Shown here one piece after another: positions 1 through 64,000 of a stretch of 64,000 nt of DNA. The stretch is from assembly GCF_964355755.1 (NCBI RefSeq), contig NC_092678.1:1263922-1327921 (forward strand), given 5' to 3'. Both the position numbers and the translations under genes were made by a program. How positions within the stretch are numbered: the stretch's first letter is position 1; every line of letters begins with the position of its first letter. This stretch comes from Antedon mediterranea. Its lineage: Eukaryota > Echinodermata > Crinoidea > Comatulida > Antedonidae. The notes under the pieces are model-generated. The model saw only the letters and a list, made by a program, of their open reading frames with translations. It was not told the origin of the DNA and did no database searches.

Positions 1-157
1 TAAATGGCCCGATAACATCTCTGGGGACTGTTATTACTGTATTTCAGTAATGTTTTTTTCTTTAATAATTATCTACCTTCTTGCAGGTAGACAGGTACTT
101 GGGGTGTGCATCATAAAAAAATGAATAATATTAATAAAGAAAAAGAAAAAAAGTTAA

Positions 158-971
158 CTAATATGGTGAATACCTTACTGGTGGCCGACTTATTCTTCCC
201 GATCGAGTTCTGTACACGCCAGCTGCAACAGCAGGCACGGCCGCCACATCCGGCACCGGAGCCACGTCCGGCACAGGCACCACTACAGCCACATCCGGCA
301 CCGCTACCGGAACAGCCGGAGCAGCAGGCACGGCCGCTGCCGCAGCCGCAGGCCCACCATCATCGGCTCTTGGATTTGGGATGCCTAGCATATCAAAATG
401 CCCACCTGCCACGCACATCTGATGCCAATTCGCTGCTGCCCTCTGTCTTTCCATCTCTGCATTGTAAGGTGGCAAATTAGGAGGTGGGCGAAACGCACAT
501 TCAGACGATGAACAAGTAAGTGATGATGAAGGTGAAGTGGTGCATTGTCGTGGACATTTTCGTCGCTGAGGCAGTGAATGATGTTGTGGCGGTGAATGCT
601 GTTGTCTTGGTGGGGAATGTTGTAGTCTGCGTAATCTAATGAGGCGTTCACGTTCTTCACGTTGTCGTTGTTGTCTCGTGCGTCTGAACTGTATTCTGTC
701 TGGTGGTGTTTGTGGTCTGGGTGGTGAATGATGTTGTGGTCGTGGTGGTGAATGATGCTGTGGCCTTCGTCTGCGTGGTGGTCGTGGTTGTGGTGGTGGT
801 GGTATAGGCACACGTAGTGGGGAGCGATTAAAACCTCTTGCAGTTCGGCCATAAGGATGAAACCGTCGACATTCTCGTTGTCGAAATACTACTTCCTCGT
901 CTATCCGGGCAACTCTACCGTAGGGACGATAAACACCCTCATAGAAAAAATTGTAAGCTTCGTTTAACAAT
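158..971 (-). CDS. Terminal exon of an unrecognised Pro/Ala/Arg-rich protein, possibly retroelement-related
   Basis: An open frame of about 270 codons runs to TAG at 158-160. It has no ATG at its upstream end and begins just after a good splice acceptor (minus-strand tttttaacag before 971), so I read it as the last exon of a gene whose earlier exons I could not find. Composition changes along it: an aromatic/Arg-rich start, a Pro/Gln/His/Arg region with HHSPPRPQ-type repeats, a Ser/Cys stretch, a short ordered-looking part (NWHQMCVAGGHFDMLG), then Ala/Val/Pro/Asp repeats. It ends in YRTRSGRISRPPVRY, a basic motif I associate with C-termini of retrotransposon polyproteins. It is a GC-rich island in AT-rich DNA. 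It could be a real lineage-specific gene or the tail of a domesticated or dead element. Function is not assigned. Confidence 0.45.
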
Positions 972-1560
972 CTGTTAAAAACAGAAACAAAATATAATAA
1001 TAAATGAGTGAAACAAATTAAACTTTAATCAATATGGTCCATTATATGAAATTGGTCAAGATTCTATTAACGTGTGTCACATATCAATATCCTATCAAAT
1101 TCAAAGATACAGTCTCAGTAAATTTTTGCAAAAACACATTTTCCTAATTATTGAATATATTTGGCACTTTTATAAAAATCACAAATAATAAATGTACCTG
1201 TTAAGTTTCAACTTCCAATCACCTTATTTGTTAGTATAAACACTATACTAATAACCCAATAGCGTAACCTATAATGATGCGACTGACCAGTGATTTTGTG
1301 GCCGATCCAGGATTTGTTTAAAATATGTGGTGGGTTGGTGGGGTGGGGGCTAAAAATGGTGAAATGAAGTGAAACTTAATATAATGTCCTATCTTAGGTG
1401 GGATGAATCCACCCCTGGTAAACTTGGTTTAACCCATTGAAAGTTCAAGGTAAAAACGAAACAAAAAATAAAAAATTAACATGCTCTGAAGAAAATGATG
1501 TAAACATTTTTAATAAATAATGTGATTTGATATCAAATGAAATCAACTTTTAACAAAATC
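972..1560. other. AT-rich non-coding stretch
   Basis: No open frame with recognisable content and no clear repeat. It may be the intron or 5' flank of the exon at 158-971. Confidence 0.5.
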
Positions 1561-1643
1561 AATGTTAACGATAAAGTGATTGATTGAAATATATTTACCC
1601 AGTATAAATATATATTTCAATCAATCACTTTATCGTTAACATT
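1561..1643. repeat. Perfect inverted repeat, 34-bp arms
   Basis: Arm 1561-1594 is the exact reverse complement of arm 1610-1643, with a 15-base loop. The arms begin AATGTTAACGATAAAGTGAT. No direct repeat flanks it, so it is not clearly a transposon. It would form a very stable hairpin or cruciform. Confidence 0.9.
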
Positions 1644-1755
1644 TCTTGAAAATTCCAGAAAAAAGTCAACACTTGCGCAATGAAAATATATTTTTTTAAT
1701 AATAATGTAATGTAATAATAAATAATTTTAATAATGTTTTAAGAGATCTTTTGTG

Positions 1756-1850
1756 TAAAGTTCTGTCTACATTATTAAACCAGTTTTATATATGCCCAAA
1801 TATGGTAGTGATATATGCCCAAATATGGTAGTGATATGACACCATCATGA
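1756..1850. mobile_element. Degenerate MITE-A copy
   Basis: Contains a diverged 'gttctgtctacattatt' end and two copies of the internal block cccaaatatggtagtgatat. The other terminal repeat is missing. Same family as the complete copy at 10867-11014. Confidence 0.55.
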
Positions 1851-1864
1851 AATAGGTTAAGAAA

Positions 1865-3140
1865 ACAATTCATGCACTACAGGATTTAATCGATTTTATT
1901 TGGTTTTCATGGGATATGTTTTTGAGGTTTGCATAGTTTAACGATTACTTTTAAACAAAAAAATCATGTTTTACCCCAAAAATAAGTTGTTCAAACAACA
2001 AAAAATTATAATTTGTTGAATGTACATACAATTAAATTCATACACTACAGGATTTATTGGTTTTCAAGGGATGTCTGTTTTTTAGGTTTGCATAATTTAA
2101 CAATTTATTTAAACCAAAAAAATGATGTTTTACCCCAAAAAATAGGGTGTTAAAACAACAACAAATTATAATTTGTTGAATTTATGTACAATTCAATTTA
2201 TACAATGTAATCAATTATTTGGTTTTCATTGGATGTCTGCATTTTTTAGGTTTGCCATGTTCAACAATTATTTTAAACCCAAAAAATGATGTTTTATTCA
2301 AAAAATAGGTTGTTAAAACAACATCAATTAATAATTTGTTGAATTTACATACAATTAAAGTCATGCAATACAGGATTTAATCACTTTTATTTGGTTTTCA
2401 TGGGATGTTTTTTTGTTTTTGCATGTTTTTTGCATAATTAACCATTATTTTACTAAACCAAAAAATGATGTTTTATCCCAAAAATAGGTTGTTAAAACAA
2501 CACAAAATTATAATTTATTGAATTTAAAAACCATTCAATTTATGCAATACAGGATCATTCATCACTTATATTTGGTTTTCATGGGATGTCTATGTTTTTT
2601 TTAGGTTTGCCGGGTTTAACAATCATTTTTATCAGAAAATGATGTTTTACCCCAAAAATAGGTTGTTAAAATATAAGCAATTAATTTATTGAATTTATGT
2701 ACAATTCAATTCATTCACTACAGGATTTAATTGCTTTTATTTGGTTTTCATTGGATGTCTATGTGTTGAGGTTTGCAGAGTTTAACAATTATTTTTAACC
2801 AAAAAAATAATGTTTTACCCCAAAAATAGGTTGTTAAAACAACAACAAATTATAATTTGTTGAATTTACATACAATTAAATTAATACACTACAGGATTTA
2901 ATCACTTTTATTTGGTTTTCAAGAGTTGTCTGTTTTTTTAGGTTTGCAGAGTTTAACAATTTATTTTAACCCAAAAAATGATGTTTTACACCAAAAATAA
3001 GTTGTTCAAACAACAAAAAATTATAATTTGTTGAATTTACATACAATTAAATTCATACACTACAGGATTTATTTACTTTTATTTGTTTATTTGTTGTTTT
3101 CATGTGATGTGTTGCATTTTTTTTAAACCAAAAAACTAAT
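1865..3140. repeat. ~170-bp AT-rich tandem satellite, 7-8 copies
   Basis: The landmark cactacaggattt or its variant recurs at 1875, 2043, ~2211, 2365, 2545, 2716, 2887 and 3058, giving a period of 155-180 bp, mostly 168-171. Each unit also carries tttatttggttttcatggga, ttttaccccaaaaata and ttgttgaattta. Unit copies are diverged, so the array is not very recent. The period is close to nucleosome spacing. Confidence 0.85.
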
Positions 3141-3740
3141 TTTTACCTCAAAAGTAAACATTTTTAAAATTGATATACAAAGTGAGTTTTCATGGGATGT
3201 GCACTGCAACCTTATTTTCTAGGAGTGTATCATCAATTAAAGCAGCCTAGGCCTCTAGGCCTAGATGCATTCGAATTATTATAGACCATGCCTACAGCAA
3301 TTTAATTTGTCATGTCAGGTAACCGTTGTTGGGATCATCCTTTTATGGGCATCTAAAATAAAATTACAAAGACTTTTTTATAAAAGGCCCAAACTGTCTT
3401 ATTTGTCTTGTTAGCCTAGCTAGGTTAGGGCTTAGCCTATCCTAATTATTATGAACAAGATGTCTAGTCCACAATGTGTGCAGTGTGGCCCGAACTAATC
3501 TGCACCCAATCTGCTCGCTTCTTCCACGTCTGGGGAGGCGACGAGGCCCTAGCTGCTCTCGGCTAACTAACCTCAAGCTCGTTTTAATTGGTTGCAAACA
3601 ATTTGCTATATAGTATGAGACAGCAGAAGGGCCTAGGTTTACTATTGAATTAGATAAGATTTAAACTTTACTCACAACTGTAGTCTTCGGTTCATTTTTA
3701 GTTCTTTAGTTAAATTTTTAGTTTTTTGGTTCTTTCGTGA
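3141..3740. other. Intergenic, GGCCTAG-rich, no gene seen
   Basis: Short palindromic GGCCTAG/CTAGGCC words are frequent, as in many spacers of this window. No supported exon. Confidence 0.5.
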
Positions 3741-3836
3741 ATGGCTGCGGCGGACGGAAAGATTGAAAAAGTAAAACTTGGCGGCAAAATCACGAAGAGG
3801 TGGTATTTTGACCAATCAGATTTACAGCATGACTAA
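3741..3836 (+). other. 31-codon ORF with a cyclin T/K-like start motif
   Basis: ATG at 3741 opens 31 codons ending at TAA 3834. The peptide contains KRWYFDQSDLQ, which resembles from memory the W-Y-[FW]-x-x-x-[DE]-L start of cyclin T and cyclin K. No cyclin box follows and no good donor keeps the motif. It may be a gene-captured first exon, a relic or chance. The end of the ORF overlaps the CCAAT-rich repeats. Confidence 0.2.
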
Positions 3837-3985
3837 TCAGAAACAAAAACTGGCCAATCGCCGCACACAACACGAACAGGTGGATTTGACCAATCACAAA
3901 AGAACAACTGTACAACCAATCAGCTTTCTTGTTACTGTGACTCTGACATGAACAACAAGAACTGGCCAATCGCAGCACACAACAC
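3799..3985 (+). promoter_or_regulatory. Cluster of five same-strand CCAAT boxes
   Basis: CCAATC/CCAATCA sites start at 3812, 3854, 3890, 3916 and 3966, all in the same orientation, with a variant CTAATCAG at 3833. Several have the extended ACCAATCA form preferred by NF-Y. They arose partly by duplication: the word actggccaatcgc[c/a]gcacacaacac occurs at 3849 and 3961. No downstream gene is recognised, so a promoter role is inference. Confidence 0.4.
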
Positions 3986-4325
3986 ATCAGACACACGCAC
4001 TAGAAGTTTGGATTATTGCAGCAGTGCCATTAAATGGCAAAGCCTATGCTTTTCCATTTTATGTTTCTGTAATCCCGTATTTTGATGTACTGTGATGTTA
4101 CTAAATTTACGAAAACTGCAATTTATGGCCACCATCAGAATAATGTTTTAATTATTATTGATTATTATTATTAGGCCTCTTATAAAGTGTCGATTTAAAC
4201 CAAAGCAATCTACTACTACCTTCATACCTCCATGCTTGAAAAACGAAACGAAACATTTCTAAATAAAGAGACTAAGCCTACCATGTACCATGTTATCGAT
4301 GCATGTGTGTACACACGTACCTCTG

Positions 4326-4510
4326 TAAAGCTTGGTTCCCACTAGAACGTAACGCAAGGACGTAAACGCAACGCAAGCGTTTTAACCAATGATAAGCGAA
4401 GTTATAGACAGTTAGCAATCACAAGCGAATAAGACATCGCATGTGATTGGTCAATTCAGTTGCGTTGCGTTACGTCCTTGCGTTGCGTCGCTAGTGGGAA
4501 CCACGCTTTA
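4326..4510. mobile_element. MITE-B copy with terminal inverted repeats
   Basis: Left end taaagcttggttcccactag is mirrored by ctagtgggaaccacgcttta at the right end. Inside are further inverted words (cgtaacgcaaggacgtaa / ttacgtccttgcgttgcg). There is no coding capacity. This is a non-autonomous DNA-transposon type. Confidence 0.8.
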
Positions 4511-4589
4511 CTGTGTACACAATATCGTACTGTGCGCAGAACGGAAACCCGGGTCCCCCTCTGTGCACTTATTTGTCATATTTGAAACT

Positions 4590-4880
4590 TAAGAGTGATT
4601 CCCACTAGAACGCAACGCAGCGACGTATTGACGCAAAGTGATGTATTGCGTAATCACAAGTGGAAACCGACGACGCAATAATGCTGCAAACATCGCAAGC
4701 TTGATTGACCAGCGTTAGAGCAGTGATATTTCGAACCTTCTGAACATAGTCCGTATAGTATGGTAACTAATGCGTGGTGCTCACTAGAACGCAACGCAGC
4801 GACGTATTTACGCAAAGTGCTGTATTGCGTAATCACAAGTGGAAACCGACGACGCAATAATGCTGCAAACATCGCAGGTT
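4590..4880. repeat. Two tandem MITE-B-derived ~105-bp copies
   Basis: The block from cactagaacgcaacgcagcg to aatgctgcaaacatcgca occurs at 4593-4698 and again at 4774-4877 with few changes. It shares the cactagaacg end of MITE-B, so it is probably a related subfamily that was duplicated with its spacer. Confidence 0.75.
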
Positions 4881-4913
4881 TGATTTCACGCAGGCGGGGA
4901 CAAACACAATTAT

Positions 4914-5039
4914 TAAAGCTTGGTTCCCACTAGAACGTAACGCAAGGACGTAAACGAAACGCAAGCGTTTTAACCAATGACAAGCGAAGTTATAGACAGA
5001 TAAGCGTTACATTGCGTCGCTAGTGGGAACCAAGCTTAA
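4914..5039. mobile_element. Short MITE-B copy with intact ends
   Basis: taaagcttggttcccactag at the left and ctagtgggaaccaagctta at the right. It is an internally deleted relative of 4326-4510, with the same cgtaacgcaaggacgtaaac and gcgttttaaccaatga internal words. Confidence 0.8.
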
Positions 5040-6540
5040 AGAGTACACTTTTGGGAAATTAAAAGTAATAGGCCTACGGATTTAGGACGATTTTATCAAG
5101 TATCAATTCATTTCAAATTCATAAAATAAAGATTTATAATAAATGCTGGTGTAGTTGACCATAACAACAAAACCCATAAATAGAATATAACATCTATCTT
5201 TAGCTACTTTTGCACATTTAAGCATAATTATGTTACCTATTATAATTTAGATCGTTTCAATGATAAAGAGAATACAAATTTTAGTTCTATTTTGTTAGGC
5301 TCTCTGCCAAACGCTACAAAAGCATAAAATAGATACCGAGCTAAAACTGGTCAATTTCCGAAATACATTTCAAGTATTGTGTATACAGGACAAGTGTGAT
5401 GTCTAGCATTAATTTGTTTGTTTTAATGTTATTTCTAAATGTTATCCGCTTCCTTATGTGGAATCTGCACTCTGCATCAGGATCCTCTGTGCACACGTCA
5501 CATGACTAGTGAACGGAGTTCAACGAGTCCAATTTGGTCCAAGTTTTAGCCTCGGGAGAAAGTCGTTTCTGATTGGTTATAGCCATGGATTCGAGTTCGC
5601 GTTTTTGATTGGTTGTAAGTATTTTATCTGTCAGATTACCGTATTTATTTGAAAAAAAGACCCTGCTTTTGAATAAATATGTAATATAACATGTAATCAA
5701 ATAAATACACCCAATACATCAAATAAAGTTGTGTTCATATCTTTAAGTACCGCCCGCTTGTAGACGTTCGCATCATTTCTATGTCAAATTTGTATAATTA
5801 TTTAGAACAAAATACACGTTCTGGCAATTGTTGAGTACTGTATTTTTTCTAACAACTACTACTAAAGTAGGCCTAATTATACCCAAAAATAATAATATAG
5901 GCTTGCTAATATAGGCCTATACAATTAAATTATTAATAATATCATTTTTTAAAGCTGAAACCGTGAAAACAGCATCGTTCCGTTTAGAGAGGCTAATAAA
6001 CATTCATTTTGGTGATTTATGGAGGCTTTATAACTATAAGTTTTGCATTGAAACTTATTTGTGTAGGCCGTATTGTACGTTTATTCGGGTTTGACAAACC
6101 AGTTCCACTACACCTGCACAATCACATTTGCATAACAACACGAAAGACTGACAAACCACCAGTCCCATTACACGTCATGTACAACCTCATTTGCATAACA
6201 ACAGCGCACAGCAAACCGAGCCGTGTCGTACAACTACGATGAGATATTAATTTTGTTTTAAACGCGTAACGAAGAGAATTCTCAATTATGATAATAATTT
6301 ATAAGTACGTCTAGAAACGTAGAATAATACACTAGAAAGCAATTTTTAAAACTTAAAAGTTAAAAACTTTTCTGAAATTATTTTTACAACAGATAGAGAG
6401 AATACACTAGTCAGGCTAGGCATCGGCATCTTTACACATTTCTATCTATTTGTTCCCAATTTTCTGACATAACTCAGGTGTTCTTAATTTGAGGGCGCCA
6501 AACGTAAAATTTACGAGATCGCAATGAGGCCCTAAGGCAA
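5040..6540. other. Intergenic; small duplication with two ATTTGCAT octamers
   Basis: No gene seen. Around 6092-6202 a ~60-bp block (tgacaaacca ... catttgcataacaaca) is duplicated, placing POU-type octamers ATTTGCAT at 6126 and 6189. Two inverted CCAAT words (attggtt) lie near 5570 and 5608. No gene can be tied to these sites. Confidence 0.4.
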
Positions 6541-6786
6541 AAAAAAAATATGATGTGCTCCCTTGCCTCTAGCACGGTAAGGCTCTCTCACAGCCTTGGG
6601 GGTACCACAGCATCAGATGCTTTGATGTTATTGCCTCATGATGTGTGGTGGAAAGGGGGACGTTTAAATCTGTGAACCCCAAACACAGAAGCTCGCATAG
6701 CTTTAACTCTTTTCCACCGACCGGCATGGGGTTTGAACCCATGATATCGTGTTCCACGACGCTCTACCGACTGAGCTATCCGGCCC
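6541..6786 (-). mobile_element. tRNA-derived SINE-like unit
   Basis: On the minus strand 6785-6717 reads like a tRNA: a GGCCGG/CCGGTC acceptor-like pairing, an excellent A box (TAGCTCAGTCGGTAGAGC), an anticodon-arm remnant, and an ATGGG/CCCAT T stem around TTCAAAC (B box GGTTCAAACC). About four or five bases are missing from the anticodon/variable part, so it is not a functional tRNA. An unrelated body follows and the unit ends in a long T run at 6541-6550, like a Pol III terminator. Best read as a SINE. Confidence 0.6.
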
Positions 6787-7660
6787 TCTGGTTTATTCCA
6801 CGGTTAAAACTAGATTCGTTTTCTCAAAATTACGTCATGATATGCAAATTTGTAACGTACCGATTAGAATGACGTAATATGAAGCCGTATAAGAATAGGC
6901 CTATAGTATTGACTGCATTCTACCTTCATTACTCGTGTACGTGGCCTATCTGGTAGCTGCAATGGTAACCATTGTTTGAATTCTCTCAGCTCTACTATTA
7001 ATAGCTGGGGTTCGAATCTTACGGACTTATTTTTTTAATAGAAAAATAATAGAAATTTATGTATACTTTTTTTTCAATGTTAAAATATTGGGTCTGATCT
7101 GTTTTTAGATGGAAAGAAACGGTACAGTTAAAATGGCAGTAACATTCGATCATGCCATGAATACAAATATTTTGGCATACATGGCGTTCCATCAAATTAA
7201 AAATGCTCACTGGTGGTGGCGCTCGTAAAGGGAAATTCCCCCATCCATTTTTTATTATTACATGTGTGTTTTTTGTTGTTGTTTGTGTTTTACAATTATT
7301 GTTGTTTGTTGGTGGTATGAAGATAAGATAGGTCCAGGCGCTACCATAGGCCTATTTATTATATATGCCCAATATTATTAATTGTTTTTGATGAATTGAC
7401 TAGGCCTAGCCTTAGTTAGCTAGGCCTAGCCTACCAAGATCAGGGAGTTCCCTGGCTAGATAGTAGTATGCTATGCCCTACATACATTACATACTAGGCT
7501 AGGACTACTGGCACTAGCCTAGTATAGTAGTACGTAGTTAGTACTAATTATAGTATGTATGTCAGCCAGTGGAGGGCCTGCCATCATGAGACCTATCTAG
7601 AGTCTATGTTTATATTTATAAACTTAGTATTATTATGCCTATTCTATTATTTTAGTTACA
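6787..7660. other. 5' flank of IMMP2L
   Basis: No coding exon seen. A B-box-like ggttcgaatc at 7011-7020 has no proper tRNA fold. A 14-bp palindrome cagggagttccctg lies at 7441-7454. A non-coding first exon of IMMP2L is expected somewhere here because the first coding exon starts at a splice acceptor. Confidence 0.4.
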
Positions 7661-8927
7661 GTTTGATGGCAGCAGGGGGATCCTGGCGATGGATAGGTGC
7701 ATTACGGGTGTTTTCCTGGGGTTGCGGAGCAGGCGCTGTTACAACATTAACATTCTTTGACAAAGTTGGTTATTTTGCACGAGTTGATGGAAAGTCAATG
7801 CAGGTAATGTAACACAAACTGTAACGTGACCAATATGAACTCAAATAATTCAATTTTAATTCAATAATTTACAAAAGGAAGTCAATGTTAATCTCTCTGC
7901 TTTTTTTTTCAACACAGCCAGCCTTAAACCCAGATGGTACTAAGAAGACAAGTCAAGATATTGTGTTTTTAAATCGATGGGCTGTAAAAGAATATGTTAT
8001 TCATCGAGGAGATGTTGTTTCTATGATGTAAGTTAAAACAGACACAAAACGTAGGCTTTCATTCAGAAGCCTGGCCCGCAATAATAAAATCTAATAAATA
8101 AATAAATTGCAAACTGTTTTCTCAATGGAGGTCCTTCAGTTAAATGATGCTACTCCAGTGGTAAATGATGCTACTCCAGTGGTAAATGATGCTACTCCAG
8201 TGGTAAATGATGCTACTCCAGTGGTAAATGATGCTACTCCAGTGGTAAATGATGATACTCCACTGGTAAATGATGCTACTCCACTGGTAAATGATGATAA
8301 ATTGTTAACTAAAGTTTCATTTGTTCATCCATTATTTGCTTATATCACAGATCACCACGGGAACCAGATGAGATTATCATCAAGAGGATTATTGGCATAG
8401 CGGGCGACACTGTAAGGTAACTTTGTAACACAATTACTTTGCTGCTTACACGTTTGTATTCTTAATCTTACAGCTCAAGCAAATTGAGTAACTAATTGTT
8501 GCCATCAATATGACAGTATGATTTATCTAACCTGTGTACAAAGGAAACTGTTGATTTACATTTTCAATACACTTAACACTTTTAAATTTAATATTTATCA
8601 GAACACTGAAATACAAGAACAGATATGTAACAATCCCAGCTGGACATGTTTGGATTGAAGGCGACCATTCTGCTGTAAGCCTAGACAGCAACGTGTTTGG
8701 CCCTGTGAGTACTATTCAAATCTACCTTCATCGGATATCAGCTAGTTACAAATTTCATTAAATATTGATATATGACTTTACTGCTAACATGTTTGCATTT
8801 CTAGGTATCTCTCGGTCTCTTACATGCCAAAGCATCGATGATAGTGTGGCCACCGCATCGACGACAGATGCTTAAGCCGTTTGTGCCAGAAAATCGAAAA
8901 CCAATTAATTGTAAACAATACCATTAA
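7661..8927 (+). CDS. IMMP2L: Mitochondrial inner membrane peptidase subunit 2
   Basis: Coding exons: 7666-7803 (exon from 7661), 7918-8027, 8351-8416, 8602-8704, 8805-8927. Phases join cleanly to give 179 aa; the human protein is about 175. Domains run as expected for an S26 signal peptidase of the IMP type: an N-terminal membrane segment (about 12-32), the nucleophile Ser44 in DGKSMQ, the general-base Lys94 in IIIKRIIGIAGD, then RYVTIPAGHVWIEGD and SLDSNVFGPVSLGLLHAKA. The enzyme removes sorting peptides of intermembrane-space proteins as a heterodimer with IMMP1L, facing the intermembrane space. The start ATG follows an acceptor by five bases, so the 5' UTR is spliced. Intron 2 (8028-8350) holds a 21-bp minisatellite. 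Family assignment is firm; exon edges are manual. Confidence 0.93.
8141..8299. repeat. 21-bp minisatellite in an IMMP2L intron
   Basis: Unit gtaaatgatgctactccagtg repeats about 7.5 times. The last copies carry gatgata and ccactg variants. It keeps an open frame by chance of length, but the frame is wrong for the flanking exons. Confidence 0.95.
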
Positions 8928-10375
8928 AATGGATACAGTAAAAATGGAAACCTGAAATTATTTTGATGTAGAACGTTAAATTAAACGACAATTACAAGAT
9001 TAAAAGAATTCAAAAGTATGTCAAAGTTCTGTGCCAACACTCGAAGTCAAGGATGGCAAATATCTGACCAATGATCCGGTGTTTATAGACTATAGCGTAA
9101 GTCTGGGTCGATGTGTGGTCAGCAGGAGAGCAATACTGTTATGGACTTCCTCATATTGCAAATACAATTATTTAAATAACTGGTTATATTACAATAAATT
9201 ATTTTATTGATTAAAAATTGAGTCAATACTGTACTTGTTGATAATATAATCTTATTATTACATAAGACATACACTTTTAATACGTAAATACAGAATGAGA
9301 ATTGTATTGCGTAAAACATTAAAAAAAGCACAAAAAAATATAATCCACGATTCATATAGGATATAAAACTGCATACATGTATACTTTGGTGAGAGAAATG
9401 GCGTCGGTGGTCCTTACATAGGAATAAAGGCCACATTATGAATCAGTGTTTAACAATTTACATTTACAGTAGCTACTGTATGTGTTCAAATGATACAGTG
9501 TAAACAAAATCAGTATTTGTACTATTTTAAAATGTTGACATTTTTAGAAATATTTTTTTTGCAACAATATGCTAAGATTAAAATATACCAATACATAACT
9601 AAAATAAACATATACGTTAATAATAAATTTTCCTTTATATAATACATTTCAATATAATTATATTTTTACCAATTATACTGTAGTATACTGTAGAAATGAA
9701 CATTTAATTTGTAGTTCAAAACAATTGCTCATTAAATAGCACACATATGACCAATTGTACATACTGTGTCTGCAAAATACCATCTTCTTTTAAAGTACCC
9801 TTTCCAAACATACATTTTATACAGTAATTTTGACATTAAAGACATTAAATAACTCAACTTATGTGGTATTGTAAACATGCATGTTCTTTGGTAATGTGAT
9901 TTTTAGATATTTACTTATTTTAAAATGTTTAATTAAATCTAGGTAAGGGGGTGCAACCCAATGATTTTGTTTGCTAAGTGTTCCTATCAATTTAAATTCT
10001 CTTGTTTCTAGAAAGTTTTGCTTTTGTATTTTGGATTAAGAATAAGGCAATATTTTTTGTGCAATTTGGAAGTAAAATTTGGTCACAATTTTATAGCCTC
10101 AGTTCTCTTTGACATTTGAATATTACTATATTATAAATCTATGTTCTGCCATAAAATACAAATTATTTGATTTCATTGAGTCCAACCCGACCCTTATTTT
10201 TAAATTTAGGTTTAGACAGTGTTAACGTTACTCTAATAGTTTTGTTTCAGATTCATGTTAGATTACGATGAAATTGCTTAATTGTCATTGGTTAATAATT
10301 CTATTCAAAATAACCTTTACAACGATTAATTAATTAATATTAACAATACAGATGTCCAGCAACAGGTTGTTGGCG
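8928..10375. other. AT-rich convergent 3' flanks of IMMP2L and the sorting nexin
   Basis: No supported coding exon. It presumably contains the 3' UTRs of two genes that end tail-to-tail. Confidence 0.5.
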
Positions 10376-13300
10376 CTAATCAAACTCAACGTCCATTTGC
10401 TTGATTGTAGATACATCTTTGGCCAGAAGGGCGTAAACGTCCCGCGCTGCTTTAACCTTCGCTTCAGCATATAAAATCAGTGACTTTTGAAAATCCAGGG
10501 TGCGCTGTTGGTGGAATTTGGTAATCTGTCGATAAAGAACATTGTTATATTGCTGTGTTGCAATCAACAAAGAAGTTTACATGCCAAGCAATTGAGAGGC
10601 AAAGATATAAAACAATTTCTTTTGTCTAACTTTTAGGTTGTTAATTTCTCCAGTGCAATACGGGATGCTGCAACATCTGGGTCACAACTTACCTCCTTTT
10701 TTGCTACTTCTGAAATTGCATTTAGTTCTTTTTCAGCGTCTTCTTTAGCAGCCTCCGCCTGAAAATAACAATGGAATAACACTGGAATAAATGTTTTTGT
10801 TGCCATGTGCATGATATAGGACAATCGATTCACATCATGTTGCTACTAGACATAAATAAATCACCTTAAGCTCTGTCTATACTATCAATTAGTTTGACAA
10901 AAATGTGTGATGTGCCCAAATATGGTAGTGATAATAATACCCAATTATGGTAGGATATCATCATGTCCATATATGGGCACATCACATCAAGTTTGATAGT
11001 GTAAACAGAGCTTTACAAAACTCCAGAGTTTACAGCCACCAGGGCATGTATGCCCATGCCCAATGTGAAAGGGGCTTATAGTCTTTTAAATCTTACCATA
11101 GGCTTCTTGAGTGGCTTGGCTTTCTCTAATGTTTTTGATGCGTTATCAAATTGAACTAAGGCACATGTTCTTTCAAACAACATTTCCTAAAACAAAGATG
11201 ACAACTGTTATTTTTATCACCAAATAAATGAGGAGCAAGCAAATGAAATTGCAATATACAGTGACTCAGATCTAAAGGTACATCAAGGGTCTGGGTCTAT
11301 GCAGTAGAATGTCATTTGAATGCAAAACAACCTAAACTGCAATGTACAGTACCTATGACAATAGAATATCAACGTAGTGAGTTTAAATATACATGCATAC
11401 TATTGAGTGGTTACTCACTTTACACGATAGCCAGTATCTGGAGTAAAGATCTAAGTGAAAGCCCAAAGTGGTTACTCACTTTACACGATAGCCAGTAATC
11501 TGGAGTAAAGATCTAAGTGAAAGCCCAAAGTGGTTACTCACTTTACACGATAGCCAGTATCTGAAGTAAAGATCTAAGTGAAAGCCCAAAGTGGTTACTC
11601 ACTTTACACGATAGCCAGTATCTGGAGTAAAGATCTAAGTGAAAGCCCAAAGTGGTTACTCACTTTACACGATAGCCAGTATCTGGAGTAAAGATCTAAG
11701 TGAAAGCCCAATGTGGTTACTCACTTTACACAATAGCCAGTATCTGGAGTAAAGATCTAAGTGAAAGCCCAAAGTGGTTACTCACTTTACACGATAGCCA
11801 GTATCTGGAGTAAAGATCTAAGTGAAAGCCCAAAGTGGTTACTCACTTTACACGATAGACAGTATCTGGAGTAAAGATCTAAGTGAAAGCCCAAAGTGGT
11901 TACTCACTTTACACGATAGCCAGTATCTGGAGTAAAGATCTAAGTGAAAGCCCAAAGTGGTTACTCACTTTACACGATAGCCAGTATCTGAAGTAAAGAT
12001 CTAAGTGAAAGCCCAAAGTGGTTACTCACTTTACACGATAGCCAGTATCTGAAGTAAAGATCTAAGTGAAAGCCCAAAGTGGTTACTCACTTTACACGAT
12101 AGCCAGTATCTGGAGTAAAGATCTAAGTGAAAGCCCAATGTGGTTACTCACTTTACACAATAGCCAGTATCTGGAGTAAAGATCTAAGTGAAAGCCCAAA
12201 GTGGTTACTCACTTTACACGATAGACAGTATCTGGAGTAAAGATCTAAGTGAAAGCCCAATGTGGTTACTCACTTTACACAATAGCCAGTATCTGGAGTA
12301 AAGATCTAAGTGAAAGCCCAATTTGGTTACTCACTTTACACAATAGCCAGTATCTGGAGTAAAGATCTAAGTGAAAGCCCAAAGTGGTTACTCACTTTAC
12401 ACGATAGCCAGTATCTGGAGTAAAGATCTAAGTGAAAGCCCAAAGTGGTTACTCACTTTACACGATAGACAGTATCTGGAGTAAAGATCTAAGTGAAAGC
12501 CCAAAGTGGTTACTCACTTTACACGATAGCCAGTATCTGGAGTAAAGATCTAAGTGAAAGCCCAAAGTGTTTTCATCGTTGGCAGTACACACGTCAACAG
12601 CATACCCATAATGGTCTATGGATTTCGCAAATTCAACCTGAAGTCTATAATAAAAAGAAATACAATACCATAACGATTACCAAAGCCCTATTCACCAAAA
12701 AATAGTCATACCCATATGCTTATCACAAATAGTGACCCCGATAAGCATCTCACAAATAGTCACACCAATAAGCATATCACAAATACTTTAATCATTTACA
12801 TCAAGTACTTACTTGTTAATGATGGCAGACGCACCATTATCCTCTGCACTCATTCCCAAACACAGGGCAGTTGATAAATGGTTACAGGCCATAGATATTC
12901 CTGACAAAAGAACAAACAACATTAATAGACAAACTAGTATTATCCTAAAGCTCTGTCCACACTATCAAACTTTATGTGACAAAAAAATGTGATGTGCCCA
13001 TACATGGACATGATGATGTCATATCACTACCATATTTGGGCATACCACTACCATATTTGGGCACATCACACTTTAGTCAAACTAGTTTGATAGTGTAGGT
13101 AGATTTTAACAACGAACTATAAAATGTTGTGAACGTTTGGTTACCTAAATTATATACATACTGTTTGTTATATTTTGTGCATTAACTGATGCTGTCCACC
13201 ATAGAATTTCTAATTTGATAACAATTGGTTGTTTTTATCAAAATAATTTGCTATTTAGCTTTACTTACGGCACAAGCTGTTCACCATTGTGTCAAAATTA

Positions 13301-15466
13301 AGGCTAGTTTCCTTAGCAATTTTTTGCATATCATTTGCTAGATCTCGTTCTTTCTGGAACATTTCATCTATGTCTTTGTGGCCACCCTTTCGTACACCAT
13401 CTACTGCACGTGATAAGTTTGATAAAATACCTTTCTTCAGTTTGGCCCTTACTGGTGGCTAAAAGACAGTAAAACACTACTGTCACTATATTTTCAATGT
13501 ATTCGAGTTGGGAGTATTTTGTTTACTGTCCCACACGCAGTTGCTGATGGTTTCAGTTAAAAACTCTTTGTTCTTCTATATCTGGCATTATATTTGGATT
13601 TAATCAGCTTACCTCTTTCTTTGTAAGAAAATTAGACAACGCCTCACATTTTCCAATCGCTTCATGTCTCACAATCCCCTGTAAATACTTCTCTAGTTTA
13701 CGGCAATCTTTGTGAAATTCATCACCTATGCAAATAAAAAAAAGCTCTGTCTACACTATAAAACTAGTTTGACAAAAAAGTGGTAGTGATATGCCCAAAT
13801 ATGGTAGTGACATAACATCATGAAAATCATCAAGTCCATATATGGGCACATCACATTTTTTTGTCACATAAAGTTCCTTCCCTTGTCATCTTTAGAAATC
13901 TTAATATATTATTACCTTTTATATTTTTGCTTGCAGTTCCAAGTTGCTTGCGTGATTTGGCTTCTGCTTCAGCTGCAGATACTATTGGACGATCTGGCAA
14001 GGGTGGAAACTGAAATCATATAAAAAATTACTGGTATGCATTCATGTGTTGTAGTAACATGATTGGACTCCACTTTTTAAGACCTGATTAGAGCTTTAGT
14101 CTTTACTGTGTATGTTCCTTATGTATTTAAAATAGCTAACTCCTTTACCATTAGGCAGTATGTTTAGGCAGTGCTGTATTCTGTTCAATACACTTACTAT
14201 AACTCCTTTAACATTAGGCACTATATTTAGGCAGTGTTGTAGCCATTCAAAGTCTTCATATTGCCGGTCTACTTCGACTTCTTCTTTGCATTGTTCAAGC
14301 TAAAAATAAAACGAAAAACATTTTAAGTTATCTTTAGACAGTACACAAGTACACACATAACTTTGCCAACCACCTGTGCTGCAGTATACTGCAGTAGATG
14401 ATTTAAATGTACCTTGACTGTTGTGATTTGAAACATGACCACTTCGCCATTCTTACTAGCACCTTTAATCTGCACAGAGTACCACGGTTGAAATGGTTTC
14501 AATCTTATTTCTTCCTCTCCATTTATTTCACCATTTTCTTTTTGATGTTCGGGCTTTTCATCCTACAAAAAATAGATATAAAATAATATAAATGATAAAA
14601 TGGTTTAGACTATAGTGTATGTATAATTATTTTGCAAATGCATTTTCATTTTAGTTTGATAAGATCACCACACTCACTTAAATTAAACAAATTTCCATCT
14701 GGCTTTACTTTATGAGTATTGCCCTCTTCCTTCATATTACAATTTGATCATTGACATTGTTTTCCTTATTTTTATGCCTTTTCATCTCTGAAATCGCTTT
14801 TGCTACTCAATAATATTTAATCAAGAAGAACATTTGTTTTTATATGTGGAAGAAATAAATGTTGATTTGATTGAAATAATATTAAACCTAATTTGTAGCA
14901 ACGCAGATTAATTGCATGAATATACAAAATAATAAAAAAAAAAAACACACATCTAAATAGGATATAAAAATTACATACATCATTTCAGTATATTATTATT
15001 ACTACTGTATAAGGAATAATTAATAATTAATATAAATTTAAAATCATTTGAAAACAATGTATTTTGAAGTGAGTCGGTATGAACAAATAAAATGTATTCA
15101 ATGACCTATATTATATATCTCTATGATTATATATAGGATATCTATATGAAAATGAATCTTAAGTTGTTTGTGTTTTATTTCCTTGTAACGCTGTGTTTAG
15201 ATTGCAAAGCTTCATCATAATTAGAGACTAGAGTTTGTATAGGCTAGGTCTCTATCTATTTTATTATGCCTATTAGAGAGTAGTAGTAGGCCTAGTAGAT
15301 CCTCTCTAACTTTAGTTTAGAGCCGCCTATTAAAGTATTAAAACAAAGATATTATTTATTCATTAATAATAAATTATTAATAATATTAATAATAATATTT
15401 AATTATTATCAATATTTAAAAAATTATTCAATTAATTATTTTGTCAGTACTTACAGAATCAGACAT
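10376..15466 (-). CDS. PX-BAR sorting nexin, SNX5/6-like
   Basis: Eleven coding exons in transcription order: 15466-15455, 14562-14413, 14299-14198, 14009-13916, 13725-13613, 13458-13269, 12900-12813, 12644-12518, 11186-11097, 10758-10693, 10525-10376. All phases agree; the product is 393 aa (SNX5/6 about 405). An acidic N-terminus is followed by a PX domain (about 20-140) with FQPWYSVQI, RQYEDFEWLQHCL and FPPLPDRP, then PPVRAKLKKG and a helical BAR region to the end (ERTCALVQFDNASKTLEKAKP; FHQQRTLDFQKSL). SNX-BAR proteins bind phosphoinositides and tubulate endosomes for retromer/ESCPE-type recycling. The canonical PX Arg/Tyr set is only partly present, as in SNX5/6. Exon 8 ends in the 61-bp array at 11407-12568, and only its 5'-most donor keeps frame. 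The gene is head-to-head with COMMD7. Confidence 0.85.
10867..11014. mobile_element. MITE-A copy, complete
   Basis: taagctctgtctatactatc at the left and gatagtgtaaacagagctt at the right, about 148 bp, with the internal tgtgcccaaatatggtagtg and tccatatatgggcacatcac halves. It lies in a sorting-nexin intron. Ends are flanked by TA, suggesting a TA target site. Confidence 0.85.
11407..12568 (-). repeat. 61-bp minisatellite built from an exon-intron junction, 19 copies
   Basis: The plus-strand unit starts gtggttactcactttacacg and recurs at 61-bp spacing from 11407 to 12506 (one unit is 62 bp). On the minus strand each unit is the end of sorting-nexin exon 8 (coding LDLYSRYWLSCK) followed by its donor AAA|GTGAGT and about 20 intronic bases. 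The rightmost copy is the functional exon end. Copies differ at only a few positions (cgatag/caatag, tagcc/tagac, ctgg/ctga). Confidence 0.95.
12946..13107. mobile_element. MITE-A copy
   Basis: taaagctctgtccacactat ... tagtttgatagtgtaggtag. The right end has decayed past the tagtgta word. The internal block ccatatttgggca is doubled. It lies in a sorting-nexin intron. Confidence 0.8.
13742..13874. mobile_element. MITE-A copy, right end lost
   Basis: aaagctctgtctacactata at the left; the right side stops after tttttgtcacataaagtt. Intronic in the sorting nexin. Confidence 0.75.
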
Positions 15467-15781
15467 TATACTCTAGTATCTTGAAAAAACAATCTTAAAT
15501 TCCAAAGGACTGTAGGCCTAGGCCCTGTCAATGTGCAGAAGATGTTCTGTCAATATTATTTTAGGCAGCTCTAACTGCTTCTTGTGGGGTTGAAGTTTCC
15601 TGGTACGCAATTTATGAGGCCTAGCCTAGCCCACCAAGTCAACTTGTGATCAATTAATGTGCAACGTGACCCAACTTGACCTTGAGTTTGCGCCACCTAC
15701 CGCAATATTAATACAGTAATATAATTGGCCTTTAATTGGTTTTTAGTTAACGACTGGCTGGAGACTATCTTAACTTCTAAA
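15467..15781. promoter_or_regulatory. Bidirectional promoter interval, sorting nexin / COMMD7
   Basis: About 315 bp separate the two start codons on opposite strands. It contains inverted CCAAT words (taattgg near 15721-15727 and ttaattggtt near 15732) and no TATA box that I trust. Shared control is inferred from geometry only. Confidence 0.55.
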
Positions 15782-18700
15782 ATGGCGACTTCCTTTCATT
15801 TTACGACAGAAACGCCTGCTGATTCCATGTTTACAGATATTCAGACATTTAATAAATTTGAAGATGAGGTATTGTTATAACACTACCGGTCCTAGCTAGC
15901 TAGTATACCATAGCTAACATACAGACCATTTTTTTTATTCTAGCTAGTAGCTAGGCCTCCTATGCCAGACTAGGCGCGGACTCTTCTTTTTTGCATGCAG
16001 TGTCTACGCGGCCGCCGACCGGTGACTGACTGGGCGACTACTTACTGAAGAGGGCCAGGCGGCCTAGGCCTGCTACCTATATAACTAAAATAATATGGGA
16101 TGGTGGGAAATTGCAATACCAAAAGGCTTATAAATAGGACATTATAATTATTATGTTAATTAATAATTCAGTACTTTAATTTTTAAATTTCACAAATGTT
16201 TATATATGGCCTACTACTAGTACTAGCCTAGCTAGGCCCTAGGCCCTAGCTCCTAGCTAGGCTAATTTAATTAATTAATAATAATATTTTATTAATATTA
16301 CTAATAATTAATTTATTTTATTTGTAGAAATTTTCTCAGATCGTTTCTATAGTGTTTTCCTTTCTACTCGAACCAAGTAAGGTTGGTATTTATTCATTTT
16401 AAACTTTTTTAAAAATATAACCAGAAATGTTATCTTTTTCACAACTTTTGATGCAAAGGCATTGCAAAATGATTTCCTTCACCCGCTCTTGTTGAGTAGT
16501 AGATAATAATTTACTTTTTTTTATACTAAAAGTAAAATGTGTATATTTCTATTCCCAAAGTCAAGTAGATTCTTAAATCAGCTGGAAGAGTTTGCTGAAA
16601 CACACGGAATAAATGCAACAGGACTGAAGAATGTCACCAAAAGCATGCTCACAGTCCCATACAGTAAGTTTCTGGAGCCATTCCTGTTACCATGCATTCT
16701 CACAACAACATAGGCCTACATTTCATACAACCAAAATCATTATAAAACTAGTACTGCTTTTTGGCTGCTGTTCCATCAAACAAAATCCATGTTTTGTACA
16801 TAAAAAAATGTATTCATTCTGTTTATTCTTCAAGGTGCAGTCAAGCGTAACATGAATTCAGCTCAACTTCAGCAAGATATGATGCACTTAGGTAAGTACA
16901 GTTCATTTTATGCCACATAATATACACTGATATGGTGGTGTTGTTTATTTTATATATTCAACATTAGAATAGCTATAATTTGATAAAAAATACAAAACAA
17001 TTGTAAAAGTACATATGCAAATCTTGTGTTTAGTGTTTATTAATTTAAACAAATTTCAAAATGAATTGTCATGTCAGTTCACGGAAATCACCTTGACACC
17101 AGCTACTCTACTTTCCACCCCCCCCCCCTCACCACCTCTTAACACACTGATTACATATTATACTAGCTCTATTGGTTGTGATGACTCAGTAATTAAGTAT
17201 TTTTACATTGTTTTCTCCAAGATTTGCTGCGATTAATTTTCTTTGTCTGTTGGAGATTACACTGATACCACTTGTACTATTAATACCATCATTTTTTCCA
17301 TCTATTCGTTTTATGAATAAAACATTTTTATCAAATAATTGTAATTTATTAATACTGGCTACAATTATATTTTCGTCACTGTCAGTTACTATAGCATTGG
17401 GGTACTTAACTTTCCCATCTTCTTCACCTTCAATTACAAGTGTTTTAATAAAGGTACCATTTGCATTGATCATTTGTATTCTATGATTACCCCAGTCAGC
17501 CACCATTAAATTACCTTCCTTGGTTAAAGTGACATCACGGGGGTAATGCAGTTCGCCCTCTAAACCTATCTTACCAAGCAGTCTGCCATCATCAACATTG
17601 AATTTAAATACACAATGAGCTTGAAAGTCTGTGACAAACAGAACTCGTGTTTTTTCATTAACCGCCAACCCCCAAGGATTGATCAATATTTCTTTACCAA
17701 ATTGACTGATTTCTTGTAATGTGTCATTACACATTACAACCCTCTTTCCTTCTGTGTCGCTATACAGAATGCGACCATTACCCATTGTATGCATTTTATT
17801 GACTCTAACATTGTGTGCCAATTGAATATGGGCAACAAATTCACCCGAATGATTAAACTTGAGTAACTCATTAGAGTTGCTTGATACTAAGATACAACCA
17901 TCTTTATCTAATTGTACATCTGACAGGCAATATTTGTTGTCTACTTTGTGGTCTCCTATTGTATCAGTGGTGTGTACAAGTCCTAGTGGTTCCACTTTGA
18001 TATTCACTGGTGTTCCTTTTAAGTGTGCTACTCCAGCAGTGATCTCCATCTTCCAATCACCTTCCTTATCACATCTTCCTTTTATTCTGTACTCTCCACT
18101 TCCCATGTATTCAACTTCATCAGTGGCTGTTGTTTTCCCTGATGGCTTTATCAGAGTAGCAGCTACGTTACATCTATCAATTTCATCCAGGCTTGATACA
18201 ATCACTTCAAATGCTTGTCCCTCTGTTACAGTAATAGCTTTATCATCTTTGTCAATGGCGTACTTGTTATCAACGCATACAATTGTACCGAGGCCTTTGA
18301 TAATGGCATCATCTACCTTTGTATTTAATCTGAAGGTTGGTGTCACTTTTTTGGGATACGATTGGTTGTTTCGTGATTGCATTTCTTCAATGTTTTTGTT
18401 AACGTCATCAATATTTCTCATGTAATCATCAAGCGTTGTTGTATTTCCTGGTTTGTTCATTGTTGTTTTTGTAATTAATCTCTTCAAACTTTGTGCTTTC
18501 TGTTGGTGTGACTCTAGCTCCCTCACTTCACTTTCAGTTGATTTGGTCTTTTCCTTACATACGTTTTCAAGATCTAATAATAGTTTTTTACCCTCCTTTT
18601 TAACCTTTCTAACAATTTCGTCTGTATGCGCTTCTATAGCTGTGCGGCAAAGCTGTACATGCATCTCAAAATGTACTTTATCATCTATTATAGAATTATA

Positions 18701-21700
18701 TATAACTTCCAATTTCTGTTTGATATCATCAACTGACTCAACAAGGTTAGAGACTTGTTTGTTAAATGCATCTATAGCGTTCCATATCGGTTTAGCATCA
18801 TGTTCTTCATAACACTGCATAAAATGTGTGCATTTCTTGCAAGCACTTTTGCTACAATTTGCACAAAACAATTGTAAATTGTTATCTGGATGGTCTTGGC
18901 ATTTGCGTGGTACTTCTTTTGACATCTGTAAAAACAGGTTTAAGAATTTTATTCTATAGTTAGTAAGGAGGTTTCATTTTTGGAATGACATACAGTACAT
19001 ACATAGAATCCACAAGGATTTTGAGCTGATTGGTCTGTTTGTCAAACTCAATAATGTTAAGAGTTCTTATAACTTACATTTCTAGCTGGACTTACTACAA
19101 GAACGTATCAGCTGACATTGTGAAATAGTAAAGGACATTGTGAAATGTTATAATTTAAAAAAAAAATTAATATAACATTTTATATACTGTTATTTAGTTA
19201 TTTAGTATGTAAATTACCTTGTTTTCTTGATGTAGTTCCTTGTACTCTTAAACGTTTTGTATACAATACTGTAGTGATAGAATTAGGTACAGTTATTACA
19301 TTGATATTATTACTTAGTAGTCTAGCTTTTCTCATGCAAATTATGAATTTGACAATTTTTCAAATACTAACTGTATGAAGATAGAAAGAAAGTAGAATCC
19401 ATTGTGTTGATGATAATCAACAATGAGGAAGTATTATAAAAAGCCTGCAGCCATTCAAAATTCAGATGTGGGGTCACTAATGTCAATTTATACATATTCA
19501 TTTCTTGCATGATGACAGTCGCAATATTTATTTTCAATTTCAATAAAATTCTGTTTTTTTCCTGAAGTATTCATTCATTCATTCAGACGCTTTGTCTGAC
19601 TTTATTCAAACTTTATTCTATGGTTTTTGATTAACTTGTACAATAATTTTATAAAATTAATATAGATAAATATCATTTTCTTAAAAAGTATTCTGAAATT
19701 ATAAGCATGATTAATATATTTTAGATAGATTATTAATAATTATTGAATCCATTAAATGAAAGTATGCCATCCATATCAAACAAAAGAAAACAGAAAGAAC
19801 AAATTTACAGTAATTATGAACAGTGTGTTTTATTTAAAGGTAAAAACATCATTATGTCTTAAATATTTACATATGTACAGCCGTTTACCAGAATATACGG
19901 TAATTAGAGCAAATAATTAAATTAATACTAACTATACAGTATAAAGCCTCACATCACTTAAATTACTTGCAAATTAATTCATACAACCAGGGGACGATTT
20001 AGGAGAGGGGGGGGGGGGTGTCGGGCCCCATACTGTATAGATATTATGCACCCATTTACATACAATTTTATCAACGATTTTACAGGAAAAGGGGGTACAA
20101 ATCAACATTAAAAATCGTTACGTTTTTTTTTAAAGTTGAACCGAGTTCAACTTCAACGTTACGATCGGTAAAACTGACTGACCAATCAAATAGTTCATAA
20201 ATTACGTCATCATTGTTTGTGAAAAAATACGTACGCGCTGACAATGTTTAAACACAAAGTCAATGAATATTTTAAGAATGTTACTTAATGTTTCTTTTTG
20301 TTTCTCTCATGAAATTTCGTTTAAATAACTTTTTATTAAGATGTCAATTTGTCTCAGTTAAATGTACATTAGGACTTTAATAGATGGAAATAAGTTACAC
20401 TGAAAATGTGAAACTTTATCTAATTATCCTTGGTTCATTTTGTTCTGTTTCCATTGTTTGACACCTGTTTTGTTGTACTTTTCTGGTGTTGTCTTTTGAA
20501 TTTGATGTACTGTTTATCGTCTTTTTTATAATGTATTTTATGTATGAACCAAATAAATTCAATCAATCAATCAATTCTTGATTTTTTACAACGCGACGAT
20601 GTTTTTTGTACTCTTTTAAAACCTGATAATTTAAAATAACAAGTGTAAGTAAAATTTAATTTTAATATAAAAACAATTTAATTTAATGTTTGTCTTTAGT
20701 GTAAAAACTAGATTAAGATATAAGCGAAAACATGTCCTAGGCCGGATTGGTTGAAGCATCAAAACCCGTAACTTTTTCAATTTTCTTACGGGCCCGGCTG
20801 CACGTGACCGGCCTTGGCTTTGCAAAACTCCACGTCCATGTGTCCAAGCAACGTCGAAAGAACCAAGAAACCATTAAAGATAACGTAAAAATGTGTAAAA
20901 ATTCGCAACGGGAAAACAGGCTTTAGGCACCAAAAAAAACCAGTTCCGTATAGGCTATTAAATATGGTCTATAAAACCCACTATATTCAGATAATTATAT
21001 GACAAGAATCGACTGGCCAAAACGCCTCAGATGCTATCTCCGGGCGTCTAGAAAAATCCCCCTAGACGATTATTTTTCCCATATCGGGCCCCCCCCCCCC
21101 CCTCTTTATCAAAATCCTAGATCCGCCCCTCTTGAATTCACATGATATTGGTTTTACACTAATCTATTTTGAATCCATTTGTTGCATATTTTCTACATAG
21201 AATTGCTGTTTAGTAATTAAATATTTTCACATTGTCTTTTCCACGATTTGCTATTGCTAATCTCCTTGGTCTATTGGAGATTACACACATTCCCCATGGA
21301 AAATCAATACCATCATTTATGCCACCTATACATTTAATGAAAATGCCATTTATATCAAATAATTGTAGTTTATTTCTACTGGCTACAATTATATTTTCAT
21401 CCATGTCCATTACTATAGAATGAGGATACATAACTTTCCCAATTTCTTCACCTTCATTTACAAGTGTTTTAATAAATATACCATTTGCATCAAACATCTG
21501 TATTCTATGATTACCCCAGTCAACCACCATTAAATTGCCTTCCTTGGTTAAAGTGACATCACGGGGACAATCCAGTTTACCATGTTCTTTACCTTCAGAA
21601 CCTATCTTACCTAGCAAGTTACCGTTTTCAACATTGATTTTAAGTATACAATGAGAATGGAAGTCTGCAACATACATAACTTTTGTTTTATTGTTTAGTG

Positions 21701-24700
21701 TCAGCCCACTTGGAAATCCCAATAATCCTTCACACAATAGATTGGGTTCTTCAAATTTACTATTACACTTTACAACTTTCTTTCCGTCTGTGTCACAATA
21801 CAGGATATGACCGTTGCTCATTGCATGCATTTTAGCGACCTTAGTTTTTTGTGTCACTTTTATATTGCCAACAAATTTTCCTGATTTGTTGAATTTCAAT
21901 AAATTATTAGAACAGCTTGAAACTACTATACAACCGTCTGAGTCTAATAATACATCTGTTACTCTGTATTTATCTAATTTGTGTTCTTTCATGTTTTCAA
22001 TCGTATGTACAAGTCCCAGTGGTTCCACTTGGATCTTCACTGGAGAACCTTTGATTTTCACTTCACAAGATGTGATCTCCATCTTCCAATCACCTTCCTT
22101 ATCACATCTTCCTTTTATTCTGTACTCTCCACTTCCCATGTATTCAACTTCATCAGTGGCTGTTGTTTTCCCTGATGGCTTTATCAGAGTAGCAGCTACG
22201 TTACATCTATCAATTTCATCCAGGCTTGATACAATCACTTCAAATGCTTGTCCCTCTGTTACAGTAATAGCTTTATCATCTTTGTCAATGGCGTACTTGT
22301 TATCAACGCATACAATTGTACCGAGGCCTTTGATAATGGCATCATCTACCTTTGTATTTAATCTGAAGGTTGGTGTCACTTTTTTGGGATACGATTGGTC
22401 GTTTCGTGATTGCATTTCTTCAATGTTTTTGTTAACGTCATCAATATTTCTCATGTAATCATCAAGCGTTGTTGTATTTCCTGGTTTGTTCATTGTTGTT
22501 TTTGTAATTAATCTCTTCAAACTTTGTGCTTTCTGTTGGTGTGACTCTAGCTCCCTCACTTCACTTTCAGTTGATTTGGTCTTTTCCTTACATACGTTTT
22601 CAAGATCTAATAATAGTTTTTTACCCTCCTTTTTAACCTTTCTAACAATTTCGTCTGTATGCGCTTCTATAGCTGTGCGGCAAAGCTGTACATGCATCTC
22701 AAAATGTACTTTATCATCTATTATAGAATTATATACAACTTCCAATTTCTGTTTGATATCATCAACTGACTCAACAAGGCTAGAGACTTGTTTGTTAAAT
22801 GCATCTATAGCGTTCCATATCGGTTTAGCATCATGTTCTTCATAACACTGCATAAAATGTGTGCATTTCTTGCAAGCACTTTTGCTACAATTTGCACAAA
22901 ACAATTGTAAATTGTTATCTGGATGGTCTTGGCATTTGCGTGGTACTTCCTTTGACATCTGTAAAAACAGGTTTAAGAATGTTATTCTATAGTTAGTAAG
23001 GAGGTTTCATTTTTGGAATGACATACAGTACATACATAGAATCCACAAGGATTTTGAACTGATTGGTCTGTTTGTCAAACTCAATAATGTTAAGAGTTGT
23101 TATAACTTACATTTCTAGCTGGACTTACTACAAGAACGTATCAGCTGACATTGTGAAATACTAAAGGACATTGTGAAATGTTATAATTTAAAAAAAAAAT
23201 TAATATAACATTTTATATACTGTTATTTAGTTATTTAGTATGTAAATTACCTTGTTTTCTTGATGTAGTTCCTTGTACTCCTAAACGTTGTGTATACAAT
23301 ACTGTAGTGATAGAATTAGGTACAGTTATTACATTCATATTATTACTTAGTAGTCTAGCTTTTCTCATGCAAATTATGAATTTGACAATTTTTCAAATAC
23401 TAACTGTATGAAGATAGAAAGAAAGTAGAATCCATTGTGTTGATGATAATCAACAATGAGGAAGTATTATAAAAAGCCTGCAGCCATTCAACTATAATCC
23501 AGAATAAGGTTCACTGTCTTTTTATAAAGCAGTTTAAAATGATCAATATCAACAACAACAAAACAGAAAGAATAAAAGAGAGCTGAAAGAAAAATTGTAT
23601 GAAAACAAATTTATATTTAATTTAAAGTATATTTTAATTTTTTTTTTATTAATTATTATTTTGTTTTATTACAGGTCTTTCAGAAGATAAAGCCAATTAT
23701 TTTTCAAAACAGGTAAAAAATTGTATTGCTAGAAAGAATGAAAGTCAACGAATTTGTGATTTTTTTAAAAATAAAACACTCAATTCATAGCATCTCAGTA
23801 TCTTTTGAAAATAATTATGTTTTATTTATGTTATTTTTTTTTTTTTTTTAGTGGCATGAAAACATCGTAGGTTTGTCTAAGACGGCTGTTGGACAGACTT
23901 TAACAGTGAACCAATTAGTTGATATGGACTGGAAATTTGGTGGTAAATAATTTGTCTTACTTATAACATTCACACCTCATACTGTAGATAATGGAAAACC
24001 TTATTTACAGTAATAGAATAAACTCATTCATTTCAGGTCTCTAACTTAAGAGTTGCATTCAATTTGTGCTGATAATGTTATGTTATGATAATGTTATGTT
24101 ATGATAATGTTATGATAATTAATGTTATGTTATGATAATGTTATGTTATGATAATGTTATGTTTTGTTTATAGTTACAGCAGCAAGTAGTGAACTAAAGA
24201 AAGTTGGTAATACTTTTTTACAGGTAGGTTTTTATAATATTAATATACTTCAGATATTGTATGCAATGCTGTCTATAATATAAATATAATATGCATTGAT
24301 TTCTTATAAAATGATACTTCAATATAAAACGTCTGTATGTACGCCATTTGAATCCAAACCCTGTTAAATAATATGTTAGTGCTTGTGTGTTCATTATACA
24401 ATGTTAATTCAGCCAAAAGTGTTCCCTAACTGACTTTGTGTGTCCCTTGGATAGAGTAATAGCACTGTCTGTTAACTATATTAAATAAATATCAATATGT
24501 TATTTCAGTTAAAATTAGTTGTCAACAAAGGAAACAAGATGGAGAATGTGTATATGGGTAAGTCTTTCTACTTTCTACTCTCAGTAAAGTATTTTTATTT
24601 TCTGCTTGTTTTTGTATTTTTATGAATGTTTTTTTATATTTGTTGTGTGGATATTTTCTGAAATATTGATTGAAATGCTGTATTTTATCTTTATGTACTA

Positions 24701-25049
24701 CTTGGTAAGAGGATTCACAAGCTCCTGTCAGGGATTTAGTTCCCTTTTGTGTTTCCTGCCACTTACTTTGTAGTATTATTGTAGTACTATTGTGCTATTT
24801 AAGGCATTTCTCATTTCTATAAATAACTATTGAAAAATATCATTTGTTATGTTAAAAGTAATTGATTGAGTTAAAAAATGAGTCACCTTTGTGTAATAAA
24901 TTTGATAATAATTATGCTAGATGAATTGTAACATTTTCTTAATGAATCATTCTGTTTTAAAATTATTTACAGAACTGACGGTACCACAATTTTATTCATT
25001 TCTTCATGAGATGGAAAAAGCAAAAGCAAGTTTGGAGTACTTCAGTTAG
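15782..25049 (+). CDS. COMMD7: COMM domain-containing protein 7
   Basis: Nine coding exons: 15782-15868, 16328-16381, 16561-16663, 16835-16891, 23675-23712, 23852-23942, 24174-24223, 24509-24557, 24973-25049. Phases join to 201 aa, matching the ~200 aa family length. The helical N-terminal domain (about 17-125) is followed by the COMM domain (about 132-200) with NQLVDMDWKFGVTAASSELKK, LQLKLVV and VPQFYSFLHEMEKAKASLE, close to COMMD7 as I remember it. COMMD proteins form the decameric ring of the Commander complex, which recycles endosomal cargo and affects NF-kB and ubiquitin ligase activity. Intron 4 (16892-23674) is 6.8 kb and carries two complete NHL genes on the opposite strand. The start ATG lies in a plausible position in the bidirectional promoter region. 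Confidence 0.93.
17186..18925 (-). CDS. B-box / filamin-type / NHL-repeat protein (TRIM2/3-like, RING-less), copy 1
   Basis: A single 579-codon exon with its ATG directly after a splice acceptor (tttttacag), so a non-coding 5' exon is expected; a donor-like CAAG|gtaatt lies near 19218. Domains: B-box zinc finger 9-42 (Cys9, His12, Cys21, Cys24, Cys29, Cys32, His42), coiled coil about 50-190, filamin/ABP280-like Ig fold about 205-315 ending in MEITAGV...VNIKVEP, then NHL beta-propeller repeats to the end (ILVSSNSNELLKF; PRDVTLTKEGNLMVADWGNHRIQ). No RING is present, so it is unlikely to be a ubiquitin ligase by itself. TRIM-NHL proteins often act as adaptors or RNA/protein binders; this one's target is unknown. 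It is nested antisense in COMMD7 intron 4. Confidence 0.85.
   Translation of the reverse strand: MSKEVPRKCQDHPDNNLQLFCANCSKSACKKCTHFMQCYEEHDAKPIWNAIDAFNKQVSNLVESVDDIKQKLEVIYNSIIDDKVHFEMHVQLCRTAIEAHTDEIVRKVKKEGKKLLLDLENVCKEKTKSTESEVRELESHQQKAQSLKRLITKTTMNKPGNTTTLDDYMRNIDDVNKNIEEMQSRNNQSYPKKVTPTFRLNTKVDDAIIKGLGTIVCVDNKYAIDKDDKAITVTEGQAFEVIVSSLDEIDRCNVAATLIKPSGKTTATDEVEYMGSGEYRIKGRCDKEGDWKMEITAGVAHLKGTPVNIKVEPLGLVHTTDTIGDHKVDNKYCLSDVQLDKDGCILVSSNSNELLKFNHSGEFVAHIQLAHNVRVNKMHTMGNGRILYSDTEGKRVVMCNDTLQEISQFGKEILINPWGLAVNEKTRVLFVTDFQAHCVFKFNVDDGRLLGKIGLEGELHYPRDVTLTKEGNLMVADWGNHRIQMINANGTFIKTLVIEGEEDGKVKYPNAIVTDSDENIIVASINKLQLFDKNVLFIKRIDGKNDGINSTSGISVISNRQRKLIAANLGENNVKILNY
18042..19459 (-). repeat. 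Near-identical duplicated block, left copy
   Basis: Matches 22072-23491 with only scattered substitutions over ~1.4 kb. It covers the 5' half of the NHL gene plus its upstream flank. Similarity drops sharply at both borders. Confidence 0.85.
19460..19987. other. AT-rich intron sequence, nothing recognised
   Basis: Between the duplicated block and the G-rich-ended element; no exon or clear repeat seen. Confidence 0.45.
19988..21131. mobile_element. ~1.14-kb insertion with G-rich imperfect inverted ends (hAT-like)
   Basis: Left end caggggacgatttaggagag followed by a G run and gtcgggcccca. The right end, read on the opposite strand, is agaggggcggatctaggat ... G run ... gcccgatatggg. A CAGGGG start is typical of hAT-type ends. 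AATTCA occurs in both flanks. There is no transposase frame, so it is non-autonomous or dead. The inside includes a LINE-like tail (20510-20575, aaataaattcaatcaatcaa). Confidence 0.6.
21210..22958 (-). CDS. B-box / filamin-type / NHL-repeat protein (TRIM2/3-like, RING-less), copy 2
   Basis: A single 582-codon exon, with ATG after the same acceptor as copy 1. Residues 1-297 are almost identical to copy 1 (N176D and few others). From about residue 298 the proteins diverge: SCEVKIKGSPVKIQVEP here against AGVAHLKGTPVNIKVEP, and the NHL propeller differs at many positions while keeping the repeat framework (CPRDVTLTKEGNLMVVDWGNHRIQ). B-box, coiled coil and filamin-type fold are as in copy 1. The frame is intact, so both copies are probably functional with different propeller surfaces. 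Confidence 0.85.
   Translation of the reverse strand: MSKEVPRKCQDHPDNNLQLFCANCSKSACKKCTHFMQCYEEHDAKPIWNAIDAFNKQVSSLVESVDDIKQKLEVVYNSIIDDKVHFEMHVQLCRTAIEAHTDEIVRKVKKEGKKLLLDLENVCKEKTKSTESEVRELESHQQKAQSLKRLITKTTMNKPGNTTTLDDYMRNIDDVNKNIEEMQSRNDQSYPKKVTPTFRLNTKVDDAIIKGLGTIVCVDNKYAIDKDDKAITVTEGQAFEVIVSSLDEIDRCNVAATLIKPSGKTTATDEVEYMGSGEYRIKGRCDKEGDWKMEITSCEVKIKGSPVKIQVEPLGLVHTIENMKEHKLDKYRVTDVLLDSDGCIVVSSCSNNLLKFNKSGKFVGNIKVTQKTKVAKMHAMSNGHILYCDTDGKKVVKCNSKFEEPNLLCEGLLGFPSGLTLNNKTKVMYVADFHSHCILKINVENGNLLGKIGSEGKEHGKLDCPRDVTLTKEGNLMVVDWGNHRIQMFDANGIFIKTLVNEGEEIGKVMYPHSIVMDMDENIIVASRNKLQLFDINGIFIKCIGGINDGIDFPWGMCVISNRPRRLAIANRGKDNVKIFNY
22072..23491 (-). repeat. Near-identical duplicated block, right copy
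   Basis: Partner of 18042-19459. The left border falls inside the coding sequence at the codons for MEIT; the right border falls after agcctgcagccattcaa. Confidence 0.85.
24071..24165. repeat. ATAATGTTATGTT microsatellite
   Basis: gataatgttatgttat words repeated about six times in a COMMD7 intron. Confidence 0.85.
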
Positions 25050-25060
25050 TTTCATCAGGA

Positions 25061-25256
25061 CTTTGAATTATGGGATATGGAACTTTCTGATGACTGCATT
25101 GTGGGATGGAACTGTCTGGCTTTGAATCATGGGATATGGAACTTTCTGATAACTCTGCATTGTGGGATGGAACTGTCTGACTTTGAATTGATATGGGATA
25201 AGAAACAGTACGATGACTTTGAATTATGCTGAGATATGGAACTGGAATTTGGCTTT
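25061..25256 (+). repeat. ~60-bp imperfect tandem repeat in the COMMD7 3' UTR
   Basis: ctttgaattatgggatatgg ... gggatggaactgtctg occurs twice in full and a third time degenerately, starting 12 bases after the stop codon. It probably lies in the mRNA 3' UTR. Confidence 0.75.
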
Positions 25257-27683
25257 GAATTATATTTTAAAGAAATCTAATCAAATTACAATGATAGTTA
25301 AATATATAATATATATATTGGGGTGGGGGTGTTGCTTATAGGATTATATTTTCCAAACTATATAAATGTTATACATACATTTTGTATATGAACATATATT
25401 AAAAATAATATTGTTACTTTCGACTTTCTTTGGTTTTATTAATATAGTTTCCTTTATTTTATTATATTTTATATTATTTAATTTTAATAATGAGGTTATT
25501 ATTTTGATATTATGTCAAGCATTAGGAAAATTACATTGGCGGTTTAATTAGATTTGTTTGTCAATGCCAGGATCATGTACAGTAGAATCAAATAGATAAT
25601 AGATTATCCTCCATGGATTATTTATATTCTCTTTGACAAATTTGACACAGTTTTTGAATTTGAATGCCTTCCATGCTACAAATAAAATCCTAATCTAATC
25701 CTTTTTGACAAATTGTGCTTTCCATATTACCAAAGAACAACTAAATCGATACCTTTTTGATGAGTTTTGCACACCGTACTACTAAGGAAGATTTAATTTA
25801 AATTCATTTTTGACTGATTTAATCCTTTCTAACGAAATTTGCTTTTCATACTAATCATATTTGTTATCCCTTTGGAAAATGTTGCCTATCATGACGATGA
25901 GATGTTAAAAAATTTATAAAAATTAATTTGTGTTTGCCGCCCTCTTTTGTTAGCTTTGAACAACCTCGCAATATATTGCACTTTTGGCGCTTCGTATTTT
26001 TGTGCAGTAATTTCTATTTATACATGGGCTATCCTTTTCGAACTGTCAAAATGTTGTCATAAACATCGCTATATTTAGCTCATTGATGGTAAGTATAAAT
26101 GCAACAGCATGTTCAAGATTATTACAAGGGCGATAAGGGCTGACTGCGGAAGTTTGGTAAGGAATATCCTTTTTATATTAGTATAGGCTAATTAATAGTA
26201 TTTAATACTCTCGATTTATTGAGTTAGGCCTCGCCGCCTCATCATCGGCCTTCGTTTTTATATGAATGAGTGAGGTGAGGCGTGGCGGGTTTCTCTCTAG
26301 CTACCTTCCATTAGTGGCCTACGCTAGCCTAGCCTATAAGTTACAGTACTATATATAAACCCCTCCCAGCCACTCTGCATTGTGGTTAATAAGATAATAA
26401 TTATACGTTTTTGACCATTGAGTAGGCTATTCTATTATTTTTTTAAAATAAACAAATTTTATATTATTAAAAAAAAATAATATTATTAATAGGGATAACG
26501 ATGTAAAATTAAAAGTTAATATTTTTCAAACAAATTATACATTGCCTGTTAGTATTTTGTATCAATATTATAATAAAGAAAGAATTATGAAAATATGACT
26601 TGTAGTTTTCGAAATATAGGGTTTAAAACATCGCCGAAAATGATCGTTTTTAGCCACGAACGATGTAAACAAATTGCGCCCTCAGTCGACAATTGTATGA
26701 ACTAGTCATTTTTCGTAAAAATAATTATATAAAATCACGATTTTAAGTAACATATTTTATATATCAACATTGTAAAATTCAATAAAATATGATATTACTT
26801 ATTTATTATATAAAAAAGAGTGTTTATTTAACCTCGTTCGAAGAATTTCAATGCATTATTTTCCTGTGTAATTGGACAGGCCTGACACCATGTGACTTCA
26901 CGGCACTCGCGAGAAAATTATTCCGCTGTGTGTTGAATCGCGTCAACCAATCAAAGGGCGAGAATCCAAAATCGTTCAACCGTGAGACTTGCGGAGCGGT
27001 CGAATGCGGAGGTTTGATTGGCTTGCGATGACATCATACCATAAAATGGCGTTTTTGTAGTTGAGCCCCTCGGAATTTTTCAAAAATTATTTAAAAAATG
27101 GACTAAACGGATATTTTTTATGGTATATGGGTTGTTACTATGAAATATTCGAATCATAAAGGCCTCATATCTGGATAAAATTGTTTTTTTAGCAGTTAAA
27201 ATTAATATTTTTCTTAGTAACAAGCACATGGTATGTGGAACTATATTATCTTGGTGTAGGAATAAAAAACATTTTGAGGTCATAAGAGGCTCAACTACAA
27301 AAATAAGGTTGAAATGGTAGGTCATTGAGCCTTCCGAGGGTTTCGTAGTAAACAAAAGCTATACGCGCTAGGCGATAACGATCTTTTAACCACTATATTC
27401 ACATTTTTGGTTGAATGAAATGGAAATAAAAAATACTTGATCTTATAGAATAATAGGTAAATAAATATATACTCAAAATAATATATTTATAATTAATTTA
27501 TTTTCAGAACAATTACCTAATAAAAAGTGTTTACCAAAGTAAAAAAACACCGCGTCAATGACATTGCGCGCATAGTAACGTGCGCGCTGTTTAATCGTGG
27601 TAATGAAAATGGAGTCAGCTCTCGGTATCCCTATTATTAAATATTATGTTCTAGAATTGTACTCTACTTGGACGTAATTACTA
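25257..27683. other. COMMD7 3' flank and RhoBTB 5' flank
   Basis: No supported coding exon. An inverted repeat pairs tttttgtagttgagcc (27052-27067) with ggctcaactacaaaaa (27287-27302), perhaps an old MITE. A CCAAT (aaccaatcaaag) near 26947 and gattgg near 27014 lie in a locally GC-richer stretch (26870-27060) that could be a promoter. Confidence 0.4.
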
Positions 27684-30600
27684 ATGATGATGAATCTAAA
27701 GGTGACAGTTGTGGGTGACGGTGCAGTCGGCAAAAGCTGTATGCTAATAAGCTACAACACGAACTCATTCCCATCGGAATACGTTCCCACTGTGTTTGAC
27801 AATTACGCAGCTAACGTATTGCATAAAGGAAAGGCGTATAACATAGCATTTTTTGATACAGCTGGCCAGGTACAAATATTATAATACAGTAGAACCCTTT
27901 CTTTAGGACACTCCTGTTCATGGGACACTCCTGTTCATGGGGCACCCCTGTTCATGGGACACCCCTATTAATGGAACACCCCTGTTCATGGGACACCCCT
28001 ATTAACAGAACACCCCTGTTCATGGGACACCCCTATTAACAGAACACCCCTGTTCATAGGACACATCTGTTCACGGGACACCCCTGTTCACAGAACACAT
28101 CTGTTCATGGGACACCCCTGTTCACAGAACACCCCTGTTCATGGGACACTCCTGTTCATGGGACACCCCTATTAATGGAACACCCCTGTTCATGGGACAC
28201 TCCTGTTCATGGGACACCCCTATTAACAGAACACCCCTGTTCATGGGACACCCCTATTAACAGAACACCCCTGTTCATGGGACACCCCTATTAACAGAAC
28301 ACCCCTGTTCATAGGACACATCTGTTCATGGGACATCCCTATTAACGGAACACCCCTGTTCATGGGACACCCCTGTTCACAGAACACCCCTGTTCATGGG
28401 ACACTCCTGTTCATGGGACACCCCTATTAATGGAACACCCCTGTTCATGGGACACTCCTGTTCATGGGACACCCCTATTAACAGAACACCCCTGTTCATG
28501 GGACACCCCTATTAACAGAACACCCCTGTTCATGGGACACCCCTATTAACAGAACACCCCTGTTCATAGGACACATCTGTTCATGGGACATCCTATTAAC
28601 GGAACACCCCTGTTCATGGGACACTCCTGTTCATGGGACACCCCTATTAACGGAACACCCCTGTTCATGGGACACTCCTGTTCATGGGACACCCCTGTTA
28701 ACGGAACACCCTGTTCATGGGACATCACTGTTCATAAGACACCCCTGTTTATGAGACACCCCTGTTCATGAGACACCCCTATTTATGAAACACCCCTTTT
28801 CACAGAACACCCCTGTTCATGGGACACCCTTGTTCATGGGACATCCCTATTCACGGAACACCCCTGTTCATGGGACACCCCTGTTCATGGGACAGCCCTA
28901 TTAAAAAGACACTTTCCTGTAAAACAAGTGCAGGCCAATGTATATTTTAACACTACTGTATATCGAACCCCATATTCAGAGGACACCCTTATTTAAGGGA
29001 CACTATTTTAAGGGTAAACTCTTTAATGGGAACAGTTCTGAAATCTTTAAAAAAAAAAAGTTAATTCTCATGATAATTTCTTATTTCAGGAAGATTATGA
29101 TAGGTTGCGTCCATTGTCCTATCCTGGAACCGATGTCTTCCTGCTGTGTTTTAGCGTTGCTAGCAGAGACTCATTAACTAATATTCCAGAAAAATGGCTT
29201 CCTGAATTAAAACACTTCTGCCCATCTACACCTATAGTACTAGTTGGCAATAAATCAGGTAAGTTTCCTAAGTTTTTACAATACCCTACATTTTTTTAAA
29301 GTCCATTAAAAAGACTTCTTGATCTCTGACAGGATTTAAACCAGGAATCCACTTTACATGGTTATAACATATGCATCATTGTTTTTCTGCCATCAGATTT
29401 AAGAAGTTCGAGTCGAGCTTCTGAACATTTGGTGCCATTGAGTGAATGTAAGAGTGCAGCCAAGAAGTTTGGCCTGACATATCATGAGACAAGTGCTCTC
29501 ACCATGGACGGCTTGAAGGAACTATTTGAATATGTGGTAGGTAATCTTTATACAAATCTGCTAAATATCTATTTTTACATAGTTTATCTGTTTTTTAAAT
29601 GTTATATACCACTCCTGTAGTTTTATATACCTTTGACCCTTTTCTATATAATCAAATTGTTTGTTTGAGCTTGTTAACAAAATATTAGACCAATAAAGAG
29701 TGTATTGTGTATAAAATCTATTCAGGATCCCCACTATTAAGAGCACACTTTGTTTTATGTCCCGAAGGTGTCCCTTAATAGAGCTTCTACTATAGTGTAT
29801 TATATATAGTGTATATTGTATGGGGCAAAAAAATGTGTTGTGCCCATATATAGACATAATGATGTCATATCACTACCATATTTAAGCATATCACTACTAT
29901 ATTTGGGCATGTCACACTTTTTTCATACTAGTTTAATAGTGTAGACAGGGCTTAATATTCCAGCTCTTAATTTTGGTTTTATTCATTCAAGATTGATGTA
30001 GGCGTGGCCCAGACTACAAAGTCAAAAAGGAAGTCAATTTTTGGCAAACGTAGTGCCAAAGCTGTTCCGCTTCCTCCAGTGATGCCTCCAGCTGGTGAGT
30101 ACAGATTTCTTTGCAGTTACTGCAGTAACTACTACTTGTTTACTCTTTAACCTGTTTATACCTTTTTCTGGATAATCACACACACACAGGTGTTGTAATG
30201 TATAATAAATCTAAATTATTTTGATTTAATTAATAATAAGTTATTGTCTTATATTCTTTATTACAGGTCAAGCACCATGGATAGAAATAAAGACATCTGT
30301 ATTTGGAGAGCACTGGTTAAATGCTCTTCGTCAGCCGCAACACGCTGATGTAACATTTCTCGTTGGCAATGCGCAACTACAGGCACATAGGCTAGTACTA
30401 TGTTGCGCTTCTAAATTCTTCGCCCGCTTGTTTGCGATAGAACCGCCTCAAATGGTATGTTGTTTTTAAATTCATCCATGCACCTACAATAAATACATAA
30501 GACTGAATATAAAAAACTTTGCATATAAAGGAACACTTGAATGGAACAACCTTAGTGTTGACATTCACTCGTCTACGGCCATACAAACTTGATTAAAACG

Positions 30601-33600
30601 TTTACATATATATTTATATAATATATGACATAATATTATTAAAACATTGTTGAAATTGTATTTGTATTTTGTTGTTTGTGCACAGCCCAGGAAAAACAAC
30701 CATGTGATGATCTGGGCCTCTGTGGTTAAATAAAGTAGAACCATGTGATGATCTGGGCCTCTGTGGGTAAATAAAGTAGAACCATGTGATGATCTGGGCC
30801 TCTGTGGGTAAATAAAGTAGAACCATGTGATGATCTGGGCCTCTGTGGGTAAATAAAGTAGAACCATGTGATGATCTGGGCCTCTGTGGGTAAATAAAGT
30901 AGAACCATGTGATGATCTGGGCCTCTGTGGGTAAATAAAGTAGAACCATGTGATGATCTGGGCCTCTGTGGTTAAATAAAGTACAACCATGTGATGATCT
31001 GGGCCTCTGTGGGTAAATAAAGTAGAACCATGTGATGATCTGGGCCTCTGTGGTTAAATAAAGTAGAACCATGTGATGATCTGGGCCTCTGTGGGTAAAT
31101 AAAGTACAACCATGTGATGATCTGGGCCTCTGTGGTTAAATAAAGTACAACCATGTGATGATCTGGGCCTCTGTGGGTAAATAAAGTAGAACCATGTGAT
31201 GATCTGGGCCTCTGTGGGTAAATAAAGTAGAACCATGTGATGATCTGGGCCTCTGTGGGTAAATAAAGTAGAACCATGTGATGATCTGGGCCTCTGTGGT
31301 TAAATAAAGTACAACCATGTGATGATCTGGGCCTCTGTGGTTAAATAAAGTAGAACCATGTGATGATCTGGGCCTCTGTGGTTAAATAAAGTAGAACCAT
31401 GTGATGATCTGGGCCTCTGTGGGTAAATAAAGTAGAACCATGTGATGATCTGGGCCTCTGTGGGTAAATAAAGTAGAACCATGTGATGATCTGGGCCTCT
31501 GTGGTTAAATAAAGTAGAACCATGTGATGATCTGGGCCTCTGTGGTTAAATAAAGTAGAACCATGTGATGATCTGGGCCTTTGTCGTTAAATAAAGTAGA
31601 ACCATGTGATGATCTGGGCCTTTGTGGGTAAATAAAGTAGAACCATGTGATGATCTGGGCCTCTGTGGTTAAATAAAGTACAACCATGTGATGATCTGGG
31701 CCTCTGTGGGTAAATAAAGTAGAACCATGTGATGATCTGGGCCTCTGTGGGTAAATAAAGTAGAACCATGTGATGATCTGGGCCTCTGTGGTTAAATAAA
31801 GTAGAACCATGTGATGATCTGGGCCTCTGTGGTTAAATAAAGTAGAACCATGTGATGATCTGGGCCTCTGTGGTTAAATAAAGTACAACCATGTGATGAT
31901 CTGGGCCTCTGTGGTTAAATAAAGTAGAACCATGTGATGATCTGGGCCTCTGTGGTTAAATAAAGTAGAACCATGTGATGATCTGGGCCTCTGTGGGTAA
32001 ATAAAGTAGAACCATGTGATGATCTGGGCCTTTGTCGTTAAATAAAGTAGAACCATGTGATGATCTGGGCCTCTGTGGTTAAATAAAGTAGAACCATGTG
32101 ATGATCTGGGCCTCTGTGGTTGAATAAAGTAGAATTGAATAATAATAATAATACATATATCCTAAAATGTGTGATAACAAATTTGCCATTAGTTAATACA
32201 AATATATTTAAAGAATAGGAGAAACTATTGCAAAGTAAGTTCCTCTATACACAATATTGAGTTTAATTTTGTTCCTCATCTATCAAGATTTATAATAATA
32301 ATAATTATTTTTACAGAATAATAAGAAAGTTAATAACGCAGACAAGCCTTACAGCAATAGTGATGTGAATGAAGGGAAGATTCAAGGACTTGCAGGAATA
32401 TTGGAGGAAAAGAAAGAGGATAAAACATCAATGACGTTTGTTACAATCAGTGCGGATGTCGCCTTCAAACCGTTCAAACAGTTGTTGGAGTTTTACTACT
32501 CAGGTACTTAAAGTTTTATTAAAGCTCTGTCTACACTAACAAGTTTGACAAAAAAAGTGTGATGTGCCCAAATATGGTAGTGTTATGACATCATCATGTC
32601 CATATATGGGACACATTTTGTCACATAAAGATAGAGCATTAGAGTACAGAAGCCTCAACTTGGAAAAATAAAATATTGGAATATTTTATGAAAGCATAAA
32701 CAAACAATAGAGGGCACTATATTACAGAAAAAATAAACCATAGAGGGCATCATTTAAACAATATTTATCCAGTTTTTTATCATTTCTTTATCTAATTGGA
32801 GTTCTTTGTAATAATAATATTCGATAATTTTAATATATAATATAGAATATTATTAATAAAGAGATATTCATTTATTTAACTCCACAGGTTTACCATGTTT
32901 AGACGCCGAAGAACCTGAAGAAGATTTAAAAGCGCTAAGAGATGTTGCCAAGATCTTCAACGAGCCCCGCCTAGAAGAGGTTGTCAATAACTTGGAGAAT
33001 GATGAGGAATTTCTAAATCCAAGTATAGGAACATACTTAAATGATGAGATGGGAAAACAGGCCAAACAACTGTTTTTTAACCAGCCTGCTTTATCTGATA
33101 TGAAATTCAATGTTGAAGGTACTGTATATATATTTTGAATTCTTTAATTTTAAGAAATTGGTTGGTAATGAAATAAAAACATTTTACATTTCATTGCAAC
33201 TCATTTGTCGTATTCGATTGTGAACTTCCGTACTTTTTGTATTCAAATGGTAAATTGTAAATGGATTGTGCTCAACAAAAAATCATTGGAATAGAAAGCA
33301 TTAACAACACAAGCTTTTTCGTTAAGAACAATCTCAACGCTATAAATACTTGGTTAAATAAGTACACAACAGAAAAACTGTACTCAAAGCTAAAGTCCCA
33401 TTGTTTATTCTATTTGTGCAATATTATTTTCAAATGCTGTAATTTATTGATAAAATATTATCCACTTTTTCTTCAATTAGGTACAACTGTGTATGCTCAT
33501 AAAATTGTCTTAGCAACCAGAAGTGAAGTCATGTCAGCCATGTTTAGTGGTAACTTTGCCGAAGGGAGCTCGGGAGAAGTCTCTATAACGGACACAAATC

Positions 33601-34379
33601 TTGATAATTTCTTAGCGCTTTTGGAATATCTCTACACCGACCATTCTCCAATTGAAGAAGGGGATTCTATCGGTATCATGATACTGGCCGACCGCTTTTG
33701 TCAACCGCGTCTCAAGAATTTATGCGAGTTGTACATCACAAAAGAGGTCGAGGCGGCAAGTGCTAATAGTATCAAAGACGCTGATATTGACGTTATACAA
33801 CTTCTAGAAACATCACAGGTACATAAAAAATGATAATTTTTTTAACTGAAAACTTTGGAATTTAGATATTTATATCCTACTTGTTTCAAATAATGAACTG
33901 TATTGAAAGTAGTTTTTATTTAATTCATAAACACTTATGTAGTAGAATTCCTGTTTAGGACACCCTTATTCAGAGGACACTCTACTGTAATTTAGGAGAC
34001 ATTTTTTTTCAACAACTAATAGAATAAGATATTTAACTATAGCGAACCCTTATTCAGAGGACATGTCTATTATGGAGAAACTTTATTGGGTCTCAAAACT
34101 GTCCCCTTAAATAGAGGTTCTCTATGAGTTACTTTGATAATTATTATATATTCCTTTCTTTATCAGATGTACAACTCAAAACAACTCTCAGATTGGTGCC
34201 TTCATTTCATCTCCACCAATTACACGGCATTTGAACAAAAGGAGGAGTTCACGAATCTAACTGAACCAAATATGGATTTTGTTACCAAGAACCGCTGGCC
34301 TCCAGTCGATTATTTGAAAGAAGTTGAGGAATACGAAAAGATGATGGAAAAATCTGGAGAAAAATGTTCAGTTATGTAA
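27684..34379 (+). CDS. RhoBTB-type atypical Rho GTPase with two BTB domains and a CAAX end (racA-like)
   Basis: Nine coding exons: 27684-27869, 29090-29258, 29397-29536, 29992-30094, 30267-30454, 32317-32503, 32888-33118, 33481-33818, 34167-34379. The product is 584 aa. The GTPase domain is canonical, unlike vertebrate RhoBTB1/2: GDGAVGKS (11-18), effector YVPTVFDNY (33-41), DTAGQ (58-62), NKSD (116-119). A Pro-rich linker follows, then BTB1 (about 220-330, [17 protein letters not shown], split by an Asn/Lys-rich insert), BTB2 (about 393-495, [22 protein letters not shown]) and the RhoBTB C-terminal region ([30 protein letters not shown]). It ends in CSVM, a CAAX box. RhoBTB proteins are cullin-3 adaptors. 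Three ATGs in a row mark the start; introns 1 and 5 contain large minisatellites. Confidence 0.93.
27884..29042. mobile_element. MITE-C remnant expanded by an internal minisatellite
   Basis: Starts tacagtagaaccctttcttt and has right-hand words attcagaggacacccttatt and ttaagggacactattttaag (28974-29020). The same words form the 33.9-kb and 35.1-kb elements. The interior is filled by the ggacacccctgttcat array. Confidence 0.5.
27903..28915. repeat. 16-17-bp minisatellite, RhoBTB intron 1
   Basis: Unit ggacacccctgttcatg and variant ggacacccctattaaca, about 60 copies. Longer higher-order blocks recur: the stretch 27960-28330 resembles 28160-28580. It appears to derive from the ggacac word of MITE-C ends. 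Confidence 0.9.
29721..29795. mobile_element. MITE-C fragment
   Basis: ccccactattaagagcacac ... gtgtcccttaatagagcttc, an imperfect inverted pair in RhoBTB intron 3. Confidence 0.5.
29821..29954. mobile_element. MITE-A copy, left end lost
   Basis: ttgtgcccatatatagacat ... tagtttaatagtgtagacag. RhoBTB intron 3, opposite orientation to 10867-11014. Confidence 0.75.
30698..32133 (+). repeat. 41-bp minisatellite, ~35 copies, RhoBTB intron 5
   Basis: Unit begins aaataaagtagaaccatgtg and ends ctgggcctctgtgggt, with [g/t] and [g/c] variants (tgggt/tggtt; tagaa/tacaa). Every unit carries a sense AATAAA followed by a TG-rich segment. Because 41 is not a multiple of three and the unit has no minus-strand stop, all minus frames stay open; those frames are not genes. 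Confidence 0.97.
32520..32638. mobile_element. MITE-A copy
   Basis: taaagctctgtctacacta ... tttgtcacataaagatagagc. Short version in RhoBTB intron 6, starting just after the donor of the preceding exon. Confidence 0.75.
33941..34127. mobile_element. MITE-C copy
   Basis: agtagaattcctgtttagga and cccttattcagaggacactc at the left; gtccccttaaatagaggttctc at the right, an inverted end. RhoBTB intron 8. Confidence 0.6.
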
Positions 34380-34979
34380 TAGGAATGTGTAAGAAAATGT
34401 GGACAATGTTATTTTCTTTACAGAATTAGATTTTATTGAGAATGTCCAGGTCGACATGATGATAAATTGTTGTGCGACTGTTTTGTTTGAAAATCATGGT
34501 AAACGAATGTAAATAAAAGTCCACATTGCATCATAATACAGATAATAGTTCTATGTTTGTTTAAACAGGGTAACAAAATTAATGTAAATAGAAGTCCAGA
34601 ATGCGGTTGATTAAATGTTCATTACGCTAAAGTATAATTATTGTTATTGAAGTTGAATACTTATTATATCTAGGAATTTAAGGAACACAATATTATTCAT
34701 ATTATATTATAATAGTCAGTATTATATAATAGTCAATAGGGTCTTAATATCTAACACGAAAGTAAATGCAATACATATATAATAATTCACTATTTTGTTA
34801 AAAAATAATATATAGTCTTGTCTATTTTATGTCGCAATATTAATGTGTACTTGAATTTTACTATGCTTATTAAACTTTTTTATTTCTGTGTAAAAAACAA
34901 AAATGAGAAGTTTTGTTAATAAAATTGAATTCTTCAATACTGCAATGTCTATTAAGAATTTCAAGTCAGTTATGCGTAT

Positions 34980-35083
34980 TAAGCTCTGTCCACACTATCG
35001 AAATGTGACAAAAAATGCGATGTGCCTATATATAGACATGATGATGTCATTACACTACCATATTTGGGTTTAGATAGAGCTTT
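34980..35083. mobile_element. MITE-A copy, short
   Basis: taagctctgtccacactatc ... ggtttagatagagctttaa. The right half is abridged. Confidence 0.7.
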
Positions 35084-35088
35084 AATAA

Positions 35089-35215
35089 CAGCAGAACCCT
35101 CATTTAGGACATCACTAATCAGAGGACACATTCCCTAAAACGAACGAAAGGCAATATGATTCACTAGGGCCAATCCTTCCATTGCACTCCTCCATATTAA
35201 GGGAGAACTTTTCTG
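35089..35215. mobile_element. MITE-C copy
   Basis: cagcagaaccctcatttagg and taatcagaggacacattccc at the left; ccatattaagggagaacttt at the right. Confidence 0.55.
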
Positions 35216-35244
35216 TGAAACGAAATTGGTGAAATATATCTCTT

Positions 35245-35382
35245 TAAAGCCCTGCCTACACTATCAAACTAGTTTGACAAACAAAGTATGATGTGCCCAA
35301 ATATGATAGTGATATGACATCATCATTTCCATATATGGGCACATTTTTTGTCACATCAAGTTTGATAGTGTAGACAGCTCTT
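35245..35382. mobile_element. MITE-A copy, complete
   Basis: taaagccctgcctacactat and atagtgtagacagctctt at the ends, about 138 bp. Confidence 0.82.
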
Positions 35383-35460
35383 GACACTAGAGTCAGTGGA
35401 CATTCTTATTAAGAGGATACTGCTATGTCCCTGTGTGCCTCTTTAGCAGCTCCACTTAGT

Positions 35461-36435
35461 TTAGTTAATTCCGATGGCATCTTTGAGACACTTTGCAAAA
35501 GATTTATTTCTGATAGTATAAATTATCGGATTCATAGCAGAGTTCGAATAAAGAACTACAGTTACGTAATAATAAGCCGTTATGAAGGTAGCAGGATTGA
35601 AAGTACAATTACTTAAAATATAAAACGCAAACGTCATCAAAACCAGCGTGTAGGGAATGAAACACAATATGTAGCAGCCAAACACAATAGTTGTTGTTTT
35701 TGTTGCTGCGTCGATCTTGGTTGGTTTCCGCTTAGTGTTTCTCTTGTCGTTGTCAATGGACACAACCCGCCGGTTACTTCTTCTTGCTGTTGTACATATT
35801 TTGTAATTCATTCGAAATAAAATTATTAACATCAGTAGTTGTATCACAGCGTCCAAGAGGATGTATACGTTGATAAGGTCGGTTAACTGCAATGTTGATA
35901 CGGCTGCACCGTACAAGAAACCAACCGACCATCCGCAGTATATCAACGTCTTTATGTGCTCACCAGATGTCAGTTTAATAAAGTGGAACGGATGGACAAT
36001 GGCCGTGTACCTCTCTATTGTGAGAACCATGATATGGAACTGAGAGATGTACATCAACCACCAGAGGATGTGCTGGAAGAACAACGTCATAGGTAGACTG
36101 ATCCGAATGATGTTGTTTAGGATCCAGATGCAGCCAATGATGCCTGTCAGAAGATCAACAATGTTCAGACTTCGTTGAATATGCTTTGTCGTGTGACGAC
36201 ACTCCTTCTTCTTCATGGATACAAAAATCACAAGAGAGTTGCCAATGTTTATGCAAATTGACAGAATTATCCACACTGCCACATACCACAGGTCAACCTC
36301 GGCGTAGGAGATATAGTTTTGTTGGATGCCATTACTTCTATTTGTCATTGTCATGATGTCAGAGAGTTTTTTTGCTTTACAAATGATGGTCAGAGGAATA
36401 TGAAACAGGAATAGAACAAGTACGTGTGTGCACAA
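35461..36435 (-). CDS. Class A (rhodopsin-like) G protein-coupled receptor, orphan
   Basis: An intronless frame of 324 codons with seven hydrophobic segments. Landmarks: GN in TM1 (Gly65-Asn66), Asp94 in NIVDLLTG of TM2, ERY at 141-143, Trp169 in TM4, CFIP (258-261) in TM6 and NPIIY (302-306) in TM7. N-glycosylation is possible at Asn32 (NRS). Translation could start at Met1 with a signal-peptide-like first 20 residues, or at Met28/Met30. The cysteine normally at the top of TM3 and the ECL2 cysteine are both missing, ECL2 is very short (about ten residues) and TM5 lacks its usual proline. Those three traits recall melanocortin/cannabinoid-group receptors. Ligand and closer family are not assigned. 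Confidence 0.85.
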   Translation of the reverse strand: MCTHVLVLFLFHIPLTIICKAKKLSDIMTMTNRSNGIQQNYISYAEVDLWYVAVWIILSICINIGNSLVIFVSMKKKECRHTTKHIQRSLNIVDLLTGIIGCIWILNNIIRISLPMTLFFQHILWWLMYISQFHIMVLTIERYTAIVHPFHFIKLTSGEHIKTLIYCGWSVGFLYGAAVSTLQLTDLINVYILLDAVIQLLMLIILFRMNYKICTTARRSNRRVVSIDNDKRNTKRKPTKIDAATKTTTIVFGCYILCFIPYTLVLMTFAFYILSNCTFNPATFITAYYYVTVVLYSNSAMNPIIYTIRNKSFAKCLKDAIGIN

Positions 36436-37819
36436 GCTACGGATAATGCAAGTTATCTTTGATTTCCTATGTGTACAACAATTTTAATGTAGGTTACAAT
36501 ATTCATCCATTAATTCCATTTCATTGGCAGAGATCACGTTTGACGTAGTAAATGAACCATTGACGTCAGGAATCTAGAGATATATTCCAATGGAGTAAGT
36601 GCGATTTCCTTCGTATGCTTATTTCAGATCAGTTAAACGCTTTGTAGGCCTATATCCACTCTCACCCGTATCCTTAAATAGTTATTCAGGTACTGTACTA
36701 GTAAAGATCACCAGCTTGTTTGGTATGTTTTGCCTAACGAACGGCTATTAACACAATTATCGCGCGTATCAATAAGACCTATCAACGTCAAAACACTAAT
36801 TAATTCCTATCTGTCTTAATAATATCTACGATATCTTTTATCTTTTAATTGATCAAACACAGCGTTGTTTTAGTAAATTTAATAGATTTTCTAAAAGGGT
36901 TTGAAGAGCACTTGACATAGGGTACACAGAGTTAATGAATGTTTGTCAAAAAGATTGGCATTCACATGGTTACTAGGCTATATTTGTTCTTGATAATTTT
37001 GCCTTATTTGGTTTGAGATGATGATCTGATGGAAGAGACGTAGTAGCAGCAATACAAATAGGCCTATCAGATCATTCTTGCTTGCTTGCCAAGATCTAGA
37101 ATGTTCCTAAAGTAATAACATGTTAAATATATGGTATGTCTAATATTAATGTGTTATTATTTTTATAATATGTTATGGTTAACTAATTCTTGAAGAGAGC
37201 ACGTAATTGAAAAATGTTTGTTCTGCGCCTGTGATACCCTCTCAGCTAGATGTCGAGAATGTTTCTTTATAACACAATAGAAGGCTATTGTGAATTATAG
37301 AGAAAAAACAGTAGTCTAATCAGGGAGTTGTAAACTTATTTTACAACTCCCTGGTCTAATTACCGATTAAGTTCGTTGCTTAGATACTGTAAACGATCTC
37401 TAATTTTGAGGGCTCCCTTCATATGATTGGTTGATCGCAAAGAAGGCAGACGATTAGGATGGTAAATGGCTTTTGTAGTTAATGACTTTTATAATATGTA
37501 ACATTTATTCTAGAATGTGTAGAAAGCCTAGGTCCTGCTTATTATTATACACTGCATGTAATCTTACATCTTTCTGAGTAAATCTAGGCCTAGAGGGTAG
37601 GCCGCCTAGTGTTTAGCTAAGCTAGACCCACCATATCAGAGGGTAGGTAGGTAGCCCAGGCCTAGCTAGAGGCCTACTAGGGTCTAGGGCTAGGCCTAAT
37701 GCCATCTAGTTCCTGTCAGTGTCAGGCCGGCCTTTCTATCTAGGCCTAGGTAGGCCTAGGCCTATACTAAATTTAACATTGTAACATTTTATCCTCTTTT
37801 CATTTCAGAAATATTTAGA
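36436..37819. other. Intergenic; TTC41-like 5' flank
   Basis: GGCCTAG-rich towards the right (37580-37770). The first coding exon is preceded by a splice acceptor (catttcag, 37808), so a non-coding exon should lie in this region. A mini inverted repeat is listed separately. Confidence 0.45.
37314..37360. mobile_element. 33-bp inverted-repeat insertion flanked by a 7-bp direct repeat
   Basis: cagggagttgtaaa (37321-37334) pairs exactly with tttacaactccctg (37340-37353) around a 5-base loop. gtctaat flanks both sides (37314-37320 and 37354-37360) like a target-site duplication. The CAGGG end is hAT-like. Confidence 0.7.
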
Positions 37820-40800
37820 ATGGAATTTGATGACTTCCAAAATAAACTGACACTGCGTTCTTTAAAACGTAACTTTAGTGTGCGTCAACCCATTAGACCG
37901 TTCATAAGTTCTACATTCACAGACTTCCAGATTGAAAGAGATCACCTTGTTAAAAATGTATTCCAACAGCTCGATGCAAAAAGCCGCCAGCATGGAACAT
38001 CCTTTTCGCCGATAGACTTGCGATGGGCCATCACAGAGGAACAGCTTAACAGCGGCCATGTTGTCAAGCTTTGTTTAGACTATGTCAACCAATGTGTACC
38101 ATTTTATATCTGTCTTTTGGGGGAGCGATATGGGTCTCACCGATCCCTGGAGGAACCCCCTCTGCCAAAATCCTCCAAAGAGTTAGAAAATGATGCTAAT
38201 TGGCTTGATAAGAATTTTATGAATGCGGCTAAGAATGGGTTTAGTTGGGTCGTGCAGGAATCATTGCAGAACAGCAGCATCACGGAGCTTGAGGTCATCC
38301 AAGCAGCGTTTCTTAATGCCAGCCCACATGTACGATTCTACTTTCGGGAAATGGACGGACTTGAAGATTTATTTTCAGACCTCACAGAAGAATGGAGAGA
38401 AGAAAAGTTAAAGGTACTTTCATTTTCTACCTCAAATAATATTCTATATTTTCCAAAGGGGTCATTTCACGCGTGTGTAATTAAACATTTTTTATAGGTA
38501 CAGTAACCGTGTCTATAGCCAATGTTTGATGCAGAGGCTATTGACATTGTACAGTAACTGTGTCTATAGCCAATGTTTGATGAAGAGGCTATTGACATTG
38601 TACAGTAGCTGAGCATTCATCATCGGTATGGTCAATGGTGCAACAAGGGGAATGCGCTGTTTGGAGCCCATCATACTAAGCCTCGGTATTACAGTATGTG
38701 GGAGTATTTTTTTAACCAGGACTGGCAGTTGTTCTTATCAGTAATTGACCCCTGTTCTCACCAGTAACCGCACGCCTCATACACTAATACTGATTTTTTA
38801 TTTTAATATTTAATAGTTGTTTAGAAGTGAGAGTGAATATGCAGAGCTGAAGATGGCTGATCTTAAGAAGCGTATCACCAACAAAGGATTACAAGTTGAA
38901 TTCTTCCGCTCACCAGAGCAGTTAGGAGATCTGATTCTGAAAGACTGGAAAGAAATAATAAATGAATGCTATCCACCAATTACATTGCTTCTAAACGAAT
39001 ATGGTAATTGTAATTAGTGTTCACATTTTCCTAATCAACACACACATGCTAACACTACCAGGTGGCATTATCTAGGATAAGAACGCCCTGGGTTGTTCCC
39101 ATGCAGACTACACTATTGTAGATCTCAATCTGGATTTACAGACTGCTTGTGTGAACCAGGCCTTAGAATTGAAATATAGGTCTCTGCCATCACCAATTTC
39201 TGAAACATTTAAACACAATTGTTTAATTGTTCTGTCTTTTATGCAGGAAAGGAATATTTTGACGATTGGTGCGCGCATCAAGCATTAGCTGCCACAAGAA
39301 CACATCAGTATGTCACAAGTACCAAGACCCTTGACCTGTTTGAGAAGTTAAACAGTAATGCTGTGGATACTCAAGAAGACCAGTACGACTCACCAGATGA
39401 TGTAGAATCTGTCAAAGAAAAGTGAGTTTAGAAGCTGCTGTTGGATCATGGTTTCATCTCTATAATTTAGTTGATATTTGTACACAAATTTATTCTCTGT
39501 ATTGTATTTTATTTGTGCCTTCAAAAAAATACTAGTACATTACGAAGAATTATTTTCCATAAAGGTTCATCAAAGTTTTTCAAGCCCTTTCATGGAACAT
39601 AAAGTGTGCATATTGTGATTCTCTTCTGAAGTTTTGTCTACACTTGTGATGTACCCATATGAACACGATAATGTCATATCACTACCATATTTGGCCACAT
39701 CACACCTCTTTTGTCAAACTAGTTAGATAGTGTAGACAGATATTTAGACTCTAAATTAAAACTATTTTATTTATATTTTTTAGGTCTGAAGATTCACCTT
39801 CTGTAATGGTTATTGTTGGCAAGAGAGGATCTGGCAAAACAGCATTGCTTGCCAATTGGATCAAGCAGTTCAAACAGGTTCATTCTGGCATGATGCTCTT
39901 GTCCCACTTTGTTGGAAGCAGTGCTCAAAGTCTTGATATCACGACATTCATGCGGCGTGTGACCTTTGAACTCAGGGAAAATTATTCAAGTATGTAATAA
40001 AAAATCAGACTTTTTTCTTCATGTTAAGTTATTTTTTGCATCTAAGAGAAAGAAGCAAAAACTCTGGCTCTGGTCTTACTGTTTAAATTCCTAATGTCTT
40101 TCTTAATATTAGAAATTCTGTTCCACCATCAACCATGAATAATGAACATTCCCAGAGCTGTTAATACTGTCTTTTGTAATACTGCTGGTAAAAAAATATA
40201 AAAATTGAGGCTTTGCATAATGCGCTATATAAACCAAATTTATTCTGACTGATTGAACTACGGTAGGCTAGGCGGCCTAGCTAGGCGGCCTAGCTAGGTC
40301 TAGACTCAGGAGGTGTAGGAAGACACCACCAAAGCTCATGTAGTGGGTAAAAGACCTTTTTTTTTATAGACGATGAAAGTGAGGAGTTACATAGACAAGA
40401 TAGAAATGATATGGATTTCAACAGCTTAAGCGAGGCCTTCTCAGCAGCTCTCCTGATGGGACCTTGCATCTTGGTAATAGACGGTCTGGATGAACTGAGT
40501 GGAAGCTACTCGGCAAACGCTCAGCAGGTATGATTATAATAATGTCTGAAAGCTTACCACTAAGAAGTAAAATTTTGACATGACTTCTTAACAGACTACC
40601 AATCCAGTTTCTGTAGCCAATCTCAAACGTTTGATTATTATGATTTCATATATGTGGTATTAAATTCAGGTTATAAATGTTTTCATAGGTGAAAGAGATG
40701 ACGTGGCTGCCAAATCCAATTCCACAACATTGCAAGATCATTGTCTCAACCGTCAAATCAGACTTATCGTACAAGTCACTCGTTTCACGTCCAGACTGCA

Positions 40801-43800
40801 TGGTTTATTGCCTTCCGATACTGTCCGATTCCACTTCAAAAACAGCTATTATGAAATCCCATTTTAAAAGTATAATGACCCAACATATTGACCAGGCTCT
40901 CAGGTGTCCATTGAATGACCGTCCACTGTTTCTCACAATTATTGCCAACGAATTGAGCATATCTGACTCGTGTGAACTAGACAATATGCTAGCACAGTAT
41001 TGTGAATGTACAACGTTTCGTGAATTATGGCGGTGTATTATTGATAACTGGTGTAAGACATATGGCTGGCAACGAGATGGGTTTAGATCATCCAATTCAT
41101 CAGGCTCTAACACAGGTAGGTTTTCTAAATAAGAATGTGAAAATACACTAAACACTAATTTAAAACATATCAATTAAGCCCTTTATTTTTCACATCAATT
41201 ACACATTTTGTTGGGAATTAAGTTCTTTTTTTTCACTCCTAGAATCAAGTTTGTCAGGCTGGGTAGCAGACTTACTCTGCCTCCTTGCAACATCCAGGCA
41301 AGGCATGTCGGAACCTGAGCTGCTCAGCTGTTTGAAACTGTTAGGCTACTCTGGTCAGACAGAGGTGACTCGTTTTGATTTTGCCAGATTTCGTCTAGCT
41401 ACTCAACACTGTTTGTTTGAAACACCTGACGGGATTATTGCGTTCTTCCACAACCACCTACGAGAGGCGGTGGAACACGCTTTATTAGGTAAGTTAAATG
41501 TTAGGTATCACAGCGTCAAATCTTTTCAACTACATATCACCAGATCGCAATGTTAATAGCTTATGAAAGAGTAGACTCCAGTAGCATCATACATAGTTAT
41601 TAAGCTAAGGGAACACTTACCCTTTAAATTTAATCATACTCTTCTCTAGTGTGATTGATGGACACAGCTACATGTGACTAAACCAGCAGAACATGTTAAT
41701 GTGTATATTATTATTTAAATTATAGGTGTTTTTGGAACTGGTGCATCAGACAATCTGATTGGCTCGTCCTCTGTCCTCATGCAGTCTGTTCTTCATCGTC
41801 AAAAGCAGTTCTATAGTGACATCATTGCAAAATATTTCTGGGAACAACCTCACTGCATCAGACGAACATTTGAGTTACCTTGGCAATTGGATAAAATTGG
41901 GGACACGGAGTCACTTTCGAATGTTCTTTCACAGCCAGAGTTAGTAAAAATTTATTTTAAATGTTGATTTGGTCAAAAGATTTTACAAGAGTTAAGAATA
42001 GAGGTTGTGGGGTTTAATTAGCTTCCTTCTAAAACAACCTTGTACATAAATTAATTTTGCCATGATTGAAGAATGTGGGTTACTATGCTTTGAAGATTGA
42101 AGTATGTGGGTTACTATGCTTTAAAGATTGAAATATGTGGGTTACTATGCTTTAAAGATTGAAATATGTGGGTTACTATGCTTTGAAGATTGAAGTATGT
42201 GGGTTACTATGCTTTAAAGATTGAAGTATGTGGGTTACTATGCTTTGAAGATTGAAGTATGTGGGTTACTATGCTTTGAAGATTGAAGTATGTGGGTTAC
42301 TATGCTTTGAAGATTGAAATATGTGGGTTACTATGCTTTGAAGATTGAAGTATGTGGGTTACTATGCTTTAAAGATTGAAGTATGTGGGTTACTATGCTT
42401 TGAAGATTGAAGTATGTGGGTTACTATGCTTTGAAGATTGAAGTATGTGGGTTACTATGCTTTGAAGATTGAAGTATGTGGGTTACTATGCTTTGAAGAT
42501 TGAAGTATGTGGGTTACTATGCTTTAAAGATTGAAGTATGTGGGTTACTATGCTTTGAAGATTGAAGTATGTGGGTTACTATGCTTTGAAGATTGAAGTA
42601 TGTGGGTTACTATGCTTTGAAGATTGAAGTATGTGGGTTACTATGCTTTAAAGATTGAAGTATGTGGGTTACTATGCTTTGAAGATTGAAGTATGTGGGT
42701 TACTATGCTTTGAAGATTGAAGTATGTGGGTTACTATGCTTTGAAGATTGAAATATGTGGGTTACTATGCTTTGAAGATTGAAGTATGTGGGTTACTATG
42801 CTTTAAAGATTGAAGTATGTGGGTTACTATGCTTTGAAGATTGAAGTATGTGGGTTACTATGCTTTGAAGATTGAAGTATGTGGGTTACTATGCTTTGAA
42901 GATTGAAGTATGTGGGTTACTATGCTTTGAAGATTGAAGTATGTGGGTTACTATGCTTTAAAGATTGAAGTATGTGGGTTACTATGCTTTGAAGATTGAA
43001 GTATGTGGGTTACTATGCTTTGAAGATTGAAATATGTGGGTTACTATGCTTTGAAGATTGAAGTATGTGGGTTACTATGCTTTGAAGATTGAAGTATGTG
43101 GGTTACTATGCTTTGAAGATTGAAGTATGTGGGTTACTATGCTTTGAAGATTGAAGTATGTGGGTTACTATGCTTTGAAGATTGAAGTATGTGGGTTACT
43201 ATGCTTTGAAGATTGAAGTATGTGGGTTACTATGCTTTGAAGATTGAAGTATGTGGGTTACTACAGTATGCTTTGAAGATACTAATGTGTGATGTTTATC
43301 TTCATAGAGAGCCAGTTGCTTTTTTTGCAACATAAAGTTTGATAGTGTAGAAAGAGCTTAAGGATAAATACAATAGTTTGAAAATCATGCAATTTTGTTT
43401 TTTTACAGCATGTTCTTGTCAATGTATGGTGAAGACGGCAACCACCAGACAGCTTTGAAGATTGAGTTAATGGAATATTGGAAGGTGTTGCTTAACCATC
43501 ATGAACCTTATGACCCTGCTCAAATATACAAGGATATGGTGCTCATTGCAATGCAAAAACATACATACTTAGAAAAGGTACACTCCCTCAGGTTCCCACC
43601 CATATTCTGTTGCACGTACAGTAGCTTCTTATGTATTAGCCATTGCTTTATATTCTGTGCTGTCATATCACAGGTTTTTTTTTTGCATAAATGCCGATTT
43701 ACACAGACAAGCAGTATTGGTAAGCGGAAAACGTGTAGCTTCTCCCCACAAGAATCTCTGTCTATCCTGAGTGAAAGCGCCCGTCCACTGCACGTTGTGT

Positions 43801-46800
43801 GTAAACCATGTAGCTTCTCCCCACAAGAATCTGTGTCTATCCTGATTGAAAGCCCCTGTCCACTGCAAGTTGTGTGTAAACCATGTAGCTTCTCCCCCAC
43901 AAGAATCTCTGTCTATCCTTAGTGAAAGCGCCCGTCCACTGCACGTTGTGTGTAAACCATGTAGCTTCTCCCCACAAGAATCTGTGTCTCTCCTGAGTGA
44001 AAGCCCCCGTCCACTGCACGTTGTGTGTAAACCATGTAGCTTCTCCCCACAAGAATCTGTATCTATCCTGAGTGAAAGACCCCGTCCACTGCACGTTGTG
44101 TGTAAACCATGTAGCTTCTCCCCACAAGAATCTGTATCTATCCTGAGTGAAAGACCCCGTCCACTGCACGTTGTGTGTAAACCTTGTAGCTTCTCCCCAC
44201 AAGAATCTGTGTCTATCCTGAGTGAAAGCCCGCGTCCACTGCACGTTGTTTGTAAATGGTCTTAAGGAATAACATAGATTCTATCCTGAGCAGAAACCAC
44301 CCGTCCACTGCACGTTGTGTGTAAATGGTCATAAGGAATAACATAGATTTTATATTTGTATTACTGTTACTGCTTGTCAGTGTAAATTGGTCTTTAGTGG
44401 TGATATTGTCTGAGATTGGTCTTTAGTGGTGATATTGTCTCAGATTGGTCTTTAGTGGTGATATTGTCTGAGATTGGTCTTTAGTGGTGATATTGTCTCA
44501 GATTGGTCTTTAGTGGTGATATTGTCTCAGATTAATGCACATTTTATTGGTTTATAAAGTTTATAAATTATTATCAATATGTTATGTGTATAATTTGTTT
44601 TTCAATTTGTAACATTTCTTCAGAATGTATGTCCAACCAAAGATTATGAAGAAGTGCAATTGAAATTTACGGAGTTAAACTTGGATGAAGAAGACAAAGA
44701 AGGAGAACCAGATGATGGAGATGACAAGGATGGAATGGAACCAGAAACCATCAATGAAGCACAAGAAGATGTTACCAATAGCTCTTCACACTCTGAAGGT
44801 ATATACACTTTCATACCATTAAAAAAATGTTTTAGTACAAAAGAAGCAATAAAAAGTAAATAATTTTGTTATTGAACTATTCAATGACTAACTATTCCAT
44901 GGCTAACTATTCAATAACTAACTATTCAATGGCTAACTATTCAATAACTAACTATTCAATGGCTAACTATTCAATAACTAACTATTCAATGGCTAACTAT
45001 TCAATGACTAACTATTCAATGGCTAACTATTCAATAACTAACTATTCAATGGCTAACTATTCAATAACTAACTATTCAATGGCTAACTATTCAATGACTA
45101 ACTATTTAATGGCTAAATGCTGCATTTTTCAAATACAATACCCTTTGTACCAGCAACATTCATATCTTTTATTACTATGATATTGGTTTTTAGGATTTCT
45201 TCAAAGTATTTTTCATTAACTTATTTATAAAAATTGATAAAACACTGGAGATCTTAGTGAATATAAAATATATTAATGTCCTGAATATAACAACTCCTGA
45301 CTTTCCAAGCATAAAATTAAAGTTATAGACGAGAATTATATTCATTGTTTTATGAATAAGTCATACTAATTTTGCGAATCAGTACACATGACTGCAAAGT
45401 ATAGACTAAAGCTCTGTCTACACTATCAAACTTGTTTGACAAAAATAGTGTAATGTGCCCAAATATGGTAGTTATATGCTCAAATATGGTATTGATATGA
45501 CATCATCATGTCCATATATGGGCACATCACATTTTTTTGTCACATAAATGGCTACTACTGTATGACATCTTATTTTAATACAGTGCACCCAATCACTGGT
45601 GTAACGCACAGGGCAAAGACTGCTCATACTCTGAGACTCTTTAAGCTCTGAGGCTCCTTAAGCTCTGAGACTCTTTAAGCTCTGAGGCTCCTTAAGCTCA
45701 TAGCCGTTACGCCACTGCACCTGATTATTAAAGCTTGATTTTAATATTTATGTTTTGATCGTGATAAGGTTATAAAGTTATATAGCATTACTAATGTCAC
45801 ACTCAATTTTTAAATTTGATAAATGACCTTACATCATTTTATCAAGTTTTTCTTTTTCAAATTAGAAGCACAACTTTATGCTTTTGTTTTCTAGAATCAT
45901 TTGGTGAAAGTGAGGTTGATAATGTACCTCGTCATGAGACTTACATTGCGAGGCTTGCATTGGATGCTGGGAAGTTTTTAGTGGAATTGGGCAACGTTGA
46001 AGTTTCACACCAACTCTTCACAATCGCTCATGAACAGTTAGTTAAGGTAAAGACAAATAAATGTGTGGTAGTCAACATGCTTTAAACTGAATAGTGTTGT
46101 GAGGAAGTTTATCAATAATTGTGTTTACACTCAGTATATCCATTTTTATTATAATTACAGTAATTTAAATTAAAAATAGTAGGATATCTCATTAAGCTGA
46201 CATAAATTGTGAGGCACATGCATAATATATAAAACGATTAATGTGTTCATGGTCAGTGACTAAAATTGGATAGTGGTCAGTGGTCAGTACGTGGTCAAAA
46301 TTTAGGGATGTTACATATACTGTAAAAAAAAAATAATTATGCTGTAATAGTTGTGAATGTGAATATTAATGTACAGTATAGAGTCAAATCTTTTATTTCT
46401 CTAGAGTTATCCACTTTCCTCGGAAGAACAATTCCTTCTTGTGAGTGTGAACGAAAGCTTAGGTGATTGGAACGAGACACAGTCGAATAGTTCAGAGGCC
46501 GCGCAGTTCTACCAAACAGCACTGGGGATCATCGGTGAAATACCTGATGAAAATGACCTCAAAAGATGTCAAATGGAACAATGCAAAGGTATGCTTGTAG
46601 AAATTCTTTAACATTCAGAATTCAGGAATAAGCGCATATTTAATTTTTATTCAAATTAAACTTTGAAATCTACATACCCACAATAGTCATAGTATCTCAT
46701 CTCATTGTCCATTTAAAAATTAACAGAAATTTGTTTTGAAAACTGGCATATCATATATAAATAAACAGTAAATATTACGCAAAAAAATTGCACCAACACA

Positions 46801-49800
46801 GATAAGCACTAAAACAACACAAAAAACAACAACATTCTCTGATAAAAATTGCTCACAAAATTAAAAATTACTTTTTATAATAATTATAATAATTTGATGT
46901 GCTTACAGTGCCAATTTTATAGAGATAGTCTTTTTTTGAAAATATGAAAAATTATGTGTTTTTTGTATTATTTCTTAATGTTTCTTTATGCATACAAAAA
47001 GTATACAAACACCAACTAAAACCATTTATAATTTAAAAAGATAATATTTAAAATGATTTTCGTAGCAAGCATCCTAAAATTAACAAATCAAAAATCAATA
47101 AAATAATACTTGAAATAAATGCTATACAACATTAAAAACATATAAAAAACATTGTCATTGAACCAAGATCTTCAGCTAATGCTCTTTCAACATTTTAAGC
47201 ATATTATTAAACCGCAGCCAGATTTGGTATAATTTAGATTGATATGTGTTCATTGTGGTTTTTAAGCACGTTGGCATTGTCCGCCCACGCGTTAACATTA
47301 TCATTTTTCCCATTGTGGTAATGTAGTTGTGAATAGCCTCTAGCTGTTTGTATCAAAGTAGCTATTTCCCTTTTCCGATCTTTATCATTTTTGATTTCAT
47401 TTTTCTCATCTTCTTTCGCTGTGAGCATTTTCCTACTTACGAAGGTTACTATTAATAGAAAATAATAATTAAAACAGAAATTAATTTTAATTTGATGTTT
47501 TTATGAGTGTTACTATAAATAGAAAATATTACTACAAAACAATTACTCTATTTAATAATAATATATTCTTTTTATACTGTAGTAACTTTTGTTAAGAAGG
47601 AACTACTATAAAGCTCTGTCTACATTGTTAAATATAATGTGACAAACAAATGTGATGACGTGCCCGACACAATGATGTCATATCTCTACCATATTTGGGC
47701 ATATTACTACCATATTTGGGCACATCACACTTTTTTTGTCAAAACTATTTTATAGACAGAGCTTGATAGAATATGTTTCAACAAAACGCTTATGTTATAT
47801 TTATTATATTCCTTTATTAAATATTACCTGTAATATAAATGAGGTAATTTCTATTTATAGTAGTTTTTTGACAAGTGTTACTGTAAACAGAAAAAAATTA
47901 CTATCTATAACAATTACTGGCATATTTTGTAATAACCATTGTATGGATTATTATATATAGAAACATTAAATATAAATAAATGTTAGCCAAAAAAATATGA
48001 AAATCACTGATTAAGGCCTAAGAGATTCCACGGTTCACTGCACAGTACTAAAAAATCATCCTTTCTAAAAGCCACTTAATTATTACATTTTATTTAAACA
48101 CATAGGTCAACTGATGACCCACTTGGGACGTAAACGAATGCTTAATGATGATGTCATTGGAGCCGAGGAACTACTTAAGGGCGCTGTAGATGCCATGAAA
48201 AATGCGAAAAGTACAGTTGGCCTAGCAACAGCCTATTTTAATCTGGGAGTATTAAAGTAAGTGTCATTGCATTTTATCGCTGTTATAGAGGTATAGCATT
48301 ATTCCGGTTCTTTATGTATTCATCAAGAAAGTTTGTGTGTACTTTAACCAAGGCAATCTAATAACAGGATGCTGAGCTCTGGAGATCAAAGGGTTTATCT
48401 GTGGCTGCGACATAATCAGTTTTACGCCCCTAAACTTTTCGATTGGTGGCCAATTGACTTTCTCAAATGTTTGGCTGCGGAAAATATGTAACATAATACA
48501 GTATTGTTGGTATTTGTTGCAGCCAGACATAAGATCAAAGGACTGTTACAAGTTCCTATCTTGGCAAGACAAGTTCAGTGTCCTGTTGTTAGATTGCCTT
48601 GCTTTAAATCTTACACAAATGTCCTTACCACACCTGATAAAGCAGAACATAATATCAAAGGACTGTTACAAGTTCCTATCTTGGCAAGACAAGTTCAGTG
48701 TCCTGTTGTTAGATTGCCTTGCTTTAAATCTTACACACATGTCCTTACCAACACCTGATAAAGCAGAGCATAATATCAAAGGACTGTTACAAGTTCCTAT
48801 CTTGGCAAGACAAGTTCAGTGTCCTGTTGTTAGATTGCCTTGCTTTAAATCTTACACACATGTCCTTACCACACCTGATAAAGCAGAACATAATATCAAA
48901 GGACTGTTACAAGTTCCTATCTTGGCAAGACAAGTTCAGTGTCCTGTTGTTAGATTGCCTTGCTTTAAATCTTACACACATGTCCTTACCAACACCTGAT
49001 AAAGCAGAGCATAATATCAAAGGACTGTTACAAGTTCCTATCTTGGCAAGACAAGTTCAGTGTCCTGTTGTTAGATTGCCTTGCTTTAAATCTTACACAC
49101 ATGTCCTTACCACACCTGATAAAGCAGAACATAATATCAAAGGACTGTTACAAGTTCCTATCTTGGCAAGACAAGTTCAGTGTCCTGTTGTTAGATTGCC
49201 TTGCTTTAAATCTTACACACATGTCCTTACCAACACCTGATAAAGCAGAGCATAATATCAAAGGACTGTTACAAGTTCCTATCTTGGCAAGACAAGTTCA
49301 GTGTCCTGTTGTTAGATTGCCTTGCTTTAAATCTTACACACATGTCCTTACCACACCTGATAAAGCAGAGCATAATATCAAAGCAATTTACTTTATACTT
49401 ACAGAAGAAATGAGGTACTCGTATATCTATTGAAGATGTTGCTAATTAGTGGGTGAAGAATAAAGTAAAAACGAACCCAACAAAGCGTAAAGGTGTTAGA
49501 AGTGTCCTACTGTTTAAAGATGTATTTTCCGTCATTTGTTTAAGATGAATAGGAGTGTCCCAAAAGGAGGGGTTCTTCAGAATTAACACTAGTCTTCTTT
49601 TCTTTCTTTCAGAGCCAAACAGCGAAAATATCAATCTTCAGAAAGATCCTTCAGAGATGCACTTAAAATGAGAGAGAAATGGTTTGGCCAATCACACCCA
49701 GTCGTTGCTGAAGTCTTGCATGACTTAGCGTATGTCTTATGCAAGGATCATTACAAGAAGTAAGTATTTAAATTACTGTTTAAAGCTCTGTCTACACTAT

Positions 49801-52431
49801 CAAATTTTCTGTGACAAAAACATGTGATGTGGCTATATTATGAACATGATGATGTCATATCACTACCATATTTGTGCATATCACTACCATATTTGTGCAT
49901 ATCACTACCATATTTGTGCATATCACTACCATATTTGGGTACATCACACTATTTTGTCAAACTAGTTTGATGGTGTATACGGAGCTTTTGAGGTGGCTTT
50001 GCTTTCCACTGTCAACCGCTTCTAATCTGAACTCAGACAGCATCATATGATGCAACTTCCAACTACCCTTCATTGGCCGTCTTAAAACATTTAGAGATTG
50101 TTTCTTTTATGTTTCTGCTCTGAGGATCTGAAACCAACTTTCATTGACTGTGTGCATGTTGTCATGGTTTAAGCGCATAGAGACTATTTTCTGTATTTCA
50201 ATTCAATTCAATTTCTTTATTGCTGCAAATGCCATCAATGGCTAATATGCCTTATAATATTACCATTTGGTATTCTCCCGTCTCCTGATGCAGTACTGAC
50301 AACACTTTGCGTTGACAACTTGCTCACACATACCCGGATTGTGTCGTATAGCACTATTGGAGTTGGACTTCAGTGTCTTCTATATATGTAGATATGATCA
50401 AATGCTTGCTAAGCAGTTAGTTATAGGTCCACAACCAGTTATTAATTATAAAATTATAAATTACTATCTCTATTGTAGTTTTGACAAGGTACAAGCTGAA
50501 GAATATTACAGAAGATCACTATCCATCCGTGAAACACATTTGATGCCGGATCACCTACTAGTGGCAACAACACTTCTGGAACTAGGTAAGTTTTATTTTA
50601 TTATACAGTACTCTATACTAGGCATTGGATTTGTATTAGTTCAAGAATTGGCCATTTTCTTGAGTTTTGCTATTATCTATCAACAAGTTGTTTTATATCA
50701 ACACTAGAAACTAGGCCTAATAGCCAACAGCGAAGCATTGGCAGTAGGTTATCCGTGACCTCTCTATCATGGCCGTCCTTTCTGTTAAAAAATTAATTAG
50801 TATATAAAATAATAATTTTTGTATATTTTATGAAGCCACATAAATTTAAAAAATATATCTTTTTAGGCAGTAGAGTTTGTTTTAATGGAAACTCTATTTG
50901 AATTAATAATTTTGTGGAAAAATTGTTACAATATTGTATATACGAAAATCATTTTAGAATACTTGTGGTGATACGCTCATACATGCTGAGCAACGCGGGC
51001 ATAGTCTTGCATGCCCGAGTAGGGGCGCTATTTTAAACTGGCATTACTGATTGGCTGATGTACTTCAGCCATATGAGGCAGTAGCGTTGGCACGGTCGCT
51101 CGCTTTTTGAGCTTTGATTTCATCGGAGTTAACAGTCTAATACTTTATACTCTTAAATTTATTGAAAAATGTGTGGTTTAATGTTTTAGTCGGTTATTTA
51201 GTAATTGATAAAAAATATTACAAAAACATTAAAAAAGCAGGCAATGGCAAACAAGTTTTAAAATAAATTATTATTTCCACTTAGGTCTTGAAATACAAAT
51301 AACTAAAAAGTTATAAGTAAAAACAATAAAAATGAAAGAAAAATCCTTTTAATAGCAAAATGTACGCTAGCATAATTCAGCTGTCTATATGTTTTAGGAA
51401 AGCTACTGAGATCAATAGGAACATACCAGTACAAAAAAGAAGCAGCCAGCCTGCTTCAGAGGTCTTTAGACATACACACCACAACGCACAGGTCTAACCA
51501 CAAGACAACTAAATCAATCCGCTCTAGTCTAAAAAGTCTTGAGAAAGAACTCCAGCAAGGCAATTACACTGATGCCACTTCCAAACAACCGGATAAAAGA
51601 TCCAAACGGCAGCCATTCAGCAGGATGTCGTGGCATGATAAAGACCTTGTGGAGTTTGAAAGGCAGTCGAGGGAGAAAGAGAAAAAGATCGTGGAGAAAA
51701 TGACAGTGAACAGGAATTCGCAAGAACAGGAGAGGTACAGTAAATATGGTAGTGAAAGGTCTTATCCTCAATCACCATCACCTTTTAAACTTGAAGCACT
51801 CCCTGCAACAGATTATTTTAATCTATCACCTGGAGAAACAGAAAAAGTTAGAACAAAATCACCAGGTATCATTTCCAACTATTCCGGTATTCAAAGATCC
51901 AATACGCCGAAAAGTAAACAGGTAAATGACAACAAGAAGATCGAGTTTCACCAAGATGCAATAGATTATGAAGAGTTACTGTGGGAAACGCCGGAGATAT
52001 TAGCAAAACGAATATCTTGCAGTGCTCCCATTGGCCAACGAACAAGACATCTTGTCAGTAAAGAGCTTAAAGATCGCCCCTTTAGCAGTATGAGCCAAGT
52101 ATCTCATGTAAGCCACTGGTCAAAATGCAATATCTCAAGTAAGTTCAGCATTGATGTTAGCAATGCCATGTCTGTTCAGGGCCCACATAGTAATCTTGAT
52201 TCTTTACTCGGCGACCCACCTTGCCCGAGGGATGTATATCGCAAGCCCAAGTACAATTCGTCTTGGTATCATGTTCCAGGCAGATATCCAAAACATGCGC
52301 TTGATTACCCAACAAAGAGACAACAATCTAGGCCTAATAAAAATAGTTATTTAGCTAGCATTTCAAATAAATCAAGCCATGAATCTCAACATAAAGGTGA
52401 ATTTAATTTGCCTTCTGGATATCAAGAATAA
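37820..52431 (+). CDS. DUF4062-NACHT-TPR protein, TTC41-like
   Basis: Sixteen coding exons: 37820-38413, 38817-39003, 39247-39421, 39784-39989, 40370-40527, 40689-41115, 41243-41488, 41726-41939, 43409-43577, 44624-44798, 45895-46046, 46405-46588, 48106-48256, 49613-49759, 50479-50585, 51398-52431. All phases agree: 1441 aa (vertebrate TTC41 about 1300). Order: DUF4062 (about 26-200; FISSTFTDFQIERDHL, PIDLRWAITEEQ, LLGERYG), NACHT with Walker A GKRGSGKT (331-338) and Walker B CILVIDGLDEL (420-430), winged-helix region, acidic linker, TPR-like helices (AYFNLGVLKAKQRKYQSSERSFRDAL; AEEYYRRSLSIRE; LLQRSLDIH), and a basic disordered C-terminus. This is a STAND-type ATPase; TPRs suggest ligand or partner sensing. 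NPHP3 is the main alternative, but its N-terminal coiled coil is absent. Introns carry six minisatellites. Confidence 0.85.
38498..38611. repeat. 51-bp tandem repeat, 2.2 copies
   Basis: gtacagtaaccgtgtctata recurs at 38498, 38549 and (partial) 38600, intron 1 of the TTC41-like gene. Confidence 0.85.
39627..39745. mobile_element. MITE-A copy, internally shortened
   Basis: tgaagttttgtctacact ... ctagttagatagtgtagaca. Intron 3 of the TTC41-like gene. Confidence 0.7.
40190..40258. mobile_element. Possible retroelement 3' tail
   Basis: gcgctatataaaccaaattt followed by attctgactgattgaact resembles the gcgctatataaat tails I associate with LINE/SINE 3' ends in marine invertebrates. Weak. Confidence 0.3.
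42066..43280. repeat. 31-bp minisatellite, ~39 copies
   Basis: Unit gaagtatgtgggttactatg + ctttgaagatt, with ctttaaag and gaaat variants recurring in a quasi-regular order (higher-order pattern). It fills most of the intron between 41939 and 43409. Confidence 0.97.
43327..43361. mobile_element. MITE-A right-end fragment
   Basis: gcaacataaagtttgatagt + gtagaaagagctta only. Confidence 0.6.
43732..44335. repeat. 75-bp tandem repeat, 7-8 copies
   Basis: gtagcttctccccacaagaa recurs at 75-76-bp spacing (43741 to 44192), with a degenerate eighth copy after 44270. The 75-bp length keeps both strands open (25-residue repeats), but it lies in an intron between well-phased exons. Confidence 0.93.
44386..44534. 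repeat. 29-bp tandem repeat, 5 copies
   Basis: attggtctttagtggtgata + ttgtctgag, alternating g/c before 'ag'. Same intron as the 75-bp repeat. Confidence 0.93.
44875..45112. repeat. 15-bp minisatellite with 30-bp higher order
   Basis: aactattcaataact and aactattcaatggct alternate about 8 times. Intron after exon 44624-44798. Confidence 0.95.
45407..45548. mobile_element. MITE-A copy, right end lost
   Basis: taaagctctgtctacactat ... catttttttgtcacataaat. The internal block caaatatggta is doubled. Confidence 0.78.
45630..45700. repeat. 17/34-bp tandem repeat
   Basis: ctctgagactctttaag and ctctgaggctccttaag alternate twice. Confidence 0.85.
46589..48105. other. Large AT-rich intron of the TTC41-like gene
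   Basis: Apart from the MITE-A copy at 47609-47764, no exon or clear repeat seen. Confidence 0.5.
47609..47764. mobile_element. MITE-A copy, complete
   Basis: tataaagctctgtctacatt ... ttttatagacagagctt, with ccatatttgggcatattact + a second ccatatttgggca inside. Confidence 0.8.
48524..49388. repeat. ~120-bp tandem repeat, 7 copies, 241-bp dimer pattern
   Basis: ggactgttacaagttcctat recurs at 48540, 48660, 48781, 48901, 49021, 49141 and 49262. Alternate units carry ccacacctg or ccaacacctg, so spacing alternates 120/121 and the evolving unit is the dimer. Units are nearly identical. It sits in the intron between 48256 and 49613. Confidence 0.95.
49781..49988. mobile_element. MITE-A copy with internal tandem expansion
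   Basis: taaagctctgtctacactat ... tagtttgatggtgtatacgg. The block catatcactaccatatttgt is repeated four times inside, making this the longest copy. Confidence 0.82.
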
Positions 52432-54244
52432 GCTTCATCATTTGAATAACGAAGATAAATGATACAACCTTTCTACTTAGGAATAAAAAATGTACTAATC
52501 TTTCTATTATAGGTGCTTTGTATCAACTGAAATCCTCTTAAAGGAATCACAGAGTAATTTAGGAATCATGTCAAAATTATTCTACTGCAGTAACTGCATT
52601 AACTCATTTTGTTTTCTGCAATAGAATATAATTTTAGGTAATATTTGAATAATGTACTGTAGGAGTTTATGAGGCAGTGCAATATGATTACACAGAAAAA
52701 GCCTGCTAAATAATTGCATAATTTGTAGTTTCTGCAGTAACTGCAGTAAAATAATTTGACATGGTCCCTTATGTTCAGTAAAATAATTCAAAATGTCTTC
52801 AACTTTCAAAAATGTATTTATTTGTTTATTTTCAATCTAATATCAAATCAACTTTATAAACAATCAGTTTGAATTGTCACATTGCTAAGTGACATAATAT
52901 AATTTAAATTTTCAAAGCTAAAGTGACATAAAAGAATGTCATTGTCACAGATATATGACATAAAATAATTGAAATATTCACAGAAGTGACTTAGGTAAAT
53001 ATTACAGTAAAGTAGGCCTAATGTAATTTAAATATTGTCACAGTTGATAATAATAATGATAATATTAATGGTAGTCTTATATAGCGGATACTACAATGTT
53101 TCTAATAGCTTTACACACAAACATTATCCATTACATATCCTAAGATAAAACAAATGAAGAAGCAGAGAAACTATTTAGGTTTACACGGCTCCGTTCTCCA
53201 GAACTTTGAAGCTCCCATACGAGAGCTCGTCGTAACAGTAACATAAAATGTCACAGCTAAGTAACATAATATCTTTAAACTTAAAAAACGCTTGGATTGT
53301 AACCTAGAGGCATACTTACAAATTTGCATTGAAAATTTAAATATTTGAGTTCTATAATTAAGCCCAGAAGATATAGGCCTAACCACAACAATACGAAAAC
53401 ATTTTTTTCACGGCCTTAAATTTTTTTACGATTTCAAAATTAAAATTATTTGGTGGGTTGTAATTTTTAAAATATAAAATTGATATTATCATTATGTACA
53501 ATTAACTTTTTTGATTGCCCTTAATTTTTGCTGTTTTGCCGTGAAATAAAAGAGACAGTTCTTTTAAATAGAAACATATTAAGTAGGATAGTTATTCGAG
53601 ACTCGGTCTTAAGGAAAAGAAATTACATTTATTCCTATCTTGTCCTATTTTCAAAATAGGTATAATTTGTATATAAATACATATAATAATTTACAGGTAT
53701 AGAGAGTTTTATATTTTTATATTTTTTTCAATAGATATTTTCCGTATTTATCCGTATTATTGTACACGTTTTTAATGACATTCGCACAAACCAATAAATG
53801 AGTCTTAAAAATATAAATCATATCTAGTCTCATGTCCGACGAATGTAATTTGACTATTCTACGTTCTATTCTAAAAACTACATATTATATAAATTTTTAA
53901 AACATTTTAGAATATTTCCGGTTTAAAATAACATTCTTCAGACCGATACAATTATTTGTCTTGATTTAGCATCGATAAAGTGTCATCAACTTAACCGCCT
54001 GTGGCAACCAGACGTGTATGTATTATTATTTATAAGAAATGCATATTTACATTTTAATATACGTTGTCATATTCAATAAATGTTTTTTGCCATGTAATAT
54101 ATTTCAACTGAAAGCAGAAGCATAGTTAATATTTTGAAAAAAAAACACTGTTTCCAATTTATATTTATTTTCTTTTTAGCTCACATCAAACATTGAGCTA
54201 TACAGGATAAAACTAAACACATAGGTTTTAATTAAATGATTTTA
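52432..54244. other. Intergenic, AT-rich; 3' flank of the TTC41-like gene
   Basis: No exon seen. Loose repeats of gtgacataa/tgtcac words between 52870 and 53000. cttatatagcggatactaca near 53075 resembles a common retroelement tail word. Confidence 0.45.
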
Positions 54245-54392
54245 GTTTATGCACATTCCCACAAGGACGCAACGACGTAAGCCCTAAGTAAGTCATTTGA
54301 CCAATCACGACGCGGTAAGTCATTTGAACTGTCGCTTGTTATTGGTCAATCAACTAATTTGTGTTGCGTCCAAGTGGGAACCAAACTTTATA
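54245..54392. mobile_element. MITE-B-like copy, diverged
   Basis: cacattcccacaaggacgca at the left and gcgtccaagtgggaaccaaac at the right, with gaccaatcacga / attggtcaatc inside. Confidence 0.6.
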
Positions 54393-54458
54393 ATCCTTGA
54401 TGGATACTGAAACAACAATATGAATAATAAAAGTAATGTAGTAATATTATAGATAATA

Positions 54459-54690
54459 TACAAATAATGAATGTTTATGAGTGTAATGGTACAAATAATG
54501 AATGTTTATGAGTGTAATAGTACAAATAATGAATGTTTATGAGTGTAATAGTACAAATAATGAATGTTTATGAGTGTAATGGTACAAATAATGAATGTTT
54601 ATGAGTGTAATGGTACAAATAATGAATGTTTATGAGTGTAATGGTACAAATAATGAATGTTTATGAGTGTAATAGTACAAATAATGAATA
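54459..54690. repeat. 31-bp minisatellite, 7.5 copies
   Basis: tacaaataatgaatgtttat + gagtgtaatgg, nearly identical copies (g/a in the last position pair). Confidence 0.95.
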
Positions 54691-55136
54691 TTCGTCCAAT
54701 CAAATGACAGGAATTTATTTAGGGTTATATAATATAAAATATTAAATACTTAGTACTTCAAAATCACCTTGAAAGGAAGCGTTGTTTAGTAGTTGTGTAG
54801 TTGTGTGTAGTTGTTGTGGTGCCATTTTTAGTTCAAACTAAATATATTTTTATATTACTAAATATATTTTAAACAAAATACTAAAACTATAATAAATATA
54901 GTTCTTAGATATACAGTAGTGATCAGTAACATTGTAATAATGTTGGTTTATTTTTATTTATATATCACTGATTTCGTAATTATATAATTGCATTCGTAAG
55001 CATTATTAATGTCGGCATCCCATTGATGTTGTGGTGATTATTAAATGCAGTTTCATTTAAACATACAGTAATTATTACATAAACTACTGCACTACGTTTG
55101 CTCAATCAATTCCAACAAAATAACATTATTTTAAAT
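54691..55136. other. Intergenic, nothing recognised
   Basis: AT-rich, with a short gtagttgtgtagttgtgtgt run near 54790. Confidence 0.45.
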
Positions 55137-55540
55137 ATTGAATATGATGACATTGTTTGACATTGATGACATTGTTTGACATTGATGACCTTGTTTGACA
55201 TTGATGACATTGTATGACATTGTTTGACATTGATGACATTGTTTGACATTGATGACATTGTTTGACATTGATGACATTGTATGACATTGTTTGACATTGA
55301 TGACATTGATGACATTGTTTGACATTGATGACATTGTTGACATTGATGACATTGTTTGACATTGATGACATTGTTTGACATTGTTTGACATTGTTTGACA
55401 TTGATGACATTGTTTGACATTGATGACATTGTTTGACATTGTTTGATATTGATGACATTGTTTGACATTGATGACATTGTTTGACATTGTTTGACATTGT
55501 TTGACATTGATGATATTGTTTGACATTGATGACATTGTTT
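55137..55540. repeat. GACATTGAT/GACATTGTTT minisatellite
   Basis: 9- and 10-bp units (tgacattgat, gacattgttt) alternate irregularly for 400 bp. The minus strand stays open in several frames (Met-Ser-Asn-Val repeats), which is an artefact of the unit. Confidence 0.95.
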
Positions 55541-56079
55541 ATTAGAATCACAAGTGTCTTTGTGCTTTTTGTTTTTACCATGAACATTTTACACATTTTT
55601 TCAGATTTTGCCTTTTTTAAGTTATTCTAAATTAAATGAAAAAAAAAAACCATTTCAAAACAGTAATAATTAACATACATTGGGTTTAAAATTGCAATTG
55701 TATGTTTACATCCAAATACAAATGTTTCCGTATCCCTATACTTTCATTATCAGCTTAGAATACAACAGACAGTGATATAACTTGGCTCATGGTGCTTTAC
55801 TGTAGACCTACGTCGTCGCAGTTGGTTACAATTCAGGTCGTTAATGCTTAGATATAATTTAATTTTAGTGTTATTTTTATGTATACATTTGTAAAATTGT
55901 GTCATTTCTATCATATTCTATTTGATATATATCATGACCAGGTTTATATAGTATTGCCTAAAAAATCAACCTTCGGACAGATTTATTGTTAAACCTATGT
56001 AGTACTCCCGGCACTTCAACGAATCTTGAACGAAATATATTGGGACATATATGTTGAAAGATAATCAATAATTGAATTA
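55541..56079. other. Intergenic, nothing recognised
   Basis: AT-rich; probably includes the 3' UTR of the minus-strand Ig receptor. Confidence 0.4.
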
Positions 56080-56212
56080 AAGGGTTTATAAACACTTCGT
56101 AGTATACCATGTCTTCATTGCCCTTTATGTTCTCATTCTGTACGAATTTCTTCATAGTAATTTTCTCTTTTTTTCATAAACTTCGTAATGTACTATTTCC
56201 TTGTAGGCTTCG
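56080..56212 (-). pseudogene. Out-of-frame third copy of the receptor tail repeat
   Basis: Directly after the receptor stop codon, the minus strand continues with sequence resembling the preceding 70-residue tail unit: tyrosine-rich, then a match to EHxGNEDM. A two-base loss just before the stop puts it out of frame. The intact tail therefore ends early. See the finding on this region. Confidence 0.65.
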
Positions 56213-59200
56213 TCATAGCCAAGTTTCGATCTGTATCCAATTCTCTGCTACAGCATCATCTACATCGTTCTCTTCTTTGACTTCAAAAAAAGTAAAATAG
56301 TTCATGCAATTTCTCATGTCTTCATTGCCTTCATGTTCTCTTTCTTCACGGATTTGTTCATAGACATCTTCTCTTTCGTCATAAATGTCGTCATAATGTA
56401 CTCTTTCATTGTAGACTTCATTATAACCAAGTTCTTCGTTCTGTATCCCATTCTCTGTTACAGCATTATCTGCATCTTTCTCTTCTTTGACTTCAAATGA
56501 AGTAAAATAGTTCATGCAATTTCTCATGTCTTCATTGCCTTCATGTTCTCTTTCTTCACGGATTTTTTCATAGTCATCTTCTCTTTCGTCATAAACGTCG
56601 TCAGAATGTACTCTTTCATTGTAGACTTCATTATAGGAAAGTTCTTCGTTCTGTATCCCATTCTCTGTTACAGCATTATCTGCATTTTCTGTGCTCCTAT
56701 TGTCAGTTATTTCAGCAGTGACATCTACCATCTTGAGACCGCTACTGGCTGGCGCTTGTATGGCATTTTTTCTCTTATACATCAAAAAGATTATTATGAA
56801 AATTAAAAGAAGAATGACTGCACCAAAAGACAATCCAATAATCAAAGACTTATTATAATTAGTAAAAATAAGTATAGTAATAGTAAAATCATCTGATGCA
56901 AAAGCTGTCGGATGAATTGTTGGTATATTTAATGCAGTTTTTCTGCTGCCTGTTGTAAATACCATGTCAAGTGGTGGCTCTGATGACTTATCAGAACTAA
57001 TATCATCTGATGCGAAAGATGTCGGATGAATTGTTGGTATATTTAATGCAGTTTTACTGGTGCCTGTTGTAAATACCGTGTCAAGTTGTGACTCTGATGA
57101 CTTATCAGAAGTAATATCATCTGATGCGAAAGCTGTCGGATGAATTGTTGGTATATTTAATGCAGTTTTTCTGCTGCCTGTTGTAAATACCATGTCAAGT
57201 TGTGACTCTGATGACTTATCAGAAGAAGTATCATCTGATGCAAAAGATGTCGGATGAATTGTTGGTATATTTAATGCAGTTTTTCTGCTGCCTGTTGTAA
57301 ATACCGTGTCAAGTTGTGACTCTGATGACTTATCAGAAGTAATATCATCTGATGCGAAAGCTGTTGGATGAATTGTTGGTATATTTAATGCAGTTTTTCT
57401 GCTGCCTGTTGTAAATACCATGTCAAGTTGTGACTCTGATGACTTATCAGAAGTAATATCATCTGATGCGAAAGATGTCGGATGAATTGTTGGTGTATTT
57501 AATGCAGTTTTTCTACTGCCTGTTGTAAATACCGTGTCAAGTTGTGACTCTGATGACTTATCAGAAGTAATATCATCTGATGCGAAAGCTGTCGGATGAA
57601 TTGTTGGTATATTTAATGCAGTTTTTCTGCTGCCTGTTGTAAATACCATGTCAAGTTGTGACTCTGATGACTTATCAGAAGAAGTATCATCTGATGCAAA
57701 AGATGTCGGATGAATTGTTGGTATATTTAATGCAGTTTTTCTGCTGCCTGTTGTAAATACCGTGTCAAGTTGTGACTCTGATGACTTATCAGAAGTAATA
57801 TCATCTGATGCGAAAGCTGTTGGATGAATTGTTGGTATATTTAATGCAGTTTTTCTGCTGCCTGTTGTAAATACCATGTCAAGTTGTGACTCTGATGACT
57901 TATCAGAAGTAATATCATCTGATGCGAAAGATGTCGGATGAATTGTTGGTGTATTTAATGCAGTTTTTTTACTGCCTGTTGTAAATACCGTGTCAAGTTG
58001 TGACTCTGATGACTTATCAGAAGTAATATCATCTGATGCGAAAGATGTCGGATGAATTGTTGGTATATTTAATGCAGTTTTACTGCTGCTTGTTGTAAAT
58101 ACCGTGTCAAGTTGTGACTCTGATGACTTATCAGAAGTAATATCATCTGATGCGAAAGCTGTCGGATGAATTGTTGGTATATTTAATGCAGTTTTACTGC
58201 TGCTTGTTGTAAATACCGTGTCAAGTTGTGGCTCTGATGACTTATCAGAAGTAATATCATCTGATGCGAAAGCTGTCTGATGAATGTTTGGTATATTTAA
58301 TGCAGTTTTACTGCTGCTTGTTGTAAATACCGTGTCAAGTTGTGACTCTGATGACTTATCAGAAGTAATATCATCTGATGCGAAAGCTGTCGGATGAACT
58401 GTTGGTATATTTAATGCACTTTTTCTGCTGCCTGTTGTAAATACCTTGTCAAGTTGTGGCTTTGATGACTTATCAGAAGTAATATCATCTGATGCAAAAG
58501 ATGTCGGATGAATTGTTGGTATATTTAATGCAGTTTTTCTGCTGCCTGTTGTAAATACCGTGTCAAGTTGTGACTCTGATGACTTATCAGAAGTAATATC
58601 ATCTGATGCAAAAGATGTCGGATGAATTGTTGGTATATTTAATGCAGTTTTTCTGCTGCCTGTTCTAAATACCGTGTCAATTTGTAGTGTCGATTCTAGA
58701 CTAGTGTATTTATCGACTGAAGTTAATGACTCTGTCATTGTAGTCGTAACAGGAAATTCCCTAGTAGTAGAACTGTCTGTATGTTGTGGGCCTACTGTAG
58801 TTCCCATAGTCACCAGTAAGGCAGTTTCATGCCTTGTTGTCTGACGGAAAATTGGGTTTTGTGTTGTCTGTGATGTTTCATTTACTTTACATGTTGCAAT
58901 TACATCGTTATTCCAAACAAGCCTGCATTGGTATTCTACTGCGGATTCTGATTGTTGAAGAACATAATTCAATGAGTATAGTTTATATCTGTCGGGATAA
59001 TTGTAAAATATTGTTCTAGTTATCACATTGACTTGATTGTTCCACCATTGAATGTACGTTACGCCGGTGCCTTGTTGAGATGTACAAGTAATAAATTGCT
59101 GACGCGGATCACTAGTATTGTGACTACAGATCGGATATTGTGCTGGCGGTGGGTAGTAGATCCTCAGATCAATAAATCCATTTATATCGGTACTGGTTTC

Positions 59201-59575
59201 TTTTACTTTACATTCATAAACCCTGGAACTAAGAAATATTGCAAGTCCTTTTCCTACGGTTATTGTCAGTTCTGCTTCAGTGGAATTGTTAATTGAATAT
59301 GCCTGTGCTTCTTGACCTAAGTCAGACGTTAATAGTTCTCCATTTTGGTACAATATTCTGTTCCTTCCATCATCGTCACGTCTGTACCAGATTATGTAAT
59401 GTTCATCTATAAGAGTTTCGTTAGTGCATTTGAGGTCAAATATATCACCGACTGTGCCATCTCCTAACTCATTTGAATCTCCTATCAAAAGTTGTCTAGA
59501 TCCAGCTTTAGTTGGTTGCAATCCATTCATCATGAATGAAACAATGCACAAAATATGAAGTTGATTCCCTGTCAT
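56213..59575 (-). CDS. Ig-domain transmembrane receptor with repeat stalk and ITIM-like tail
   Basis: One uninterrupted frame of 1120 codons. A signal peptide (about 1-24) is followed by two Ig-like domains (about 34-135, pairing LKC with YECKV; about 145-235, pairing FITC with YQCRL) with several NxS/T sites, then a Ser/Thr-rich stalk of sixteen 38-residue repeats (about 300-895; consensus core TALNIPTIHPT[SA]FASDD). Next come a membrane segment (about 911-933) and a 187-residue tail with two 70-residue repeats. The tail carries LSYNEV, LGYNEV and VHYDDI, which fit the ITIM consensus, plus YEKI and YEQI. The layout resembles inhibitory immune-type receptors; ligand and named family are unknown. 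The C-terminus was shortened by a frameshift (56080-56212). Confidence 0.8.
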   Translation of the reverse strand: MTGNQLHILCIVSFMMNGLQPTKAGSRQLLIGDSNELGDGTVGDIFDLKCTNETLIDEHYIIWYRRDDDGRNRILYQNGELLTSDLGQEAQAYSINNSTEAELTITVGKGLAIFLSSRVYECKVKETSTDINGFIDLRIYYPPPAQYPICSHNTSDPRQQFITCTSQQGTGVTYIQWWNNQVNVITRTIFYNYPDRYKLYSLNYVLQQSESAVEYQCRLVWNNDVIATCKVNETSQTTQNPIFRQTTRHETALLVTMGTTVGPQHTDSSTTREFPVTTTMTESLTSVDKYTSLESTLQIDTVFRTGSRKTALNIPTIHPTSFASDDITSDKSSESQLDTVFTTGSRKTALNIPTIHPTSFASDDITSDKSSKPQLDKVFTTGSRKSALNIPTVHPTAFASDDITSDKSSESQLDTVFTTSSSKTALNIPNIHQTAFASDDITSDKSSEPQLDTVFTTSSSKTALNIPTIHPTAFASDDITSDKSSESQLDTVFTTSSSKTALNIPTIHPTSFASDDITSDKSSESQLDTVFTTGSKKTALNTPTIHPTSFASDDITSDKSSESQLDMVFTTGSRKTALNIPTIHPTAFASDDITSDKSSESQLDTVFTTGSRKTALNIPTIHPTSFASDDTSSDKSSESQLDMVFTTGSRKTALNIPTIHPTAFASDDITSDKSSESQLDTVFTTGSRKTALNTPTIHPTSFASDDITSDKSSESQLDMVFTTGSRKTALNIPTIHPTAFASDDITSDKSSESQLDTVFTTGSRKTALNIPTIHPTSFASDDTSSDKSSESQLDMVFTTGSRKTALNIPTIHPTAFASDDITSDKSSESQLDTVFTTGTSKTALNIPTIHPTSFASDDISSDKSSEPPLDMVFTTGSRKTALNIPTIHPTAFASDDFTITILIFTNYNKSLIIGLSFGAVILLLIFIIIFLMYKRKNAIQAPASSGLKMVDVTAEITDNRSTENADNAVTENGIQNEELSYNEVYNERVHSDDVYDEREDDYEKIREEREHEGNEDMRNCMNYFTSFEVKEEKDADNAVTENGIQNEELGYNEVYNERVHYDDIYDEREDVYEQIREEREHEGNEDMRNCMNYFTFFEVKEENDVDDAVAENWIQIETWL
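56890..58690 (-). repeat. 114-bp coding tandem repeat, 16 copies
   Basis: Encodes the receptor stalk. Units alternate in pairs (start DT or DM, with TSFAS or TAFAS), so the recent amplification unit is a 228-bp dimer. Several dimers are nearly identical, pointing to recent or homogenised expansion. Confidence 0.95.
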
Positions 59576-60407
59576 GACTGCAATGTAATCACGTGTGGTA
59601 CTGTGATCGTCTGTCGCTCAAATATAAAGCTTTTGAATAATATTATATTACAAATTTCCTTCCAAAAATGAAACCATTTAAAACAGTATTTACGGAAATT
59701 GGTTTGCCTTTGCGCTAGTCCAAGCATAATGTGTGTTAACAATGTAGTGCATTCCTCCTTTGATTAATATTGAAAATCTCCGTGCATACATAGCTTAAAA
59801 AAACCCGAATCATTTATTCAGGCGTATTGCCTCATTTTATCAACTTTTGGCCTCTGGCCCCTAGTTTTTAGTCGCGTCGCGACTCTACGGCTCACTATGT
59901 CGGTCGGTTGGCTGATCGGTCGGTCGGTTGGTCAGTAAACACTAACTCAAATTTATGGCCTTGTTGATAAACTTTGTATTTTACTTTATTCTGTAAAATT
60001 AAGCAATTATGACAAATTGATTAATTTCTTCAATGAAATCAGATCAGAATGTTACATATTATACAATGCAACAATTAGGAAAAATACAATTTTTAGAATG
60101 TTAAACACAATCTTTAAAATGTAAATATAAAAAATATAGAATAAATATGAGCAGTCCCAGAGGAAACAATATGTTAGGTGTATGGTTATAATACATCCTT
60201 ATTAAAGAAACAATATTTATATTTCTTTCTTCTGAGAAATTATTTTCATCATAACTTCCTTTACAACCTTCCTTCCTGGAATGAAGACATTTTATAGATA
60301 GTAAATCAATTCATATAAATAATTATTCCTAATAATATTTTGATGGGCACATCACATTTTGTTTTCGCATAAAGTTTGATAGTGTAGACAGGGCTTTACA
60401 CCGATGT
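59576..60407. other. Intergenic between the receptor and its broken paralogue
   Basis: A short simple repeat gtcggtcggttgg occurs near 59898-59935. Otherwise AT-rich, with a MITE-A end at 60343-60398. Confidence 0.5.
60343..60398. mobile_element. MITE-A right-half fragment
   Basis: gatgggcacatcacattttg ... agtttgatagtgtagacagg. Confidence 0.65.
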
Positions 60408-61646
60408 TTACATGTGCATATATTCGGCGGTAGCTCTTTCATTAGACACGTGTTTATTGTTCGCATTTTCTTTGGTTTCAAAAAGAATTAAATCAGCTAT
60501 CATGTGATCACTACTGTTTGGCAGTTGGTTGAGAATGTTGATCTTGCACATCAAACAGATTATTATGAGAATCAACAGAAGAACAACTGCACCAAGACCA
60601 AGAGACAATCCAATAGTCAAAGACTTGCCGGAAGTAATATTGTCTGCTGGTAAAGCTGTTGGATGATTTGGTGTCACTTTTCTTCCTCTCTTTGTCAAAA
60701 CCGTGTCATGCTTAGATGTTTGCAACGTGTTGATTCTAGAGTACCTGGTATAGAGTAGAGAGTACTGGTTGTCAGAATCGTATTAGGAAAACTGGTAACA
60801 CGTTCTGTATTTTGTAGGCCTATACGAAAACTGGTAACACGTTCTGTATTTTGTAGGCCTATAATTTCCGTAGTCAATGGTAAAGAAGTTTGATTGTTTG
60901 TTGTCTGACTGGAAATTGGTTGTAGGTCATTTAGGTCATTTAGTTTACAAGTTGCAATTACAGTGTTATTCCAAATAAGCTTGCATTCGTATGCCGCTGA
61001 ATCTGTTTGCTGAAGAACATAGTTTAATGAGAATGTTTTTCTGATGTAATAAGGGTACCATATTTTTCTACTAACAACCTGAACTTCATCTTTCCACCAT
61101 TGAATGTATGTGACTGTACCGCCTGGCTGAGCTGTACAAGTAATGAATTGGCCATGGGAATCACTAGTATTTCGACTACAAATTGGATATGGCGCAAATC
61201 AAATTTATGAAACCATTTATCTCAATTAACCTGAATCCAGTTCTGGTTTCTATTACGTCACATTTATGCAACCTATCATTAAAAAACATGTCAAGCCCTT
61301 TTTTGACTGATATTGTCAGTTCTGCTTCGGTGGAATTATTAATTGAGTATTCCAGTGCCTCTTGGCCAAGGTCAGAGGTCAGCAGACCATTGCTGTACAA
61401 CATCGTAACAGTTCCATAGTCTGTACCAGATGATGTAATGCTTCTCTATAAAAGTATACATTTGAGGTCAAATATATCGCCGACAGTGGCATGTACATGC
61501 TGATATGAATCTCCCATCAACAATGGTCTAGATCCAGCTTCAGTTGGTTGCAATTCATTCATAAATGAAACAATGCACAAAATATGAAGTATATCTCCCA
61601 CCTCCATTACTGCAGTTCCGTTTAAATCATTAGTTGATAAGGACAA
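60408..61646 (-). pseudogene. Broken paralogue of the Ig receptor
   Basis: Minus-strand pieces match the 56.2-59.6 kb receptor in order: leader and first strand (61646-61449, shared GSRPLLMGDS and TVGDIFDLKC), rest of Ig1 (61403-61176, LTSDLGQEA and NNSTEAELTI), Ig2 (about 61190-60950, QFITCTAQPGG and YIQWW), then one stalk-like unit and a membrane segment (60725-60408, SLTIGLSLGLGAVVLLLILI). Frame breaks occur near 61440, 61190 and 60720, and the region has in-frame stops. The long stalk and the tyrosine-rich tail are absent. Splicing could rescue some joins, but the intact relative is intronless, so a pseudogene is the better reading. Confidence 0.7.
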
Positions 61647-62214
61647 TTTTTACTTAGGCCTACTGTAGTGATCTGATGTGAAATAGTAACAATTTCAATT
61701 ACAAACTGAATTCTCTGTACCATTTCCATGACAGTAAAAGTTATTATCGTTAATTATTCATTATTATTCCTATAATATTCGTGTTAATAAACATAGCAGT
61801 TGTGTATTAAGTAACTAAACAAGACTTTTCTGAAGTCGGTAATAGATGCAAATGAATAATTTGTACAGATACAACTATTATGTGTTATGTGAAACTATAC
61901 ACAAAAAGGAAGAGTTTATCTTGACTTCATCAGATTAGGATCAATTATGTATACTGCAGACAACAACTAGCAGACTAGCTAGGTATAGTCAATTTCCAGA
62001 ATAATAACGCCTTTTATCTCAATTTTTTAGTGGTGCTGGGTTATATTACTTTATTAAATTCATGTGGCCTATGATTCAGAGATACTTACGCCCAACATCC
62101 TTCTTCTAAAGTTACTTGTTGCTTTCTATATGTTGTGCCTGAATGTAAATCAGTTAGTCTGTATGTCGCACATTTATAAAAAATATAAAGAATGTTAAGT
62201 TATCGAATTAAACA
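61647..62214. other. Intergenic, nothing recognised
   Basis: AT-rich; no exon or clear repeat. Confidence 0.4.
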
Positions 62215-62769
62215 TTGTTGAGTGTGTATTAAAAGAAGAAAATCACTAGCAGCTATGGCATATAACAAGCTGAAGTCATCGCTAGAACACAAAACGATGT
62301 CTATAGACGTGAAATCCCGTTTGTTTGACGCATACATAGCAAGTATTTTCTTATATAACAGTGAACTCTGGGTACTAAACAAAAAATTACAAGATAGTAT
62401 AGATATATATCACAGGAAAATGTTGCGAAAGATGATAGATATTAAATTAACAGATAGAGTGTGTAACACGAAAATATACGAGATAACAAAACAAGAAGAA
62501 TGGAGTACAGAATTAAACGAAGGAGACTAAAATGGTATGGACACATAATTAGATTACCGGATGATACCCCAATCAAACAAACAATGAAGGAAACTAACAG
62601 GAAAGTAAAACGACCCTTAGGAAGACCAAGAAATAACTGGATGAATCAAATAAAGAAAGACTTACAAGGACTAGTAGACACTAACACAATAACAAACCAT
62701 CCTGCCATAAACAGGAAAAAATGGAAACAAATTGTGGAAAGCGTAATGTCGGAAGACGGAAAACGTTAA
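62215..62769 (+). mobile_element. 5'-truncated non-LTR retrotransposon end (reverse-transcriptase C-terminal region), frameshifted
   Basis: Two overlapping frames (to ~62528 and from 62500) together resemble the stretch after the RT domain in many LINEs: KSRLFDAYIASIFLYNSELW, IDIYHRKMLRKMIDIKLTD, then RRLKWYGHIIRLPDDTP and KRPLGRPRNNW. A one-base shift around 62505 separates them. The catalytic RT and the endonuclease are missing, so it is a dead fragment. Confidence 0.75.
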
Positions 62770-64000
62770 CAACAATGAGTGTGTATGAAAAGTAGACGGT
62801 AAGACGTTATTGAAACATCAATTATTGTGGTGAGGGAGAATTGCTGAGATTTTGGAAGAAGTTGCGAAAAAGTGCATTATTTATTTTGCATAGACGCACA
62901 TTACGAAAGACACTGATACGCCTGACAGGTTTTATCTCTATATATGTCTATTAGAACAATTGTGTTAAAACGTGAAAATAGCCAATACAAGGCAATAGAA
63001 AGCTAAACAGTATTCAATTAAGGTTTGAATAATGGATTTGCATTCAGATTTCCAATGATTTTATCCGCTGAGTGCCAAATTGCATCATAGCAATCATTTA
63101 CCAAATGGCAAGAAAACATGATTCAAGGATATATTGAGAATCTGTACGTGATAAGCATCAGTATAATAATGTTAAACGCCGAATAAATCAACAGAGTTTA
63201 CTGTTGTTTGGGATGATATACCTGTTCTTAGAATTCACCGTTGAAAAATACTTATTTATCGTTGTGGCTGGAATAGACCTAACAAGCATAGAGAAGGTAA
63301 TTAGCGAAATATGTATTTTGCTTTGTGTATATGTTGTTTATTAGCACGATAACAGTACACAATAATTGATTGTTAATTGATTATGTCGTAATATGTTATG
63401 GATCGGTCATGTTTATCGATTTTCAAAAAAATTGATAATCGATGACGTCACAAAGCTTAAAAATCACGCGAGATTGCAATGCTATAACATGTAGGCTATC
63501 GTGAAGTGACCATAAGCATCTAGATTTAAGTTCATCTAACAAATCTTTCAACATCTTGCCAATTTGTCTTATTTGTTTAGAAATGTAGGCCAAAATGACG
63601 GAAAGAAAAGCCCGTCTTATTTGAGCCATTAACGTAATTGCATTTTCTAATTAGAGCAATTTTTAGGTTTGTGTTGATTGGAAAATTCGATCAAATTTAA
63701 TTGAATCATTTCAATTAACAGAAAATGTGTATGGGTTCTCTTGGATTCTATGGAAACCTGACAGCTAATTCAATTAAGACATCCGCATGATTGGAACGTT
63801 TAGATATAATGATAAACTTGTTCTTTTTGATTAATTTTTTTACATGTCAGAACAACGTTTGGTGTTGGATGTGTTATTAAAGTAACTATAGATTAGACAA
63901 TTATGTTCACATCCCGAAGATAAACAGTACAATGTTTAAATTATTAATTCAAATAAGTAAACCCAACATGGAATGAGAACACAAAAAAATACAAAAAAGC
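62770..64000. other. AT-rich, no gene or repeat recognised
   Basis: A 68-codon minus-strand frame at 63423-63629 has no recognisable motif and no splice context that I trust. Left uncalled. Confidence 0.45.

Follow-up and report, generated by a model that had tools for sequence, protein, structure and literature searches.

On the minus strand of the window (the whole stretch of DNA that we analysed, positions 1-64000) there is a sorting-nexin gene of the SNX5/6 type. Our spliced model of the coding sequence runs from 15466 down to 10376 (10376..15466, minus strand) and has 11 coding exons that encode 393 amino acids, with all frames open and GT-AG at each intron. Pfam places a PX domain in the protein (PF00787, E=2.5e-12, 47.6 bits over a cut-off of 21.6), and the C-terminal part is possibly Vps5/BAR-like, with PF09325 scoring 24.3 bits, just under its cut-off of 27. 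A phmmer search against solved structures gave a nearly full-length match to SNX5 (8afz_B, E=1.1e-21). The name sorting nexin in the original prediction stands.

We do not regard the gene as the SNX5/6 orthologue. When we searched the genome with SNX5, we found a gene at C10:1125299-1130621 with 51–73% identity per exon, and the window gene was not among the matches. Because the gene on contig C10 is far closer to SNX5, we rejected a housekeeping SNX5/6 identity for the window gene, which is a divergent SNX5/6-type paralogue. We also rejected the idea of a pseudogene, as the 11 exons are intact. That the 11-exon coding sequence has stayed intact despite strong divergence from SNX5 argues that the full-length product is still made.

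Intron 8 of this gene (11187..12517, minus strand) is 1331 nt long, and about 1100 nt of it is a minisatellite that begins inside exon 8. TRF reports a 61-bp repeat at 11406-12569 (minus strand) with 19.1 copies, 97% matches and a score of 2214, and the unit listing resolves it into 19 units plus 4 bp (CACT). This is one base off at either end from the span of 11407-12568 given earlier, and the 61-bp unit and the 19 tandem 5' splice sites are borne out. On the minus strand the unit reads CACTTTGGGCTTTCACTTAGATCTTTACTCCAGATACTGGCTATCGTGTAAA|GTGAGTAAC and consists of 52 nt that are exonic in copy 1, followed by the donor with 9 nt of intron. The unit had been described as the end of exon 8, a donor and some intron, which is correct, although the exonic part is 17 codons and 1 nt rather than about 15 codons. 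What we have is therefore a tandem unit with a coding exon end and a complete donor, within a real gene, of the same type as the human F7 intron 7 and CBS repeats (discussed below).

All 19 donors read AAA|GTGAGT on the minus strand, and the donor G falls at 12517, 12456 and so on to 11479 and 11418. The spacing is 61 nt apart from a single step of 62, where unit 18 has a 1-base insertion. In the unit listing the donor nine-mers are identical at all nine positions (19/19) and the exonic context upstream of them is near-identical. The copy number of 19 is that of one assembly, and repeats of 1.2 kb are error-prone, so we considered whether the array is an assembly artefact or has the wrong copy number. 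We think this highly improbable, as variant units are interspersed in a non-trivial order and there are unique flanks on both sides. A genome-wide search of the 354-Mb assembly found the 61-bp array at one locus only, and with a single genomic locus we rejected a dispersed element as the source of the unit.

The choice of donor decides which protein is made. Exon 8 is 127 nt long when it ends at donor 1 (12518..12644, minus strand), with acceptor TTTTTATTATAG|AC and donor AAA|GTGAGT; we placed it with an in-frame model and it agrees with the intron position in homologues on C10 and C11. Exon 9 is at 11097..11186 (minus strand) in the spliced model, with acceptor TTTGTTTTAG|GAAATG. Donor 1 (AAA|GTGAGT, 12512..12520, minus strand) gives the 393-aa protein and is the sole donor compatible with it. 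Donors 2–19 (11413..12459, minus strand) all lead to one common protein of 311 aa, cut short by a premature stop and ending ...SLRSLLQILSIV: past donor 1 the frame shifts and meets a TAA 1 nt ahead of donor 2. Three claims of the original prediction agree with this frame analysis: that only the most upstream donor fits the 393-aa protein, that a TAA precedes the second donor, and that any downstream donor truncates the product. The 311-aa truncation drops exons 9–11 and with them the end of the BAR-like region. With donors 2–19 the stop is followed by three exon junctions, the last of them 157–1195 nt downstream. Under the standard 50–55 nt rule for nonsense-mediated decay (NMD), these transcripts are predicted NMD targets. 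Since the coding sequence has remained intact in a much diverged gene, donor 1 is probably used enough to supply the full-length protein.

We compared the junction with two other genes in the genome. In the SNX5/6 gene on C10 the matching exon ends ...LLRYYMRDSAAAK|gtatat (...SAAAK|gtatat) and the next exon starts SLLLRRS, and in an SNX1/2-type gene on C11 the matching exon ends ...LLKDYVGLIGAVK|gtaagc (...GAVK|gtaagc). Both share with the window gene (...DLYSRYWLSCK|gtgagt) a phase-0 intron after lysine. Because these homologues keep an intron after the matching phase-0 lysine, the intron is old; donor 1 is then the ancestral site and the junction is older than the array. The frames and the intron position thus mark the most upstream copy as the ancestral, protein-making junction.

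The edges of the array read CACTTTGGG...GTGAGTAAC|CACTCAATAG, so that it starts at CACTTTGGG in the exon and stops before CACTCAATAG in the intron. There is a four-base CACT at both ends, one exonic and one intronic, which suggests that the first duplication was primed by CACT microhomology and copied a single junction. The order of the units is ABAcCBCADDABACAADEA. ABAC occurs at units 1–4 (with variant c) and again at units 11–14, and this suggests a later block duplication. There are about six variant sites per 61-bp unit, with none inside the 9-nt donor. We dropped selection on the donor as a reading of the invariant nine-mer, which is not significant: with about six variant sites, we estimate that chance alone gives it approximately 40% of the time.

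The window, some 1.3 Mb into a contig of 26 Mb, is rich in minisatellites. Arrays scoring at least 150 make up 18% of its bases, compared to 3.3% across eleven 10-kb samples taken in other parts of the genome, so the array is less surprising here than it would be in an average region. Other minisatellite arrays begin at 27906, 30698, 42064, 43734, 48527 and 55145, among others. One of the arrays is coding: at 56882-58685 (minus strand) a 114-bp unit repeated 15.8 times makes 38-aa repeats in a 1134-aa open frame. That frame looks like a membrane-spanning protein whose acidic, tyrosine-rich tail is itself repeated (210-bp repeat, 56108-56690). We also observed two adjacent open frames, 595 and 598 aa long, which resemble TRIM/NHL proteins (17186-18973 and 21210-23006, minus strand); their first halves are nearly identical and their second halves have diverged, as after a recent duplication or gene conversion. 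Inspection of the open reading frames, with the other gene models in the window only partly worked out, turned up no second junction-spanning array.

Several human systems resemble this one. In F7 intron 7 the donor sits in the first of several near-identical 37-bp tandem repeats, as it does here in a 61-bp unit, and PMC6627357, citing Borensztajn et al. 2006 PLoS Genet 2:e138, says that splicing normally uses the most upstream donor alone and attributes this to oriented scanning. F7 is a different gene in a different animal group, and donor use has been measured there while here we deduce it from sequence. The original prediction had proposed the array as a test, set up by nature, of how position affects donor choice; this holds for the array as a case, with 19 identical donors, but it is not the first, given the F7 precedent described in PMC6627357.

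The human CBS VNTR c.1444_1467+7(16_21) shares the anatomy, with a 31-bp unit that spans the exon 13/intron 13 boundary (24 exonic and 7 intronic nt), 16–21 copies and variant units (PMC2630376). It differs in being in another gene and polymorphic, whereas the array here has a unit of 52 + 9 nt and is seen in one assembly. Together with F7, the CBS VNTR makes a donor minisatellite that spans a junction an already known arrangement, from which the present case differs in lineage, gene and unit length. CBS 844ins68 also has a duplicated intron/exon junction with competing splice sites, of which the machinery strongly prefers one (PMC2630376), but it is a single intron 7/exon 8 duplication with one extra site, at the 3' end of the intron. 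The ABCA7 intron 18 VNTR is likewise a minisatellite in an intron, and its length correlates with splicing and expression (PMC6660495); it is described as intronic, however, and the correlation is with exon 19 skipping. In the system of PMC4974935 splice signals are also copied by tandem duplication, but there it yields new introns, and we saw no good acceptor in the unit here.

The acceptors bear on whether the units could serve as small exons or as recursive splice steps within the array. Each unit does contain AGs that come after a stretch with pyrimidines (CTTTCACTTAG, TTTACTCCAG) and lie ahead of a donor. However, on a small acceptor matrix of ten sites, all from the host gene, these two AGs reach -3.9 and -3.4. 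This is close to background (median -4.9), while nine of ten real acceptors score 2.4–13.1, and an intron between adjacent units would be only about 30 nt. We rejected internal acceptors on these scores from a ten-site matrix, and consider mini-exons extremely improbable.

Which of the 19 donors wins would depend largely on where it is. Exon 8 would be 127, 188 or 249 nt with donors 1, 2 or 3, and 310–1226 nt from donor 4 onward. Exon definition disfavours exons as long as 310–1226 nt, and exon length favours donors 1–3 over the others. Donor 1 is of middling strength for the gene (by a matrix built from the gene's own splice sites), and sequence context does not tell the 19 donors apart; the main difference between them is position.

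Local folding predicts most array donors in a hairpin, in which AAAGUG pairs with CACUUU at the start of the next unit. Throughout the series of donors at 11418-12517 (minus strand) the donor AAAGUG is the reverse complement of the next unit's CACUUU; the last donor is without a hairpin. The tandem duplication itself would in this model create the hairpin that covers the donor. The predicted opening energy is 4.0–6.3 kcal/mol for the array donors (about 5.9 for donor 1 and about 4.0 for donor 19), versus 0.3–3.2 kcal/mol for the gene's other nine donors with the same settings and up to 3.9 with wider settings. For a single-copy allele computed likewise, the opening energy of donor 1 is 4.1 kcal/mol; the duplication is thus predicted to have raised the barrier at donor 1 from 4.1 to about 5.9. 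Local RNA structure is not predicted to favour donor 1, and in classical duplicated-donor constructs the intron-proximal donor can win. We nonetheless infer that donor 1 most likely dominates by position, with the other 18 donors mostly silent.

The folding results also bear on a more active role for the array, in which a substantial fraction of transcripts is spliced from downstream donors and then broken down, with protein output falling as copies are added. All 18 of the extra donors lead to one premature stop with three exon junctions downstream, the predicted structure sequesters donor 1 as much as most other donors, and in the human CBS 31-bp VNTR a higher copy number goes with lower enzyme activity and higher homocysteine (PMC5188458). 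We still think such poison splicing unlikely, since F7 offers a precedent of upstream-only use, the exons from donor 4 onward are of a length that exon definition disfavours, and the array shows no sign of selection. In a related proposal, decoy donors, by their number and with the aid of the hairpins at the unit boundaries, would set the share of transcripts that goes to NMD; if copy number does act as such a rheostat, alleles of different length would differ in sorting-nexin output. This seems quite unlikely. Regulated non-productive splicing by the array, which the original prediction had raised, is no more than a possibility.

The downstream donors might instead bind U1 and so strengthen the recognition of donor 1 while staying unused themselves. 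There are identical U1-complementary sites every 61 nt downstream, and PMC5933811 describes an effect of U1 bound downstream on the use of a 5' splice site. Every such site is a complete donor and could equally compete, and we consider this reading very doubtful.

Our preferred explanation, to which we give a probability of roughly 0.7, is a neutral or nearly neutral minisatellite that spans the junction, with donor 1 mostly used. The ancestral exon 8/intron 8 junction would have been tandemly duplicated between two CACTs, one exonic and one intronic, and the array would then have grown to 19 copies by multi-unit exchange. The spliceosome would mostly pick donor 1, we propose, as the first donor to be transcribed and the one with the shortest exon (127 nt), and the extra 18 donors would sit in the intron and be removed by splicing. 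Any leakage to donors 2–19 would give the 311-aa frame, with its stop upstream of three exon junctions, and NMD would presumably clear it.

The array opens no new class. It offers a clean natural competition by position among 19 donors whose context is almost identical, and a wrong choice would show as a recognisable product, in steps of 61 nt. With this array, the upstream-only result for F7, which comes from human cells, could be extended to another animal group and to a long array. The locus indicates that a coding gene can bear such an array with its reading frame intact.
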